Below are positions 1-41,202 of a stretch of DNA of 41,202 nucleotides, piece by piece. Source of the DNA: a virus; IMG/VR virus record IMGVR_UViG_3300030106_000725, positions 10,045 to 51,246 of that record. One strand, written 5' to 3'. How positions within the stretch are numbered: position 1 is the stretch's first letter; every line of letters begins with the position of its first letter. A model generated the notes under the pieces. It worked only from the letters and a program-made list of their open reading frames with translations. It searched no databases and was not told where the DNA came from. A program made the translations under genes and the position numbers.

Positions 1-249
1 GGAAAAGGTTTCTTTTCCTGTTGTAGGATCTGTAAATCTACAACCATTGAACACTCCAACTATTGGTACTGTACCACCATCAGCGTGTACTTCTACACCA
101 CCTCCAGTAACTTGAGCGACCATGTCGCCCTGAAAGATAGCAGTTCCGTAATTGGCAGCAATTCTATATCGGCTTTGACCACCAGTGTAGGGTGCTCCCC
201 CTATCATCTTAACTGGTCTCATGCCAAAAGCAGCATCTTGATTTGCCAT
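1..249 (-). CDS. Capsid-type structural protein, N-terminal part (3' end outside window)
   Basis: The first 83 codons are present and the gene runs off the left edge. It starts at ATG 249, 26 bases after the gene upstream ends. The visible part begins MANQDAAFGMRPV and continues as a Gly/Val-rich beta-type sequence. This opening is typical of head proteins in marine phage genomes. Position supports the call: it follows portal, scaffold-like and 150-aa genes, where a major capsid protein is expected. A head decoration protein is the main alternative because the fold-defining part is missing. Confidence 0.65.
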   Translation of the reverse strand, partial: MANQDAAFGMRPVKMIGGAPYTGGQSRYRIAANYGTAIFQGDMVAQVTGGGVEVHADGGTVPIVGVFNGCRFTDPTTGKETFS

Positions 250-274
250 TTTTAACTCCTAAGTAAGAATTTTA

Positions 275-727
275 TTAACTTTGCCTCTTGCCACCAAAAG
301 CGACTTGAGACTTCCTTTCTTTAGATATTGGCATTGCAGGATTAGATTCTTTCATTAAGTCTCTATCTACAGCCTCCATCTGTGTGTTGGTTTTATCCAT
401 GAAGTATTGATTTCTTTCTTCTACAATTTCTTCTGGAATCCGTGCTAATAAAAGTCCTCCTTGACCAATTACTCCAGCATTTTTGCCTTCATCAATCACG
501 GGGTAGTCTGAGTCAGGATAGTCCTCTGCACGAACAAGTTCGTATCCTTCCCTTTGCCGTTTATAGATATTTGCTTTATCATCATAATCCATAACACGTT
601 CTCTTATCCACCTATGCTTATAACCTATAGGTGCGGGTGGAGCATCTAATTGTGATGGTGGTGTCCAAGCTTTTCTTCTTTCCTGTTTTTCACGAGTTGC
701 AGACTCTCGATTACTTCTATCCACCAT
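275..727 (-). CDS. Conserved phage virion-module protein, 150 aa, function unknown
   Basis: I start this at ATG 727 because AAAGGAG sits about seven bases upstream; a start eight codons earlier would overlap the scaffold gene. The product is hydrophilic, rich in Arg, Lys, Glu and Asp, with no membrane segment. A compact central stretch (about residues 40-115) includes WIRERV and a GVIGQGGLLLARIPEE turn. It lies between the scaffold-like and capsid-like genes, so a role in head assembly is likely but inferred. I recognise the style from marine phage genomes but not a named family. Confidence 0.75.
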   Translation of the reverse strand: MVDRSNRESATREKQERRKAWTPPSQLDAPPAPIGYKHRWIRERVMDYDDKANIYKRQREGYELVRAEDYPDSDYPVIDEGKNAGVIGQGGLLLARIPEEIVEERNQYFMDKTNTQMEAVDRDLMKESNPAMPISKERKSQVAFGGKRQS

Positions 728-728
728 T

Positions 729-1658
729 TTAGGCTCCTTTCCTGGTTTCAATTTTAGCTACCTCTTTAGCATATTGCTCTAGGGGTATTCTCATTTTTTT
801 AGCAAACGCAACTTGTCCAGGTGTAAGTTCTATTTGCTTTTTCCGCCCACTTGTTACGGCTTTGCCATTTGCAGGTGCGACAGTCTGGGCGACTCTTCTG
901 TCACTCTGAAACTTTTGTGGAAACTCAACTCTTAGTCTTTTGTCTATTTCCTTATAATAATCATCTGTAGATGGATCAAAACCCTCTGAAACAACTATTT
1001 CATGTAAGGCTTGAGCACCTCTAGTCATAACCATGTCTTTGGCAAACCAAGTGTTCTTATCCAACCAATTTTGTAGTTTAGGATCTAACTCTTGTTTTTC
1101 TTGGGTCTGCCTCGCTTCGGGTTGGACTTCTTTACTTTGTCCCTCATCTGTTTGAGTTGTGTTGCTTTGCTCGGTTCGGAGTTTTTGGATTCTAAGCCTC
1201 TCATTTTCAATAGCGAGTTTAGCCATGAGGTCACTCGCTTCAGACATCTTTTCAGCGTCACCAGCATCAAAAGCCTCCTTATAAAGTTTTTTTGCACTAG
1301 CTGTTTGGGCTTCAATTCTACTACCAAACTCTGTAGTGTAACCATTATTAAGTTGAGAAAGTTTACTTTGTAACTCTTCATTTTTCTTTTTTTGCTCTTC
1401 TGCATATCTGTAAGCAGCATCAGCTTCTTCTAAAGCTTGTTTTCTTTTTGCTGTTAATTGATTAATACGCTTCTGAACATTCTCAGAATAGTTTTCAAGT
1501 TCTTCTTCTTGCTCGTCTGAACGAACATCTGTTCGCTCTTCTTCTTTAGCCTCAATTTTTGAAGGTTCTTCTTGCTTAGTTTCATTCTCTTCAATATCGA
1601 CTAAAATGTTTTCTTCTTGATTTTGAGTTTCTTCAACTTTTTCTTGGGTGTCATTCAT
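729..1658 (-). CDS. Putative head scaffolding protein
   Basis: About 309 aa and very acidic for the first 60 residues (runs of Glu, Gln, Asn). A long predicted coiled coil follows at about 60-165, then a Gln/Glu/Thr linker and a basic C-terminal tail ending near ETRKGA. This composition, together with its place between portal and capsid genes, is typical of phage scaffolds, which template procapsid assembly and then leave. GGAG lies six bases before the second of two adjacent ATGs (1658); the codon at 1661 is an alternative. The assignment rests on architecture and synteny, not a signature motif. Confidence 0.75.
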   Translation of the reverse strand: MNDTQEKVEETQNQEENILVDIEENETKQEEPSKIEAKEEERTDVRSDEQEEELENYSENVQKRINQLTAKRKQALEEADAAYRYAEEQKKKNEELQSKLSQLNNGYTTEFGSRIEAQTASAKKLYKEAFDAGDAEKMSEASDLMAKLAIENERLRIQKLRTEQSNTTQTDEGQSKEVQPEARQTQEKQELDPKLQNWLDKNTWFAKDMVMTRGAQALHEIVVSEGFDPSTDDYYKEIDKRLRVEFPQKFQSDRRVAQTVAPANGKAVTSGRKKQIELTPGQVAFAKKMRIPLEQYAKEVAKIETRKGA

Positions 1659-1669
1659 CATGCTCTCCA

Positions 1670-2140
1670 CTATACATAAGAAATATCTGTTGGATCAAGT
1701 ATTTTTGCAATAATATTATCATCATTTATGAGTCTAAGCTCAAGTCCTTCCACTTTGAACCTATTTCCAGCATATCTACCCATAAGCACCCATTCTTTCT
1801 CAGAACAATATGCTCCATTTGGGAATTTATCAGAGTCTTGATATGCGTCAGGACCCATTTTAACAACATAAGCTACAACAGTTGCAAATGATTCTCTTTC
1901 TCTTGTTGCATCGGGTATATATATTCCACCTTTAGTTTTCTCTTTTGGATAATATGGTATTACCAAAAGTCTATAACCAGTTGGCTGTGGAAGTCTATCT
2001 AATGTAGAGCTATCTAATTTTGAAGGATCGTCTTCATTTTTATTTACCTCATCATTCTTGAATCCTTTACTTATTGATGATGGAGTTGGGTTGACATTTT
2101 TTGCCAACAGTCTGTCGGGAACGTAAAGTTTTTTAGTCAT
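1670..2140 (-). CDS. GroES-like co-chaperonin
   Basis: 156 aa. After a 50-residue Ser/Asn/Asp-rich lead, residues about 53-150 match the Cpn10 fold in order. YRLLVIPYYPKEKTKGGIYIP is the first strand and mobile-loop approach, followed by a region like the GPG turn (KMGPDAYQD). VLMGRYAGNRFKVEG then corresponds to the GroES FGKYAG block, and DDNIIAKI is the closing strand. Such proteins replace host GroES on GroEL to fold phage capsid protein, as T4 gp31 does. It overlaps the preceding gene by eight bases and sits directly before scaffold and capsid, which fits that role. The long N-terminal extension is unlike bacterial GroES. Confidence 0.85.
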   Translation of the reverse strand: MTKKLYVPDRLLAKNVNPTPSSISKGFKNDEVNKNEDDPSKLDSSTLDRLPQPTGYRLLVIPYYPKEKTKGGIYIPDATRERESFATVVAYVVKMGPDAYQDSDKFPNGAYCSEKEWVLMGRYAGNRFKVEGLELRLINDDNIIAKILDPTDISYV

Positions 2141-2324
2141 CTTCTATGCCTTTCATCGAGGTTCTTATTTCTTCAATTACCCAAGTCATGCCTCGTATCT
2201 GACCTGTAATAAACCGATAGTCCTCAATAGAGTCTATCGAACCATCTGCCAAAGACTGTGTTAATTCATCTTGTCTTTTGCGAATGTTCTTCAATAAATG
2301 TTCTGCTAACTTTACACTGTCCAT
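2133..2324 (-). CDS. Small conserved phage protein, 63 aa
   Basis: Predicted all-helical and charged, with no membrane segment or Cys. Residues 35-60 (DYRFITGQIRGMTWVIEEIRTS) look like an amphipathic helix. It lies in the chain of short genes between holin and co-chaperonin and overlaps the next gene in the ATGA style used throughout this phage. Similar short proteins occur beside portal and capsid genes in marine phages; no function is known to me. Confidence 0.7.
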   Translation of the reverse strand: MDSVKLAEHLLKNIRKRQDELTQSLADGSIDSIEDYRFITGQIRGMTWVIEEIRTSMKGIEDD

Positions 2325-2325
2325 A

Positions 2326-2481
2326 TTAAGTTTCTACGCAAGTTGTTAAACAAATTGGACATTTATATTCTACATAACGATATATACCATATTCGGGGAT
2401 TGGTTCTTCTTGTTCAATTTTTTTCATTGCGACTTTGTGTATATAACAAATAGGCACTATTTTTCTATCTTCTTCTTTCAT
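2326..2481 (-). CDS. Small Cys-containing protein, 51 aa
   Basis: I take the internal ATG at 2481 (MKEEDRK) as the start. The open frame extends back to a TTG at 2526, but that stretch overlaps a better 31-codon ORF upstream. The product has one Cys early (VPICYIH) and a C-terminal CPICLTTC knuckle, suggesting a single zinc-binding site. It forms part of the minus-strand run of small virion or lysis genes. The Shine-Dalgarno match (AAGGA) is rather far from this ATG, so the start is uncertain. Confidence 0.6.
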   Translation of the reverse strand: MKEEDRKIVPICYIHKVAMKKIEQEEPIPEYGIYRYVEYKCPICLTTCVET

Positions 2482-2498
2482 TGTTTTACAATGTATCC

Positions 2499-2594
2499 TT
2501 AAGTGTCTGAATAAGTCTTGCACCAATTTTTAACTTTTCCCTCGTGATCTAACATACTGTTCATTGCAAGTATCCAAAGTTGATCATATGTCAT
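2499..2594 (-). CDS. Microgene, 31 aa
   Basis: This very short frame opens with an ATG overlapping the holin stop (ATGA arrangement) and ends 17 bases before the next gene. The product is MTYDQLWILAMNSMLDHEGK followed by a short polar tail, a likely amphipathic helix. The coupling geometry matches other real genes here, but size alone cannot prove coding, and nothing identifies a function. Confidence 0.45.
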   Translation of the reverse strand: MTYDQLWILAMNSMLDHEGKVKNWCKTYSDT

Positions 2595-2986
2595 TTTGTT
2601 AATCCTTTTTGCTTCTCGTATGTTCGCAATCCACCAATTCCTAACATGCCGCCGAGAACAGTTAAAAGTGTACCCATATCAAATTCGGGCAAATCTGGTA
2701 GTTCTGCACCAGCAAAACTTGCACCAAAAATAATTAAATCTTTTACGATAAAATGATAGGCAAAAGCAATCGCACAGACCCACCCAACGGCGGGTCGCCA
2801 ACCGCCTTTGAATATAGAACCACTTGCAGCCTCTGCTTTGTTTATTTCCAATTGAGCAAGTAGTGCCTCTTGAGCATGTTTTTCAGACATGGTGGCTATC
2901 TCGTGTGCGAGCTTTGCCTTTTGATCTGCGTCTGGAATAAATTTATCTAATAGTCCAGTTACTGGACCTATAAGTGCTTGTAACAT
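2591..2986 (-). CDS. Holin, three-membrane-segment (GTA holin) type
   Basis: 131 aa. An amphipathic N-terminus with the DADQKAKLAHEIA helix is followed by EAASGSIFKGGWRPAVGWVC. That WRP-x-x-GW block is characteristic of the GTA_holin_3TM family. Hydrophobic segments lie at about 66-85, 85-97 and 108-120, and the tail is basic. Holins form the inner-membrane lesion that lets endolysin reach peptidoglycan. The lysozyme partner is at 30097-30546, far away in this linear view but nearer on a circular genome. The family is common in alphaproteobacterial gene transfer agents and phages, which fits the suggested host group. Confidence 0.85.
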   Translation of the reverse strand: MLQALIGPVTGLLDKFIPDADQKAKLAHEIATMSEKHAQEALLAQLEINKAEAASGSIFKGGWRPAVGWVCAIAFAYHFIVKDLIIFGASFAGAELPDLPEFDMGTLLTVLGGMLGIGGLRTYEKQKGLTK

Positions 2987-2995
2987 TGCTACCTC

Positions 2996-3193
2996 CTAAT
3001 AAACCTTAACTTTTTTATCATCAAGACTTGGTATGAGTTTACACATACATTCATAATTTTCAACTTTTATTGGCACTTCAATTTTTTGACTGCTTAATCT
3101 TTCAGAATAATATAAGCAATCATTAATGTTTTTGAAGTATATCCCACCATTAAAATTATCGTTTAAATAACACATGAGCATAAAAACAGTCAT
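2996..3193 (-). CDS. Small conserved phage protein, 65 aa
   Basis: It begins with an ATG overlapping the stop of the gene before it (ATGA). The N-terminus MTVFMLMCYLND is hydrophobic but short. The rest reads as alternating strand and helix (GGIYFKNINDCLYYSERLSS) and includes a CMC pair. I recognise this pattern (IYFK-NINDCLYYSERL) from small marine phage genes of unknown role. Its position between the holin and a basic 94-aa protein suggests a lysis or virion accessory function, which is inference. Confidence 0.7.
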   Translation of the reverse strand: MTVFMLMCYLNDNFNGGIYFKNINDCLYYSERLSSQKIEVPIKVENYECMCKLIPSLDDKKVKVY

Positions 3194-3474
3194 TTTTTTC
3201 TAGCACGTTTTAAAGATTCTTTTGCAGATTTAGCTATTCTAACAACCTCAGCTTTTTTCATTACCTTTGCTCTTTGCTCCATGACTGTAAGAATTTGAAT
3301 TTTTCTAGCATAAGGCTTATTAATTCTTTTAACTTTTCTAACTGTTGCACGAGCATCAGCAGGAGTTGCAAATTTAATGCTAACAGTGTCTTTTGGATTT
3401 TCGTCAGTGTAGAGCCTTCTTCCTGAACCTTTAGGCTTTTTTCCTGTACCAGTTTTTGGATCTTTTTTTGCCAT
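3190..3474 (-). CDS. Small basic conserved phage protein, 94 aa
   Basis: Strongly basic. The N-terminus KDPKTGTGKKPKGSGRRLYT leads into ENPKDTVSIKFATPADARAT, then a helical Lys/Arg-rich C-terminus. The SGRRLYTDENP...TV motif recurs in uncultured marine phage genomes and marks this as a real gene. It could bind nucleic acid or a capsid surface, but this rests only on charge. The ATG at 3474 lies six bases after the previous stop. Confidence 0.75.
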   Translation of the reverse strand: MAKKDPKTGTGKKPKGSGRRLYTDENPKDTVSIKFATPADARATVRKVKRINKPYARKIQILTVMEQRAKVMKKAEVVRIAKSAKESLKRARKK

Positions 3475-3795
3475 TTATTTACCATTCTTTGCCATGTATG
3501 CTGATGTACCCATATATGTACCAACAATACCTGCTCCTGATATGTAAAATAAATTACTAATATCTGCCAAAGCTTGTACTCGTTCTATTGGCACTAAAAA
3601 CATTGCAAGTGTAAATACTCCCATTCCTATCAATGTGTATCTTGCCATTCTTAGTTGTGCAAGATTTTTTCGTAATTTTGTTTCTGTCTCCTTAATCTCT
3701 TTAGCTCTTTGAAGCTCGTCATCTGTGATTGTATCGTCTCCATCAAGATCGTATTCGTTTAGTATTGAATTTTTTTGTAGTTTTTTTTGTGTCAT
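3475..3795 (-). CDS. EF-hand membrane protein, 106 aa
   Basis: Residues about 15-28 hold a canonical 12-position EF-hand loop (DLDGDDTITDDE), with acidic or hydroxyl ligands at 1, 3, 5, 7 and Glu at 12. A charged helix (about 29-50) and two hydrophobic segments follow (about 52-70 and 78-96). The protein is predicted to present a calcium-binding loop on one side of a membrane. The start is well supported (AAAGGAAAGTA before ATG). It adjoins holin-region genes, so a calcium-sensitive lysis or infection-stage role is possible but untested. Confidence 0.75.
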   Translation of the reverse strand: MTQKKLQKNSILNEYDLDGDDTITDDELQRAKEIKETETKLRKNLAQLRMARYTLIGMGVFTLAMFLVPIERVQALADISNLFYISGAGIVGTYMGTSAYMAKNGK

Positions 3796-3953
3796 TACTT
3801 TCCTTTTACTGCACTGTTTAAAGAATCAATGATATCGTCGATATTCGGCTCTTTTTGCCAAGGATTATACACACATTTAAATTTTTTTGGACACCAACTT
3901 TCTATCATCATCTCGTATGTTTTATTGCCTCCTATATAAATACACGCCATCAT
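3795..3953 (-). CDS. Microgene, 52 aa
   Basis: The start ATGATG overlaps the stop TGA of the upstream gene, and the stop TAA overlaps the next start (TAATG), so the frame exactly fills the gap. The product begins MMACIYIGGNKTYEMM, contains two Cys (SWCPKKFKCVY) and ends in an acidic helix. Spacing and coupling argue that it is real. The role is unknown. Confidence 0.6.
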   Translation of the reverse strand: MMACIYIGGNKTYEMMIESWCPKKFKCVYNPWQKEPNIDDIIDSLNSAVKGK

Positions 3954-4555
3954 ACCACTTTTAGATTTAATTCTTTTGGCAAGTCTGCAAGTCGTGTATT
4001 TTTTTTTTTAATTTTACCCTGATGTATTTTTTGTTGTCTAGTATAATCCTTTGGTTTGTAAATATAACCCTCTGTCATATGTAAATAATTTTCTGCTCGT
4101 GCTTGTTTCATCCAAATTCCAGCAACTAATGCAATAAATCCACCAACTATAGCTATTACAATAAACCAAGTTATAGCTTCGCCTATTTGTCTTCTTAATT
4201 GTTGTTGCTTGTATATTGTTTGTTGGCGTTCTTTTCGTATCTGTCCTTCCATCTTTAAAAGATCGTCATACGCTTGTGGGCCATACGTCATATTTAAAAA
4301 CATCTTGAGTTCGTATCTTTGTTCCTCAAGTTTCTTTTTGGCTGCATAAGCGGCGAGAGCTGCTTCCTCAATTGATCCAGCTTTAAACAACTTACCAAAC
4401 AGGGGAGGGTTCTTAGCTTGTTTTTCAGCGTTGTCAACATCTGACACAGCTCCCATCCATCTACCGATATCACCAGACATTTGCTCAATATCACGACCTA
4501 CCGAAAAACCTTTTTTTATCGCATCAAATGCTTTTGATGCAACACCAACGGCCAA
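3950..4555 (-). CDS. Single-pass membrane virion-module protein, about 201 aa; start disturbed
   Basis: It has a helical N-terminal half, a Gln/Arg-rich coiled stretch (about 105-122), one strong membrane segment (WFIVIAIVGGFIALVAGIW, about 130-148) and a basic tail. The only in-frame start codon is TTG at 4555. The frame remains open upstream and reads SYAIDPATISLAVG, which resembles a genuine N-terminus. A proper ATG at 4589, overlapping the previous stop as TAATG, is out of frame by one base (see findings). Related proteins occur near portal genes in marine phages; function unknown. Confidence 0.7.
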   Translation of the reverse strand: MAVGVASKAFDAIKKGFSVGRDIEQMSGDIGRWMGAVSDVDNAEKQAKNPPLFGKLFKAGSIEEAALAAYAAKKKLEEQRYELKMFLNMTYGPQAYDDLLKMEGQIRKERQQTIYKQQQLRRQIGEAITWFIVIAIVGGFIALVAGIWMKQARAENYLHMTEGYIYKPKDYTRQQKIHQGKIKKKNTRLADLPKELNLKVV

Positions 4556-4588
4556 TGATATTGTTGCTGGATCTATCGCATAACTCCA

Positions 4589-4828
4589 TTAAAATATGCC
4601 TTGAAACCTTTGTGGTTTGGCTATAGGTGAAAACTTTTTAATCATGCCACCACTACTCTTTCTTTGTGGCTTTTTTTGACTTTTTTTTCGGCTTGTTGAT
4701 TTTGACTTTGATTTCCCCGCTTTCGACAACGCTATCGCTATCGCTTGTTTCTGTGGGTACTTCTCTTTCCTCAACTTGCGTATGTTCTTGCTGATTGTCT
4801 TTTGACTCGATCCTTTCTTCAACGGCAT
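4589..4828 (-). CDS. Small basic conserved phage protein, 79 aa
   Basis: [20 protein letters not shown] followed by [20 protein letters not shown] is a recurrent arrangement in phage proteins; the [13 protein letters not shown] block resembles the DUF6496-like group. The C-terminus is Ser/Lys-rich and likely disordered. AAGAAGGAG precedes the ATG at 4828 by about seven bases, a strong ribosome site. Most of it overlaps the 3' part of the 86-aa gene in another frame. Confidence 0.75.
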
Positions 4829-4913
4829 CTACAACTCCTTCTTTTGCAAGTCTTCTTTGTCTTTTTTTCTGTTTTTCAACTTCCCAAATTTTTTCTCTGA
4901 TTGAACTAACCAT
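4653..4913 (-). CDS. Charged 86-aa protein overlapping the next gene
   Basis: It starts four bases after the portal stop, with AAGGAT as ribosome site. The N-terminal half is a basic helix ([18 protein letters not shown]). The remainder is acidic then Lys-rich and looks disordered. The last 58 codons share DNA with the 79-aa gene in a different frame. The overlap is unusual in length for this genome; the start site supports translation, but function is unknown. Confidence 0.6.
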
Positions 4914-4916
4914 AAT

Positions 4917-7316
4917 TTATCCTTTCATAGCTTTCATTGCAGCAATATCTCTAGTTGTTTGATCTCTTTGATTAGCCAACTCCTCTTGTTGATCTAATCT
5001 TTGTTGATCTAGTAGAATATCATTTCTTTCTTTCTCTCTCTCAAGAGTTTGCTTTGAATCAAATTGATCTTGCTTTTGTGCTATCTCTTGACCTCTAAGT
5101 GCCAACTCTTGTTTTCTAATTGTTACAAGTGGGTCTTCACTCGGTGGTGGAGTTAATGCTTGTGCATATTGCTCTTGTATCTCAGCCGCCAACTCTGCAC
5201 TTCTTGATGCTATTTGATCTTGCATAGCTTTCATGGCATTAGGATCTTGTTGCATCATTGCTTGTTGCTCTGGTGGCACTTGTGCCAAAACTTCTTGTTG
5301 TGCTTGTAATTCAGACATCATTGCTATGTGTTCAGAAATATGTCCTTGCAAGGTCATAATTATTGCAGCATTGGCTTGTGCAACTGGTGTGCTTATCATT
5401 GCCAAGTGGGCAGTAATATGTGCTTGATGATTTTGTTCTGGAAAAGCGTTTAACGAACCACCCTTTAACGCCTCTTGATTTTCTTTTGCAGGATTCATAG
5501 GCATTGGTTGTGGAGGTGGTTGTAATATTGCATCAATGTTATTTACACCTAAAGCCTCATACATTTTTCTGTATGCTTGATACATACCATTTGGTCCATG
5601 TATATCTGGATTACTCTGTGCCAATTGTAATTGTGTTTGTGCTAAAGCAATACGTTGTGACATGGAAAAAATATTAGGATCAGAAACTGGTAATATATCT
5701 ATTCTTTCGTCAAAGTCTGTTTGCTTAATTTCAGGTGGTGCTCCTGGTACTTGATAAGGATACATAGGCACATCCATAGCAAATATACGAGCTAGTAATT
5801 TAAACTCTATCTTTTGTGAATAATGCAGACGCTTATGTATGGCAGACATGACCTTTGTGCCACGTTCCATTATAGCCATTGTCGTGCCAACTGGTGCGTT
5901 ACCTTGCATCTCGCCAACTTTCATATCGGCCATAGAAGCAAAGCGTCTACCAGAATCTATTAATGTTCCAAGTAAAGAATACAAGGTCTGAGATGGCTCC
6001 TTAAATGGTAAAGGCATAATTGCTTGACGCAAATCCATACCCACCATATCTACATCTCTGAACTCGCCAGGATTTAGTGGAGACTCGTCATCTCTGATCC
6101 TTGCACCTCTTGCTTTAAATCCTGCAGGCAAGTTAGATAATGTGCCTGCGTCTATAAGTTGTCTTAGTATTGAAGTAGAAGCTCTTGATAAGCCACCTAT
6201 CATATGAGTAAGGCCAAAGCCATAAAAGCCAAGACCAGGTAAGAACTTATAATGAACAAAATAAGGGATCTTCCTACGGAACGGATCACCTTCATTGAAA
6301 TTCCTTTTGATTGATAATATTTCACCAGATTTCTCTACTATGGTGACAACATAGGGCATCTTTAATCCAGTAGGCTCTCCGTCTTGGCCAATATCTTCAA
6401 AGCCAATTAAATCTAAATCTGTGTGAACTTCATATAATGTTATCTCTTCATTGTAACTTGAACCTTTTTCTACGCCTTGTATGTCGTCAATTGTTTCCTT
6501 GACCTCATCATAACTTGATCCTCCACTATCAGATGAGGGTAAATCTATATCCTTGTAAAACCCTTGTAGTTGTAATTTTCTAATCTCATTTTTATCCATA
6601 CGGACAACATGAGTAATGCGTGTAGATGTTTTTAAGTCTGTTGCATTGTAAGGAACAATTAAATCCTCTGCATGAACAAATTTAGAAACAGCTCTTTGCA
6701 TTGAAGGGTCAAAGTAAATCTTTTTAAATGCTGAACCTACAATTGGAAGATAAAACAACATCTGATCTAATTCAGGATCATACTCTTCCATCTCATAAGT
6801 TATTTGATAATTCATATAATTTTTAACACGCTCTGCTTGTGCAAGTAACTCAGGACTTTCTGCACCTACAATGTGTGTTCTAACAGGTCCACTTGCTGGT
6901 AGCATTTCTCTATATGCTTGTGCTTGAAACTGTGTAACGCTTTCTGCTAACAATGGGTGAACCACGCCAGATGCACCCTCAAAAGGCTCTGCCCTATCTT
7001 CATAGTTCATGCCTAGTAGCTCTAAACCACCCTTATACTGATCTTCCCAATCTCTTCTTGATGATATGTCCTCATCAATATCTCCAGTGATATCGCTTGA
7101 TATTACACCAAGGTCGCCTTCGTCTATGTATTCTGCTAAGTTTGCATTAAATGGCACGGGTATAGATGCTTGAACTTGCTCTTGCATCTCTCCTATTATT
7201 GCAGACCCATCTTCTAACTCTGTAACGCCAGGTGTAATTTCTGTATCAGTTACAGATACTTGCACACCTTGTGGCAGGTCTACATTTTCAATACCATTTA
7301 CTTTTTCAATAGCCAT
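4917..7316 (-). CDS. Portal protein, long (P22/podovirus-like) form
   Basis: 799 aa. An acidic N-terminus is followed by a portal core at about 85-560. This includes RRDWEDQYKGGLELLG, FEGASGVVHPLLAESVTQFQ and MLPASGPVRT, blocks I associate with podovirus-type portals. From about 600 to the end it is Gln/Met/Ala-rich and helical, like the extended C-terminal barrel of long portals. Twelve copies would form the DNA channel at the capsid vertex and dock the terminase. It lies two small genes after the large terminase. The family call is from recalled sequence style plus synteny. Confidence 0.85.
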   Translation of the reverse strand: MAIEKVNGIENVDLPQGVQVSVTDTEITPGVTELEDGSAIIGEMQEQVQASIPVPFNANLAEYIDEGDLGVISSDITGDIDEDISSRRDWEDQYKGGLELLGMNYEDRAEPFEGASGVVHPLLAESVTQFQAQAYREMLPASGPVRTHIVGAESPELLAQAERVKNYMNYQITYEMEEYDPELDQMLFYLPIVGSAFKKIYFDPSMQRAVSKFVHAEDLIVPYNATDLKTSTRITHVVRMDKNEIRKLQLQGFYKDIDLPSSDSGGSSYDEVKETIDDIQGVEKGSSYNEEITLYEVHTDLDLIGFEDIGQDGEPTGLKMPYVVTIVEKSGEILSIKRNFNEGDPFRRKIPYFVHYKFLPGLGFYGFGLTHMIGGLSRASTSILRQLIDAGTLSNLPAGFKARGARIRDDESPLNPGEFRDVDMVGMDLRQAIMPLPFKEPSQTLYSLLGTLIDSGRRFASMADMKVGEMQGNAPVGTTMAIMERGTKVMSAIHKRLHYSQKIEFKLLARIFAMDVPMYPYQVPGAPPEIKQTDFDERIDILPVSDPNIFSMSQRIALAQTQLQLAQSNPDIHGPNGMYQAYRKMYEALGVNNIDAILQPPPQPMPMNPAKENQEALKGGSLNAFPEQNHQAHITAHLAMISTPVAQANAAIIMTLQGHISEHIAMMSELQAQQEVLAQVPPEQQAMMQQDPNAMKAMQDQIASRSAELAAEIQEQYAQALTPPPSEDPLVTIRKQELALRGQEIAQKQDQFDSKQTLEREKERNDILLDQQRLDQQEELANQRDQTTRDIAAMKAMKG

Positions 7317-7318
7317 AA

Positions 7319-7711
7319 TTATCTAAGCTTAAACTTTCCGCCTGCTCTTGCGATGCCCATGCCTTTACAGACACCACCGCCAGCACCCATCTTAACAACG
7401 CCACCAAGCTTCATAGGCTCTGCTCTTAGTAATTTAAAATCTTCACCAGAAATCTTGCCATCTTTATTTTTGTCCAATTTCTTTTGACCACCAACAAGTT
7501 CCTTTGTTGGATCACCACCCTCTTTCATCTCTTTAGCTTTTACTTTCTCAATGGCTTTCATAAGTCCACCATCTTTTTTGCCTTTTACAGTTTCTGGATT
7601 AATGGCAATTTTGGCTGCCATGCTTTCAGCAGTCTCACCTGGATCGATAAGCTCTGGATTTTTTTTGAAATAATTTATATTTCTTCTTCTCATTCTTGCA
7701 AATTCAGACAC
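7319..7711 (-). CDS. EF-hand containing small virion-module protein, 130 aa, GTG start
   Basis: The start is GTG at 7711, directly after the previous stop, with GGAGAG just upstream. The middle carries a canonical EF-hand loop (DKNKDGKISGED) flanked by Lys/Leu helices. The C-terminus is Gly-rich (KMGAGGGVCKGMGIARAGGK), a motif seen in small proteins beside marine phage portals. It sits between terminase and portal, suggesting a head or neck accessory. Calcium binding is predicted from the loop only. Confidence 0.7.
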   Translation of the reverse strand: MSEFARMRRRNINYFKKNPELIDPGETAESMAAKIAINPETVKGKKDGGLMKAIEKVKAKEMKEGGDPTKELVGGQKKLDKNKDGKISGEDFKLLRAEPMKLGGVVKMGAGGGVCKGMGIARAGGKFKLR

Positions 7712-7712
7712 A

Positions 7713-8021
7713 TTACTCTCCTGTATTTGGGTTAATCATTTTTGATTTTGTCATATCTACAACTCCACCCTCACTAGCCATCATAATTGACTGCTTTTGA
7801 ATATTAAAAGGATCTTTCTTAGGATCAGGTGTTATATCAAAAGTCTTCGGCTTTGCTTTTACCTTACTTGTTTTTGCTATTTTTTTCAAACGCTTTGTAA
7901 GAATGGCATCTTTCTTCTTTTGTTTGTCAACTGTCTTAAGGCCAGTTTTGCCACTGCCAACTGTCTGTATTACTTTGGCTATACCTTTAAGAGGATCTTT
8001 TGCTGGATTTTTTATTGCCAT
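7713..8021 (-). CDS. Small basic virion-module protein, 102 aa
   Basis: Lys-rich and helical in the first two thirds, ending in a short conserved-looking tail (MMASEGGVVDMTKSKMINPN). The EGGVVD patch resembles patches in the 615-aa and 284-aa proteins of this phage. The start overlaps the terminase stop (TGATG) with GGAG at good spacing. No domain recognised. Confidence 0.65.
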   Translation of the reverse strand: MAIKNPAKDPLKGIAKVIQTVGSGKTGLKTVDKQKKKDAILTKRLKKIAKTSKVKAKPKTFDITPDPKKDPFNIQKQSIMMASEGGVVDMTKSKMINPNTGE

Positions 8022-9490
8022 CAGTAATACTCCATCTTTCTTCTATAGCTTGGCTCAAACTCTTCATCATCTGGCGTGGTTATAAAACCACCTTGTCTGA
8101 ATCTTAGTATAGCCTGTGTCATCGAGTCTGCCAAGTCATCGTGATCACCATGTGGAAAACTCGCACATTCCTCTACAACTTCTTCTGCAAAATTAGCATC
8201 AGGTCTCCACACCATACCACTTTCAAAGACTGGTGCACAAGCGTTCATACGAGCAAATTTATCTGCACCTTTACTTGGTGTAAATGGCGTAACTGGTACA
8301 CCCATACGTCTTAACTCTTGTGTTAATGGCGTACCACTTGCTTTTTGCTCAATTAATATCATGTCAGGATCATATGCCTCGCACAACTCTTGTGCTTTAA
8401 GTTTAAGTTCTGGAAAATCCCATCTGCCTTTTTCGGCATCAAGCAAGATGATGGCATCTCCTTCTCCCTCAACGGGAGTAAAAATACCCCAAGTAGTAAT
8501 AGCACTATAATCAGAACGCTCATTTTTTGTAAACGCTGTGTCGTAGGATTGTATGATATACGAACAGGCAGGTGGGTTACTAGGATTCCAAACATTCCAC
8601 CACTCCCTTTTTATTATTGCACCCTCTTCAGCAGTAGGGTTTTGCATATATTGTGCGTTCCACTTACTAACGGGAATTGAGGCTTTAACGCCCTCTAACT
8701 CTTCTTTACTCCAATACTCTGGCCACAATACATTATTAGTGTCAGGAAAGATAGCAGGAAACTCCACGACATCCCACTTATCGGCACCCCCTTGTGCCTG
8801 TTTCTGTAATACTCTTGCAGTTAAATCCTTAATACCCCAACGTGTCATTACGATAATAATAGATCCACCCGGCTGTAGTCTTTGCCTTGGACCTGATGTG
8901 TACCACTCGTAAATACTATCAAGTGCAGTAGGACTTAACGCATCTTGTTCTGATACTGGATCATCAATAATTAACAAGTCGGCACCACGACCAGCTAATG
9001 CACCACCTACACCAACTGCGTAGTATTCGCCACCCTTGTTCGTTGACCATCTGCCAGATGCCTTCGCATCGGCAGCTAACTTAACCTCTGGAAATATATC
9101 TCTGAAGTCCTCGCTATCAATTAAGTTCTTAACCTTACGACCAAAACCAACGGCTAACTCTGCCGTGTGTGTAGCTTGTATAATCTTTAAATCAGGCTTT
9201 TTGCCCATTAACCAAGACGGAAATAAATAACTGGCAAACTCTGATTTAGTGTGTCTTGGCGGCATATTAACAATCAAACGCTTAATCTTGCCATCTGCTA
9301 CTTGTTGAAGTTTATCTGCATATGTCTTGTGATGCCTACCCTCTATGAAAGAAGGCCATATGCGTTTTACAAAATCCATGTACTTGTCTTGACTAAGCTT
9401 TTGCTTTTCAAGCATAGACAATCTCTCAAGCATGGGAGCTATCTTTGATAACTCATCATCACTTAAATATTCTGCAAAATCTAGGTTCAT
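8021..9490 (-). CDS. terL: Terminase large subunit (DNA packaging ATPase/nuclease)
   Basis: 489 aa, full length for the family. The N-terminal ATPase has a Walker A-type loop MPPRHTKS (about 76-83), Walker B DLLIIDDP (about 171-178) and the MTRW coupling motif (about 215). The C-terminal RNase H-like nuclease shows its acidic residues in SYDTAF, ILIEQKASG and HDDLADSMTQA. The enzyme cuts concatemeric DNA and pumps it through the portal. The start overlaps the upstream stop by ATGA. The small subunit is separated by about 5 kb (14812-15339). Confidence 0.97.
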   Translation of the reverse strand: MNLDFAEYLSDDELSKIAPMLERLSMLEKQKLSQDKYMDFVKRIWPSFIEGRHHKTYADKLQQVADGKIKRLIVNMPPRHTKSEFASYLFPSWLMGKKPDLKIIQATHTAELAVGFGRKVKNLIDSEDFRDIFPEVKLAADAKASGRWSTNKGGEYYAVGVGGALAGRGADLLIIDDPVSEQDALSPTALDSIYEWYTSGPRQRLQPGGSIIIVMTRWGIKDLTARVLQKQAQGGADKWDVVEFPAIFPDTNNVLWPEYWSKEELEGVKASIPVSKWNAQYMQNPTAEEGAIIKREWWNVWNPSNPPACSYIIQSYDTAFTKNERSDYSAITTWGIFTPVEGEGDAIILLDAEKGRWDFPELKLKAQELCEAYDPDMILIEQKASGTPLTQELRRMGVPVTPFTPSKGADKFARMNACAPVFESGMVWRPDANFAEEVVEECASFPHGDHDDLADSMTQAILRFRQGGFITTPDDEEFEPSYRRKMEYY

Positions 9491-11334
9491 GTTCCTGTGG
9501 CTAAGAAATCATCTACCGCTCTAATTAAACCACCCTCTGCAGCAGATACAACTGGCTTGGCAGATACACCAGTTAATAACTCAATTAACCTGTTTAACTG
9601 CCCACTGTCAAAAGTTACTGGCTCAATCTTAGATGTCGCTGGTGCAAAAGGACTTGCTACAACTGTTGGCGTCTCTACAGGTAGCGTAGCTATTGGCTCT
9701 GTGCCACCAATGATGTTCGGTGGTCTGTCGTCATCTTTCTTTTCTTCTTCCTTCGGAGGAATTATAGGTCTTCTGATTATAGGCTCTTGATTATCATCAC
9801 CACCACCAATCGGCTCATTTGGATCTACACCCTCAACAGTCCTTCCAAATTGATCTTTTAACGCCACAACCCTACCACTATCATTTCGTACAATTCTATC
9901 TTCAGGCACATCACCTTTGGCTAATTTAGCTGCCATTCTATCTCTGCTAAATCTTTCAATGCCATCAAAAAATGATGGTAAGCCCAATCCTTGAAAAAAT
10001 GCTGGGTCAGTGCCAGGGCCTGCTTTTCTTTGACCAACTGGCACATTACTTAATCTTTCAATGTCAGCTAAAGTTTGTGCTGGTAAAACACCTAACGTGT
10101 CCTCTCTAGGGTCGGTGTTATCGGCAATCGTTAATTTTGGGTCTCTTCTGCCACCTGTCATTCCAACATTTGGTATATCTTTTTTTGGTCCTTTGTAAGT
10201 ATCAGGATCAAAAATAGTATCAAATGTAGCTCTCTCAGATCTGAGTGCATCTAAATCAGGACCTACAAACGGATCACTTCTACCTGTGCCACCTGCTAAG
10301 TCATCTGAAAAAGTTATTGGACCTAATGCTCTACCTCTTTGTGCCATCAACTCTTGTTGATTTTGTTGTAACCCTCTTTCAACATCAGTTAGAGGTGGAG
10401 AGCCACCAACTAAATTAGCAATCGCTCTTGCTTGATCTTGTGCAACTGTGCTTCTAGTTGATCCAACATTCGGTAAGTTTGCACCTGGTAGTCCAGTTTG
10501 AAAGTTTTTTAGTCCAACTGCTGGATCGGGAACTATGTTTTCAAACAAATCTATACCTAATCTTGGATCGCCCTCGCCTAATTTAGTTACACCAACATCA
10601 CCTAATACATCTTCTACATTAAAAGCCTTGCGTGAAAAATCTACTGGATTTACATTTGACGCTTGTATGATGCTATTTACAACTTTCTCACCTAAACTCG
10701 TCTTGTCAAATTCTGCACTGTCTTTTTGAGCAGCGTCTAATGCACCTATAATGTCATTGTTTTTTGCTCGATCTTGTAAATCCGCTCTTAGCTCTTTTCT
10801 AGTCTTTTGTGGCACATTTAATCTATCAAAGGCTTCTTCAATTGATTTATTTGTAAAATTTATCTTTGGTAAAGTTCTAGCACTTAGATTTTGTCCAGAT
10901 GGCATGGTTAAACCCATTGGCGTGGCAGAACTTGGGTCATCTGCAAATACATCTGTAGCAGGACTATCAAAATTTGTTGAACCTTGATCATCTAAGGCTT
11001 GTTGAAAACTATCTTCATCGCCACCTGTTCCACCAAAGCCTCCACCCCCAACGCTAAAATCACCAGCTGATGCGAAATCCCCAAAATCATCAACCTCGCC
11101 TCCAGTAAACATCATTTGCACTGGTGGATTGAATATATCTATATTAGCTGCGGGTGCCATCATGGGATTGGCACCCACCATAGGTGCTAATGGAGGATTC
11201 ATGGCACCATTCATATTCCTTAAAAACTCGTTAAAAGTGCCACGACTGGCAGCTGTAGTATCTAATTTTACTGAAGGAGGTTGTGCAGGTGCCGCTGGTG
11301 TCGGCATGAAACCACCCATAGGTCCGTTTGCCAT
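9487..11334 (-). CDS. Large low-complexity virion-associated protein, 615 aa
   Basis: Pro/Ala/Met-rich at the start, then Gly/Asp-rich, with a long Asp/Pro-rich middle and a C-terminal block ending SAAEGGLIRAVDDFLATGT. No enzymatic motif is visible. Two Gly-Gly patches (MMFTGGEVDDF near the N-terminus and EGGLIRAVDDF at the C-terminus) resemble patches in other virion proteins here. I choose ATG 11334 rather than the adjacent TTG; GGAG lies seven bases upstream, inside a hairpin. Position just before the large terminase suggests a structural or packaging-linked role, unproven. Confidence 0.75.
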   Translation of the reverse strand: MANGPMGGFMPTPAAPAQPPSVKLDTTAASRGTFNEFLRNMNGAMNPPLAPMVGANPMMAPAANIDIFNPPVQMMFTGGEVDDFGDFASAGDFSVGGGGFGGTGGDEDSFQQALDDQGSTNFDSPATDVFADDPSSATPMGLTMPSGQNLSARTLPKINFTNKSIEEAFDRLNVPQKTRKELRADLQDRAKNNDIIGALDAAQKDSAEFDKTSLGEKVVNSIIQASNVNPVDFSRKAFNVEDVLGDVGVTKLGEGDPRLGIDLFENIVPDPAVGLKNFQTGLPGANLPNVGSTRSTVAQDQARAIANLVGGSPPLTDVERGLQQNQQELMAQRGRALGPITFSDDLAGGTGRSDPFVGPDLDALRSERATFDTIFDPDTYKGPKKDIPNVGMTGGRRDPKLTIADNTDPREDTLGVLPAQTLADIERLSNVPVGQRKAGPGTDPAFFQGLGLPSFFDGIERFSRDRMAAKLAKGDVPEDRIVRNDSGRVVALKDQFGRTVEGVDPNEPIGGGDDNQEPIIRRPIIPPKEEEKKDDDRPPNIIGGTEPIATLPVETPTVVASPFAPATSKIEPVTFDSGQLNRLIELLTGVSAKPVVSAAEGGLIRAVDDFLATGT

Positions 11335-11335
11335 C

Positions 11336-11367
11336 AAAAATCTCCAAATTTAACGTCTTTTGGAGAT
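11336..11367 (-). promoter_or_regulatory. Hairpin overlapping the ribosome site of the 615-aa gene; also terminator-like
   Basis: On the minus strand ATCTCCAAA and TTTGGAGAT form a nine-base-pair stem with a ten-base loop, followed by TTTTTG. The right arm contains the GGAG ribosome site of the gene starting at 11334. It could end transcription of the regulator operon or hide the ribosome site of the packaging operon, or both. Confidence 0.65.
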
Positions 11368-11376
11368 AGTATCTTA

Positions 11377-11784
11377 CTAAGTGGCTTTTTGCAATAGCAT
11401 TGTCATCTCTCTATTGCTCTGATCCAGTAATCTCGTTACCCAAATCTCATCTTGACGCTTCTCTGCATCGCCAATCGTGTGATCTATCGCATTACAAAGC
11501 TTCCAAATGCGTTGTTCTTCGTGTTTTGTTAAAGGATTTTTATTCTGATCGTAATTTACTACCTCTTCATTGCCCTTTTTTGGCGTTTTGGCCTCGCTTA
11601 AGTACAAAACAGCGTACTTGACAGACAATGGTATGCGATAATGGTCAGTTTCGTAGCATCTGTACCCTCTTTCGCTCATGCCTAGCTTCTTTGCCATGTC
11701 TATTTGGCTAAGACTAAGCCCTTTTCGGTGCTCTTTAAGCTTATCTCCAGTCCAATCACTAAAACTTTTGTCATTTTTCTTCAT
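11377..11784 (-). CDS. XRE-type helix-turn-helix regulator, 135 aa
   Basis: Residues about 13-50 form a Cro/CI-type domain: GDKLKEHRKGLSLSQIDMAK, then KLGMSERGYRCYETDHYRIP, with the expected Gln, Ala and aromatic-Glu positions. The C-terminal half (about 75-135) is charged and helical, perhaps for dimerisation. It is translated after the 81-aa gene with a 14-base overlap and AGAGGAAAAA upstream. The pair is driven by a promoter containing the 17-bp operator found at other early promoters, so it is the first candidate for the repressor. Binding itself is an inference. Confidence 0.8.
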   Translation of the reverse strand: MKKNDKSFSDWTGDKLKEHRKGLSLSQIDMAKKLGMSERGYRCYETDHYRIPLSVKYAVLYLSEAKTPKKGNEEVVNYDQNKNPLTKHEEQRIWKLCNAIDHTIGDAEKRQDEIWVTRLLDQSNREMTMLLQKAT

Positions 11785-12016
11785 TTTTTTCCTCTAATAC
11801 TCCAAATTCTATTAAATCCTCAATGAAATCATCATCAGAACCAAATCTTACTGGATTTCCACTGTAATCTGAGACCAACGAGGCATAAGTACGCCTAAGA
11901 TCTTCCCTTGTTCTAAAAGCCATTTGTGATTTTTTTGTGATCTGGTCAATCATCTGTGCTGGGTCGCCATGCACTTCAAACTTACCACCATCATATTTCA
12001 TGGTATATATCTTCAT
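11771..12016 (-). CDS. 81-aa protein encoded first in the regulator operon
   Basis: Short mixed alpha/beta protein: MKIYTMKYDGGKFEVHGDP at the start, a helical middle (RTREDLRRTYASLVSDYSGN) and an acidic C-terminus. No known domain recognised. The ATG at 12016 coincides with the predicted transcription start of a TTGACC-17-TATAAT promoter, so the mRNA would have no leader. An internal ATG at 12001 is the alternative start. It may be a partner or anti-repressor of the XRE protein, which is speculation. Confidence 0.65.
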   Translation of the reverse strand: MKIYTMKYDGGKFEVHGDPAQMIDQITKKSQMAFRTREDLRRTYASLVSDYSGNPVRFGSDDDFIEDLIEFGVLEEKNEEK

Positions 12017-12051
12017 AACATGATTATAGGTTTTCAGTGCCTAAAGGTCAA
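12016..12051 (-). promoter_or_regulatory. Promoter P12.0 with operator; leaderless start
   Basis: Minus-strand -35 TTGACC (12046-12051), 17-base spacer, -10 TATAAT (12023-12028). The plus-strand operator reads TAGGTTTTCAGTGCCTA (12027-12043) and overlaps the last two -10 bases. Upstream is an A/T-rich tract like an UP element. Six bases separate the -10 from A12016, the A of the start codon. Confidence 0.8.
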
Positions 12052-12206
12052 GAAATTTTTTTATAAAATTTTTTTTGGCTGCCGTTTTCAAAACACGGGG
12101 GGCTGTTTGAGGTGAAGTTAGTGCAAGGTGCGTACTATTTACAAAATATAAAAAAAGGGGGCGTATATGGTACGCCCCCACCGATCCGAATCTGTAGATT
12201 TACAAA
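12052..12206. other. Intergenic region with terminator and G-rich tract
   Basis: This gap holds the amidoligase terminator (listed separately), an imperfect CCGT/ACGG inverted repeat near 12083-12099 with a run of six G, and the A/T-rich upstream part of P12.0. No credible gene seen. Confidence 0.6.
12150..12179 (-). terminator. Rho-independent terminator after the amidoligase gene
   Basis: Perfect nine-base-pair stem GGGGGCGTA / TACGCCCCC with a five-base loop. On the minus strand it is followed by seven U residues. It lies 28 bases after the amidoligase stop. Confidence 0.92.
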
Positions 12207-13322
12207 TTATCTTGTAAATCTATTCTGCAACCATTCCTTTAGATTATCTCTAACATTAGACCAAATACAATCGCTATTGTTATTTAATTGCATTGTACCA
12301 TTTGAGACTCTCTCGATCTCTGTGGGAATCTTGTATCCATTAAGATCGTACATTCCATTTGATGAACCATTTAAATGACCATAAAATTCCTGATTTAATG
12401 TGATCACACATTGAGTACAACCAACCTTCCTTCTAATTGTATTGATTGTGCGTCTCACAGATCTTGCATCGTTAATACCACATTGACTCATAATTTCTTG
12501 AGTCGTTGCACCATTAACAGATTGACACATTTCAAAAACTTTCCACAATTTAGAATAAGGAGGCATCGTGTTCCTTAATTCTTCTGTGTATCTTGTACCT
12601 TGATCAACTAAATTGAATCTTTGGTGATGTGAATAATCAACAAGAGTCACGATCCACTCAACAAAGTTTTTAAGTTTAACATTGTTAAATGTACCTTGAT
12701 GTTGTCTAAACTCGATTGTGAGTTTACCTCCACCATTTTCTTCAAGATGTGAAATGTTTATAGCATTAAATTTGCCTCCACAAACATTCTGCAATTGTCT
12801 TAAGTTTGTACAATTCTCGATGCGAGTAACTCTATCTGTCATGTTTCTACAATACCTTGAGTCTCTTCTACTAGGAGCAAGAAAAGAATTTATAATCAAT
12901 TGATGCTTGGCATATCTAAAACAAACATCTTTAATGACCTCGAATTGAATCGCATCGTTTGAGTCTTGAAAGTATTTGTTTTGTCTAAACTTAGCAATTG
13001 ATTTAGTATTAAATTCTTCTGCATCCATTGTAATAGGTTTTAAACCAACATGAACATGGTGACCACATGATTTAGTCACTCGACCTCCAAGCCTAATAAT
13101 AATATCATTAACCTCGCCTGAAATTTGCCATGTGGATTCTGCTTTAAAACTTAATGGAGGAAATACTACCTCGCCCCCATTAGGTAACGAGCCGTCTCTA
13201 ATTACTCTTAAATAATCTAAATGTGGATAGTTTGCGAGAATCTCATTCCTTAAAGTTTCTGGACTCAAATTATCAAATTCTCTTTCAAATCCTAAAGCTC
13301 TGTCTGTAGTGATATTAGTCAT
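12207..13322 (-). CDS. Amidoligase-family enzyme (COOH-NH2 ligase, glutamine-synthetase fold) with C-terminal helix-turn-helix
   Basis: 371 aa. Hallmarks of the Amidoligase_2 group appear in order: GFEREF (Gly11, Glu13, Glu15), RDGSLPNGGEVVFPPL (about 42-57), CGHHVHVGL (about 86-94), APSRRDSRYCR (about 148-158) and TIEFRQHQGTFNN (about 203-215). These are predicted to bind ATP, metal and a carboxylate and to form an amide bond, perhaps on a peptide or protein. Residues about 255-300 add a segment resembling a winged helix (TTQEIMSQCGINDARSVRRT). The promoter at 13.4 kb carries the shared operator, and AAGGA precedes the ATG. The cyclotransferase-like gene at 15909 is a possible functional partner. 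Confidence 0.85.
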   Translation of the reverse strand: MTNITTDRALGFEREFDNLSPETLRNEILANYPHLDYLRVIRDGSLPNGGEVVFPPLSFKAESTWQISGEVNDIIIRLGGRVTKSCGHHVHVGLKPITMDAEEFNTKSIAKFRQNKYFQDSNDAIQFEVIKDVCFRYAKHQLIINSFLAPSRRDSRYCRNMTDRVTRIENCTNLRQLQNVCGGKFNAINISHLEENGGGKLTIEFRQHQGTFNNVKLKNFVEWIVTLVDYSHHQRFNLVDQGTRYTEELRNTMPPYSKLWKVFEMCQSVNGATTQEIMSQCGINDARSVRRTINTIRRKVGCTQCVITLNQEFYGHLNGSSNGMYDLNGYKIPTEIERVSNGTMQLNNNSDCIWSNVRDNLKEWLQNRFTR

Positions 13323-13372
13323 AATATTTTTCCTTATGTTGTTAAAATGTTTGTTTGTAACGAATCAAGTAT

Positions 13373-13408
13373 ACTAAATTTTATAGGCATTGTATACCTT
13401 AAAGTAAT
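13373..13408 (-). promoter_or_regulatory. Promoter P13.4 with operator, upstream of the amidoligase
   Basis: -10 TATAAA (13380-13385) is good; the -35 (ATTACT, 13403-13408) is poor. The plus-strand operator TAGGCATTGTATACCTT (13384-13400) sits exactly where the other sites sit relative to the -10. The poor -35 suggests an activated or weak promoter. The leader is about 50 bases. Confidence 0.6.
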
Positions 13409-13464
13409 AAATGTTCGTTTATTTTTAAGCAGCTTGCTTTTATGTTTTTGGCCAATGTTCGCTC

Positions 13465-13485
13465 AAAAAAAACCTGGAGCCAGGT
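13465..13485 (-). terminator. Terminator-like hairpin, minus strand
   Basis: Minus-strand ACCTG-GCTC-CAGGT stem followed by about eight U. The stem is short but the U-tract is strong. It would stop transcripts from upstream before they enter P13.4. Confidence 0.55.
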
Positions 13486-13631
13486 AGGCACGGCTAATGT
13501 AAAGATAAGCCCGAACACCGAATCCGAAGACCGACACCGAAGACCGAGGGCTATCATACCGAACAATAGTTCTTTGCGTACCTAGCTCGGCTAGGTGTCT
13601 CCTGGTAGTTCCCGGGTGGTAGAGCGAACAA

Positions 13632-13655
13632 TCGCAGATTTCTGCGACTTTTTTT
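13632..13655 (+). terminator. Terminator-like hairpin, plus strand
   Basis: TCGCAG-ATTT-CTGCGA stem, one C, then seven T on the plus strand. No plus-strand gene precedes it, so it may end an unrecognised antisense or small RNA, or may be part of the structured region. Confidence 0.45.
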
Positions 13656-13672
13656 GGCCGACACACCAGGTG

Positions 13673-13715
13673 CCCGGGAAGCGTGAGCGAACAATGGTTC
13701 GCTTTACGCCCCGGG
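13673..13715. repeat. Long GC-rich stem-loop
   Basis: Outer arms CCCGGG/CCCGGG, middle arms GCGT/ACGC and inner arms GCGAAC/GTTCGC around an AATG loop, with small bulges. The inner element GCGAAC-AATn-GTTCGC recurs at 14570-14585. Confidence 0.7.
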
Positions 13716-13731
13716 AGCTGAAAGGCCGAAC

Positions 13732-13757
13732 AAAAAAGCCAGGGTTTCCCCTGGCTT
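13732..13757 (-). terminator. Rho-independent terminator, minus strand
   Basis: Nine-base-pair stem AAGCCAGGG / CCCTGGCTT with a four-base loop, followed by about six U on the minus strand. It ends the transcript of the 107-aa gene starting at P14.5. Confidence 0.9.
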
Positions 13758-13860
13758 CGTTGCGAACAATCCCCCTTTCTAAGTGATTAATAATAAGTAA
13801 AAGAAAAATCCGAACATTGTGATCGCTCCGAGAGCATTAATTAGAAACATCCAAAACATT

Positions 13861-14184
13861 TTAAATGTACCTCTCTTTTAGAGCATAGCCGTCGCCATAC
13901 AGAACACTCGCTAAAGTGTAAACCATATGGAAACCCATATCCATACCACAACCACCAACACCAACGGAATTGGTTTTAGCTTTGTAAGTCCATTCAAGAA
14001 CCTTGGCAACATGGTAAGAATAATGATTAATGTTACTATCTTTAATAGAGTGGCAACTGATGTGCCTATACATCCCACTTCTTGAAACTTGTCTGATTAC
14101 TAAGTAGACAGTAGACCCCTTTGGGAAAGCGTCTTTTAATTGTTGTGTTGAATACTCAACAGTATCAAATTTTAAATCATCCAT
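13861..14184 (-). CDS. Conserved phage protein, 107 aa, function unknown
   Basis: Contains two blocks I recognise from many phage hypothetical proteins: VYLVIRQVSRSGMYRHIS (about 26-43) and a C-terminal VGGCGMDMGFHMVYTLASVL plus YGDGYAL. Probably a small alpha/beta fold; the GCGMDMGFH block looks like a catalytic or metal-binding turn, but no activity is established. AAAGGAGAG precedes the ATG. It lies 300 bases downstream of P14.5 and before a strong terminator, so it is a single-gene unit. Confidence 0.8.
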   Translation of the reverse strand: MDDLKFDTVEYSTQQLKDAFPKGSTVYLVIRQVSRSGMYRHISCHSIKDSNINHYSYHVAKVLEWTYKAKTNSVGVGGCGMDMGFHMVYTLASVLYGDGYALKERYI

Positions 14185-14488
14185 AATGGACTCTCCTTTT
14201 GTTTGTTTGTTTGTTTATGAGAGCTGATTTTTTAAGTCCCCAGCTCTCGTTTAAGACTGTGGTTATTAACCCACTTAAATGATTGAGGAAGTTGCTATTT
14301 TAGATCTGTGAACCCCCATCCCAAAACTTCGATCTCATGTTGCGGGTTTTTTGTTCCTTTGAAACAATCGCTAAATAACCAAAGGCCTTAGTATTATCTC
14401 ATTCAGAAGCTTACCCTTGTTATATTAACTCAAGTGGTGCTTGTTCTTCCTGAACACATCCACGCACTTAGCGAATCAATATATTATA
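14185..14488 (-). other. Long 5' leader of the 107-aa gene
   Basis: About 300 bases of predicted transcribed leader. It contains an eight-base-pair stem GAGAGCTG / CAGCTCTC (14219-14248), five AAAC repeats next to the ribosome site, and two tiny frames (9 and 12 codons, the latter preceded by AAGGA). No known riboswitch consensus recognised. Confidence 0.5.
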
Positions 14489-14517
14489 GTTATAGGCAAT
14501 TATTGCCTACTAGTCAA
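14482..14517 (-). promoter_or_regulatory. Promoter P14.5 with a perfect palindromic operator
   Basis: -35 TTGACT (14512-14517), 17-base spacer, -10 TATAAC (14489-14494). The operator TAGGCAATTATTGCCTA (14493-14509) is a perfect inverted repeat about a central T and the most symmetrical member of the set. It nearly fills the spacer, so a bound protein would exclude RNA polymerase. Confidence 0.85.
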
Positions 14518-14526
14518 CAACTAATA

Positions 14527-14806
14527 TTATTTTTTTCTATTCGTGCTCGGCCAAATGTTGCCTGGTGCGTAAGCGAACAATAGTTCGCAACGCCACCTAG
14601 TCGCCTGGAAGACCAGCGAACAATTATTCGTTTTGTAGGTATGCGAAGAGTTCAAAGGTGTGCGAAAAAAACGAACAGAGGAGGGAGGAACCTGGACACC
14701 GAGTAAGTCCGACACCGAACAAGTCCGAGTCCGAAGTCCGAATCCGAGTCCGACACACCGACTGGTCAAGTCCGAAGCCCAACGCCTCACCGAACACGCC
14801 AAGTGT
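14527..14806. repeat. GC-rich CCGA-repeat spacer downstream of the small terminase gene
   Basis: It contains repeated AAGTCCGA and GTCCGA units between about 14705 and 14775, the inverted element GCGAAC-AATA-GTTCGC (14570-14585) and a related GCGAACAATTATTCG copy (about 14605). The motif CCGACACCGAA is shared with the 13.5-kb spacer. The single open frame here reads as low-complexity Ser/Arg-rich peptide and is not accepted as a gene. A terminase recognition site is one possible role. Confidence 0.55.
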
Positions 14807-14833
14807 TAGCGTTATTTTGTGGGCTTAACGCTA
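14807..14833. repeat. Inverted repeat across the terS stop codon
   Basis: Perfect eight-base arms TAGCGTTA / TAACGCTA with an 11-base loop. No U-tract follows, so it is more likely an RNA-stabilising hairpin or protein site than a simple terminator. Confidence 0.6.
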
Positions 14834-15339
14834 TTATGTTCTATCGTCTGTGGGTCTTTATGGGTCTTTGTGGCTACTTTCATGCGTTTCTGTGCAAGGT
14901 TTTGAAATTCCTGTAGTTTTTCTAATATTTGCTCTCTTGTCATAGTGTCTGCCTGTTCATGTAGTACATGAGCCTTATTTACAAGCAATCCTGTCGCTTT
15001 TAATCTGAGTTCTTCAGCACGAATAGCTTCACCGAACTTACCACTTTCCCACGCTTCATTTCTAATCTTAAGCAGATCACGAACTGACTTCTCAATAGTT
15101 ACACCGAACCTAGACCGAGCCTCCTCACGCATTTCCTGATATCGTTCTTGCACCACTGGGTTACGCAACAAGCGAACAGCATCAACGCCTGGGTTTGCAT
15201 ATCCCGCAGATCGTGCTGCAGAAGTTTGTGTCATGTCTTTGTGCATGAAGTTATCCAAAAAAGCCTGTTGTTTATCTGTTAATCTTTTTTGACCAGATAG
15301 CCTTTGCTCCCTAGATAGATCTTCTCCTACTCTTGGCAT
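14812..15339 (-). CDS. terS: Terminase small subunit
   Basis: 175 aa. Residues about 20-75 match the Terminase_2 pattern: LTDKQQAFLDNFMHKDMTQT, then SAARSAGYANPGVDAVRLLR and NPVVQERYQEM, a helix-turn-helix that recognises the packaging site. The remainder is helical (oligomerisation) with a basic tail. AAGGAG lies five bases before the ATG. It is separated from the large subunit by about 5 kb and flanked on both sides by repeat-rich DNA, plausible sites for its binding. Confidence 0.9.
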   Translation of the reverse strand: MPRVGEDLSREQRLSGQKRLTDKQQAFLDNFMHKDMTQTSAARSAGYANPGVDAVRLLRNPVVQERYQEMREEARSRFGVTIEKSVRDLLKIRNEAWESGKFGEAIRAEELRLKATGLLVNKAHVLHEQADTMTREQILEKLQEFQNLAQKRMKVATKTHKDPQTIEHNSVKPTK

Positions 15340-15591
15340 AAGTTCTCCTTTTTTGCTAACAATATATATAGGGTATGGGGTGGGTTACTTACCACCCCCC
15401 TATACCCCCTATAGGGGGGGAAGTTCGGTAAGTTGGTAAGTACTAATAAAATCAATGACTTACAAGCTAAAATTAACTTGCAATGATAAAAAGTAAGTTC
15501 GGTAAGTTGATTTAATTTATCTAATATTATCAATGACTTATAACTTCCCTCTGTTTTTACTTACCAAGTAAGTTGGTAAGTGGTAAGTAAA
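15340..15591. repeat. Iteron-like repeats and G/C hairpin upstream of terS
   Basis: AAGTTCGGTAAGTTG occurs identically at 15421-15435 and 15495-15509. GTAAGTTGGTAAGT occurs at 15428-15441 and 15568-15581. ATCAATGACTTA occurs at 15451-15462 and 15529-15540. TTACTTACCA occurs at 15385-15394 and 15557-15566. The spacing is about 75 bases. Near the gene is an imperfect hairpin (15366-15413) and the palindrome CCCCCTATAGGGGG (15405-15418). No gene is supported here. Candidate origin or packaging site. Confidence 0.65.
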
Positions 15592-15909
15592 TTACTCATA
15601 AATCACCAGTACATTATGGAAATCTGTACGTTTAAACCACGAGCCATTATCGGTACATTCATAGCCTAAATCACGCATTGCTCCCCATGTTTGAACCCAA
15701 CAATAATGACAATCATCATCGCCTAATCCTGCACGTTTATAACAATTCTGTTTATGATTAATATCTAGTTTAATTTTTTGTGTAAGACCCATCTCTACTG
15801 CACAACCAAGACAGATTGTTCGTTTATTGACAATCAGTTCTCGGTTACGCAGAATATTCTCGTTGCACTTTGTGCAACGAACTCTAGGAAAGTTTTTAAC
15901 TTTAGCCAT
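15592..15909 (-). CDS. Zinc-ribbon protein, 105 aa
   Basis: An N-terminal ribbon has CTKC (about 12-15) and CLGC (about 33-36), and a second Cys group lies in CYKRAGLGDDDCHYCW (about 56-71). Basic N-terminus, beta-type C-terminus. Probably binds zinc and perhaps nucleic acid or a protein. It starts at the TAATG overlap with the cyclotransferase-like gene, so the two are translationally coupled. Specific function unknown. Confidence 0.75.
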   Translation of the reverse strand: MAKVKNFPRVRCTKCNENILRNRELIVNKRTICLGCAVEMGLTQKIKLDINHKQNCYKRAGLGDDDCHYCWVQTWGAMRDLGYECTDNGSWFKRTDFHNVLVIYE

Positions 15910-16364
15910 TATGACCCCACTTTCCTTGCTAGATTAACTTTGAGTTCTTGAGCTTCTTCAGCTTCACGAACTGCCCAGCACAAATAGTCTTTATCCATAC
16001 CAAAGTCCTCATAACCTTGTGCAATACAATTGTAATAATGAGCTGGTGGAACACCAAACCCTTTTCTACGCATAACGTAGAACATACACTTTCCTCTTGC
16101 ACCTGGAATATCAAGGTCTTTGACATAAATCTTTTTATACAAATATGGGAAACCCTCGAATCTATCTAAGGCCTTCTCACACTCATCTGTAATCTTCCAT
16201 AAGCCAATAGGCACTTCTGCACCCTTGCACTCAATGATGTCTGCAACACCATTGAATACAAGCTTATAGTCCTTAAGCATAAAACTAATCATAGGCTTTG
16301 CTTGTGGACAACGCACTTCCATGTTGGACATATTTAGATTCGCACCATATGCACCATATAACAT
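15909..16364 (-). CDS. Gamma-glutamylcyclotransferase-like (AIG2/GGCT) protein
   Basis: 151 aa from ATG 16364 (TAATG overlap, GGAGAGG upstream). It opens MLYGAYGANLN, the YGxNL substrate loop of the family, and later has ALDRFEGFPYLYKK, which supplies the expected catalytic Glu and the P-x-x-Y-x-K motif. The barrel strands are completed by KCMFYVMRR and PPAHYYNCIAQGYEDFG. Family members release 5-oxoproline from gamma-glutamyl amines; in phages they have been noted with amidoligases, and one is encoded 2.6 kb away. The substrate is unknown. Confidence 0.85.
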   Translation of the reverse strand: MLYGAYGANLNMSNMEVRCPQAKPMISFMLKDYKLVFNGVADIIECKGAEVPIGLWKITDECEKALDRFEGFPYLYKKIYVKDLDIPGARGKCMFYVMRRKGFGVPPAHYYNCIAQGYEDFGMDKDYLCWAVREAEEAQELKVNLARKVGS

Positions 16365-16702
16365 TATTGCCTCTCCACAAATTCTTCTGTGATACCTTTG
16401 CAAATGTTAATAGCAATAGTGTTGGCATCTTTAAGAGTCATCTTGCCACTTTGCAATTGATTATGTAAATCAGTAATACCCTCATGCAATTCACCAACAA
16501 GATTTTCTTCTTGATGTTTGTTATACTGGTGTTGTGCATAAAAAGTTCTAATATTACTAATATTATTATAATGCTTTTTTAACTCTTCTTTGATTGATTG
16601 ATCACTAGTGTTAGCAATCTCTTGGTCTAACCAGTTTTCCATATCACCTAATTTAATATCTTCGGCTTGATCTGAAAACATACTAAGTTTCTTCATATTC
16701 AT
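16364..16702 (-). CDS. Helical phage protein, 112 aa, first gene of the P16.75 operon
   Basis: I place the start at ATG 16702 (AAAAGGAG, eight-base spacing) rather than at an upstream ATG that would lie inside the promoter. The product is largely helical and Gln/Asn/His-rich with no Cys cluster or membrane segment. No family recognised. It is followed directly by the cyclotransferase-like gene (TAATG) and may work with it. Confidence 0.65.
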   Translation of the reverse strand: MNMKKLSMFSDQAEDIKLGDMENWLDQEIANTSDQSIKEELKKHYNNISNIRTFYAQHQYNKHQEENLVGELHEGITDLHNQLQSGKMTLKDANTIAINICKGITEEFVERQ

Positions 16703-16731
16703 AACATACTCTCCTTTTGTTAAAAATGTTA

Positions 16732-16767
16732 TACTATATATATAAGCACTCATTACCTATATGTCAA
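16732..16767 (-). promoter_or_regulatory. Promoter P16.75 with operator
   Basis: -35 TTGACA (16762-16767), 17-base spacer, -10 TATATA (16739-16744). Plus-strand operator TAAGCACTCATTACCTA (16743-16759). The -35 lies in the last codons of the methyltransferase gene. It drives the 112-aa, cyclotransferase-like and zinc-ribbon genes and possibly terS. Confidence 0.85.
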
Positions 16768-18004
16768 ACAATTTTAACTGTGGTTTTATATTTTTTATTC
16801 TGGCTTTGGCGATTTCGTAGTATTCTTCTTCTTTTTCTATGCCAATGAACCTAAAATCTTCTTCTCTTGCACCCATGCCAGTTGATCCACTACCCATAAA
16901 CGGATCGAGAACAAGCCCTCCTTTAGGCGTTACCAGGCGAACAAGGTATCTCATAAGCTCCACTGGTTTAACTGTTGGGTGTGTGTTCGCTTTTATCTCA
17001 CCACCTAGTCCAGATTTACGCTCATCTTTTGATGTCTTTGCACAATAAAAATACCGAGAAGCGTTACCATGATCTCCGTAAGCTGGCATGAATTGTTCGG
17101 TGTCATTGAGTTCACCAGACCAAATCCCCTTGTGTGTTCGTTGTCTACTGACCTCTGTGCTGACAGTCTTTGGAAATATATCTTGTACTTGTTCGCTTCC
17201 GTCGTGCATTACATTACTAGGCCAACGACCTCTTGGGTCTGCATCTGCGTACTCCGATCCCTCCGACTTCATACCACTATTATCATCAGTCCATACGCCA
17301 TCTGTTGACCTAGCTTGGCGAACAACTTTTTTTCGTTTAGCGTTAGATGTCTGACCAAATGATAGCTTGTCCACACCGATTGCTTTTTTACTTTGTTCGC
17401 CTTGATCACGGAAGTCTGGCATTGTGTTTGGGTGCTTTACCTCGCCTTGTATCCGAGACTCGTCAATGTTTATTGCACCAGTCCGATGCTTCATCACGTT
17501 GTCCGACACCGACTTCTCCGACAAGGGCTTTCTTGCTAACACCATTGGTTCATGTGCTGGCTTTAAGGCAGTACCCCAACCATCACCGACTTTGTGGCTT
17601 TTAGGAAACCCGCTACCATACAACCAAATACATTGGTCTCTGATTTCAAACCCAGCATCTTCTATGGCACATGCCATTCTATGGTATGTTCGTGATCCAC
17701 TAAACGCTATCAAATGACCACCTGGTTTTAACAACTCATAACATTTACGCCATGTGTCTGCTTGGAAAGCTATATCGCCACCATCCCACTCCTTACCCAT
17801 AAAACCTTTTGACGCTCTAGCAAAAGCTCCGTCTGTACCGAACTGAGCTGGTGCTGAATCTTCTTTACTGAACCTTTTGACTATTGATGTAAGGTGATAC
17901 GGAGGATCAGTTACCACGCTATCAACCGAACATTTATCTATTGTATCCATGACTTCTAAACAGTCGCCATTATATACTGTGCTACCTTCTATTATTACTT
18001 CCAT
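16757..18004 (-). CDS. DNA amino-methyltransferase (N6-adenine or N4-cytosine), beta-class order
   Basis: 415 aa. The catalytic motif TDPPYHLTS (motif IV) is at about 37-45 and the AdoMet-binding motif VLDPFMGSGSTGMGA (motif I) near 365-379, an order typical of N6_N4_Mtase enzymes such as CcrM-like proteins. HPTVKPVELMRYLV precedes motif I, as expected. The long middle (about 150-330) is the probable target-recognition region. It would methylate phage DNA and protect it from host restriction. Base composition is visibly more GC-rich than neighbours, suggesting recent acquisition. No cognate nuclease seen. Confidence 0.92.
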   Translation of the reverse strand: MEVIIEGSTVYNGDCLEVMDTIDKCSVDSVVTDPPYHLTSIVKRFSKEDSAPAQFGTDGAFARASKGFMGKEWDGGDIAFQADTWRKCYELLKPGGHLIAFSGSRTYHRMACAIEDAGFEIRDQCIWLYGSGFPKSHKVGDGWGTALKPAHEPMVLARKPLSEKSVSDNVMKHRTGAINIDESRIQGEVKHPNTMPDFRDQGEQSKKAIGVDKLSFGQTSNAKRKKVVRQARSTDGVWTDDNSGMKSEGSEYADADPRGRWPSNVMHDGSEQVQDIFPKTVSTEVSRQRTHKGIWSGELNDTEQFMPAYGDHGNASRYFYCAKTSKDERKSGLGGEIKANTHPTVKPVELMRYLVRLVTPKGGLVLDPFMGSGSTGMGAREEDFRFIGIEKEEEYYEIAKARIKNIKPQLKLFDI

Positions 18005-18308
18005 TTAATGTCCTATAAACCATTTCTATTCCGAGCTTTTCTGCCACTTCAATGCCCTTTTTCATGCCATCTGATATACCTTTATCTATATAAACTGCCA
18101 TAAGATCTGCGTGTTTATACCAGTTAAAAGCTCTTTCCATGCCCATTGTTCTTTGTTTTTTGATCGCATCATCTAAGACTTGCGTATAAAGTAAATGCGA
18201 GGCAAATGGTGACTCGCCTCGCATTAATGAATCAAACATACACTTTTTAGCGTATGCTAAGTTTTGTTTTACCTTACCTTTATAAGGCGATTCTATGATT
18301 ACCAACAT
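17982..18308 (-). CDS. DUF7768-type protein, nucleoside deoxyribosyltransferase-like fold
   Basis: 108 aa. VIIESPYKGKVKQNLAYAKK at the start, then RGESPFASHLLYTQVLDD and YIDKGISDGMKKGIEVAEKL. These match a small phage and bacterial family with a predicted nucleoside 2-deoxyribosyltransferase-like Rossmann fold. The SPY...N..YA and G-S-GM blocks would line a nucleotide pocket. It overlaps the methyltransferase by 23 bases. Activity is unproven; nucleotide metabolism or base modification is plausible from context. Confidence 0.8.
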   Translation of the reverse strand: MLVIIESPYKGKVKQNLAYAKKCMFDSLMRGESPFASHLLYTQVLDDAIKKQRTMGMERAFNWYKHADLMAVYIDKGISDGMKKGIEVAEKLGIEMVYRTLNGSNNRR

Positions 18309-18538
18309 TAAGCAGCCTTAAGACAACTAGCTTGTACGTTGTAATCATCTGGCTTATCACCGAACTCATCTCTAAGCCGACCTAAAACCAGTCTTTTGCT
18401 ATTGTTTATATCTGCCCTACACTCTTCAAGGGTTCTATATTCAACCTTGCTGATGTGCCACATACAATTGGTTTTACCACCCATGTATCTTGAGCCTTCA
18501 ACCCAAACAACGCAAATCATTAGAAACATTTTAACCAT
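18308..18538 (-). CDS. Small protein with hydrophobic N-terminus, up to 76 aa
   Basis: The N-terminus MVKMFLMICVVWVEGS looks like a short signal or anchor. The rest is polar with an EYRTLEECRADIN segment and a Cys near the end. Similar small secreted-like proteins recur in phages. Three in-frame ATGs compete (18538, 18529, 18520); the last forms a TAATG overlap with the 36-aa microgene stop, the coupling style used elsewhere here. Function unknown. Confidence 0.65.
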   Translation of the reverse strand: MVKMFLMICVVWVEGSRYMGGKTNCMWHISKVEYRTLEECRADINNSKRLVLGRLRDEFGDKPDDYNVQASCLKAA

Positions 18539-18630
18539 TCAACAAACTTTCTGTAGTACCTTACTAAAGCACTTGGCTTTTTGTGAATTGTTGTTTTATG
18601 AATATGTAATTTCAAGTATTTAGTATTCAT
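18520..18630 (-). CDS. Microgene, 36 aa
   Basis: AAGGAGGAG lies six bases before the ATG at 18630, inside the end of the upstream gene: a strong ribosome site. The product is basic (MNTKYLKLHIHKTTIHKKPS then a helical RYYRKFVEWLKCF end). The stop TAA overlaps an ATG of the next gene. Size prevents family recognition. Confidence 0.6.
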   Translation of the reverse strand: MNTKYLKLHIHKTTIHKKPSALVRYYRKFVEWLKCF

Positions 18631-18796
18631 ATTGCTCCTCCTTCTTAATTAGATCACAAACATACTCATGCCCGTGTTCGCCATATTGTTTCTTAACTAA
18701 GACTAAGGCTTGATCGTTTGTTAGTCCATCATCTGTTAATAATGCACCGAAATATTCCTCAACTTCAATAAGAAAGTTATTTTGATACGCTGTCAT
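18620..18796 (-). CDS. Small acidic phage protein, 58 aa
   Basis: I choose ATG 18796 (MTAYQNNFLIEVEEYFGALL) because GGGAGAGAG lies just upstream; an earlier ATG at 18829 would overlap the zinc-knuckle microgene more deeply. The product is helical and acidic, ending KKEEQYEY. No domain recognised. It is embedded in a chain of four overlapping small genes. Confidence 0.65.
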   Translation of the reverse strand: MTAYQNNFLIEVEEYFGALLTDDGLTNDQALVLVKKQYGEHGHEYVCDLIKKEEQYEY

Positions 18797-18905
18797 TAGC
18801 TCTCTCCCTTCTCTCTTCTTTACACTCATCGCAGATGTCTAATGGATAAGGTGGTTCTTCAGCCCAAAACATTTCGTTACAATCTAAACATTCATACTCG
18901 CCCAT
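18777..18905 (-). CDS. Zinc-knuckle microprotein, 42 aa
   Basis: CLDC near residue 6 and CDEC near residue 25 give a compact CxxC...CxxC zinc-ribbon pattern, followed by a charged helix (KEERRERAND). AAAGGAG lies seven bases before the ATG. Such small ribbons often bind host polymerase or nuclease partners in phages, but no target is known here. Confidence 0.7.
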   Translation of the reverse strand: MGEYECLDCNEMFWAEEPPYPLDICDECKEERRERANDSVSK

Positions 18906-18906
18906 T

Positions 18907-20211
18907 TTACTCTCCTTTTGCTTTTTGTAAGTTATAGTCGTTAATTTTAGAGCCTAACTCTTTACTGCCAGCCTCACATTGGTCAATCCAAACTCTTTTC
19001 GTAATATTACCTTTTGCATCACGATAGCGTCTCCAATGACCTCTTCTCATGTGCCATCTCTTTGGCGATCCATGACCAGTAAAAATCTTTTCATATACAA
19101 CTCTGCCTTTAGGCTTTGGCAAATCAATATTGATAAGATTATATTCATTAAGTGGTACACGTTTTCCATATCTAACGTGTGTAATTTTATTTTTTGCAGG
19201 TTGTTGTTTTTGTTGAACGATGAGATCATAATTAAGCAATGATAGGACACTAACAATAAATCTCATATCTCCACCTTGCAATAAAGCTAAATGTGTCCTT
19301 GCAATATCTGACATTGTTTGTTGAACATAACCATTTTTAACTTCATCTTTGGCAGCAATCCACTCCATACTGCTTGAATGAGTAGTATTAAATCGTGAAT
19401 AAATTTCATTCATTACTTTATAATCTTCTACATTGCCATCAAGTGGAGTGGCTTTCCAATAATCTTCATTGTTATTATACTCACCAAAATATTTTAAAAC
19501 GTAAGGATGACCAACTAATTTAACTGCACTACTTACTTGCTCTTTAATCCAAAAATTTTTATCTAACCTAGGTTTAACGTATTCATCACCAAAATTATTT
19601 TCTTTAACAATGGTGTTTAAAAAATGTTGGTACATACGATCATGGTTAGTGTATTCATCGTTAACAATACAATTAGACATAGGAGACATGATCCATTTTC
19701 CTTCTTTTTCTCCGTCTAATTTAGGTAATAAACACCACATTTCGTAAGTAGTGATTGAATCGCCAAAAGTAAGTCTACCATTAACATCTGATTCTCTTTC
19801 ATGAATATGATAACCAATACGATCCATATGATCTTTTGGTGGCTCAATCTTATCTTTATATTGAGGTAAATGCTTATGATACAATTTAGTCATTGCATGA
19901 ACACGATAATGCTCATCCCATTCGATAAACATATTTTTAAATGGTGGGATAGCACCCTTAATCATTTCATTCAAAACATATGGTCTTGATAATGATGCCT
20001 CAATGGCATGATCAATGAGATCATTACTGATAACAAACTTCTGTGCATTAACCAGTTTAACTTGCAATTTTCTGATTGCTGCCTCGGCATAAGAATGTTG
20101 ATGATAACCCATGATGGTTCTCTTTGGTTGCGACATAGCACCAATGATTTCACTTGCCATCAATGGTTTATTAACAAACTCATCTTTTACAAATTTTTCA
20201 AACTTTGACAT
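18907..20211 (-). CDS. Unknown 434-aa phage protein with a basic C-terminal GHWRRY motif
   Basis: Mostly helical, rich in Tyr, His, Met and Lys. No nucleotide-binding or nuclease motif is visible. Residues about 385-420 (MRRGHWRRYRDAKG, then KRVWIDQCEAGSKELG) match a C-terminal block seen in otherwise unrelated phage early proteins. GAGGAATT precedes the ATG. It is driven by its own TTGACT-17-TATACT promoter and perhaps by read-through from 20.39 kb. An early host-takeover role would fit the position but is inference. Confidence 0.7.
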   Translation of the reverse strand: MSKFEKFVKDEFVNKPLMASEIIGAMSQPKRTIMGYHQHSYAEAAIRKLQVKLVNAQKFVISNDLIDHAIEASLSRPYVLNEMIKGAIPPFKNMFIEWDEHYRVHAMTKLYHKHLPQYKDKIEPPKDHMDRIGYHIHERESDVNGRLTFGDSITTYEMWCLLPKLDGEKEGKWIMSPMSNCIVNDEYTNHDRMYQHFLNTIVKENNFGDEYVKPRLDKNFWIKEQVSSAVKLVGHPYVLKYFGEYNNNEDYWKATPLDGNVEDYKVMNEIYSRFNTTHSSSMEWIAAKDEVKNGYVQQTMSDIARTHLALLQGGDMRFIVSVLSLLNYDLIVQQKQQPAKNKITHVRYGKRVPLNEYNLINIDLPKPKGRVVYEKIFTGHGSPKRWHMRRGHWRRYRDAKGNITKRVWIDQCEAGSKELGSKINDYNLQKAKGE

Positions 20212-20224
20212 AATAATTCCTCAT

Positions 20225-20260
20225 AATTGCTAGTATAGGATAGTTATTATAGGAAGTCAA
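20225..20260 (-). promoter_or_regulatory. Promoter of the 434-aa gene
   Basis: -35 TTGACT (20255-20260), 17-base spacer, -10 TATACT (20232-20237). The shared TAGGCA operator is absent; the spacer instead has two TATAGGA-like direct repeats seen on the plus strand. A second TTGACA with a short spacer lies just upstream. Confidence 0.75.
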
Positions 20261-20275
20261 TGCCAATGTCAAGAC

Positions 20276-20311
20276 AAAAAAAAAGACCCAGTTTTAAGCC
20301 AGGTCTTTTTT
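20276..20311. terminator. Bidirectional terminator between two promoters
   Basis: Seven-pair stem GACCCAG / CCAGGTC (with wobble pairs), with nine A on one side and six T on the other. On the minus strand it ends in nine U, about 85 bases downstream of the 20.39-kb promoter. Confidence 0.8.
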
Positions 20312-20361
20312 AAACAAACATTTTTAAAACAAAAGGGTAATCTGACGATTACTATCTTTAT
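20276..20361 (-). ncRNA. Candidate small RNA, about 85 nt
   Basis: A TTGACA-17-TATATA promoter (20368-20396) is followed within about 85 bases by a strong terminator. No frame of useful length lies between and a separate promoter serves the downstream gene. The body is A/T-rich with no recognised family. It could instead be the attenuated leader of the 434-aa gene. Confidence 0.45.
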
Positions 20362-20400
20362 ATGCTATATATAATTACAATAGGCACTCATGTCAACCTA
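20361..20400 (-). promoter_or_regulatory. Promoter P20.39 with variant operator
   Basis: -35 TTGACA (20391-20396), 17-base spacer, -10 TATATA (20368-20373). The plus-strand element TAGGCACTCATGTCAACCTA (20381-20400) resembles the shared operator with three extra bases and overlaps the -35 instead of the -10. Confidence 0.75.
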
Positions 20401-20647
20401 AATCATCTAAAATACTTCTACCAAACACGTGAGTGCTTGTTTTGTACACTTTGCCATATTCTATTTCTTTTAGTGCACGGGGGTCATCTTCAAAGAGCTG
20501 TTCATCTGGACAATGTTGTGATCCAATATTAATGTTCTTTTTTTCTCTAAACAATAGTCTACGTTTCTTGCATCTATTACATAAAGTTTCTTTTTTATCT
20601 CGGACAAATCTATCACAATCAGCACATCTAGCGTATTTCTCTATCAT
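20393..20647 (-). CDS. Small zinc-binding protein, 84 aa
   Basis: Start at ATG 20647 with AAGGAGG upstream. CADC (about 8-11) and CNRC (about 23-26) form a treble-clef or ribbon-like zinc site in a basic context (KKRRLLFREKK). The C-terminal half is acidic. It overlaps the end of the cytosine methyltransferase gene by 20 bases. It may bind nucleic acid or act as a small regulator; no named family. Confidence 0.75.
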   Translation of the reverse strand: MIEKYARCADCDRFVRDKKETLCNRCKKRRLLFREKKNINIGSQHCPDEQLFEDDPRALKEIEYGKVYKTSTHVFGRSILDDLG

Positions 20648-21848
20648 TTTCTGCCTCCTTGATTGCATAAAATATCCGAGCCACCACCTGTGGCACGATA
20701 CTATTCCCTAAACATCTAAGTCGGTGTACCCTATTTCGTACCCCATTAGCCACTCGACCCACGTTGGGTTCAGGCTCCCAGGTGACTGGTTTTCTTCTGA
20801 AGTCTGTTCCATTACACCCTTGTATACTTTCCTCGGAAGACTCATTCTTTGACGATTCTCTTTCCAATTCTCTATGCTTCCCGAGTCCTTGTAATCCCTT
20901 GCCGTTGGTGTAGGGAACATCTCCTTTTTCGGATAGTCCCATTTCTCCATTCTTGGTGGTCTTAGTGTTACTCCCAGCATCTGTTCTGCTTGTTGTTCGG
21001 TCATCTCCCCAGCTTCCACTTTTTTTCTGAATATCATTGTCTGACCCATTGACGCATGTCCGTACCCCTTTGTCGTCGGTGTAGGCCACATTATCACGCT
21101 GTCTGCTAGGTTCAGACTGTGAGATGTCTGCCCGTCCTTGCTCAAGCATCTGTTGTTCGCTGTTAGTTCCGCTTGCGGGTGTTCTATCTCTTGTGTTGTC
21201 GGTGTTGGCCATAAGGTCGAAGATATCTGTTTGTACAAACTCATTGTCTGTTCGTCTACTTGTTCCCTCAAGTTCGCTGGTTTTGTTCTGCCTTTGCGAT
21301 GACCCTCCATTAGTTTGGTTGTTCCCTCTTCTGAACGTGGAGGTAGATGATCCATCGTGTTCGGTGTAGCCCACAATCCAGCATCGCATTCGTCTATGTT
21401 TGGCATCGACGGCTGCAGCTGGAATAAGATATGGTATGGCTTTATACCCGATACTTTCCAGGTCAACGAGACTTCTTCTGAGACCCATTGGCATTGTAAC
21501 AAAACCCGACACATTTTCGCCAATGACCCATCTAGGCCGTATGTCTTCAATAATCCTAACCATTTCGTGCCAGAGATCTCTGTCGTCTTCGCTGCCTCTT
21601 TGAGAGCCTGCAACCGACCAAGGTTGACATGGGAATCCTCCAACAACGATGTCTGCGTCTTTGTATTCTTTTGCATCAAAACTCCTTATATCACTATATA
21701 TTGGTACATCGTGCCAATGTTTTCGCAAGACTTTTTGACAATAATCATCTCTTTCAACAAAAGCTATTGTCTCAAAGCCACCTACTATTTTTTCGGCAGC
21801 ATAGCTAAAACCACCTATGCCACTAAATAAATCTACTATTTTAAACAT
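20628..21848 (-). CDS. dcm: DNA (cytosine-5) methyltransferase
   Basis: 406 aa from ATG 21848, which overlaps the primase stop. Motif I DLFSGIGGF (6-14), motif IV GFPCQPWS with catalytic Cys74, motif VI ENV (111-113), motif VIII HRRMRCWIVG (151-160) and C-terminal motifs IX/X (PNVGRVANGVRNRVHRLRCL and GNSIVP, about 381-386). It methylates cytosine C5, probably to evade restriction. Residues about 165-350, where target recognition should lie, are strikingly Ser/Asn/Thr/Arg-rich and poor in hydrophobics, because the same DNA carries a second long frame. More GC-rich than its surroundings. Confidence 0.95.
   Translation of the reverse strand: MFKIVDLFSGIGGFSYAAEKIVGGFETIAFVERDDYCQKVLRKHWHDVPIYSDIRSFDAKEYKDADIVVGGFPCQPWSVAGSQRGSEDDRDLWHEMVRIIEDIRPRWVIGENVSGFVTMPMGLRRSLVDLESIGYKAIPYLIPAAAVDAKHRRMRCWIVGYTEHDGSSTSTFRRGNNQTNGGSSQRQNKTSELEGTSRRTDNEFVQTDIFDLMANTDNTRDRTPASGTNSEQQMLEQGRADISQSEPSRQRDNVAYTDDKGVRTCVNGSDNDIQKKSGSWGDDRTTSRTDAGSNTKTTKNGEMGLSEKGDVPYTNGKGLQGLGKHRELERESSKNESSEESIQGCNGTDFRRKPVTWEPEPNVGRVANGVRNRVHRLRCLGNSIVPQVVARIFYAIKEAENDREIR
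20708..21676 (-). CDS. Overlapping gene nested in the cytosine methyltransferase gene, 322 aa
   Basis: This frame (+1 relative to the methyltransferase) is open for 322 codons from ATG 21676, and AAGGAG lies five bases before that ATG. The peptide looks like an ordinary protein: LGRLQALKEAAKTTEISGTK near the start, then GLDGSLAKMCRVLL and SLTWKVSG. Four WPTPT-like repeats follow (WATPNT, WPTPTT, WPTPTT, FPTPTA), and the end is GSLNPTWVEWLMGYEIGYTD. I recall such WPTPTA...NPxWVEWLMGxPxGWT proteins as common in phages, often labelled methyltransferase or hypothetical. Translation is predicted, not shown; part of the conservation may be forced by the methyltransferase frame. Confidence 0.6.
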   Translation of the reverse strand: MQKNTKTQTSLLEDSHVNLGRLQALKEAAKTTEISGTKWLGLLKTYGLDGSLAKMCRVLLQCQWVSEEVSLTWKVSGIKPYHILFQLQPSMPNIDECDAGLWATPNTMDHLPPRSEEGTTKLMEGHRKGRTKPANLREQVDEQTMSLYKQISSTLWPTPTTQEIEHPQAELTANNRCLSKDGQTSHSLNLADSVIMWPTPTTKGYGHASMGQTMIFRKKVEAGEMTEQQAEQMLGVTLRPPRMEKWDYPKKEMFPTPTARDYKDSGSIENWKENRQRMSLPRKVYKGVMEQTSEENQSPGSLNPTWVEWLMGYEIGYTDLDV

Positions 21849-24012
21849 TATCCCTCGCAGTAGTTGCCTCGTATTCACCTCTGCTCATACTGCCATCTAT
21901 GGTGCCAAGCCACTTACGACCACCACTTGTGCTAAATGAATACTTTGCAATTCTGCCCTCTTGTATAAGCTCTCTTACTATTCCATCTATCATACGTTGT
22001 GTGCAGTTGTTAAGCACATTAGGTGCGTCTGTATCAGCAGACATACGTTGTAAGATGGCATCTGCACCAGACTGTTGGGTCATGGCTCTGCCTTCTCTTT
22101 CACAATCTGCAATCCAATTGTACAATGCAGTCTTTTTAATTTCTTTATTAGTGCCACTATGAAGCCTTGATATGTCATCACTCCTATCTAGTAACAAACC
22201 ACTAAACTCATCTCTTATAAAATGTCTAATATTTCTATTTGCAGGTCCGTTTGATTTAACAACTGCACCATCAAAACATTTATTTCTTTGATAATCTATG
22301 CCAAGGTCTTGGCAACGTCTTCTACCATTGGCTTCATCAACTTGCCACAACGCAAAAGCACAACGAACACCATCAACTAATGCAGACGTACCTCTGATCA
22401 TATTTCTTGCTTGTTCTGGTGTGCTAACAACTGTATCTTCTTTGATCTTTGTCATGTGATGACACATAATAACTGAAGCACCAGTTTCTGTGGCTATTTG
22501 TGCAAGTAAGCCAGTCAATGCCGCACCCGCCGCTGGATCTGCATTAACATCTGCGTGTACAAAAGATGCCAATGGATCAAAGACTATAAGTTTTAAGTTC
22601 TTCATTTGTAGTATTTGTTCGTAAAGTTTATCAAATTCATCGCTTGTTCTATAGCCATCATGTGTTTCTTGTAATATAGGAAACACGCCACCAACATTAG
22701 GCAAACTTACAATTCTCAATTCATGCTCATAGCTTGACCTTTGATTGTCTATGTCAAGCCTTTCTATTCTTCTGTGCATCTCTGCCTCATCATCTTCAGC
22801 AGTAAATATAATAGAATTACCAAACTCACTAATTGTGCCACCAAAAGATTCTGACATGGGTAAACCACTTGATACTTTCATGGCTAAGTCAAGTGTCATC
22901 ATACCTTTACCAGCATCTCCTGCGGCAGAAAAAATAATTGGCACAGCTAATGGAAGAGTGTTCGCTATCAAAAACTTCTGTACTGGTGCATCACCAACAA
23001 ATCTATTTATTAATAAACTATCATCAAGAAGATTAATATTCTTCTTAACTTGCTTCACATTTGTGTTAAGAAACTCATTTATGTTAAATTGTTCGGCTAC
23101 AGCGTCTACAACATCCCATCTTTCGGGCTTACCCCTTGGTGGTGTTAATGTAGTTACTGATTTTACACCAGCATTTAATGCAAGTTCTTGAACAAGCTCT
23201 GCTAGTTTGCGACCTGCATTATCATTATCAGGCCATATTATAAGTTCTTTGTCATGCAAGGGTGAAAAGTCAAATAGATTTGCAGACTTCTTAGATAACA
23301 TACCAGCACCACCCATTGTGCATGTGGCAGTATAACCAAGATCATTAAGTGCATCTGCACACTTTTCGCCCTCTACCCATATTATTTTCTCTGACGCAAC
23401 TATGTTCGGTATATTATAGAGTGGTCTAACATCTGGCATCTTTGGATAATTACTGCCACCAGTGAACTGCCTAAACTCTTTCTTAGGCTTACCATGACTA
23501 TCTAAAACAGGGTTGCCCTCATCATCCTTTGCGTTGTATCTGCGAACAAGACAAAGCAGTTCACCTTGTGCATTAAGATACTTATGTTCGCTATCATAAG
23601 GTGTGTTTAGATTTATCTGTTGTATGTTAGGGTCAACAATAGAACTTATTTTTTCAACTGGTCTTGGTGCATCATCATCTAAATAACTATCAAAAAATTC
23701 TTTAACTTCAGGCAACTTCATATTTCTGCCCTCCATCAATATTTTAACAATACCTCCAACTCCATCTGCACCATTAAAATCTTGACCTTTCATAAAGTAT
23801 GGTGATCTAGGGTTTATGTCTATTTTAAGAGATTTACCTGCCTCTCCACCAAGCGATCCAATAGTAAATTGATCACCTCTGACAACACCTTGTGGATAAG
23901 TATCTTTAAGTAAATCAATCTGAACATGTGCTGGAACTTTCTCACTAATTAACTCTACAAGCTCCCTTGCATCCATAGTCCTTTTACTATTGCCAAACTT
24001 TATAATGTTCAT
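21841..24012 (-). CDS. TOPRIM primase / RepA-like helicase fusion
   Basis: 723 aa from ATG 24012 (AAGGGG upstream); longer starts would run into the nuclease gene. The N-terminal part is primase-like, with a TOPRIM domain around 210-285: IIWVEGEKCADAL supplies the Glu and LIIWPDNDNAGRK the DxD. The C-terminal part is a RecA-fold AAA_25/RepA-type ATPase with Walker A FSAAGDAGKGMM, Walker B LKLIVFDPLASF and a sensor-like MCHHMTK. It would unwind the fork and prime synthesis. No phage polymerase is visible, so it probably recruits the host replisome. Confidence 0.88.
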   Translation of the reverse strand: MNIIKFGNSKRTMDARELVELISEKVPAHVQIDLLKDTYPQGVVRGDQFTIGSLGGEAGKSLKIDINPRSPYFMKGQDFNGADGVGGIVKILMEGRNMKLPEVKEFFDSYLDDDAPRPVEKISSIVDPNIQQINLNTPYDSEHKYLNAQGELLCLVRRYNAKDDEGNPVLDSHGKPKKEFRQFTGGSNYPKMPDVRPLYNIPNIVASEKIIWVEGEKCADALNDLGYTATCTMGGAGMLSKKSANLFDFSPLHDKELIIWPDNDNAGRKLAELVQELALNAGVKSVTTLTPPRGKPERWDVVDAVAEQFNINEFLNTNVKQVKKNINLLDDSLLINRFVGDAPVQKFLIANTLPLAVPIIFSAAGDAGKGMMTLDLAMKVSSGLPMSESFGGTISEFGNSIIFTAEDDEAEMHRRIERLDIDNQRSSYEHELRIVSLPNVGGVFPILQETHDGYRTSDEFDKLYEQILQMKNLKLIVFDPLASFVHADVNADPAAGAALTGLLAQIATETGASVIMCHHMTKIKEDTVVSTPEQARNMIRGTSALVDGVRCAFALWQVDEANGRRRCQDLGIDYQRNKCFDGAVVKSNGPANRNIRHFIRDEFSGLLLDRSDDISRLHSGTNKEIKKTALYNWIADCEREGRAMTQQSGADAILQRMSADTDAPNVLNNCTQRMIDGIVRELIQEGRIAKYSFSTSGGRKWLGTIDGSMSRGEYEATTARDNV

Positions 24013-24058
24013 TACCATTCCCCTTGATGGCGGCACCTTGCTACCTTCCGTGTCGCCA

Positions 24059-24784
24059 TCAACCTTGCTCCCAACATGTATCTGCAAACTGACAAAACTT
24101 ACATTCAAAAACATCTCTGTTCTGTGCTATTCTAGGCAACATTTCATTTTGCTTAGATGCTCTTAATATATCAACTGCCCTATCACTAGCATATTGTGCC
24201 AAATTCTGATTAAACGGAACTAACTCGTAAAAAATTTCACTAGTATTTTTGTTGATAACTGTAAACAAACAAGGATTGTCTGTTAGCTCCATATATGCTT
24301 GATACAACGCAACTTGAACCTCATAAGTGGGATTGGCTTTTATGCCTTTCATTTTAAAGTCTCTAAACTTTTTTTCATTGGCAGACTTGCACTCCCACAA
24401 CATTGGATAATCTACACTTAAAGGTCCAGAACAAATAACACCATCTATATGACCCTTGATTTCATCCTCTGCTATGGAAAAACCAAATTGTTCGCCATTA
24501 CTGTCCATAGTTCTTATGTCAAATCCAGCGTTTCTAATCCAACCAGCCATACTTGTTTCCAACTCATGTCCTAACTGAAATACTCTTAAAGTCCTGGCGT
24601 TAAACTTTTTTTCCTCATCAGGTTCACAACCAGTGTATATGTATTGTATTTTTCTTGCACACTTATCCCCCAACATTGATGCACCTAGATACTTACGCCT
24701 CGGTTCTTTCCTATTTTTGTCTACAATAGTTTGATCAATAATTTCCTCAAAAAGGTATTTCGTCTTCGTTGATTTCTGATTCAT
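24059..24784 (-). CDS. Cas4/RecB-like PD-(D/E)xK nuclease with Fe-S cysteines
   Basis: About 241 aa. Nuclease motifs in order: GHIDGVI (metal-binding Asp), LWECKSA (Glu-x-Lys) and YEVQVALYQAYM (the QxxxY motif). One Cys near the N-terminus (GDKCARK) and three near the C-terminus (CKFCQFADTC) match the four-Cys iron-sulfur arrangement of Cas4 and AddB exonucleases. It probably resects DNA ends for recombination with the Sak4-like ATPase. The start is uncertain: ATGs at 24847, 24799 and 24784 all overlap the preceding gene; I chose the shortest overlap. Confidence 0.88.
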   Translation of the reverse strand: MNQKSTKTKYLFEEIIDQTIVDKNRKEPRRKYLGASMLGDKCARKIQYIYTGCEPDEEKKFNARTLRVFQLGHELETSMAGWIRNAGFDIRTMDSNGEQFGFSIAEDEIKGHIDGVICSGPLSVDYPMLWECKSANEKKFRDFKMKGIKANPTYEVQVALYQAYMELTDNPCLFTVINKNTSEIFYELVPFNQNLAQYASDRAVDILRASKQNEMLPRIAQNRDVFECKFCQFADTCWEQG

Positions 24785-24998
24785 CTTGCTTTTCATAGAC
24801 ATATTCAAGAAGTAGTTTGTCGAGTCTGTCCTTTGTGTATTGTTCATCTGAATCTATCCTTTTTGAGAATTGCATAATTAATATTGTGACGAGTATTTCA
24901 TCTTCACTAAGTTCGCTTAACTTTTTATCCCAACCAATTCTTGTAAATAATTTAGTTAAGTTTTTTAATGAATCGTCTCCGATTGTGGGTTTATCCAT
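24747..24998 (-). CDS. Small acidic protein, 83 aa
   Basis: Helical and acidic with a short hydrophobic helix (DEILVTILIMQFSKRI) and an acidic C-terminus ending DEIPF, a tail similar to acidic protein-interaction tips. GGAGAAGG precedes the ATG. It lies among replication and recombination genes, overlapping both neighbours. An ending of this type can be a docking peptide, but this is conjecture. Confidence 0.65.
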   Translation of the reverse strand: MDKPTIGDDSLKNLTKLFTRIGWDKKLSELSEDEILVTILIMQFSKRIDSDEQYTKDRLDKLLLEYVYEKQDESEINEDEIPF

Positions 24999-25249
24999 CT
25001 ACCTTCTCCTTCTTTATACATGGCACCCTCTGCCATTGTTACGCCTTCAAACTTGGCGATAAAACTTATGTTTAAAACATAATCTTTATTTTTATTCATC
25101 ACATTAATCAACGCATCTTTCATCTTATCCGCAGTAACGTTTGGGTGGTCATCAAAACTAAACTGAACAAACATCTTGCCATCTTTAAAGTTTTCAACAC
25201 CTACATCATTTTCTTCTTGAATAGTATATTCAATTACCATTCTTGCCAT
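24965..25249 (-). CDS. Small replication-module protein, 94 aa
   Basis: Alpha/beta sequence with strands VIEYTIQEEN and KMFVQFSFDD, a helix TADKMKDALINVMNKN, and a strand YVLNISFIAKFEG. No catalytic motif recognised. GGAGG precedes the ATG at good spacing and the gene overlaps both neighbours. Unknown function. Confidence 0.65.
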   Translation of the reverse strand: MARMVIEYTIQEENDVGVENFKDGKMFVQFSFDDHPNVTADKMKDALINVMNKNKDYVLNISFIAKFEGVTMAEGAMYKEGEGRWINPQSETIH

Positions 25250-25517
25250 CTTTTGCCTCCAAAGCTAATGCAGCGTATCCAATAATATCAATCATGTTAT
25301 CATCAACTTTTGGATTCTGACTGTTCCTAATTTGTTTAATGCCAATCATAGCTCTATAAACATCGTGTATGTCTAAAGGCTCTTTTAACTTTTTCCTTAG
25401 TAATATATTCCACATCTGAGCTATATATGTATGTGTTTCCGTAGCATCTCCGTGAGATTTAGCTCTCGGTCCATTAATAATTAAATCTACTTTTTTCAAT
25501 GCTTCACTACGTTGCAT
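25230..25517 (-). CDS. DUF6378-like protein, 95 aa
   Basis: Start at ATG 25517 with GAAGGAG upstream. NGPRAKSHGDATETHTYIAQ, then MWNILL, HDVYRAMIGIKQIRNSQNP and DNMIDIIGYAALALEA reproduce the order of the DUF6378 family (a ...G-D...M...K..R...DD..D..GYAAL... pattern). Such proteins are helical, common in phages and possibly related to nucleotide pyrophosphohydrolase-like folds; no activity is established. Confidence 0.8.
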   Translation of the reverse strand: MQRSEALKKVDLIINGPRAKSHGDATETHTYIAQMWNILLRKKLKEPLDIHDVYRAMIGIKQIRNSQNPKVDDNMIDIIGYAALALEAKDGKNGN

Positions 25518-27189
25518 TATTGTCTCCTTCATAATAGCTTAGAATTTTTGCATCAATTTCTTTTTTATTCCACAAATAATTTAACCAACATGCGGCTTTG
25601 TATTTGTTCCAACTAAAATCCATAGGTCTAACAAACTGACCAAGTTGTGCCAAAGCATCTCTTTGTTTCATGCTCACACCTTGATTCAACCATCTCTTTC
25701 CTTTCTTTGATCCATCACCATCTTCAATGCCTCTAAGGAAGTCATCAGCAGATGCAATGGCTTGTTCCTTTGTTCCAACGCTAATAACTCTTAAACGACC
25801 TTTGTTACGCTTTACAAGAGCCACAGATAGGTCGTCTAAATGTGCAACCAAACTAAATCCATTAAAGCCACTTGCCATCATACATCTATTGTTTTCAAAC
25901 AAGTCAAGCCATCTAAATGGTGATCTATCAATGAGATCAACTTCTGTCATAGTAAAGTTTTCAAGAACCTCTCTGTCTTGTGTTCCAAACTCATAGCCAC
26001 AAATAGGACACTCTCTTGATGACAATGGTATTTCAGATTGGCACTCTGGGCAGTTTTTAAGTGGCGTTGCTCCATTTACATTTGCTTGAGCACCATCAAG
26101 GTCAACGCCCTCATCAAGTGATCCATGTGTAAGAACGCTTGTACCAAAATCTAAAACGATACAATCTTTCTTTATTAGTCCAGGATATTCTTCTTGACTG
26201 ATTGTTCGCAAACCACGGCCAATCATTTGCACCATAGTTGATTTATATGAACATGGTCTTGTAAGAACAATGCAACTAATGGGAGGTGCATCAAATCCCT
26301 CGGTCAACACGGCAACATTAACAACTACTTGCACATCACCATGCTCTAAATCATGTAATATTTCTTTACGTTGTTCGCTTGGTGTATCACCAGTTACAAT
26401 CTCTGCTCGGATATTTTTCTTTCTAAATTCATCGCATACATCTTGTGCATGAGTAATTGTGCTACAAAAAACAACTGTCTTTCTATCGCCAGATTTATCT
26501 TGCCATTCCTCAACAATCTTTTCGTTGATGGCACGTTTGTTCATAATCTTTTCAACTTCTGACATATCGAAATCAGTTACTGTCTTACGAACATTTTGTA
26601 AATCTTTCTGCACACCCACATCAACAACGTATGTTTTTGGTGGCACTAAAAAGCCCTCTCTAATTAATGTGTTAATCTCAATCTGATGTGAGCAGTTTGT
26701 AAATACTTTCTTCAAACCTTTTCTGTCACCACGATTTGGCGTTGCAGTAAAGCCAACAATCTCTACAGAATCGTTTGCTTGTCTAACCTTATCAATAATA
26801 CGCATATAAGTATCTGCTACTGCGTGATGACTTTCATCAACCACAACTAAATCAAAGTGATTTATGTTATTTAAATTATTCTCTCTTGATAATGTTTGCA
26901 CCATGCTAAAGATGGTGCTACCAGTCCAATCTTTTTCTGACCCATCAACAATGCTAGTTGTAATGTTGGGATTTACCTTAGAAAACTTTGTTCTATTCTG
27001 TCTTACTAACTCATCTCTGTGTTGCAGAATAAGAACTTTGTTTCCTACTTTGTATCTCTTGCCAACCAACGCAGATAACATAATTGTTTTGCCTGCACCA
27101 GTGGGTGCAACCACAATTGTATTCTTATGTTTGTCTAATGCAGTTGATGCATCGTCTACTGCCACTTCTTGATATGGTCTAAGAATCAT
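25507..27189 (-). CDS. Superfamily 2 DEAD/DEAH helicase
   Basis: 560 aa. Motif I APTGAGKT (about 28-35), motif II DESHH (about 117-121), motif III FTATPNRGD (about 149-157), motif IV-like VVFCSTITHAQ, motif V NVAVLTEGFDAP and motif VI QMIGRGLR. Two CxxC pairs (CPEC, CPIC) form a zinc ribbon near 385-405, and the last 150 residues are an uncharacterised extension. It resembles UvsW/RecG-type phage branch-migration helicases acting in recombination-dependent replication. It overlaps genes on both sides by about 10 bases. Confidence 0.92.
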   Translation of the reverse strand: MILRPYQEVAVDDASTALDKHKNTIVVAPTGAGKTIMLSALVGKRYKVGNKVLILQHRDELVRQNRTKFSKVNPNITTSIVDGSEKDWTGSTIFSMVQTLSRENNLNNINHFDLVVVDESHHAVADTYMRIIDKVRQANDSVEIVGFTATPNRGDRKGLKKVFTNCSHQIEINTLIREGFLVPPKTYVVDVGVQKDLQNVRKTVTDFDMSEVEKIMNKRAINEKIVEEWQDKSGDRKTVVFCSTITHAQDVCDEFRKKNIRAEIVTGDTPSEQRKEILHDLEHGDVQVVVNVAVLTEGFDAPPISCIVLTRPCSYKSTMVQMIGRGLRTISQEEYPGLIKKDCIVLDFGTSVLTHGSLDEGVDLDGAQANVNGATPLKNCPECQSEIPLSSRECPICGYEFGTQDREVLENFTMTEVDLIDRSPFRWLDLFENNRCMMASGFNGFSLVAHLDDLSVALVKRNKGRLRVISVGTKEQAIASADDFLRGIEDGDGSKKGKRWLNQGVSMKQRDALAQLGQFVRPMDFSWNKYKAACWLNYLWNKKEIDAKILSYYEGDNNAT

Positions 27190-27472
27190 TTTTTAAATCT
27201 CTAATCTTTTGTTTTAATGATTGTATTTCAGACTCATACTCATTTCTTATGGCTTGTTCTTTTCTTTCTCTATATGCAGCTGTTCTACATTTTTCACTAC
27301 AAACTTTGATGCCTCCTCCTATTTTTGCATATGATACAATCTTCTTTGTAGTTTTTTTGCATTGAGGACAATAAAAGTCATAAGTAATATTTTTTTTTGC
27401 ATCTTTAATGGCTTGTTTGAGTTTAATTAACTCTGCATCTAATTCTGCTTTACCTTGTTCATATGTTTTCAT
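27179..27472 (-). CDS. Zinc-finger coiled-coil protein, 97 aa
   Basis: A helix (about 1-28) leads into FYCPQCKKTTKK, then VCSEKC, giving a CxxC...CxxxC zinc site, followed by a long charged coiled coil (about 66-95). It is probably a small DNA- or helicase-binding accessory. The helicase start overlaps its 3' end. No family name recognised. Confidence 0.75.
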   Translation of the reverse strand: MKTYEQGKAELDAELIKLKQAIKDAKKNITYDFYCPQCKKTTKKIVSYAKIGGGIKVCSEKCRTAAYRERKEQAIRNEYESEIQSLKQKIRDLKNDS

Positions 27473-27493
27473 AATGTTTGTGTTCCTAAAATG

Positions 27494-27525
27494 TTGGGTA
27501 GCTTTGCGGCATCGGTGCTACCCAA
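27494..27525. other. Perfect hairpin in a 100-base intergenic gap
   Basis: Arms TTGGGTAGC / GCTACCCAA (nine pairs) with a 14-base loop, with no U-tract on either strand. A CTAGCAG...CTGCCGCTAG imperfect repeat lies next to it. It may be an RNA processing or stability element separating the single-strand-binding-like gene from the helicase genes. Confidence 0.6.
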
Positions 27526-27575
27526 ACCGACTCTAGCAGACGAGAAAGCAGTCCTGCCGCTAGAAACCTAGAAAC

Positions 27576-28169
27576 CTACTTCTTTGCCCAAGGTGGTAAT
27601 GGACTATTACCATTAGGTTGTTGAGGTTGTTGGTTATTGGTTTGATGTGCTTGTGCAGAACCAATGTACTCATTACTATTTACAGCAAGAGCAACCATCA
27701 TCTTGTTCTTATCAGCATAGCCATTAGTACCTTTTTCAACAGCTACCTTTACACAAAACTCTGCACCATCAAGCACATTCAAGTCGTTGACTTTTCTCTT
27801 CATAGCTGCTTCAGGTGAAGTGTCGTTTGGATCAAGACCAAATGTACTGTTGATAATATCTCTAAAAGTTCTGATGCCAATTTCTTTACACCAAGGCATA
27901 CCACTCTCAGGATTAATCTTGCCACCATCTACCATGATATTTTGCCAAAACTTACGCTTATCATACTTACCACCAACCACAGTGAACTCACATTCAAGCC
28001 ACTTAGTGCCAGTTTGACCTTGCTTAAACATAGGTTGTGTTGAGTAATCTGGGATAACTTCAGGACCCCTTTTCATAGTTAAGATAACACGAGCTACAGT
28101 GCCAGCAGGAATTAACTCAAAATCTCCTCCACCGCCACCGCCAGTTGGGACTTCATTAAAATCAATCAT
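27576..28169 (-). CDS. Putative single-stranded DNA-binding protein (DUF669-like)
   Basis: 197 aa. A Gly-rich start (PTGGGGGGDFELIPAGTVAR) leads into a beta-rich core with KWLECEFTVVGGKYDKRKFW, the pattern of phage DUF669/SSB-like proteins. The C-terminus is Gln/Asn/Pro-rich and ends PLPPWAKK, a flexible tail as in SSBs. It is translated with the Sak4-like ATPase (ATGA overlap, AGGAG upstream), the usual pairing of recombinase and SSB. A named family hit would need a profile search. Confidence 0.75.
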   Translation of the reverse strand: MIDFNEVPTGGGGGGDFELIPAGTVARVILTMKRGPEVIPDYSTQPMFKQGQTGTKWLECEFTVVGGKYDKRKFWQNIMVDGGKINPESGMPWCKEIGIRTFRDIINSTFGLDPNDTSPEAAMKRKVNDLNVLDGAEFCVKVAVEKGTNGYADKNKMMVALAVNSNEYIGSAQAHQTNNQQPQQPNGNSPLPPWAKK

Positions 28170-29035
28170 TTAGTATCTCCTTTTTCGCTAGATTTGATTG
28201 CATTAGGGTCAACGAAGTTTAAATCCCTTTCTCCGCTTGACCTACCACTAATTTTTGCCAATAGCTTACCAAGGTGTGGTTCCTCAATTACTTCTAATTG
28301 ACCAGATCTATCTTTTGCTGGATAACCCCATTGGTTAAGTGTTTGACATACAAAGGCTCTATATGGCCCATGTTCTTCACTTGGCATAACTGCCATAGTA
28401 ATTACCTCATCAACAATGCCAGGTAACTCACGACCAGTTTTAGAACCTTCAATCTGTAACTCATACAGAGTTCTACCATAGTCATCAACCTTCTCATCTA
28501 AAATGCCAACAAAGATAACATTCTTAGATCTGATATGTTGCAAATGAGTAAGCCATGACATCATCTCACGACCTTGCATACCATAGACGGCTCTTGTATC
28601 AATCTTGCCAGTTCTATCTGATTTGTTATCAGGGTGTCCTAAACAATATTGAAAACACAATCTACCTGCTACAGTAATACTATCCACGAAGATGCTGTCA
28701 TACTTTTTCATCATCTCAATAGAATCACCATACATCTGTGAAACTCTCTCGTATTCAACCACTGAGTATGGCTGTTCAGGTGTTAGAGCTGGATTAGGGC
28801 CACCTAAGAAACATGCAAAATCTCTACATTCTTCCCAAGTTTTTGGTCTAATAACGTCAATAGGCCATCTTTCAATAGCTGCATCACCAGCTTCCAAGTC
28901 CATAAACAAAGTAGTATCTGGATCAAGTGTGCGGGCAAGAGTTGTCTTACCTACACCACTTTGACCACAGACTACAATCTTATGACCACGCTTCTCTGCT
29001 AACCTCTCATCAGCAGTAATAATCTTAAGAGCCAT
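28166..29035 (-). CDS. Sak4-like RecA-fold ATPase (AAA_24), single-strand annealing/recombination
   Basis: 289 aa. Walker A VCGQSGVGKTTLA (about 22-34), an acidic strand TTLFMDLEAGD, Walker B-like YDSIFVDSIT (about 112-121) and VIFVGILDEKV resemble the phage nucleotide-binding/Sak4 group, minimal RecA-like recombinases that act with a phage SSB. GGAGGATAC precedes the ATG. The gene sits between a conserved partner and the SSB-like gene, forming a compact recombination operon from P29.5. Confidence 0.85.
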   Translation of the reverse strand: MALKIITADERLAEKRGHKIVVCGQSGVGKTTLARTLDPDTTLFMDLEAGDAAIERWPIDVIRPKTWEECRDFACFLGGPNPALTPEQPYSVVEYERVSQMYGDSIEMMKKYDSIFVDSITVAGRLCFQYCLGHPDNKSDRTGKIDTRAVYGMQGREMMSWLTHLQHIRSKNVIFVGILDEKVDDYGRTLYELQIEGSKTGRELPGIVDEVITMAVMPSEEHGPYRAFVCQTLNQWGYPAKDRSGQLEVIEEPHLGKLLAKISGRSSGERDLNFVDPNAIKSSEKGDTK

Positions 29036-29459
29036 TAGTATCCTCCGTAATATCCACAGATGTACCAGTTAATTCCACAGTTCTGTGTTCTTGTAGTTTT
29101 GCTTTGATAGCAGGAGGTGCGTTGTTATACTTACGCTCATCAATGCCATAAGTAATCTTGGCATAGTGCCTTGCATCATCTTCATTCATATCCATTAAAG
29201 ATTGTGCAAGACCTTCTTGATCCCAAGTAACTTTTTGCCTCAAGCTAACCTTAACCTTATAGCCATGCTCATGTAATGTCACAGAGCCATAATCTTTGCC
29301 ATCATCTGCAAGTTTGTTTCTTGCAGTGTTGCCAAACCTAATTGCAAGATCATCATTAAGATGAGCTTGTTTATCCTTTAACGCTTGGATCTGGTTCTTC
29401 AAGTCCTCACGATACTTGAATAGATCCTGCAAAGGCATATGTAAAAAATCTAATTCCAT
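29025..29459 (-). CDS. Conserved partner of the Sak4 module, 144 aa
   Basis: Start at ATG 29459 (GAAAGGAATAATT upstream), not at an upstream in-frame ATG inside the promoter. An N-terminal coiled helix (about 10-35) is followed by YGSVTLHEHGYKVKVSLRQK and VTWDQEGL, which I recognise in proteins next to phage Sak4-like ATPases. Possibly a recombination accessory; activity unknown. First gene after P29.5. Confidence 0.75.
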   Translation of the reverse strand: MELDFLHMPLQDLFKYREDLKNQIQALKDKQAHLNDDLAIRFGNTARNKLADDGKDYGSVTLHEHGYKVKVSLRQKVTWDQEGLAQSLMDMNEDDARHYAKITYGIDERKYNNAPPAIKAKLQEHRTVELTGTSVDITEDTNGS

Positions 29460-29496
29460 AATTATTCCTTTCTCTTTATATAAAATAGACACTAGA

Positions 29497-29532
29497 TACC
29501 TATAACATAGGCACACATAACCTAGTTGTCAA
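29497..29532 (-). promoter_or_regulatory. Promoter P29.5 with operator, recombination operon
   Basis: -35 TTGACA (29527-29532), 17-base spacer, -10 TATGTT (29504-29509). Plus-strand operator TAGGCACACATAACCTA (29508-29524) lies in the same register as at the other promoters. The leader is about 38 bases. Confidence 0.85.
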
Positions 29533-29541
29533 CAAACTTTA

Positions 29542-29916
29542 TTATTTTTTTTTGAAAGAAAGATAAATATCTATATCGTGTATGGCTTTCATCATCTTCT
29601 TCTTAAGACGAAACTCTGGTGTTTGAATGCCTTTTGCATCTTCTATAACTAATCTTGATAACCCATCTTCTTCTTCAAGAAGGTATCTAAAATCTGCAAT
29701 ATAATCACATATTTTTACATCATTAATACTTAATTCATATTTTATTTGACGCTCTAATTGTGTAACTATACCAGCTCTTTCCATAGATTTTAATTGACCC
29801 CAACGCTCTGCTTCCCATCTACTGTCAAACTTTAATCCCATAGCCACAGTTTTTTTTGCGAAATATTTGTTTGGTCTTCGGGTTTTTTTGGGTATAATTG
29901 GGTATTTATAAGTCAT
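29542..29916 (-). CDS. DUF1064 family nuclease-like protein
   Basis: 124 aa. RRPNKYFAKKTVAMGLKFDS, then RWEAERWGQLKSMERAGIV, YIADFRYLL and LVIEDAKGIQTPEFRLKKKM match the DUF1064 order: N-K-Y, FDS-x-x-EA, ADF-x-Y and an ED-x-KG nuclease signature. It is probably a PD-(D/E)xK endonuclease or junction resolvase. A TTGAAC-17-TATACT promoter inside the opposing gene places the transcription start on the A of its ATG, so translation may be leaderless. Confidence 0.85.
   Translation of the reverse strand: MTYKYPIIPKKTRRPNKYFAKKTVAMGLKFDSRWEAERWGQLKSMERAGIVTQLERQIKYELSINDVKICDYIADFRYLLEEEDGLSRLVIEDAKGIQTPEFRLKKKMMKAIHDIDIYLSFKKK
29871..29905 (+). promoter_or_regulatory. Promoter for the plus-strand RHH gene
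   Basis: -35 TTGGTC (29871-29876), 16-base spacer, -10 TATAAT (29893-29898). The RHH ribosome site GGAGG is at 29917-29921. The promoter lies within the start of the opposing DUF1064 gene. Confidence 0.65.
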
Positions 29917-29951
29917 GGAGGTAGTATAATGGCAGACCCATCAAAGTTCAA
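29916..29951 (-). promoter_or_regulatory. Promoter for the DUF1064 gene, leaderless
   Basis: -35 TTGAAC (29946-29951), 17-base spacer, -10 TATACT (29923-29928), then six bases to A29916 of the ATG. The -10 lies just before the RHH start codon on the other strand. Confidence 0.65.
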
Positions 29952-30126
29952 GTCAATAGGAATAGACGTTTCAACCTACAACAAACTTAAAGCTATTTGC
30001 GATAAAGAGCGAAGAAATATACGTCAACAGATCGGATTAATGGTTGATAAAGAATATGAAAAACATGATATTACAAGCAACGTGAAGACGTTGGGATTAG
30101 GTACCCTCGACCGCTCTCATTCTTGA
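29929..30126 (+). CDS. Ribbon-helix-helix (Arc/MetJ-type) DNA-binding protein, 65 aa
   Basis: The only convincing plus-strand gene. FKSIGIDVSTYNKLKAICDK followed by ERRNIRQQIGLMVDKEYEK gives a beta strand, helix A and helix B in the order and lengths of the RHH fold, which binds operators as dimers through the strand pair. GGAGG lies seven bases before the ATG. It is divergent from the DUF1064 gene and overlaps the lysozyme gene tail to tail by 30 bases. It could regulate its own divergent promoter or the 17-bp operator set. Confidence 0.75.
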   Translation: MADPSKFKSIGIDVSTYNKLKAICDKERRNIRQQIGLMVDKEYEKHDITSNVKTLGLGTLDRSHS

Positions 30127-30546
30127 TATTAGGCGATTCGCTCTGTTTGTTACCTGTTTGTGCCAACGGCTGTCTTCCATTTGAACGGCACACTCTTGCC
30201 AGTCGTTGTTTGCTATCGCAGCACGAAATTTTTTGAATCCACTTAAACGTGGTCTGCCCATATTGAACATCATGTTCGCACAAATTTTTTGAACCTCATT
30301 TGGTAAATCATCAAAGTTTTCAAACAATTCTTCACACTCTGATATTGTTGTTTGAATATCTTTTGCAAACAGTTCGTTAACTCTTTCTTCAGATACTTCT
30401 GTGCCAACTGGTTTTCCGTATTCTTCATCCCATTCATTAATAAGATGTCCGATTCCTAGCGTGGGTAGGTTAAGATGGTCAAGGTACACGGACATAACCT
30501 TGCCCTCATCTTGTGCTATCTCTTCTCTTAACTCATCTATGTTCAT
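30097..30546 (-). CDS. Endolysin, T4-type lysozyme (GH24)
   Basis: 149 aa. Glu14, Asp23 and Thr29 occur with the same spacing as the T4 lysozyme triad (E-9-D-6-T), within DEGKVMSVYLDHLNLPTLGI followed by GH. The C-terminal lobe has the NMMFNMGRPRLSGF block and W-x-x-Q..RANRL. It cleaves the peptidoglycan glycan backbone. No signal peptide is seen, so it should depend on the holin (2591-2986). The ATGA overlap with the large virion gene couples lysis to late expression. Confidence 0.93.
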   Translation of the reverse strand: MNIDELREEIAQDEGKVMSVYLDHLNLPTLGIGHLINEWDEEYGKPVGTEVSEERVNELFAKDIQTTISECEELFENFDDLPNEVQKICANMMFNMGRPRLSGFKKFRAAIANNDWQECAVQMEDSRWHKQVTNRANRLISRMRAVEGT

Positions 30547-33500
30547 GGTGTTTGTCTCATCAAGTTGCTTCTTCTTATTTGTCTACCAGCTATAGCAGCA
30601 TCTGATGGATTTAAACCTAAAACAGAAGCTACTCCTGGGTCTGTTACGTCTATATTTCCTACTGCTGTGTTCGCAGCTGGTGGTGCAACATTTCTAACGG
30701 GATTTGTTATTTGTCCTAAACCTCGATTGACTGCTTGTGTTACTCCAGTATTTTCAGCTAATGCTGTTAATTGACTCTCTGCATCTCTCACGCCTTCTTG
30801 CATAGTTTGTGTTACACCTTGACCAACTCTAAAGTAATCAGTAACCATATCTGCAAATTTACGTTTGGCTACTTCTCCACCAGTTGAAGCCTCTTTACCC
30901 GCTTTAATTATATCGTCAATAGCTCTTTTGCCAGTAAATATTTGGCCAATAGCAGTAATTCTTAAAATTTTACCAATGTTATTAAAAAACGATGCAGTGA
31001 TTCCACCAGCAACCAATGAACTATCTGATGTATTTTTTGACGCAAGTTCAACAAATTTACCAAATTTTCTTATTTGCTCTCCAGTATCATCACCAAAGAT
31101 TACATTTAGCTTTTTATTTTTGTCAGCTTTTTCTATTCTAAGTGCTAATTCCTTCATTTGTTTTGCATTAGTAGTAGCACCAACATCTTGTAACATTGAC
31201 TCAAGATAATGACCTCTTATTGTTTTTAAAGCACCCTCATCACCCTCGTAATATCTCATAATTTCTTCAAGTTCAAACTTAGTTACGCCAGGTGCTGCAA
31301 CAACATCTGCCGCTTCATCTGCTTTAAGATTTCTATTTGCAATACCTCTTCTAACTTTTAAATTCTTAAATGTACTTAATTTTTTCGCAGCGTCTATTGC
31401 AGTGGCGAGTGCATCTCTAATACCAACTTGTAAACCATTGTCTAAAGCTTGTATTAAGGTTTCATCATCTAATTTGCTTATTTTCAAATCATCAAATTGT
31501 CTAGCAAAAGATTTAATTTGATTGTAAGTTTGTGCTCCAAATAATTCATTTCCAACATCTCCAAGCTCATCAACTTCCCTTTGTAAAACGCTTGGCTTAA
31601 ATATTTTTGGTGTAGCTGTATCAAAACCAGTTGTTTGCATGGTGTGCCTTAACCATGATTTTCCTATCTCTTCTTTAATTGTATTATAGGCTGCCTCACC
31701 TGGTGCATTTGCACCTTGTGTCATGGCTTGTTTTAAATTCTTTAAAGATTTAGTGCTTCCCGGCGTTACCATTTTCATTGCAAGGCCAGGTGAAACAGTT
31801 GGCACTTCTCCTGTTCTTGCAGCACCACGAACAAGTCCAACCAAGCTAGGTATTGATAATGTTGATGATAAACTTTCAAATTGTTTCATACCCTCTTTAA
31901 AAAACTCTCTAGCACTTGGTAACTCTCTAGCGGCTAAAGCTAATTTTTGTTCGTCTGCTTTAGTTAAGTTTTTTGCTGCCTTTGCAAAAGCCGTTAATTC
32001 TGTTTCAGTTAGAATGTTATCTAATTTATTTCCAGCAAGTTTAAATATTTGAGTTAATCTTGTAGAATTATCAATGGTTCTACCAATATTAACATCAACT
32101 AAATTATCTCCTGTATACTTTGAAACATCTAATAATTTTTTTCTTAAGGTATATACTTGGTTAAAATTAGTTTTTTTGCCAAACTCGTTCAAATCATCTA
32201 ACAATTTTTGTGCTATTGAATCTTCAGCGTTAGCCAAGTTTCTTGCTGGAAAACTTGATTCAATTAACTCTTTTACATCCGTAATACTATTTGTTGGTAT
32301 AAAATTCTTTTGTTTACCTAAAGTTGAGTTTGTAACCTCTTGTATTGTTGCAAATTGTCTAGCAGCCTCATCGTCAAAAGCTTTAACACTATCTGCTAAA
32401 AAATTATAAAGATCATCAGAAACTGTAGATCCAGTTCTAAAGCTACCTGCAATATCCTCAGCTGCTCTTTCTACCGAAGCACCAATGTTTTTCATAGCTG
32501 CATTTTTTGCTCTTATGTATCTAAATCCAGCATTTTCTGCAAAGTCTATAAAAAGTTCACCTGCTTCTTTATCACTGCCTTGGACTGCCGCATCATCAAT
32601 TATGCTCCTAAGCTTTTCAGTATCCCTTTTCATTGCTTGATGAACTTGTCTTAGTCTTGGACTTACACCAGATACAGACTCTGTTAATTGCTCTTGTTTA
32701 GCAGCGATTGGATTCACCTTTAAAGTTGTTCTTGTTGGAATATAACCCTTTTCCATTGCTTCTGCTGTAAACTTTAATTCTTCTTCACTAGCCTCTTTGA
32801 TAAATCTTTTACCAGATGGAGCTAATCCTTTAAAAACTAAAATTGGAACGCCAAACAAAAGTTCACCACCAGCAGCAATACCACCCTCAACTACTGCATC
32901 TGTAGCAATTTCTCCTGCAGTTTGTTCTGATACACCTGCAACGCCCTCTATGGCCTCCTCTGCAAGTGATCCAGACGCACCACCAACAAATGCACCAATT
33001 GCACCACCTAATAAAGTTCCAACTCCGGGGGCGAAAGAAGATCCTATTGCCGCACCTTTTACGGCTCCAGTAACACCACCAGCAAGTTCAGGTACAATAC
33101 CTAGTAAATCTGTGAAGTCTGATGCACTAAATCCCTCTTCATCAATGATAATGTTTTTTTCTGTGTTAATGCCTAATTTAGATGCTCCAGTTGGTGTTAA
33201 GGCAAGTCTACCTCTTTTATCTCTAGTAAATTCATCACTAGTAAAACCTTGCTTTGCCATGATTGCATCTTCTTCTTCATCGTTTTCTGCAACAGACAAC
33301 GCCGCTCTAAGACTAAAGTTACTTACACCAGTCGTAGTATCAAAATCTTTTTGTATTTCTTGATCAACTTGCTCACCCAAAGTTTGTGGCTTTGACTGTG
33401 TTCCTAAACCTCTGATAACACCAAGTTCTGGTGTGGTTTGTTGAGTTTGATTAAATACATTTAAAATATTTTGTTTTTCTTGATCCGTCGGAGTATCACC

Positions 33501-33560
33501 CTCAATTCTAAATTTTTTAATATCACCACTATTAGGATCTCGAACTTTAATTACGGCCAT
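30543..33560 (-). CDS. Large internal virion (ejection-type) protein, 1005 aa
   Basis: The N-terminus has a small beta domain (MAVIKVRDPNSGDIKKFRIE). Residues about 155-240 hold a long Gly/Ala/Val-rich hydrophobic stretch (GVTGAVKGAAIGSSFAPGVG and following), typical of proteins that enter a membrane. The rest is helical and charged. Large helical proteins of this kind, encoded between tail-hub and lysis genes, are usually carried in the virion and ejected into the host to form a DNA conduit. No transglycosylase motif seen. Role inferred. Confidence 0.75.
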   Translation of the reverse strand: MAVIKVRDPNSGDIKKFRIEGDTPTDQEKQNILNVFNQTQQTTPELGVIRGLGTQSKPQTLGEQVDQEIQKDFDTTTGVSNFSLRAALSVAENDEEEDAIMAKQGFTSDEFTRDKRGRLALTPTGASKLGINTEKNIIIDEEGFSASDFTDLLGIVPELAGGVTGAVKGAAIGSSFAPGVGTLLGGAIGAFVGGASGSLAEEAIEGVAGVSEQTAGEIATDAVVEGGIAAGGELLFGVPILVFKGLAPSGKRFIKEASEEELKFTAEAMEKGYIPTRTTLKVNPIAAKQEQLTESVSGVSPRLRQVHQAMKRDTEKLRSIIDDAAVQGSDKEAGELFIDFAENAGFRYIRAKNAAMKNIGASVERAAEDIAGSFRTGSTVSDDLYNFLADSVKAFDDEAARQFATIQEVTNSTLGKQKNFIPTNSITDVKELIESSFPARNLANAEDSIAQKLLDDLNEFGKKTNFNQVYTLRKKLLDVSKYTGDNLVDVNIGRTIDNSTRLTQIFKLAGNKLDNILTETELTAFAKAAKNLTKADEQKLALAARELPSAREFFKEGMKQFESLSSTLSIPSLVGLVRGAARTGEVPTVSPGLAMKMVTPGSTKSLKNLKQAMTQGANAPGEAAYNTIKEEIGKSWLRHTMQTTGFDTATPKIFKPSVLQREVDELGDVGNELFGAQTYNQIKSFARQFDDLKISKLDDETLIQALDNGLQVGIRDALATAIDAAKKLSTFKNLKVRRGIANRNLKADEAADVVAAPGVTKFELEEIMRYYEGDEGALKTIRGHYLESMLQDVGATTNAKQMKELALRIEKADKNKKLNVIFGDDTGEQIRKFGKFVELASKNTSDSSLVAGGITASFFNNIGKILRITAIGQIFTGKRAIDDIIKAGKEASTGGEVAKRKFADMVTDYFRVGQGVTQTMQEGVRDAESQLTALAENTGVTQAVNRGLGQITNPVRNVAPPAANTAVGNIDVTDPGVASVLGLNPSDAAIAGRQIRRSNLMRQTP

Positions 33561-35306
33561 TTATGTACCACTTCTTCTAACATCAAATATACCATCACTA
33601 CCACCCACAACATCAACATATGTGCTTTGTTTTTTCGGTGCAGATTTATTTGCATAAAAATTTAAATTTGTTAAACCTTCTTGCACATTTCTTTTACCTT
33701 CAACTACAATCAGTTCATATACCTCTTTCAAAGCATTTTGTAATGTTTTGGGGTCTTCAATTAAACCTAATTGACCAACAATTTGCTCAACTCTTTGTCT
33801 ATCTGCATCAGATATAGTTTTTCCAGCTTCTTGTAAAATCGCTGGAGCATTTTTTGCCGCAAGTGATCGCAAAATATATTTTACTTTTGCAGTGTTTGTG
33901 GTTTCATTTTTACCAAATTTTAAACCAAACGCCCTCGCAAAAGATGTCGCTGCATCAGAAATTTGATCTTGAGTTTGTAACTCACCTTGCTCAGCAAGAT
34001 TGTAGACAGTATTCAATTGATCTTCTACTCTTGTTAATCCATCATCCATTCTTTTTAGCCTATTAAAGTAAATGCCATATTGATTTGGATTAAAAAAACC
34101 TTTCTCGGGTAAATCAGTGCCTTTATAATTAGGATTAACCATATTAACACTAATTTTTAAATCATCAGGTGCATCTTTAAATAGACTAAAATCAGAATAT
34201 TTACCTACATATTTTTCACCAAAATCTTTTGTTTTTGTAAAACTTTCTAAAAGTTTATCACTTAATGGCAGTATTTCAAATTGCTCATTAAAACTATCTG
34301 TGTTTAACAAATTGTTAAGTTGAAAACTGTTTAAATTTGCTAAGTTTCCTTTACCAAGATTGTTTAGAGTTCCTTTAATGCCTCCAGTTCCTTTTGGTAT
34401 AATAAGATATTGTGATCTTTTTTGTGCTTTTTCTTGATCTTCTTTTTTTCTACTTAAAGCAAATGCACCAGCTTTTGCCCTAGTTGCTTTTGCCTCTGCA
34501 ACTGCTCTTCTGAAGTCGGGCATTGCCGCCTCTCCAGCTTCTCCCGTCGCTCTTAATATATTGCTAATATCAAAACCTTTTCCAGCTCTGTTTTGCATAA
34601 GTGCTAGACCAAAAGACATTAATGCTTGTTTTGTATCTGGATCACCTGATATATCTAAACCAGTAGCTTCACCAAATTCGTTAATGTAGTCTTTAAATTC
34701 TTTGGCTTCAGATCCTTTTCCAGACGCTTTTAAAAATTCTTGAAGTGCTGTCTTTGTGGCTTCTTGAGCCGCAGTAAGATTCTCTTTTTCAGTTTCGTCT
34801 GCCTCTTCTTGTATTCCAACAACATCCTCTTCAGGTCCAATTATGTTTTGTACGCCACTTTTATCTATGGCTGCCACATCTTCTTCTATACTTGATAATT
34901 GATCATTAATTATTTTTGATTGTGCTAAATCACTAAAATCATCTTGCTGTGTTTGTACTTGTTGTTGTTTCATTAAGTCTGCTGGTCTTGGTTCGGGCAA
35001 CATTCCAGCTAAACCCATTAAAGTTGTTTGTGCATCTTGATCCAAGCCAGTTGGTATGCCAGTTACGGCTTGTGCAAATCCAGGAGATATGCCACCACTA
35101 GTTGGGCTACCACCCATTATTGTTCTTGCTTGTGCAGATTGTATTTTACTTTCAGGAAAAAAAAGCGTTCCTAAACCAGTAGGTCTACTACCCATTTCTT
35201 GTGCTTCTTTAACATTTCTTGGTCTTGTAATACCCAAAGCTTTTCTTAACTCGGGTGAAACTATTTCAACTTGACTTAATCCTATTCTTTTTGGAGGTGT
35301 TGCCAT
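33561..35306 (-). CDS. Putative internal virion protein, 581 aa
   Basis: ATG 35306 (MATPPKRIGLSQVEIVSPEL) is chosen, with AGAGGATAAG upstream. A Pro/Gly-rich N-terminal third precedes an acidic Glu/Gln coiled region (about 140-215) and a helical C-terminal half ending in a flexible tail. No enzyme motif. It lies between two other candidate ejection proteins, so a shared internal-core role is suggested. Function not demonstrated. Confidence 0.7.
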   Translation of the reverse strand: MATPPKRIGLSQVEIVSPELRKALGITRPRNVKEAQEMGSRPTGLGTLFFPESKIQSAQARTIMGGSPTSGGISPGFAQAVTGIPTGLDQDAQTTLMGLAGMLPEPRPADLMKQQQVQTQQDDFSDLAQSKIINDQLSSIEEDVAAIDKSGVQNIIGPEEDVVGIQEEADETEKENLTAAQEATKTALQEFLKASGKGSEAKEFKDYINEFGEATGLDISGDPDTKQALMSFGLALMQNRAGKGFDISNILRATGEAGEAAMPDFRRAVAEAKATRAKAGAFALSRKKEDQEKAQKRSQYLIIPKGTGGIKGTLNNLGKGNLANLNSFQLNNLLNTDSFNEQFEILPLSDKLLESFTKTKDFGEKYVGKYSDFSLFKDAPDDLKISVNMVNPNYKGTDLPEKGFFNPNQYGIYFNRLKRMDDGLTRVEDQLNTVYNLAEQGELQTQDQISDAATSFARAFGLKFGKNETTNTAKVKYILRSLAAKNAPAILQEAGKTISDADRQRVEQIVGQLGLIEDPKTLQNALKEVYELIVVEGKRNVQEGLTNLNFYANKSAPKKQSTYVDVVGGSDGIFDVRRSGT

Positions 35307-35307
35307 C

Positions 35308-36246
35308 TTATCCTCTGTTCGCTGTAGGACCACCACTAAATGGTGCTATTTGTGATAGTGTAGTGTAAGCACCTATTCCTTGTAAAAACGGATTAGCGGC
35401 GGGTTGTGTAGCTTGTGTAAATGTTGACGGAATACTTGCACTAGGCATACCTTGTAACAAGTTTTGTCCTAATTGCAATCTAGTAAAAGGCTCTTGTGCT
35501 TGTTGTAACAAGTTCGCTCTTTGAGCGTCTAGCTCTGCTTGTTGTTGTCTTTGTCTTAAAGCACCTAATTGTGTTAATTGAGATATATCTGCTTGACCCA
35601 ATGCTTGTTGCAAACGCCCTACATCACTTGTAGTGCCTGCTAAAGTACCAAAGGCTTGTCCAAGACCACCCGATAATCTACCTGCCTCTTGTGAGGCTTT
35701 TAATGCTTGTCCAAAGCCACTTGCCAACAACTTTGATAATGTATCTGCTTTTACTTGTTGTAATCCTCTATCTGCTTCTGCTCTTTGCACACCCTGTCTT
35801 GATCCACCAAACGCACCAGCACCAACGGCTGCGGCATCAGCTCTTGATCTTTGTTGTGCTGCTTGTCTGTCTAATTCATTTAATGCAACATCAATTACTT
35901 GTTGTTGAAAAGGATTTTGAAATTTTTGTATGCTATCTGGTTGCAAGAAGGCAAGACCACTTGTAATTGCTTGTTGTCCAGCTAACGCTTGATCTCTTGC
36001 ACCCTCAAGAAAAGGCCTTGCAGTGCCGACCATTTGTTCACCTAACTCTGATGCCCTTGTTGTTAAGGGATCTGCACCAGCAATCTGTATTCCTGGTAAA
36101 CCTAGTGGTTTATCTAATAAGCCAGGGGTGGTTTGATCTTCGCCATCAAAAACACCAAATCCTGTTTGCAATAGTCTTTTTTGCAAACCTTCAAGAAAAG
36201 GTGGTAATCTTTGTATATTTTCATATGTAACTGTGCCGTTTGCCAT
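35308..36246 (-). CDS. Internal virion / neck protein with AGAFGGSRQG motif, 312 aa
   Basis: Gln/Ala/Leu-rich and helical. The block RSRADAAAVGAGAFGGSRQG (about 136-155) is one I recognise in many podovirus-type phages, in proteins next to ejection proteins. The C-terminus is Pro/Thr/Gly-rich and flexible. It starts at a TAATG overlap with the preceding gene. Probably a virion structural component. Confidence 0.75.
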   Translation of the reverse strand: MANGTVTYENIQRLPPFLEGLQKRLLQTGFGVFDGEDQTTPGLLDKPLGLPGIQIAGADPLTTRASELGEQMVGTARPFLEGARDQALAGQQAITSGLAFLQPDSIQKFQNPFQQQVIDVALNELDRQAAQQRSRADAAAVGAGAFGGSRQGVQRAEADRGLQQVKADTLSKLLASGFGQALKASQEAGRLSGGLGQAFGTLAGTTSDVGRLQQALGQADISQLTQLGALRQRQQQAELDAQRANLLQQAQEPFTRLQLGQNLLQGMPSASIPSTFTQATQPAANPFLQGIGAYTTLSQIAPFSGGPTANRG

Positions 36247-37100
36247 TACGCCCTCGCCTCTAGTTTATCCATCATATCATAGGCTCTTTGTATTCCCTTT
36301 CTTTGGTTTCCATCACCTAAACCTTTTACTGCATCCTTTGTCAAAACAAACTCACCCGCCATCAACATAGCAGGTACGTCATCTTTTGTTCCAGAGCCTT
36401 CTGATGGATCTATGCCACCATTACGTCTTGGAAAACTCATGGGATCACTTAAACCACCATCTGCTGCAAATCTTATACCACCAAGTTGACCTCCTGGCCC
36501 ACCAAAGCCGAATGGTCTTTGCTCAAATTCACGAGGTCTTTCTTCATCATCATCACCAGCTAATAACTGTGCTATCAAACCAGCAGTTAAGCCCTCGCCA
36601 AGCCTTGTATTTAATAATTTTGCAAATAAATTATCGTCTGCAACTCCAGCTGCTCTTAATAACTCTCCACTAAATGTTTTAGGGCTAACACCTTGTATTG
36701 CATCTTTTGCTTGTTCAATAGGAGGTTTACCACTTATTGGTGATGCCCCACCACCAATAGTTTGTTCGCTTCTTGTCATGGCAAAAGGTAGTTTTTGATC
36801 TTTTGGTGTTGCTCTAAATTTTGCAACATCTGAAGCAACATTTTCGGTTCCAGTAAAACTATCTAATGCTGTACCAACTGCACTTGATATTAAAGCATCT
36901 CTTAGAGCATCTTTACTTTTACGACCAGAAGCTTTTGATCCTACAAATCCAAGTCCAGCTCTAACTAAAAATGGATTGTTCGCCAAAGCAGTTTGTGCAG
37001 CAGGCCCAAACAAGGCACCTAATCCTTGTCCTATGGCAGGTCCTGCAACGGCAGTTAAAGCTATTGGAGCTATTTTTTTTAAAAATCTACCTAAACTCAT
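36246..37100 (-). CDS. Virion protein with C-terminal DDVPAMLMAGEFVL motif, 284 aa
   Basis: The N-terminal 60 residues are hydrophobic and Ala/Gly-rich (IALTAVAGPAIGQGLGALFG), suggesting membrane interaction. The C-terminal 60 contain FAADGGLSDPMSF, DDVPAMLMAGEFVLTKDAVK and GLG, a short module found at the ends of diverse phage tail and internal proteins. AAGGTAACAAT precedes the ATG. Likely an ejected or neck protein; function unknown. Confidence 0.75.
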   Translation of the reverse strand: MSLGRFLKKIAPIALTAVAGPAIGQGLGALFGPAAQTALANNPFLVRAGLGFVGSKASGRKSKDALRDALISSAVGTALDSFTGTENVASDVAKFRATPKDQKLPFAMTRSEQTIGGGASPISGKPPIEQAKDAIQGVSPKTFSGELLRAAGVADDNLFAKLLNTRLGEGLTAGLIAQLLAGDDDEERPREFEQRPFGFGGPGGQLGGIRFAADGGLSDPMSFPRRNGGIDPSEGSGTKDDVPAMLMAGEFVLTKDAVKGLGDGNQRKGIQRAYDMMDKLEARA

Positions 37101-37143
37101 ATTGTTACCTTATCTTATTTTAACAAATTCGTCTATACGCCTT

Positions 37144-37536
37144 TTAAATTCTTGACAATGCACTTGTTGTTACTCTTGTTTTAGATAACTCCTGTATACT
37201 AGCCACAACATGCAATCTATTTACTGTTGCTGCTTGAACTTTTAATATTTCTCCACTTTGCAATATTAAATCTTTTGTAAGTAGTTCTACAGTTGTATTT
37301 GCTCCTATTGCTTTTACCTTGAACAGACTAAAGACAGCTCCTGCTGTATCGGTTAAAGTTACTGTTATCGTATCTGCATTGCCACTGTCTTCTGATACTA
37401 ATATTGAGTTTACAATGGCTGCATTAAAATCGGCATCACTAGGAACTGTGAACAAAGTTGTTAAATTTGTTGTAGTTAAATCTACCTTTGCGTTTGTAAT
37501 ACCTTGAATATATTGAGGAATACTAGTTATTAACAT
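37144..37536 (-). CDS. Small beta-rich tail or virion protein, 130 aa
   Basis: Alternating strands rich in Thr, Val and Ile, with ADTITVTLTDTAGAVFSLFK and VELLTKDLILQSGEILKVQA giving an immunoglobulin-like or jelly-roll feel. It starts at a TAATG overlap with the gp10-like gene and may be a tail accessory or head-decoration protein. No named family recognised. Confidence 0.7.
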   Translation of the reverse strand: MLITSIPQYIQGITNAKVDLTTTNLTTLFTVPSDADFNAAIVNSILVSEDSGNADTITVTLTDTAGAVFSLFKVKAIGANTTVELLTKDLILQSGEILKVQAATVNRLHVVASIQELSKTRVTTSALSRI

Positions 37537-39686
37537 TAGCGTCTACCATCCACTCTAACATCTACTCTTGGTGTACCTAATTTATATTTTGTCCCCAGTG
37601 ATGTGGAATCTATTCTTAAAGCAAAAGACCTACCTCGTAAACGATAATCTAACTTTTGTGTAAATTGTTCTACTGGAGTTGTTGCAGATCTTTGTGTTGT
37701 ATTTTCTGTAGTTTGATTAAAATTAGCACCAGGATTATTTCTTGATTTCATAGTAAATGATACATCAGGGTTAACGCTTGTAGAACCATTAAATGTAATA
37801 TCAGGTATAACTTGCTTCAATGATACAAACTTATCACCATCTCCTATGTCGATAGCTGATGATTCAATAAACGATGTCATAGCAGATCCATCATCATCAA
37901 ATCCTACTTCATGATTGTAAAGATACTGATTGCCAGTAGCTTGTGGCAGATTTCTTATACCTCTGTCAATCCATGCGTCTCTTGCTAGTGTTCCATAATA
38001 CCAAACTTTTTCTAAATAATTATAGGCAACATACTTATCTATCTGCGTACCAGCAGAAGACGGATAAAACCATAATAACTCACTAAACTCTGAGTTAACA
38101 CCTACATGAACCTTATCACGCTCTGCAAAATTAAAATCTAAAAATACTTTATCTTTTACTGTGCATGGTAATTGTATTGTTTGACCACCAGAGTAAACAT
38201 AAAATGTATCAACACCCATCCAAAACACTGCGTCTTCAACAGCAACAGCAGAAAAAGGACTCATAATAGTTATGTTCTTTGATAGTTCTTGAAGACCAAA
38301 CGTAAATGGTGGACCTATAAACTTCATAGCGTGTAGTGTTTTATTAGTGAAGACGAGTATCTGTTGTTTTGTTTCAACAGCTTGTACGAAGGTAGATCCA
38401 CCACCTAACCTTAAATCACCTGCTGTATTTGTAGCAGTTGGAAAGAAATCTACTGGGTTTTCTTGTGAGGAGAAACGTATCAACAATGGATCTTGTACCC
38501 CATTGCCTTGTGTAGCAGAAGAGTTTGCACCTAATCCATCACAACCAAACACGATAACATGTCTGTCTTGGTCTGATACAAGAACTTGTTTAGCAATAGT
38601 TGGTACACTCGTTTCTCCAGAATATGTGCTTGTAGCACTAAGTTCTACGGCTCTGTTACCTAAACCGTTTGTTTTATCCCAGTAAAATATACCACCATCT
38701 CTTGCATTGAGAATTAAATCTTCTCCAAAATTATCGTGTGACCATAATCTAATCTGTGCTCCAGGGGTCGTAACACTTGCTGCATTACCCCATCCAACAA
38801 AGTCATTTGCAGAATCTGCATTACCAGTTGCTAATCTAACAAGAGTATTGTCTGCGTGTGTGGCTGCATCTGTACCACTTGCACCTCTGGTTGATGGACC
38901 TCCACCCGTGCCTAAAGTGTTAGAATTTATTGTGCCAACCGTAATCAGTTCTTCTTCTATTAGTATCAGATCACCGGCTGTGATGCCTGTTGCACTGTCT
39001 ACATCTATTGCAGTTTCACTTGCGTCTAAAGCTTCATTAAGTTGGGTTGCCAAAGCACCAGAGGTTGTACCACTCCACTGACCTGCACCCCAACCAGTTC
39101 CACCGACTGTTACATCTAAACCAACATTCAATTGATACGCACCTACAACGCTAGATCCACCATTACCAGTATCAGAAGAGTTAGCCGCAACACTTGATGT
39201 GATTGTGTAAGCATTAGAACTTATAATAGATGCGATTTGAAACTCTGCATTTAATATTGTATCTGTAATTGTACCACCTAAAGTTGTTGCACCAGAAAAT
39301 GTAACAAAGTCTTTTTCATTAGCACCATGTGCTGGATCTGTAACAGTTATAGTGGTTGATCCATTTGTAGCGGCAAAAGTTATATCACCTGCACTTGTAG
39401 TAGTTCTAATTGGAGTGATATCGTTGAAAGTTTGACCTTCTTCTATGTAGTATTTTAAATGTGTGCCAATACCCATAAAGTCAGAACCATCAAGAGCTAC
39501 CCAGTTATGTAGTCTTCTAGCACTGCCTAGATACTGATTAGGACTATACTTCTCCCAACCACCAAACTTTTCTGGAAAACCAAATCTAAATCTTACTTTA
39601 TCGCCATCAACAAAACCACCTTCGTTGCTATAAGACGTAATATCAGACACAATTCCAGGTTTAAATTTTAAAGCTGTCATAGGCAT
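37536..39686 (-). CDS. Tail hub / packaged-DNA stabilisation protein, P22 gp10-like
   Basis: 716 aa. It opens MPMTALKFKPGIVSDITSYS and continues GGFVDGDKVRFRFGFPEKFG, a hallmark start of this family. It closes with a RLRGRSFALRIDS block and a final DVRVDGRR, the usual C-terminal signature. The middle is beta-propeller-like with an inserted Ser/Thr/Gly-rich region (about 95-290). Family members form the hub that plugs the portal and carries fibres in podoviruses. GGAGG is well spaced from the ATG. This gene is the main argument for a podovirus. Confidence 0.85.
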   Translation of the reverse strand: MPMTALKFKPGIVSDITSYSNEGGFVDGDKVRFRFGFPEKFGGWEKYSPNQYLGSARRLHNWVALDGSDFMGIGTHLKYYIEEGQTFNDITPIRTTTSAGDITFAATNGSTTITVTDPAHGANEKDFVTFSGATTLGGTITDTILNAEFQIASIISSNAYTITSSVAANSSDTGNGGSSVVGAYQLNVGLDVTVGGTGWGAGQWSGTTSGALATQLNEALDASETAIDVDSATGITAGDLILIEEELITVGTINSNTLGTGGGPSTRGASGTDAATHADNTLVRLATGNADSANDFVGWGNAASVTTPGAQIRLWSHDNFGEDLILNARDGGIFYWDKTNGLGNRAVELSATSTYSGETSVPTIAKQVLVSDQDRHVIVFGCDGLGANSSATQGNGVQDPLLIRFSSQENPVDFFPTATNTAGDLRLGGGSTFVQAVETKQQILVFTNKTLHAMKFIGPPFTFGLQELSKNITIMSPFSAVAVEDAVFWMGVDTFYVYSGGQTIQLPCTVKDKVFLDFNFAERDKVHVGVNSEFSELLWFYPSSAGTQIDKYVAYNYLEKVWYYGTLARDAWIDRGIRNLPQATGNQYLYNHEVGFDDDGSAMTSFIESSAIDIGDGDKFVSLKQVIPDITFNGSTSVNPDVSFTMKSRNNPGANFNQTTENTTQRSATTPVEQFTQKLDYRLRGRSFALRIDSTSLGTKYKLGTPRVDVRVDGRR

Positions 39687-41104
39687 TATGCTGTACCTCC
39701 AGTCAAAGATCCACTACCACTTGATGTTACATTACTTACACCTTGTATTGATTTACCAGATGCTCCACCAGCACTACCACTTGATCCATTTGTTGGTGCA
39801 GAAGATGGGAAACTTACGCTTGATCCACTACCATTACTGCCTGTTGATCCAGTTGATCCTGATGCACCAAATGCTCCACCAGCACCGCCTGTTCCACCAG
39901 CACCAGCGTTATTAGATGCACCACTAGCACTTGAACCTGATGCAGCAGATTGATTATATCCTTGACCAACACCACCTGCTCCACCAGAAGTGCCACTTTG
40001 TATTGCTAAACAAGTTCCAGAAACAGAAAAACTTAGACTGTTATAATAATAATCTTTATTATTAGAGGTTGTGCCATAAGAAGTAAAATATGTTGTTGTA
40101 GAAGCTGTTAAATTTGCAGAACCACTACTTTGAAACAAAGTACCACTACTTGATGTGCTTGTGCTTACAGACAAAGTTGGTGTTCCATAACCACTACCAT
40201 ATTGAGAACTAATAGAGGCAGAAACAGTATAAACGCCTGTTGTATTTGTTTGTGCTGATATGTACATTGGTCCTCTGTTCGCACAGTTTCCGTTGAAACC
40301 ATCTCCTGCACCACCACCATGATTCACTCTAAACTGGGTAGATGTACCCACACCAAGTCTTGCGTATTGTCCATTTATTCCTTTCCAACGTCTATCACCA
40401 ACAACGCCTTGTCCATCTAAATCACCACCACCTGTATATATCGAGTTCATCCAGCTAGGCATATTATTTTGTGGTGTGTTGTAATTTCCAAAAGCTCCAC
40501 CACCAACATCGGTTACATTTGAAAAAGTGGCATTAGCAGTATAAACACCATTACCACCAGTGCCTCCAGTACCACCACCGCCACCACCAGCTTTGATCGT
40601 ACCATTATTAACTAGTGTAACTGCAACACTTCCAGCAACTTCAAGAGCATTACCACCTGCTGCTCCTGCTGCTCCACCAGCACCCTCGATACTACCCTCG
40701 TTTGTAACAGTTATAGAACCAACACCATTACTTTCTATTGTCAAAGCAGCATTAGATGTACTGGTTGACCCAACAGTATCTCCTGAACCTACTACAAGTT
40801 GTTTTGGATAATCTACTTCAAAGTCATCACCAAAAATAGTATCTGCACTTTGATTTGTATCGCCATCACTAAATGTCTTTTTAAAAGCTCTTTCTTTACT
40901 ATAGAAATCATTAAATGAAATTGTTCCAGAAGTAGGAACACCAGCCGACATATTTGTAGCAGAATTATTACCAGCATTAGCACGAACCAATGAACCACCA
41001 AGATAGAACTCACTTAATCCTCGACTTGGTAAGTTCGTTCCGGGATTATATTGTTCTTCAATATCTTGAAGTGATATGGCTCCAGATGCTTGTAATGCTG
41101 CCAT
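39686..41104 (-). CDS. Glycine-rich tail fibre / receptor-binding protein candidate, 472 aa
   Basis: The N-terminus (SGAISLQDIEEQYNPG, then TSGTISFNDFYSKE) is a virion-anchoring module common in marine phage fibres. From about 125 on, strand segments alternate with Gly-rich runs (IKAGGGGGGTGGTGGNG; later GGAGGVGQG and GGTGGAGGAFGASGSTGS). Such runs can form polyglycine-II helix bundles like those at the tips of some T-even adhesins. Probably the receptor-binding fibre. It overlaps the previous stop as TAATG. Confidence 0.75.
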   Translation of the reverse strand: MAALQASGAISLQDIEEQYNPGTNLPSRGLSEFYLGGSLVRANAGNNSATNMSAGVPTSGTISFNDFYSKERAFKKTFSDGDTNQSADTIFGDDFEVDYPKQLVVGSGDTVGSTSTSNAALTIESNGVGSITVTNEGSIEGAGGAAGAAGGNALEVAGSVAVTLVNNGTIKAGGGGGGTGGTGGNGVYTANATFSNVTDVGGGAFGNYNTPQNNMPSWMNSIYTGGGDLDGQGVVGDRRWKGINGQYARLGVGTSTQFRVNHGGGAGDGFNGNCANRGPMYISAQTNTTGVYTVSASISSQYGSGYGTPTLSVSTSTSSSGTLFQSSGSANLTASTTTYFTSYGTTSNNKDYYYNSLSFSVSGTCLAIQSGTSGGAGGVGQGYNQSAASGSSASGASNNAGAGGTGGAGGAFGASGSTGSTGSNGSGSSVSFPSSAPTNGSSGSAGGASGKSIQGVSNVTSSGSGSLTGGTA

Positions 41105-41202
41105 TATAAACTTGTTCCAAACGCTGTTATATTATTTGCTGATGTTACTGCACCGTTAGATCCTAACTTAAATACAGTTGTGCCATTATATTTAAACAAT
41201 AA
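41104..41202 (-). CDS. C-terminal end of a fibre-like structural protein (5' part outside window)
   Basis: Only 32 codons and the stop are present. The visible end reads KYNGTTVFKLGSNGAVTSAN then NITAFGTSL, a beta-strand repeat like the shaft end of tail fibres. The stop overlaps the next ATG (TAATG). Function is inferred from style and position. Confidence 0.6.
   Translation of the reverse strand, partial: LLFKYNGTTVFKLGSNGAVTSANNITAFGTSL

Follow-up and report, generated by a model that had tools for sequence, protein, structure and literature searches.

A conserved amidoligase and gamma-glutamylcyclotransferase gene pair in a marine phage lineage: a candidate reduced peptidoglycan modification module

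Do an amidoligase and a gamma-glutamylcyclotransferase (GGCT) encoded in the same phage genome act as one system, and on what would they act? The question is raised by a stretch of 41,202 nucleotides (the window), bases 10045-51246 of a 51,246-base virus record, for which a sequence-only reading had proposed that one enzyme attaches and the other trims amide-linked residues. The source is a marine tailed phage with podovirus-like tail genes. A megablast search of a phage collection revealed no near-identical DNA relative. The terminase large subunit (TerL), our lineage marker, is about 60% identical to its nearest matches in seawater phage 023Pt_psg01 and Pelagibacter phage HTVC027P, and many IMG/VR contigs carry a TerL 75-100% identical to it. 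A tRNA search found 0. The phage also encodes two DNA methyltransferases and a DUF7768 nucleoside deoxyribosyltransferase-like protein. The genes needed first are the following.

8021-9490, minus strand: terminase large subunit (phrog_38, 3.6e-115)
12207-13322, minus strand: predicted carboxylate-amine ligase of the Amidoligase_2 family with a glutamine-synthetase fold, 371 aa (PF12224, E=1.5e-12)
14812-15339, minus strand: terminase small subunit (TerS), lying between both enzyme genes in the clade (PF03592, 4.8e-9)
15909-16364, minus strand: gamma-glutamylcyclotransferase of the GGCT/AIG2 fold, 151 aa, predicted catalytic Glu70 (PF06094/PF13772, phrog_2520)

Folds and active sites of the two predicted enzymes

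The product of 12207-13322 had been called a COOH-NH2 ligase of the amidoligase type from three motifs, GFEREF (residues 11-16), CGHHVHVG and TIEFRQHQGT, all of which are present. It scored 48.4 bits against PF12224, above the curated cut-off of 22, and matched the amidoligase profile of PHROGs (2.4e-11); PF12224 was also matched by 43/43 of its homologues. NCBIfam gave no match for either the amidoligase or the GGCT. Because a profile search against the sequences of solved structures yielded only chance-level matches for the amidoligase, a fold search was needed. The AlphaFold (AF2) model, with a mean pLDDT of 91.3, found glutamine synthetases as its best fold matches (Z up to 12.5, 3.2-3.5 Å over about 206 residues), resembled YbdK with Z 11.7, and in the Foldseek list also matched the Pup ligase PafA and Dop.

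In glutamine synthetase, the residues that bind metal and ATP come in the order ExE ... HxH ... ExR. In the phage ligase E13, E15, H89, H91, E204 and R206 are unchanged across the 43 homologues, at identities down to 16%, and by motif order they probably correspond to these residues. The likeness to glutamine synthetase and YbdK thus extends to fold and motif order (ExE...E...HxH...ExR), whereas identity is only 8-15%, the phage ligase lacks the N-terminal domain of glutamine synthetase, and it carries an extra winged-helix-like module. These results confirm the assignment to Amidoligase_2, with the glutamine-synthetase fold confidently predicted from the model. The family itself (PF12224) is annotated as 'putative'.

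The AIG2/GGCT-like enzyme was borne out in the same way. Its motifs YGANL and LDRFEGFP are present, its matches to PF06094 (E=4.6e-6) and PF13772 (E=4.1e-6) are both above the curated cut-offs, and PHROGs identified it as a gamma-glutamyl cyclotransferase (4.4e-26). The profile found human GGCT with E=7.5e-17, aligning E70 with the human catalytic Glu, the residue that is changed in the mutant chain 3cry. The AF2 model (pLDDT 94.0) matched human GGCT (2.8e-10) and gamma-glutamylamine cyclotransferase (1.5e-4) in Foldseek. The phage enzyme shares with these two the fold, the YGxN binding loop and the catalytic Glu, but it has only 26% identity to human GGCT in the structural alignment. Across 39 GGCT sequences neither E70 nor the YGxN loop varied; loss of active-site residues in homologues, which would have spoken against the proposal, was therefore seen in neither family.

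Linkage of the two genes

Neighbourhood searches were seeded separately with the amidoligase, the GGCT and TerL, and only loci with a long enough flank were scored. Raw single-gene counts were left out because most such contigs end near the expected position of the partner. Among related phage contigs, counting amidoligase loci only where the 5' flank reached 4.5 kb or more, GGCT was present at 28/29; the amidoligase was present at 29 of the 31 GGCT loci with flank. GGCT stood alone at loci L237 and L244. TerL-seeded loci were scored where the 5' flank was 8.9 kb or longer, and they held both genes in 13/14 cases and neither in 1/14. Four gene orders were found: GGCT-TerS-amidoligase, as in the clade of the phage; GGCT directly 5' of the amidoligase; GGCT on the opposite strand; and the amidoligase directly 5' of GGCT. 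On the amidoligase tree these arrangements switched at least five times. The co-occurrence foreseen by the sequence-only reading, a check set beforehand, therefore holds through at least five rearrangements. Pairwise distances of the two proteins correlate with r=0.81, a value uncorrected for shared phage ancestry.

The amidoligase-first order occurred in 41 contigs, with the ORFs often touching, and the TerL of the phage had no match in the amidoligase-first loci examined. Unrelated phages also carry the pair, namely Terrisporobacter phage TPDSL_ph1, a Dorea phage and the isolated Bacillus subtilis phage 035JT001. In Firmicutes phages and prophages (Terrisporobacter TPDSL_ph1, Clostridium clostridioforme LM41 and Bacillus phage 035JT001) one or more amidoligase genes lie a short distance 5' of GGCT, whereas the clade of the phage has GGCT 5' of a longer ligase, with TerS between. 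In phiEco32 and a Porphyromonas phage, both annotated, profiles detected an amidoligase but no GGCT. In cellular genomes, GGCT was found within about 6 kb at only 4/80 amidoligase loci; pairing with GGCT is therefore not a general property of the amidoligase family.

These data bear on the reading that the two are independent accessory genes, brought together only by a shared variable region between TerS and TerL. In the clade TerS, the 107-aa gene and long stretches of non-coding DNA do lie between them, and both are missing from more remote TerL relatives such as Pelagibacter phage HTVC027P. However, the genes are retained reciprocally at 90% or more and are absent jointly, they are directly adjacent in other phage groups, and their pairing outlasts several rearrangements. 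These results already disfavour this reading, and we consider it highly improbable.

Operator sites and neighbouring genes

The sequence-only reading had also placed the same operator at both promoters and suggested that the zinc-ribbon protein and the 112-aa protein of the GGCT operon are partners. The features concerned are as follows.

13383-13401, minus strand: operator-like palindrome at the amidoligase promoter (matrix scan)
16742-16760, minus strand: operator-like palindrome at the promoter of the 112-aa/GGCT/zinc-ribbon operon (matrix scan)
12026-12044: the same 19-bp palindrome at the promoter of the operon of an 81-aa protein and the HTH protein, a candidate for autoregulation (matrix scan)
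14492-14510: the same 19-bp palindrome, intergenic, 5' of the 107-aa gene (matrix scan)
2450, 20249, 29485 and 29507: further copies of the 19-bp palindrome (matrix scan)
11377-11784, minus strand: HTH protein, 135 aa, candidate regulator reading the palindrome (HTH_3, E=2.8e-4, below cut-off; weak phage_RstR-like match)
15592-15909, minus strand: zinc-ribbon protein, 105 aa (zf-dskA_traR, E=0.004, below cut-off)
16364-16702, minus strand: 112-aa ORF of the GGCT operon, with a longer, 117-aa form at 16364-16717; few close relatives only

A 19-bp palindrome, approximately ATAGGYANTNANTRCCTAT, was found by matrix scan at 8 intergenic sites in the window, including sites upstream of a 434-aa gene and, in two copies, of an operon near 29.5 kb. 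The best eight matches were all intergenic, against 10% of the window being intergenic, the first matrix having been seeded with sites from relatives and the second trained on seven of these eight sites. The palindrome is retained at the amidoligase promoter of relatives whose ligase identity is as low as 36% (L028, L030). A simple search for AGGTATNNNATGCCT with 3 mismatches gave 39 sites against 34.9 expected, no better than chance; the evidence for the operator is therefore the matrix scan, the location between genes and the conservation in relatives. Another candidate operator, AACATTTT(T)AACA, was dropped as it has only two copies at promoters.

The shared operator is thus present at both promoters, but its eight sites are spread phage-wide, and co-regulation specific to the amidoligase and GGCT did not hold. 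The sites are predicted to form a phage-wide regulon, with the 135-aa HTH protein as the obvious candidate for its regulator. The suggested partners did not hold up either: where GGCT moves in relatives, the zinc-ribbon gene keeps beside TerS, not GGCT, and the 112-aa gene is absent from most relatives.

Proposed reaction and target of the pair

An amidoligase together with a GGCT has been published as the 'putative peptidoglycan modification module' of phiEco32, RIO-1, PSA-HP1 and LUZ24-like phages (PMC5498523, PMC11945000), which is credited to Iyer et al. 2009 and Hardies et al. 2013 where these two papers cite them. Such modules have been assigned by prediction to cell-wall modification and superinfection exclusion, and their substrate is likewise only predicted in these papers (PMC5498523, PMC11945000, PMC11253131, PMC10580990). 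As in the phiEco32/RIO-1 module, which occurs in marine and other podoviruses, the two genes stand together among non-structural genes. However, that module has extra members, a glutamine amidotransferase or aminohydrolase, a second COOH-NH2 ligase and an ATP-grasp enzyme, and the winged-helix-like module of the phage ligase is a further difference. A class-II glutamine amidotransferase (PF13522) was absent from the whole 51-kb record, which is possibly incomplete, while the controls were positive. No ATP-grasp Pfam match was found among the ORFs scanned, which take in part of the small ones, and the second ligase (PF14395) had no match in a search whose control also gave none. From its sequence, the phage seems to lack the richer module.

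Our preferred reading, to which we give a probability of about 0.5, is that the pair adds and removes an amide-linked amino-acid group, most likely on the host envelope, so as to exclude other phages, and that it represents a reduced peptidoglycan modification module under a phage regulator. That one enzyme attaches and the other trims is chemically consistent with the predicted enzyme families. We infer the reaction, glutamate as the donor, the envelope target and the exclusion role as follows. With ATP, the amidoligase would activate a carboxylate as an acyl phosphate and join it to an amine; glutamate, through its gamma-carboxyl, or a peptide would most likely supply this carboxylate. GGCT would cyclise a gamma-glutamyl group with a free alpha-amine off as 5-oxoproline, and this release would edit, limit or reverse the modification. 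Because the two enzyme genes are linked, the simplest reading is a reversible gamma-glutamyl capping of an amine, in which the second enzyme would act on the product of the first. The most probable target would be a host-envelope peptide or amine, whose alteration in infected cells would keep other phages out, and the phage's own regulator would control the system.

Two reservations apply to the envelope target. The first is chemical: GGCT acts on a glutamyl group only if its alpha-amine is free, and the D-Glu inside peptidoglycan offers no such amine. The ordinary stem peptide would therefore be a poor GGCT substrate. The second comes from the ligase, which has a segment with the following match.

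Residues 256-325 (approximately) of the amidoligase: winged-helix-like, DUF3489-related module

This segment belongs to the C-terminal third of the ligase. DUF3489 was matched in 16/43 homologues with a best E of 6.5e-7, although each single protein checked scored under the gathering threshold. Nearly all members of the TerL lineage have residues in the alignment columns of the segment; the amidoligase-first class, in which many paired homologues have a shorter C-terminal part, fills them only partly. For most cellular amidoligase relatives the alignment stops at about residue 230-240. Since the structural alignment with glutamine synthetase extends to residue 371, the segment may be an insertion ahead of the final core elements rather than a tail. 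It contains a conserved basic helix in which R290 and R297 are nearly invariant. The module suggests a link to nucleic acid, which the envelope model does not require.

The pair might accordingly modify nucleic acid or a DNA-bound protein: the winged helix would bring the ligase to DNA or RNA, the active site would couple an amino acid to an amine of a hypermodified base or protein, and the product would then be edited by GGCT. Besides the lineage-wide segment and its basic helix, the two DNA methyltransferases and the DUF7768 protein of the phage fit such a role. However, the ORFs scanned include no recognisable genes for amine-bearing hypermodification, a winged helix can also serve protein contacts or autoregulation, and the shorter C-terminal part of many paired amidoligase-first homologues argues against it; we regard this reading as quite unlikely. 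Its more specific form, a distinct two-gene system in which the winged-helix ligase tags nucleic acid, or a protein bound to it, with a removable gamma-glutamyl or other amino-acid group that a dedicated cyclotransferase takes off again, is very unlikely.

The pair might instead handle small gamma-glutamyl metabolites, the ligase making gamma-glutamyl amines or peptides, similar to gamma-glutamylputrescine or glutathione, and GGCT recycling them, so that the amine, glutamate or thiol pool of the host would be altered or a reactive amine shielded. In butirosin synthesis, the BtrJ and BtrG steps shield a reactive amine. The fold matches of the ligase include YbdK and the glutamine synthetase/GmaS class, makers of gamma-glutamyl compounds, and those of the GGCT include the human enzyme and gamma-glutamylamine cyclotransferase. 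However, a shared fold does not give the substrate, and no further pathway enzyme was linked in the neighbourhoods examined; we regard this reading as unlikely.

Under the preferred reading of a reduced peptidoglycan modification module, the system is known in kind; what is new is a minimal, strongly conserved variant whose ligase bears a winged-helix-like module lineage-wide. Amidoligase/GGCT modules are widespread in phages; in this lineage the system has shrunk to two genes, which are almost never found apart. The winged-helix-like module, so far unexplained, gives a hint of what the ligase acts on, and the two-gene form offers a simple candidate for an in vitro test of the ligase product against the cyclotransferase substrate.

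Operator-like palindrome and its candidate regulator

An operator-like 19-bp palindrome, with the approximate sequence ~ATAGGYANTNANTRCCTAT, was found at eight sites, which all lie between genes and are spread phage-wide:

2450-2468
12026-12044
13383-13401
14492-14510
16742-16760
20249-20267
29485-29503
29507-29525

Relatives also keep this palindrome. One copy is located in the promoter of the operon encoding the 135-aa HTH protein (11377-11784, minus strand), which is a candidate for the regulator acting through it.

Repeats and non-coding stretches near TerS

Two kinds of repeat-rich region were found:

13400-13860 and 14500-14812, CGAAC(A)-rich non-coding stretches that are unusually long
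15385-15592, GGTAAGT repeat cluster immediately upstream of the terminase small subunit (TerS) gene

The non-coding stretches contain 16 CGAAC words, and several of these form palindromes resembling CGAACAATNGTTCG. Counting both strands, the window has 56 copies of CGAACA. Seven of the 13 GGTAAGT copies in the window fall within 261 bp, and this cluster upstream of TerS, accompanied by direct repeats of 15-25 nt, could be a TerS-binding or packaging start site.

Gene neighbourhoods

The following genes were also identified:

16757-18004, DNA methyltransferase, N4/N6 type
17982-18308, DUF7768 protein, nucleoside deoxyribosyltransferase-like
20628-21878, DNA methyltransferase, C5 type

In a different phage group (L196, L200, L213 and similar loci), genes labelled by eye from sequence as ParB-like and PAPS-reductase-like lie near the amidoligase-GGCT pair in 30 and 23, respectively, of the 41 amidoligase-first loci.

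About 5.3 kb of accessory genes part TerS from the terminase large subunit, TerL (region 8021-15339). Because the Pelagibacter phage HTVC027P and related phages likewise hold unrelated genes there, this interval looks like a cargo region.

Follow-up and report, generated by a model that had tools for sequence, protein, structure and literature searches.

It is rare for two conserved proteins to share a long same-strand overlap, and such cases are usually disputed. Multispecific phage C5-cytosine methyltransferases of the SPbeta/phi3T type are single chains with target-recognition modules in series. The specificities of M.EcoHK31I and M.AquI, the two described enzymes closest to the one considered here, are YGGCCR and CYCGRG, respectively. 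In 1995, under a title containing the words 'requires two proteins', Lee, Kam and Shaw reportedly found that the small gene of M.EcoHK31I sits inside the large one in a different reading frame and that neither protein can be spared.

In nature, M.EcoHK31I consists of two polypeptides: the large chain of this C5 methyltransferase carries motifs I-VIII and X, and the small one carries motif IX (PMC3404938). The recognition domain of C5 methyltransferases sits between motifs VIII and IX, and that of M.EcoHK31I was predicted to lie in the large subunit (PMC3404938). The chain break of M.AquI falls within the variable region that separates motifs VIII and IX, and its small chain holds IX and X (PMC3404938). 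In the ShiLan insertion, an HNH endonuclease is encoded out of frame within a phage methylase gene (PMC11855218).

We analyzed a window of 41,202 nucleotides from a virus record of 51,246 bases, in which a C5 methyltransferase gene (alpha) contains a second open reading frame in the +1 frame (beta). Very probably, the overlapping frames of the locus specify the two subunits of a single, split C5-cytosine methyltransferase, in the manner of M.EcoHK31I. The two enzymes share the same motif distribution, compared by description and not by sequence, and in both the small chain is encoded inside the gene of the large chain in another frame, as far as the reported nesting of M.EcoHK31I goes. In M.EcoHK31I, however, recognition is predicted in the large chain, whereas the alpha spacer of the window is unconstrained and a module array lies in beta, a protein of 322 aa with four modules. 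Two chains are also the point of likeness to M.AquI, and some relatives (L032-L034, L234, L248, L249) share with it the placement of IX and X in beta; in the window, by contrast, alpha carries motif X and encloses beta completely. The family of the window may resemble the SPbeta/phi3T-type enzymes in its serial modules of ~40 aa between VIII and IX, variable in number, but here they are placed in a separate protein encoded in the nested frame. In the ShiLan case, too, a phage methylase gene encodes a further protein in a different frame while its own frame stays open; that element is, however, a patchily distributed homing insertion, whereas beta is a constant partner.

The arrangement, which biochemical work describes for a single bacterial enzyme, is old and common among phages, judged from the genomes compared below. 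What appears new is its breadth (at least hundreds of phage and prophage loci, including the unannotated ones of N15 and epsilon15), the evidence for selection, the passenger spacer, the location of the module array and its putative recognition cassettes in the frame of beta, and the loci intermediate between the nested and the split form. The overlap is deeply conserved, statistically unambiguous and functionally readable, in that one stretch of DNA would hold the two halves of one enzyme.

The nested frame and its distribution

The alpha ORF matched PF00145 (E=1.1e-45), phrog_363 (E=1.1e-71) and TIGR00675 (144 bits; cut-off 100.65). It contains motifs I, IV, VI, VIII, and X in frame, including the combination of motif I and a motif IV with PCQ by which we recognized a catalytic domain. 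No recognizable motif IX was present in frame 0 of the window's alpha; the motif was read in the +1 frame instead, and the motif set of a C5 methyltransferase is complete only when alpha and beta are both counted. The first-pass annotation had described a 322-codon +1 ORF nested in the methyltransferase gene, with its own ribosome site and four WPTPT-like repeats. All three features were found: the ORF at 21676-20708 on the minus strand, wholly contained in alpha, the sequence AAGGAG (21687-21682) 5 bases upstream of ATG 21676, and the repeats WATPN, WPTPT, WPTPT and FPTPT. Beta matched phrog_1008 'DNA methyltransferase' (E=1.5e-26), and searches of Pfam and NCBIfam with beta gave nothing significant. 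The features of the locus, all on the minus strand, are as follows.

20628-21848, minus strand: alpha, C5-cytosine methyltransferase ORF of 406 aa (ATG 21848, stop 20628), assigned by PF00145, phrog_363 and TIGR00675
21810-21833, minus strand: alpha motif I, DLFSGIGG, outside the overlap
21682-21687, minus strand: Shine-Dalgarno sequence AAGGAG of beta, of a type enriched in homologues
20708-21676, minus strand: beta, nested +1-frame ORF of 322 aa, proposed motif IX/target-recognition subunit (codon shuffles, dN/dS, phrog_1008)
21615-21641, minus strand: alpha motif IV, GGFPCQPWS, with the catalytic Cys, within the overlap
21389-21529, minus strand: conserved N-terminal block of beta, GSLAKM...SLTWKV...ILFQLQPSMPNIDE, overprinted on alpha motifs VI-VIII and conserved among beta proteins
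21372-21398, minus strand: alpha motif VIII, HRRMRCWIV, within the overlap
20766-21371, minus strand: low-complexity spacer of alpha, passenger of beta without amino-acid constraint of its own (alpha dNN/dSN 1.45 in relatives)
21212-21373, minus strand: beta module 1, WATPNTMDHLPPRSEE..., 54 aa, with a related module in 58 loci
21089-21211, minus strand: beta module 2, WPTPTTQEIEHPQ..., 41 aa
20918-21088, minus strand: beta module 3, WPTPTTKGYGHASMG..., 57 aa, with a related module in 50 loci
20771-20917, minus strand: beta module 4, FPTPTARDYKDSG..., 49 aa
20720-20770, minus strand: beta motif IX, NPTWVEWLMGYEIGYTD; its equivalent in L315, NPDWVEWLMGYPISW, aligns with HPRECARVMGYPDSY of M.HhaI
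20718-20765, minus strand: alpha segment NVGRVANGVRNRVHRL, directly before motif X, on DNA shared with beta motif IX
20688-20711, minus strand: alpha motif X, LGNSIVPQ, starting where beta ends

A primase/helicase-like gene directly adjoins alpha upstream on the minus strand. The window also holds a second methyltransferase gene (16757-18004, minus strand; phrog_67, 415 aa), an amidoligase-like gene (12207-13322, minus strand; phrog_2443) and a Cas4-domain exonuclease gene (24059-24847, minus strand; phrog_1990). An opposite-strand ORF of 157 aa over the 5' part of the overlap (21357-21830, plus strand) is probably due to chance.

When the alpha codons of the window were shuffled synonymously, none of 4000 shuffles left the +1 frame as open; the +1 frame of the shuffled sequences had on average 9.8 stops versus the single terminal stop observed. 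The third frame was unremarkable, with 28 stops versus 26 expected from the codon shuffles. Across 237 nonredundant related loci, 841 stops were expected from synonymous-codon shuffles in the +1 frame between motifs IV and IX and none was found, a zero owed partly to the choice of loci with an open frame; the +2 frame of the same loci contained 2979 stops versus 2978 expected. Shine-Dalgarno matches of at least 4 nt preceded 79% of the first nested ATGs (n=270) and matches of 6 nt 31% of them, compared with 21-23% and 1-2%, respectively, at +2-frame ATGs and random positions in the same genes. The site was kept despite different alpha codons, reading GAT-ATA-AGG-AGT in the window and GAT-GTA-AAG-GAG in L035 and its relatives.

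We scanned viral contigs and one genome per bacterial or archaeal species; the numbers of beta relatives from these scans are lower bounds. Among the matches listed, beta relatives came from phages and from bacterial contigs of many phyla. At least 262 loci had motif IV together with a beta-type motif IX, which lay in the +1 frame in 256 of the 262; alpha was open beyond IX in 244. This sample had been drawn with beta, and the analysis was repeated with a query of alpha motifs I-VIII alone. In the clade nearest that query, the part of the C5 methyltransferases that this result covers, 65 of 85 methyltransferases had a strict motif IX at +1 and an open beta frame. The remaining matches inspected mostly had a variant motif IX, also at +1 (NPQWVAWLMGYP, HPTFVEAMMGYP, QPAFVEWVMGFP and others), or were cut by the contig end, and a frame-0 motif IX was seen in none of the methyltransferases from this query. 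A degenerate DNA pattern for motif IV gave 19 loci only. Whether alpha was open past IX or stopped before it, the beta ORF started downstream of motif IV in only one +1 locus. A few loci (L075/L225, L096, L131, L162, L252) have a single stop in alpha before motif X and an intact beta, which speaks against the split enzyme; the stops may stem from sequencing errors, from decay or from true truncation.

The first-pass annotation had stated that similar proteins are annotated separately in phages, and such cases do exist. Paenibacillus phage Leyra carries an overlapping 'DNA-cytosine methyltransferase' pair, gp61/gp62, and Escherichia phage K1ind1 a 'C-specific methylase' with an 'Mte8-like' protein; in both, the second protein (gp62 and the 'Mte8-like' one) belongs to the beta family and the layout is nested at +1. 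A literature search found no paper explaining the overlap in annotated pairs of the Leyra/K1ind1 type, and searches for nested phage methyltransferases returned the M.EcoHK31I/M.AquI literature only.

Selection on the two frames

Substitutions were analyzed in 69 sequence pairs from 19 clusters; the overlap-aware ratios come from our simplification of the dNN/dSN and dNN/dNS approach. Given for each region are the differences per alpha codon position 1/2/3, followed by the ratios for alpha and for the +1 frame.

Upstream of beta: 0.134/0.101/0.268; alpha 0.26; +1 frame 1.07
Motifs IV-VIII: 0.086/0.037/0.139; alpha 0.19; +1 frame 0.41
Spacer: 0.271/0.125/0.104; alpha 1.45 (1.35-1.57); +1 frame 0.26
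Motif IX: 0.116/0.031/0.060; alpha 0.39; +1 frame 0.21
Past the beta stop: 0.098/0.060/0.340; alpha 0.12; +1 frame 1.26

The third-position divergence of the methyltransferase was 0.27 upstream, dropped to 0.14 and 0.10 within the overlap and rose to 0.34 past the nested stop, as expected for constraint on its synonymous sites. In the spacer, the fastest position shifts to the third position of beta, and it reverts past the overlap; with the clusters taken singly, alpha position 1 was the fastest in 16 of 19. The alpha ratio exceeded 1 in the spacer only, and the ratio of the +2 control frame was nowhere below 1. The constraint on the +1 frame throughout the overlap, combined with that on alpha over motifs IV-VIII, indicates that both proteins are constrained in the latter region and beta alone in the spacer. 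These substitution patterns show that the nested ORF is a real protein-coding gene under protein-level selection. Given ratios of 1.45 for alpha and 0.26 for beta, the nested gene carries the spacer along as a passenger, and the spacer's Ser/Asn/Thr/Arg low-complexity text arises because the codons of beta are read out of frame. The earlier idea that the second frame shaped this text is thereby borne out. The further proposal of an old dual-coding locus gains support as well, since the +1 stops, the conservation of the Shine-Dalgarno sequence and the synonymous-site constraint all came out in its favour.

A second deep clade comprises Escherichia K1 phages (K1ind1 and relatives), coliphage N15 (gp58), Salmonella phage epsilon15, and Enterobacter and Citrobacter plasmids. 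Its alpha is divergent, and its nested +1 beta ends in QLNPxxxRWLMGxP. Motif IX lay at +1, with alpha and beta both open, in 83 of 85 loci. No stop was found in the +1 frame of this distant clade versus 170 expected, and the +2 frame had 730 versus 713. The +1 ratios were 0.54, 0.49 and 0.23 inside the overlap and about 1.1-1.2 outside; the alpha ratio in the spacer was 0.93. The nested gene is annotated as 'Mte8-like' in the K1 phages and is unannotated in N15 and epsilon15, where it is preceded by strong SD-like sequences (GGGAGG/AAAGGAG in the two phages).

N15 gp58 (L434), 16547-17542: nested +1 ORF of 214 aa from the first ATG, with motif IX
Epsilon15 (L435), 14021-15190: nested +1 ORF of 331 aa from the first ATG, with motif IX

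Motif IX and the probable division of the enzyme

The first-pass annotation had held that DNA called motif IX/X of the methyltransferase is shared with the last conserved block of the nested protein. The sharing stood, but the methyltransferase frame contains no motif IX there: it reads EPNVGRVANGVRNRVHRL, which immediately precedes motif X, and the nested frame reads motif IX. The same 50 bases of the window encode both the IX block of beta and the pre-X segment of alpha. The C-terminal consensus of beta is NPxWVEWLMGxPxGWTD; in the nested protein of the window, motif IX reads NPTWVEWLMGY. A natural single-chain relative, L315, has motifs I, IV and VIII, the IX block and motif X in one ORF and one frame. 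In its alignment with M.HhaI, LNPDWVEWLMGYPISW falls on LHPRECARVMGYPDSY and then GNSVV on GNSVV, an alignment of IX-X that is weak as a separate domain but keeps the order after a strong first domain. The spacer of L315 resembles the passenger text of alpha. With IX in frame behind such a spacer, L315 suggests that some enzymes may do without WPTP modules.

At least four lineages include relatives whose motif X follows the IX block in the frame of beta, an arrangement like that of M.AquI.

L032, 2501-3754: motif X in beta
L234, 3287-4378, minus strand: motif X in beta
L248, 6936-7886, minus strand: motif X in beta
L249, 10652-11809: motif X in beta

In these loci and in L033 and L034, stops crowd the alpha frame past motif VIII and alpha terminates shortly beyond VIII, which would show the fate of the passenger frame once it is not needed. 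The betas of L032-L034 are 42% identical to that of the window; all of these betas match phrog_1008 over nearly the full family length, and the C-termini of those of L234 and L248 also match the methyltransferase family phrog_363. The IX block and the segment 'PRVxxxxxNRxxRLKxxGN' are separate and in series in L032, L234, L248, and L249. Together with the L315 alignment, this serial order indicates that the block is motif IX and the pre-X segment a different element. Profile comparisons with solved structures found none for the window's beta or for the AquI-like beta of L248. The alignments thus show an alpha without a recognizable motif IX and a beta that carries it, and a motif IX of the beta form that precedes motif X, in order, in natural single-chain and AquI-like relatives. 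Beta, whose identity was absent from the earlier annotation, is best explained as the motif-IX-carrying subunit of a split C5 methyltransferase.

In principle, codon bias and low-complexity sequence could leave a +1 frame open without any protein being made from it, given that the alpha spacer is simple in composition (Ser/Asn/Thr/Arg) and that chance alone can leave alternative frames open. We consider this reading practically negligible: it is already contradicted by the selection tests, with +1 ratios of 0.2-0.4 in the overlap only, none of the shuffles was as open and stops numbered 0 versus 841, Shine-Dalgarno sequences are enriched at the nested starts, and beta is open even where the alpha spacer has collapsed into stops. 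A real nested protein might still lie outside the methyltransferase, as an unrelated phage protein or a selfish element overprinted out of frame. Phage methylases with out-of-frame elements exist (PMC11855218), and beta is without a Pfam family. AlphaFold2 models of beta alone, whose input left out three rows from named phage records, reached a pLDDT of 65.0 for the window and 64.2 for the relative L049 (pTM 0.33-0.34), and comparison of both with the PDB gave no meaningful match, including none to a methyltransferase fold. Such an unrelated protein is nevertheless unlikely, because the end block of beta aligns with motif IX of M.HhaI via a natural one-chain enzyme, motif X follows that block in one chain in four lineages, and alpha is without motif IX. 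Unlike a mobile element, beta accompanies alpha in essentially every complete relative obtained with the alpha-only query, and HNH and other nuclease families were looked for in beta and not found. A model of beta as an out-of-frame HNH element was rejected, since beta carries a methyltransferase motif and is constantly paired with alpha.

The canonical order of motifs would also result from programmed frameshifting, in which a single chain with motifs I-X passes from frame 0 to +1 after VIII and returns to frame 0 after IX, and one-frame relatives such as L315 do exist in nature. This route is very unlikely, as it requires two shifts and leaves unexplained why beta has its own Shine-Dalgarno sequence and ATG upstream of motif IV. 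The N-terminal block of beta opposite motifs IV-VIII is moreover under selection (0.41), which a shift past VIII would not require.

In the two-subunit enzyme that we favour, frame 0 would yield alpha, in which motifs I-VIII and X make up the domain for AdoMet binding and catalysis, and the +1 frame, initiated independently at its own SD/ATG, would yield beta with the N-terminal block, the WPTP array and motif IX. The distribution of motifs and the precedent of M.EcoHK31I suggest that alpha and beta assemble into one enzyme, to which beta would contribute the small DNA-recognition domain with motif IX and alpha the catalytic domain; by analogy with M.EcoHK31I, both chains would be needed for activity. 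The complex would methylate phage DNA, probably countering host restriction. Between VIII and X, alpha would be a mere linker, its residues dictated by the codons of beta as long as no stop arises. The arrangement may have originated from a shift that moved the variable region and motif IX into the +1 frame, after which the N-terminal block of beta would have been overprinted on the catalytic core of alpha and the alpha spacer on the beta modules.

The module array and probably half-annotated enzymes

Upstream of motif IX, the beta proteins contain 1-7 modules that start with W/L/F-x-TP; the median length of the 753 modules, from 254 proteins, is 41 aa. Related modules recur at differing positions in different loci, as grouped by single-linkage clustering, for which the count of types is rough. 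The comparison shows that the modules vary in number and are common to different loci. Their position, their modularity and the adjoining motif IX point to a role in DNA recognition, and we infer that the WPTP modules look like target-recognition cassettes. Extending this, the nested frame might constitute a specificity locus, an array of one to seven interchangeable cassettes in which module swaps change the number and identity of the methylated sites, with the alpha frame as an unconstrained linker; we see an even balance for and against this reading. If it is true, the cassettes must be open in two frames, which would act as a filter on exchangeable modules.

Many phage and prophage annotations of a 'DNA cytosine methyltransferase' would, on the two-subunit reading, denote half an enzyme. 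This would explain inactive cloned genes and bear on the prediction of phage escape from restriction. N15, a classical phage whose nested gene is unannotated, offers a possible test case. In L068, an intact alpha/beta pair is followed downstream by a further small piece (~2065-2365) that has a single WPTP module and a motif IX and resembles a spare cassette.
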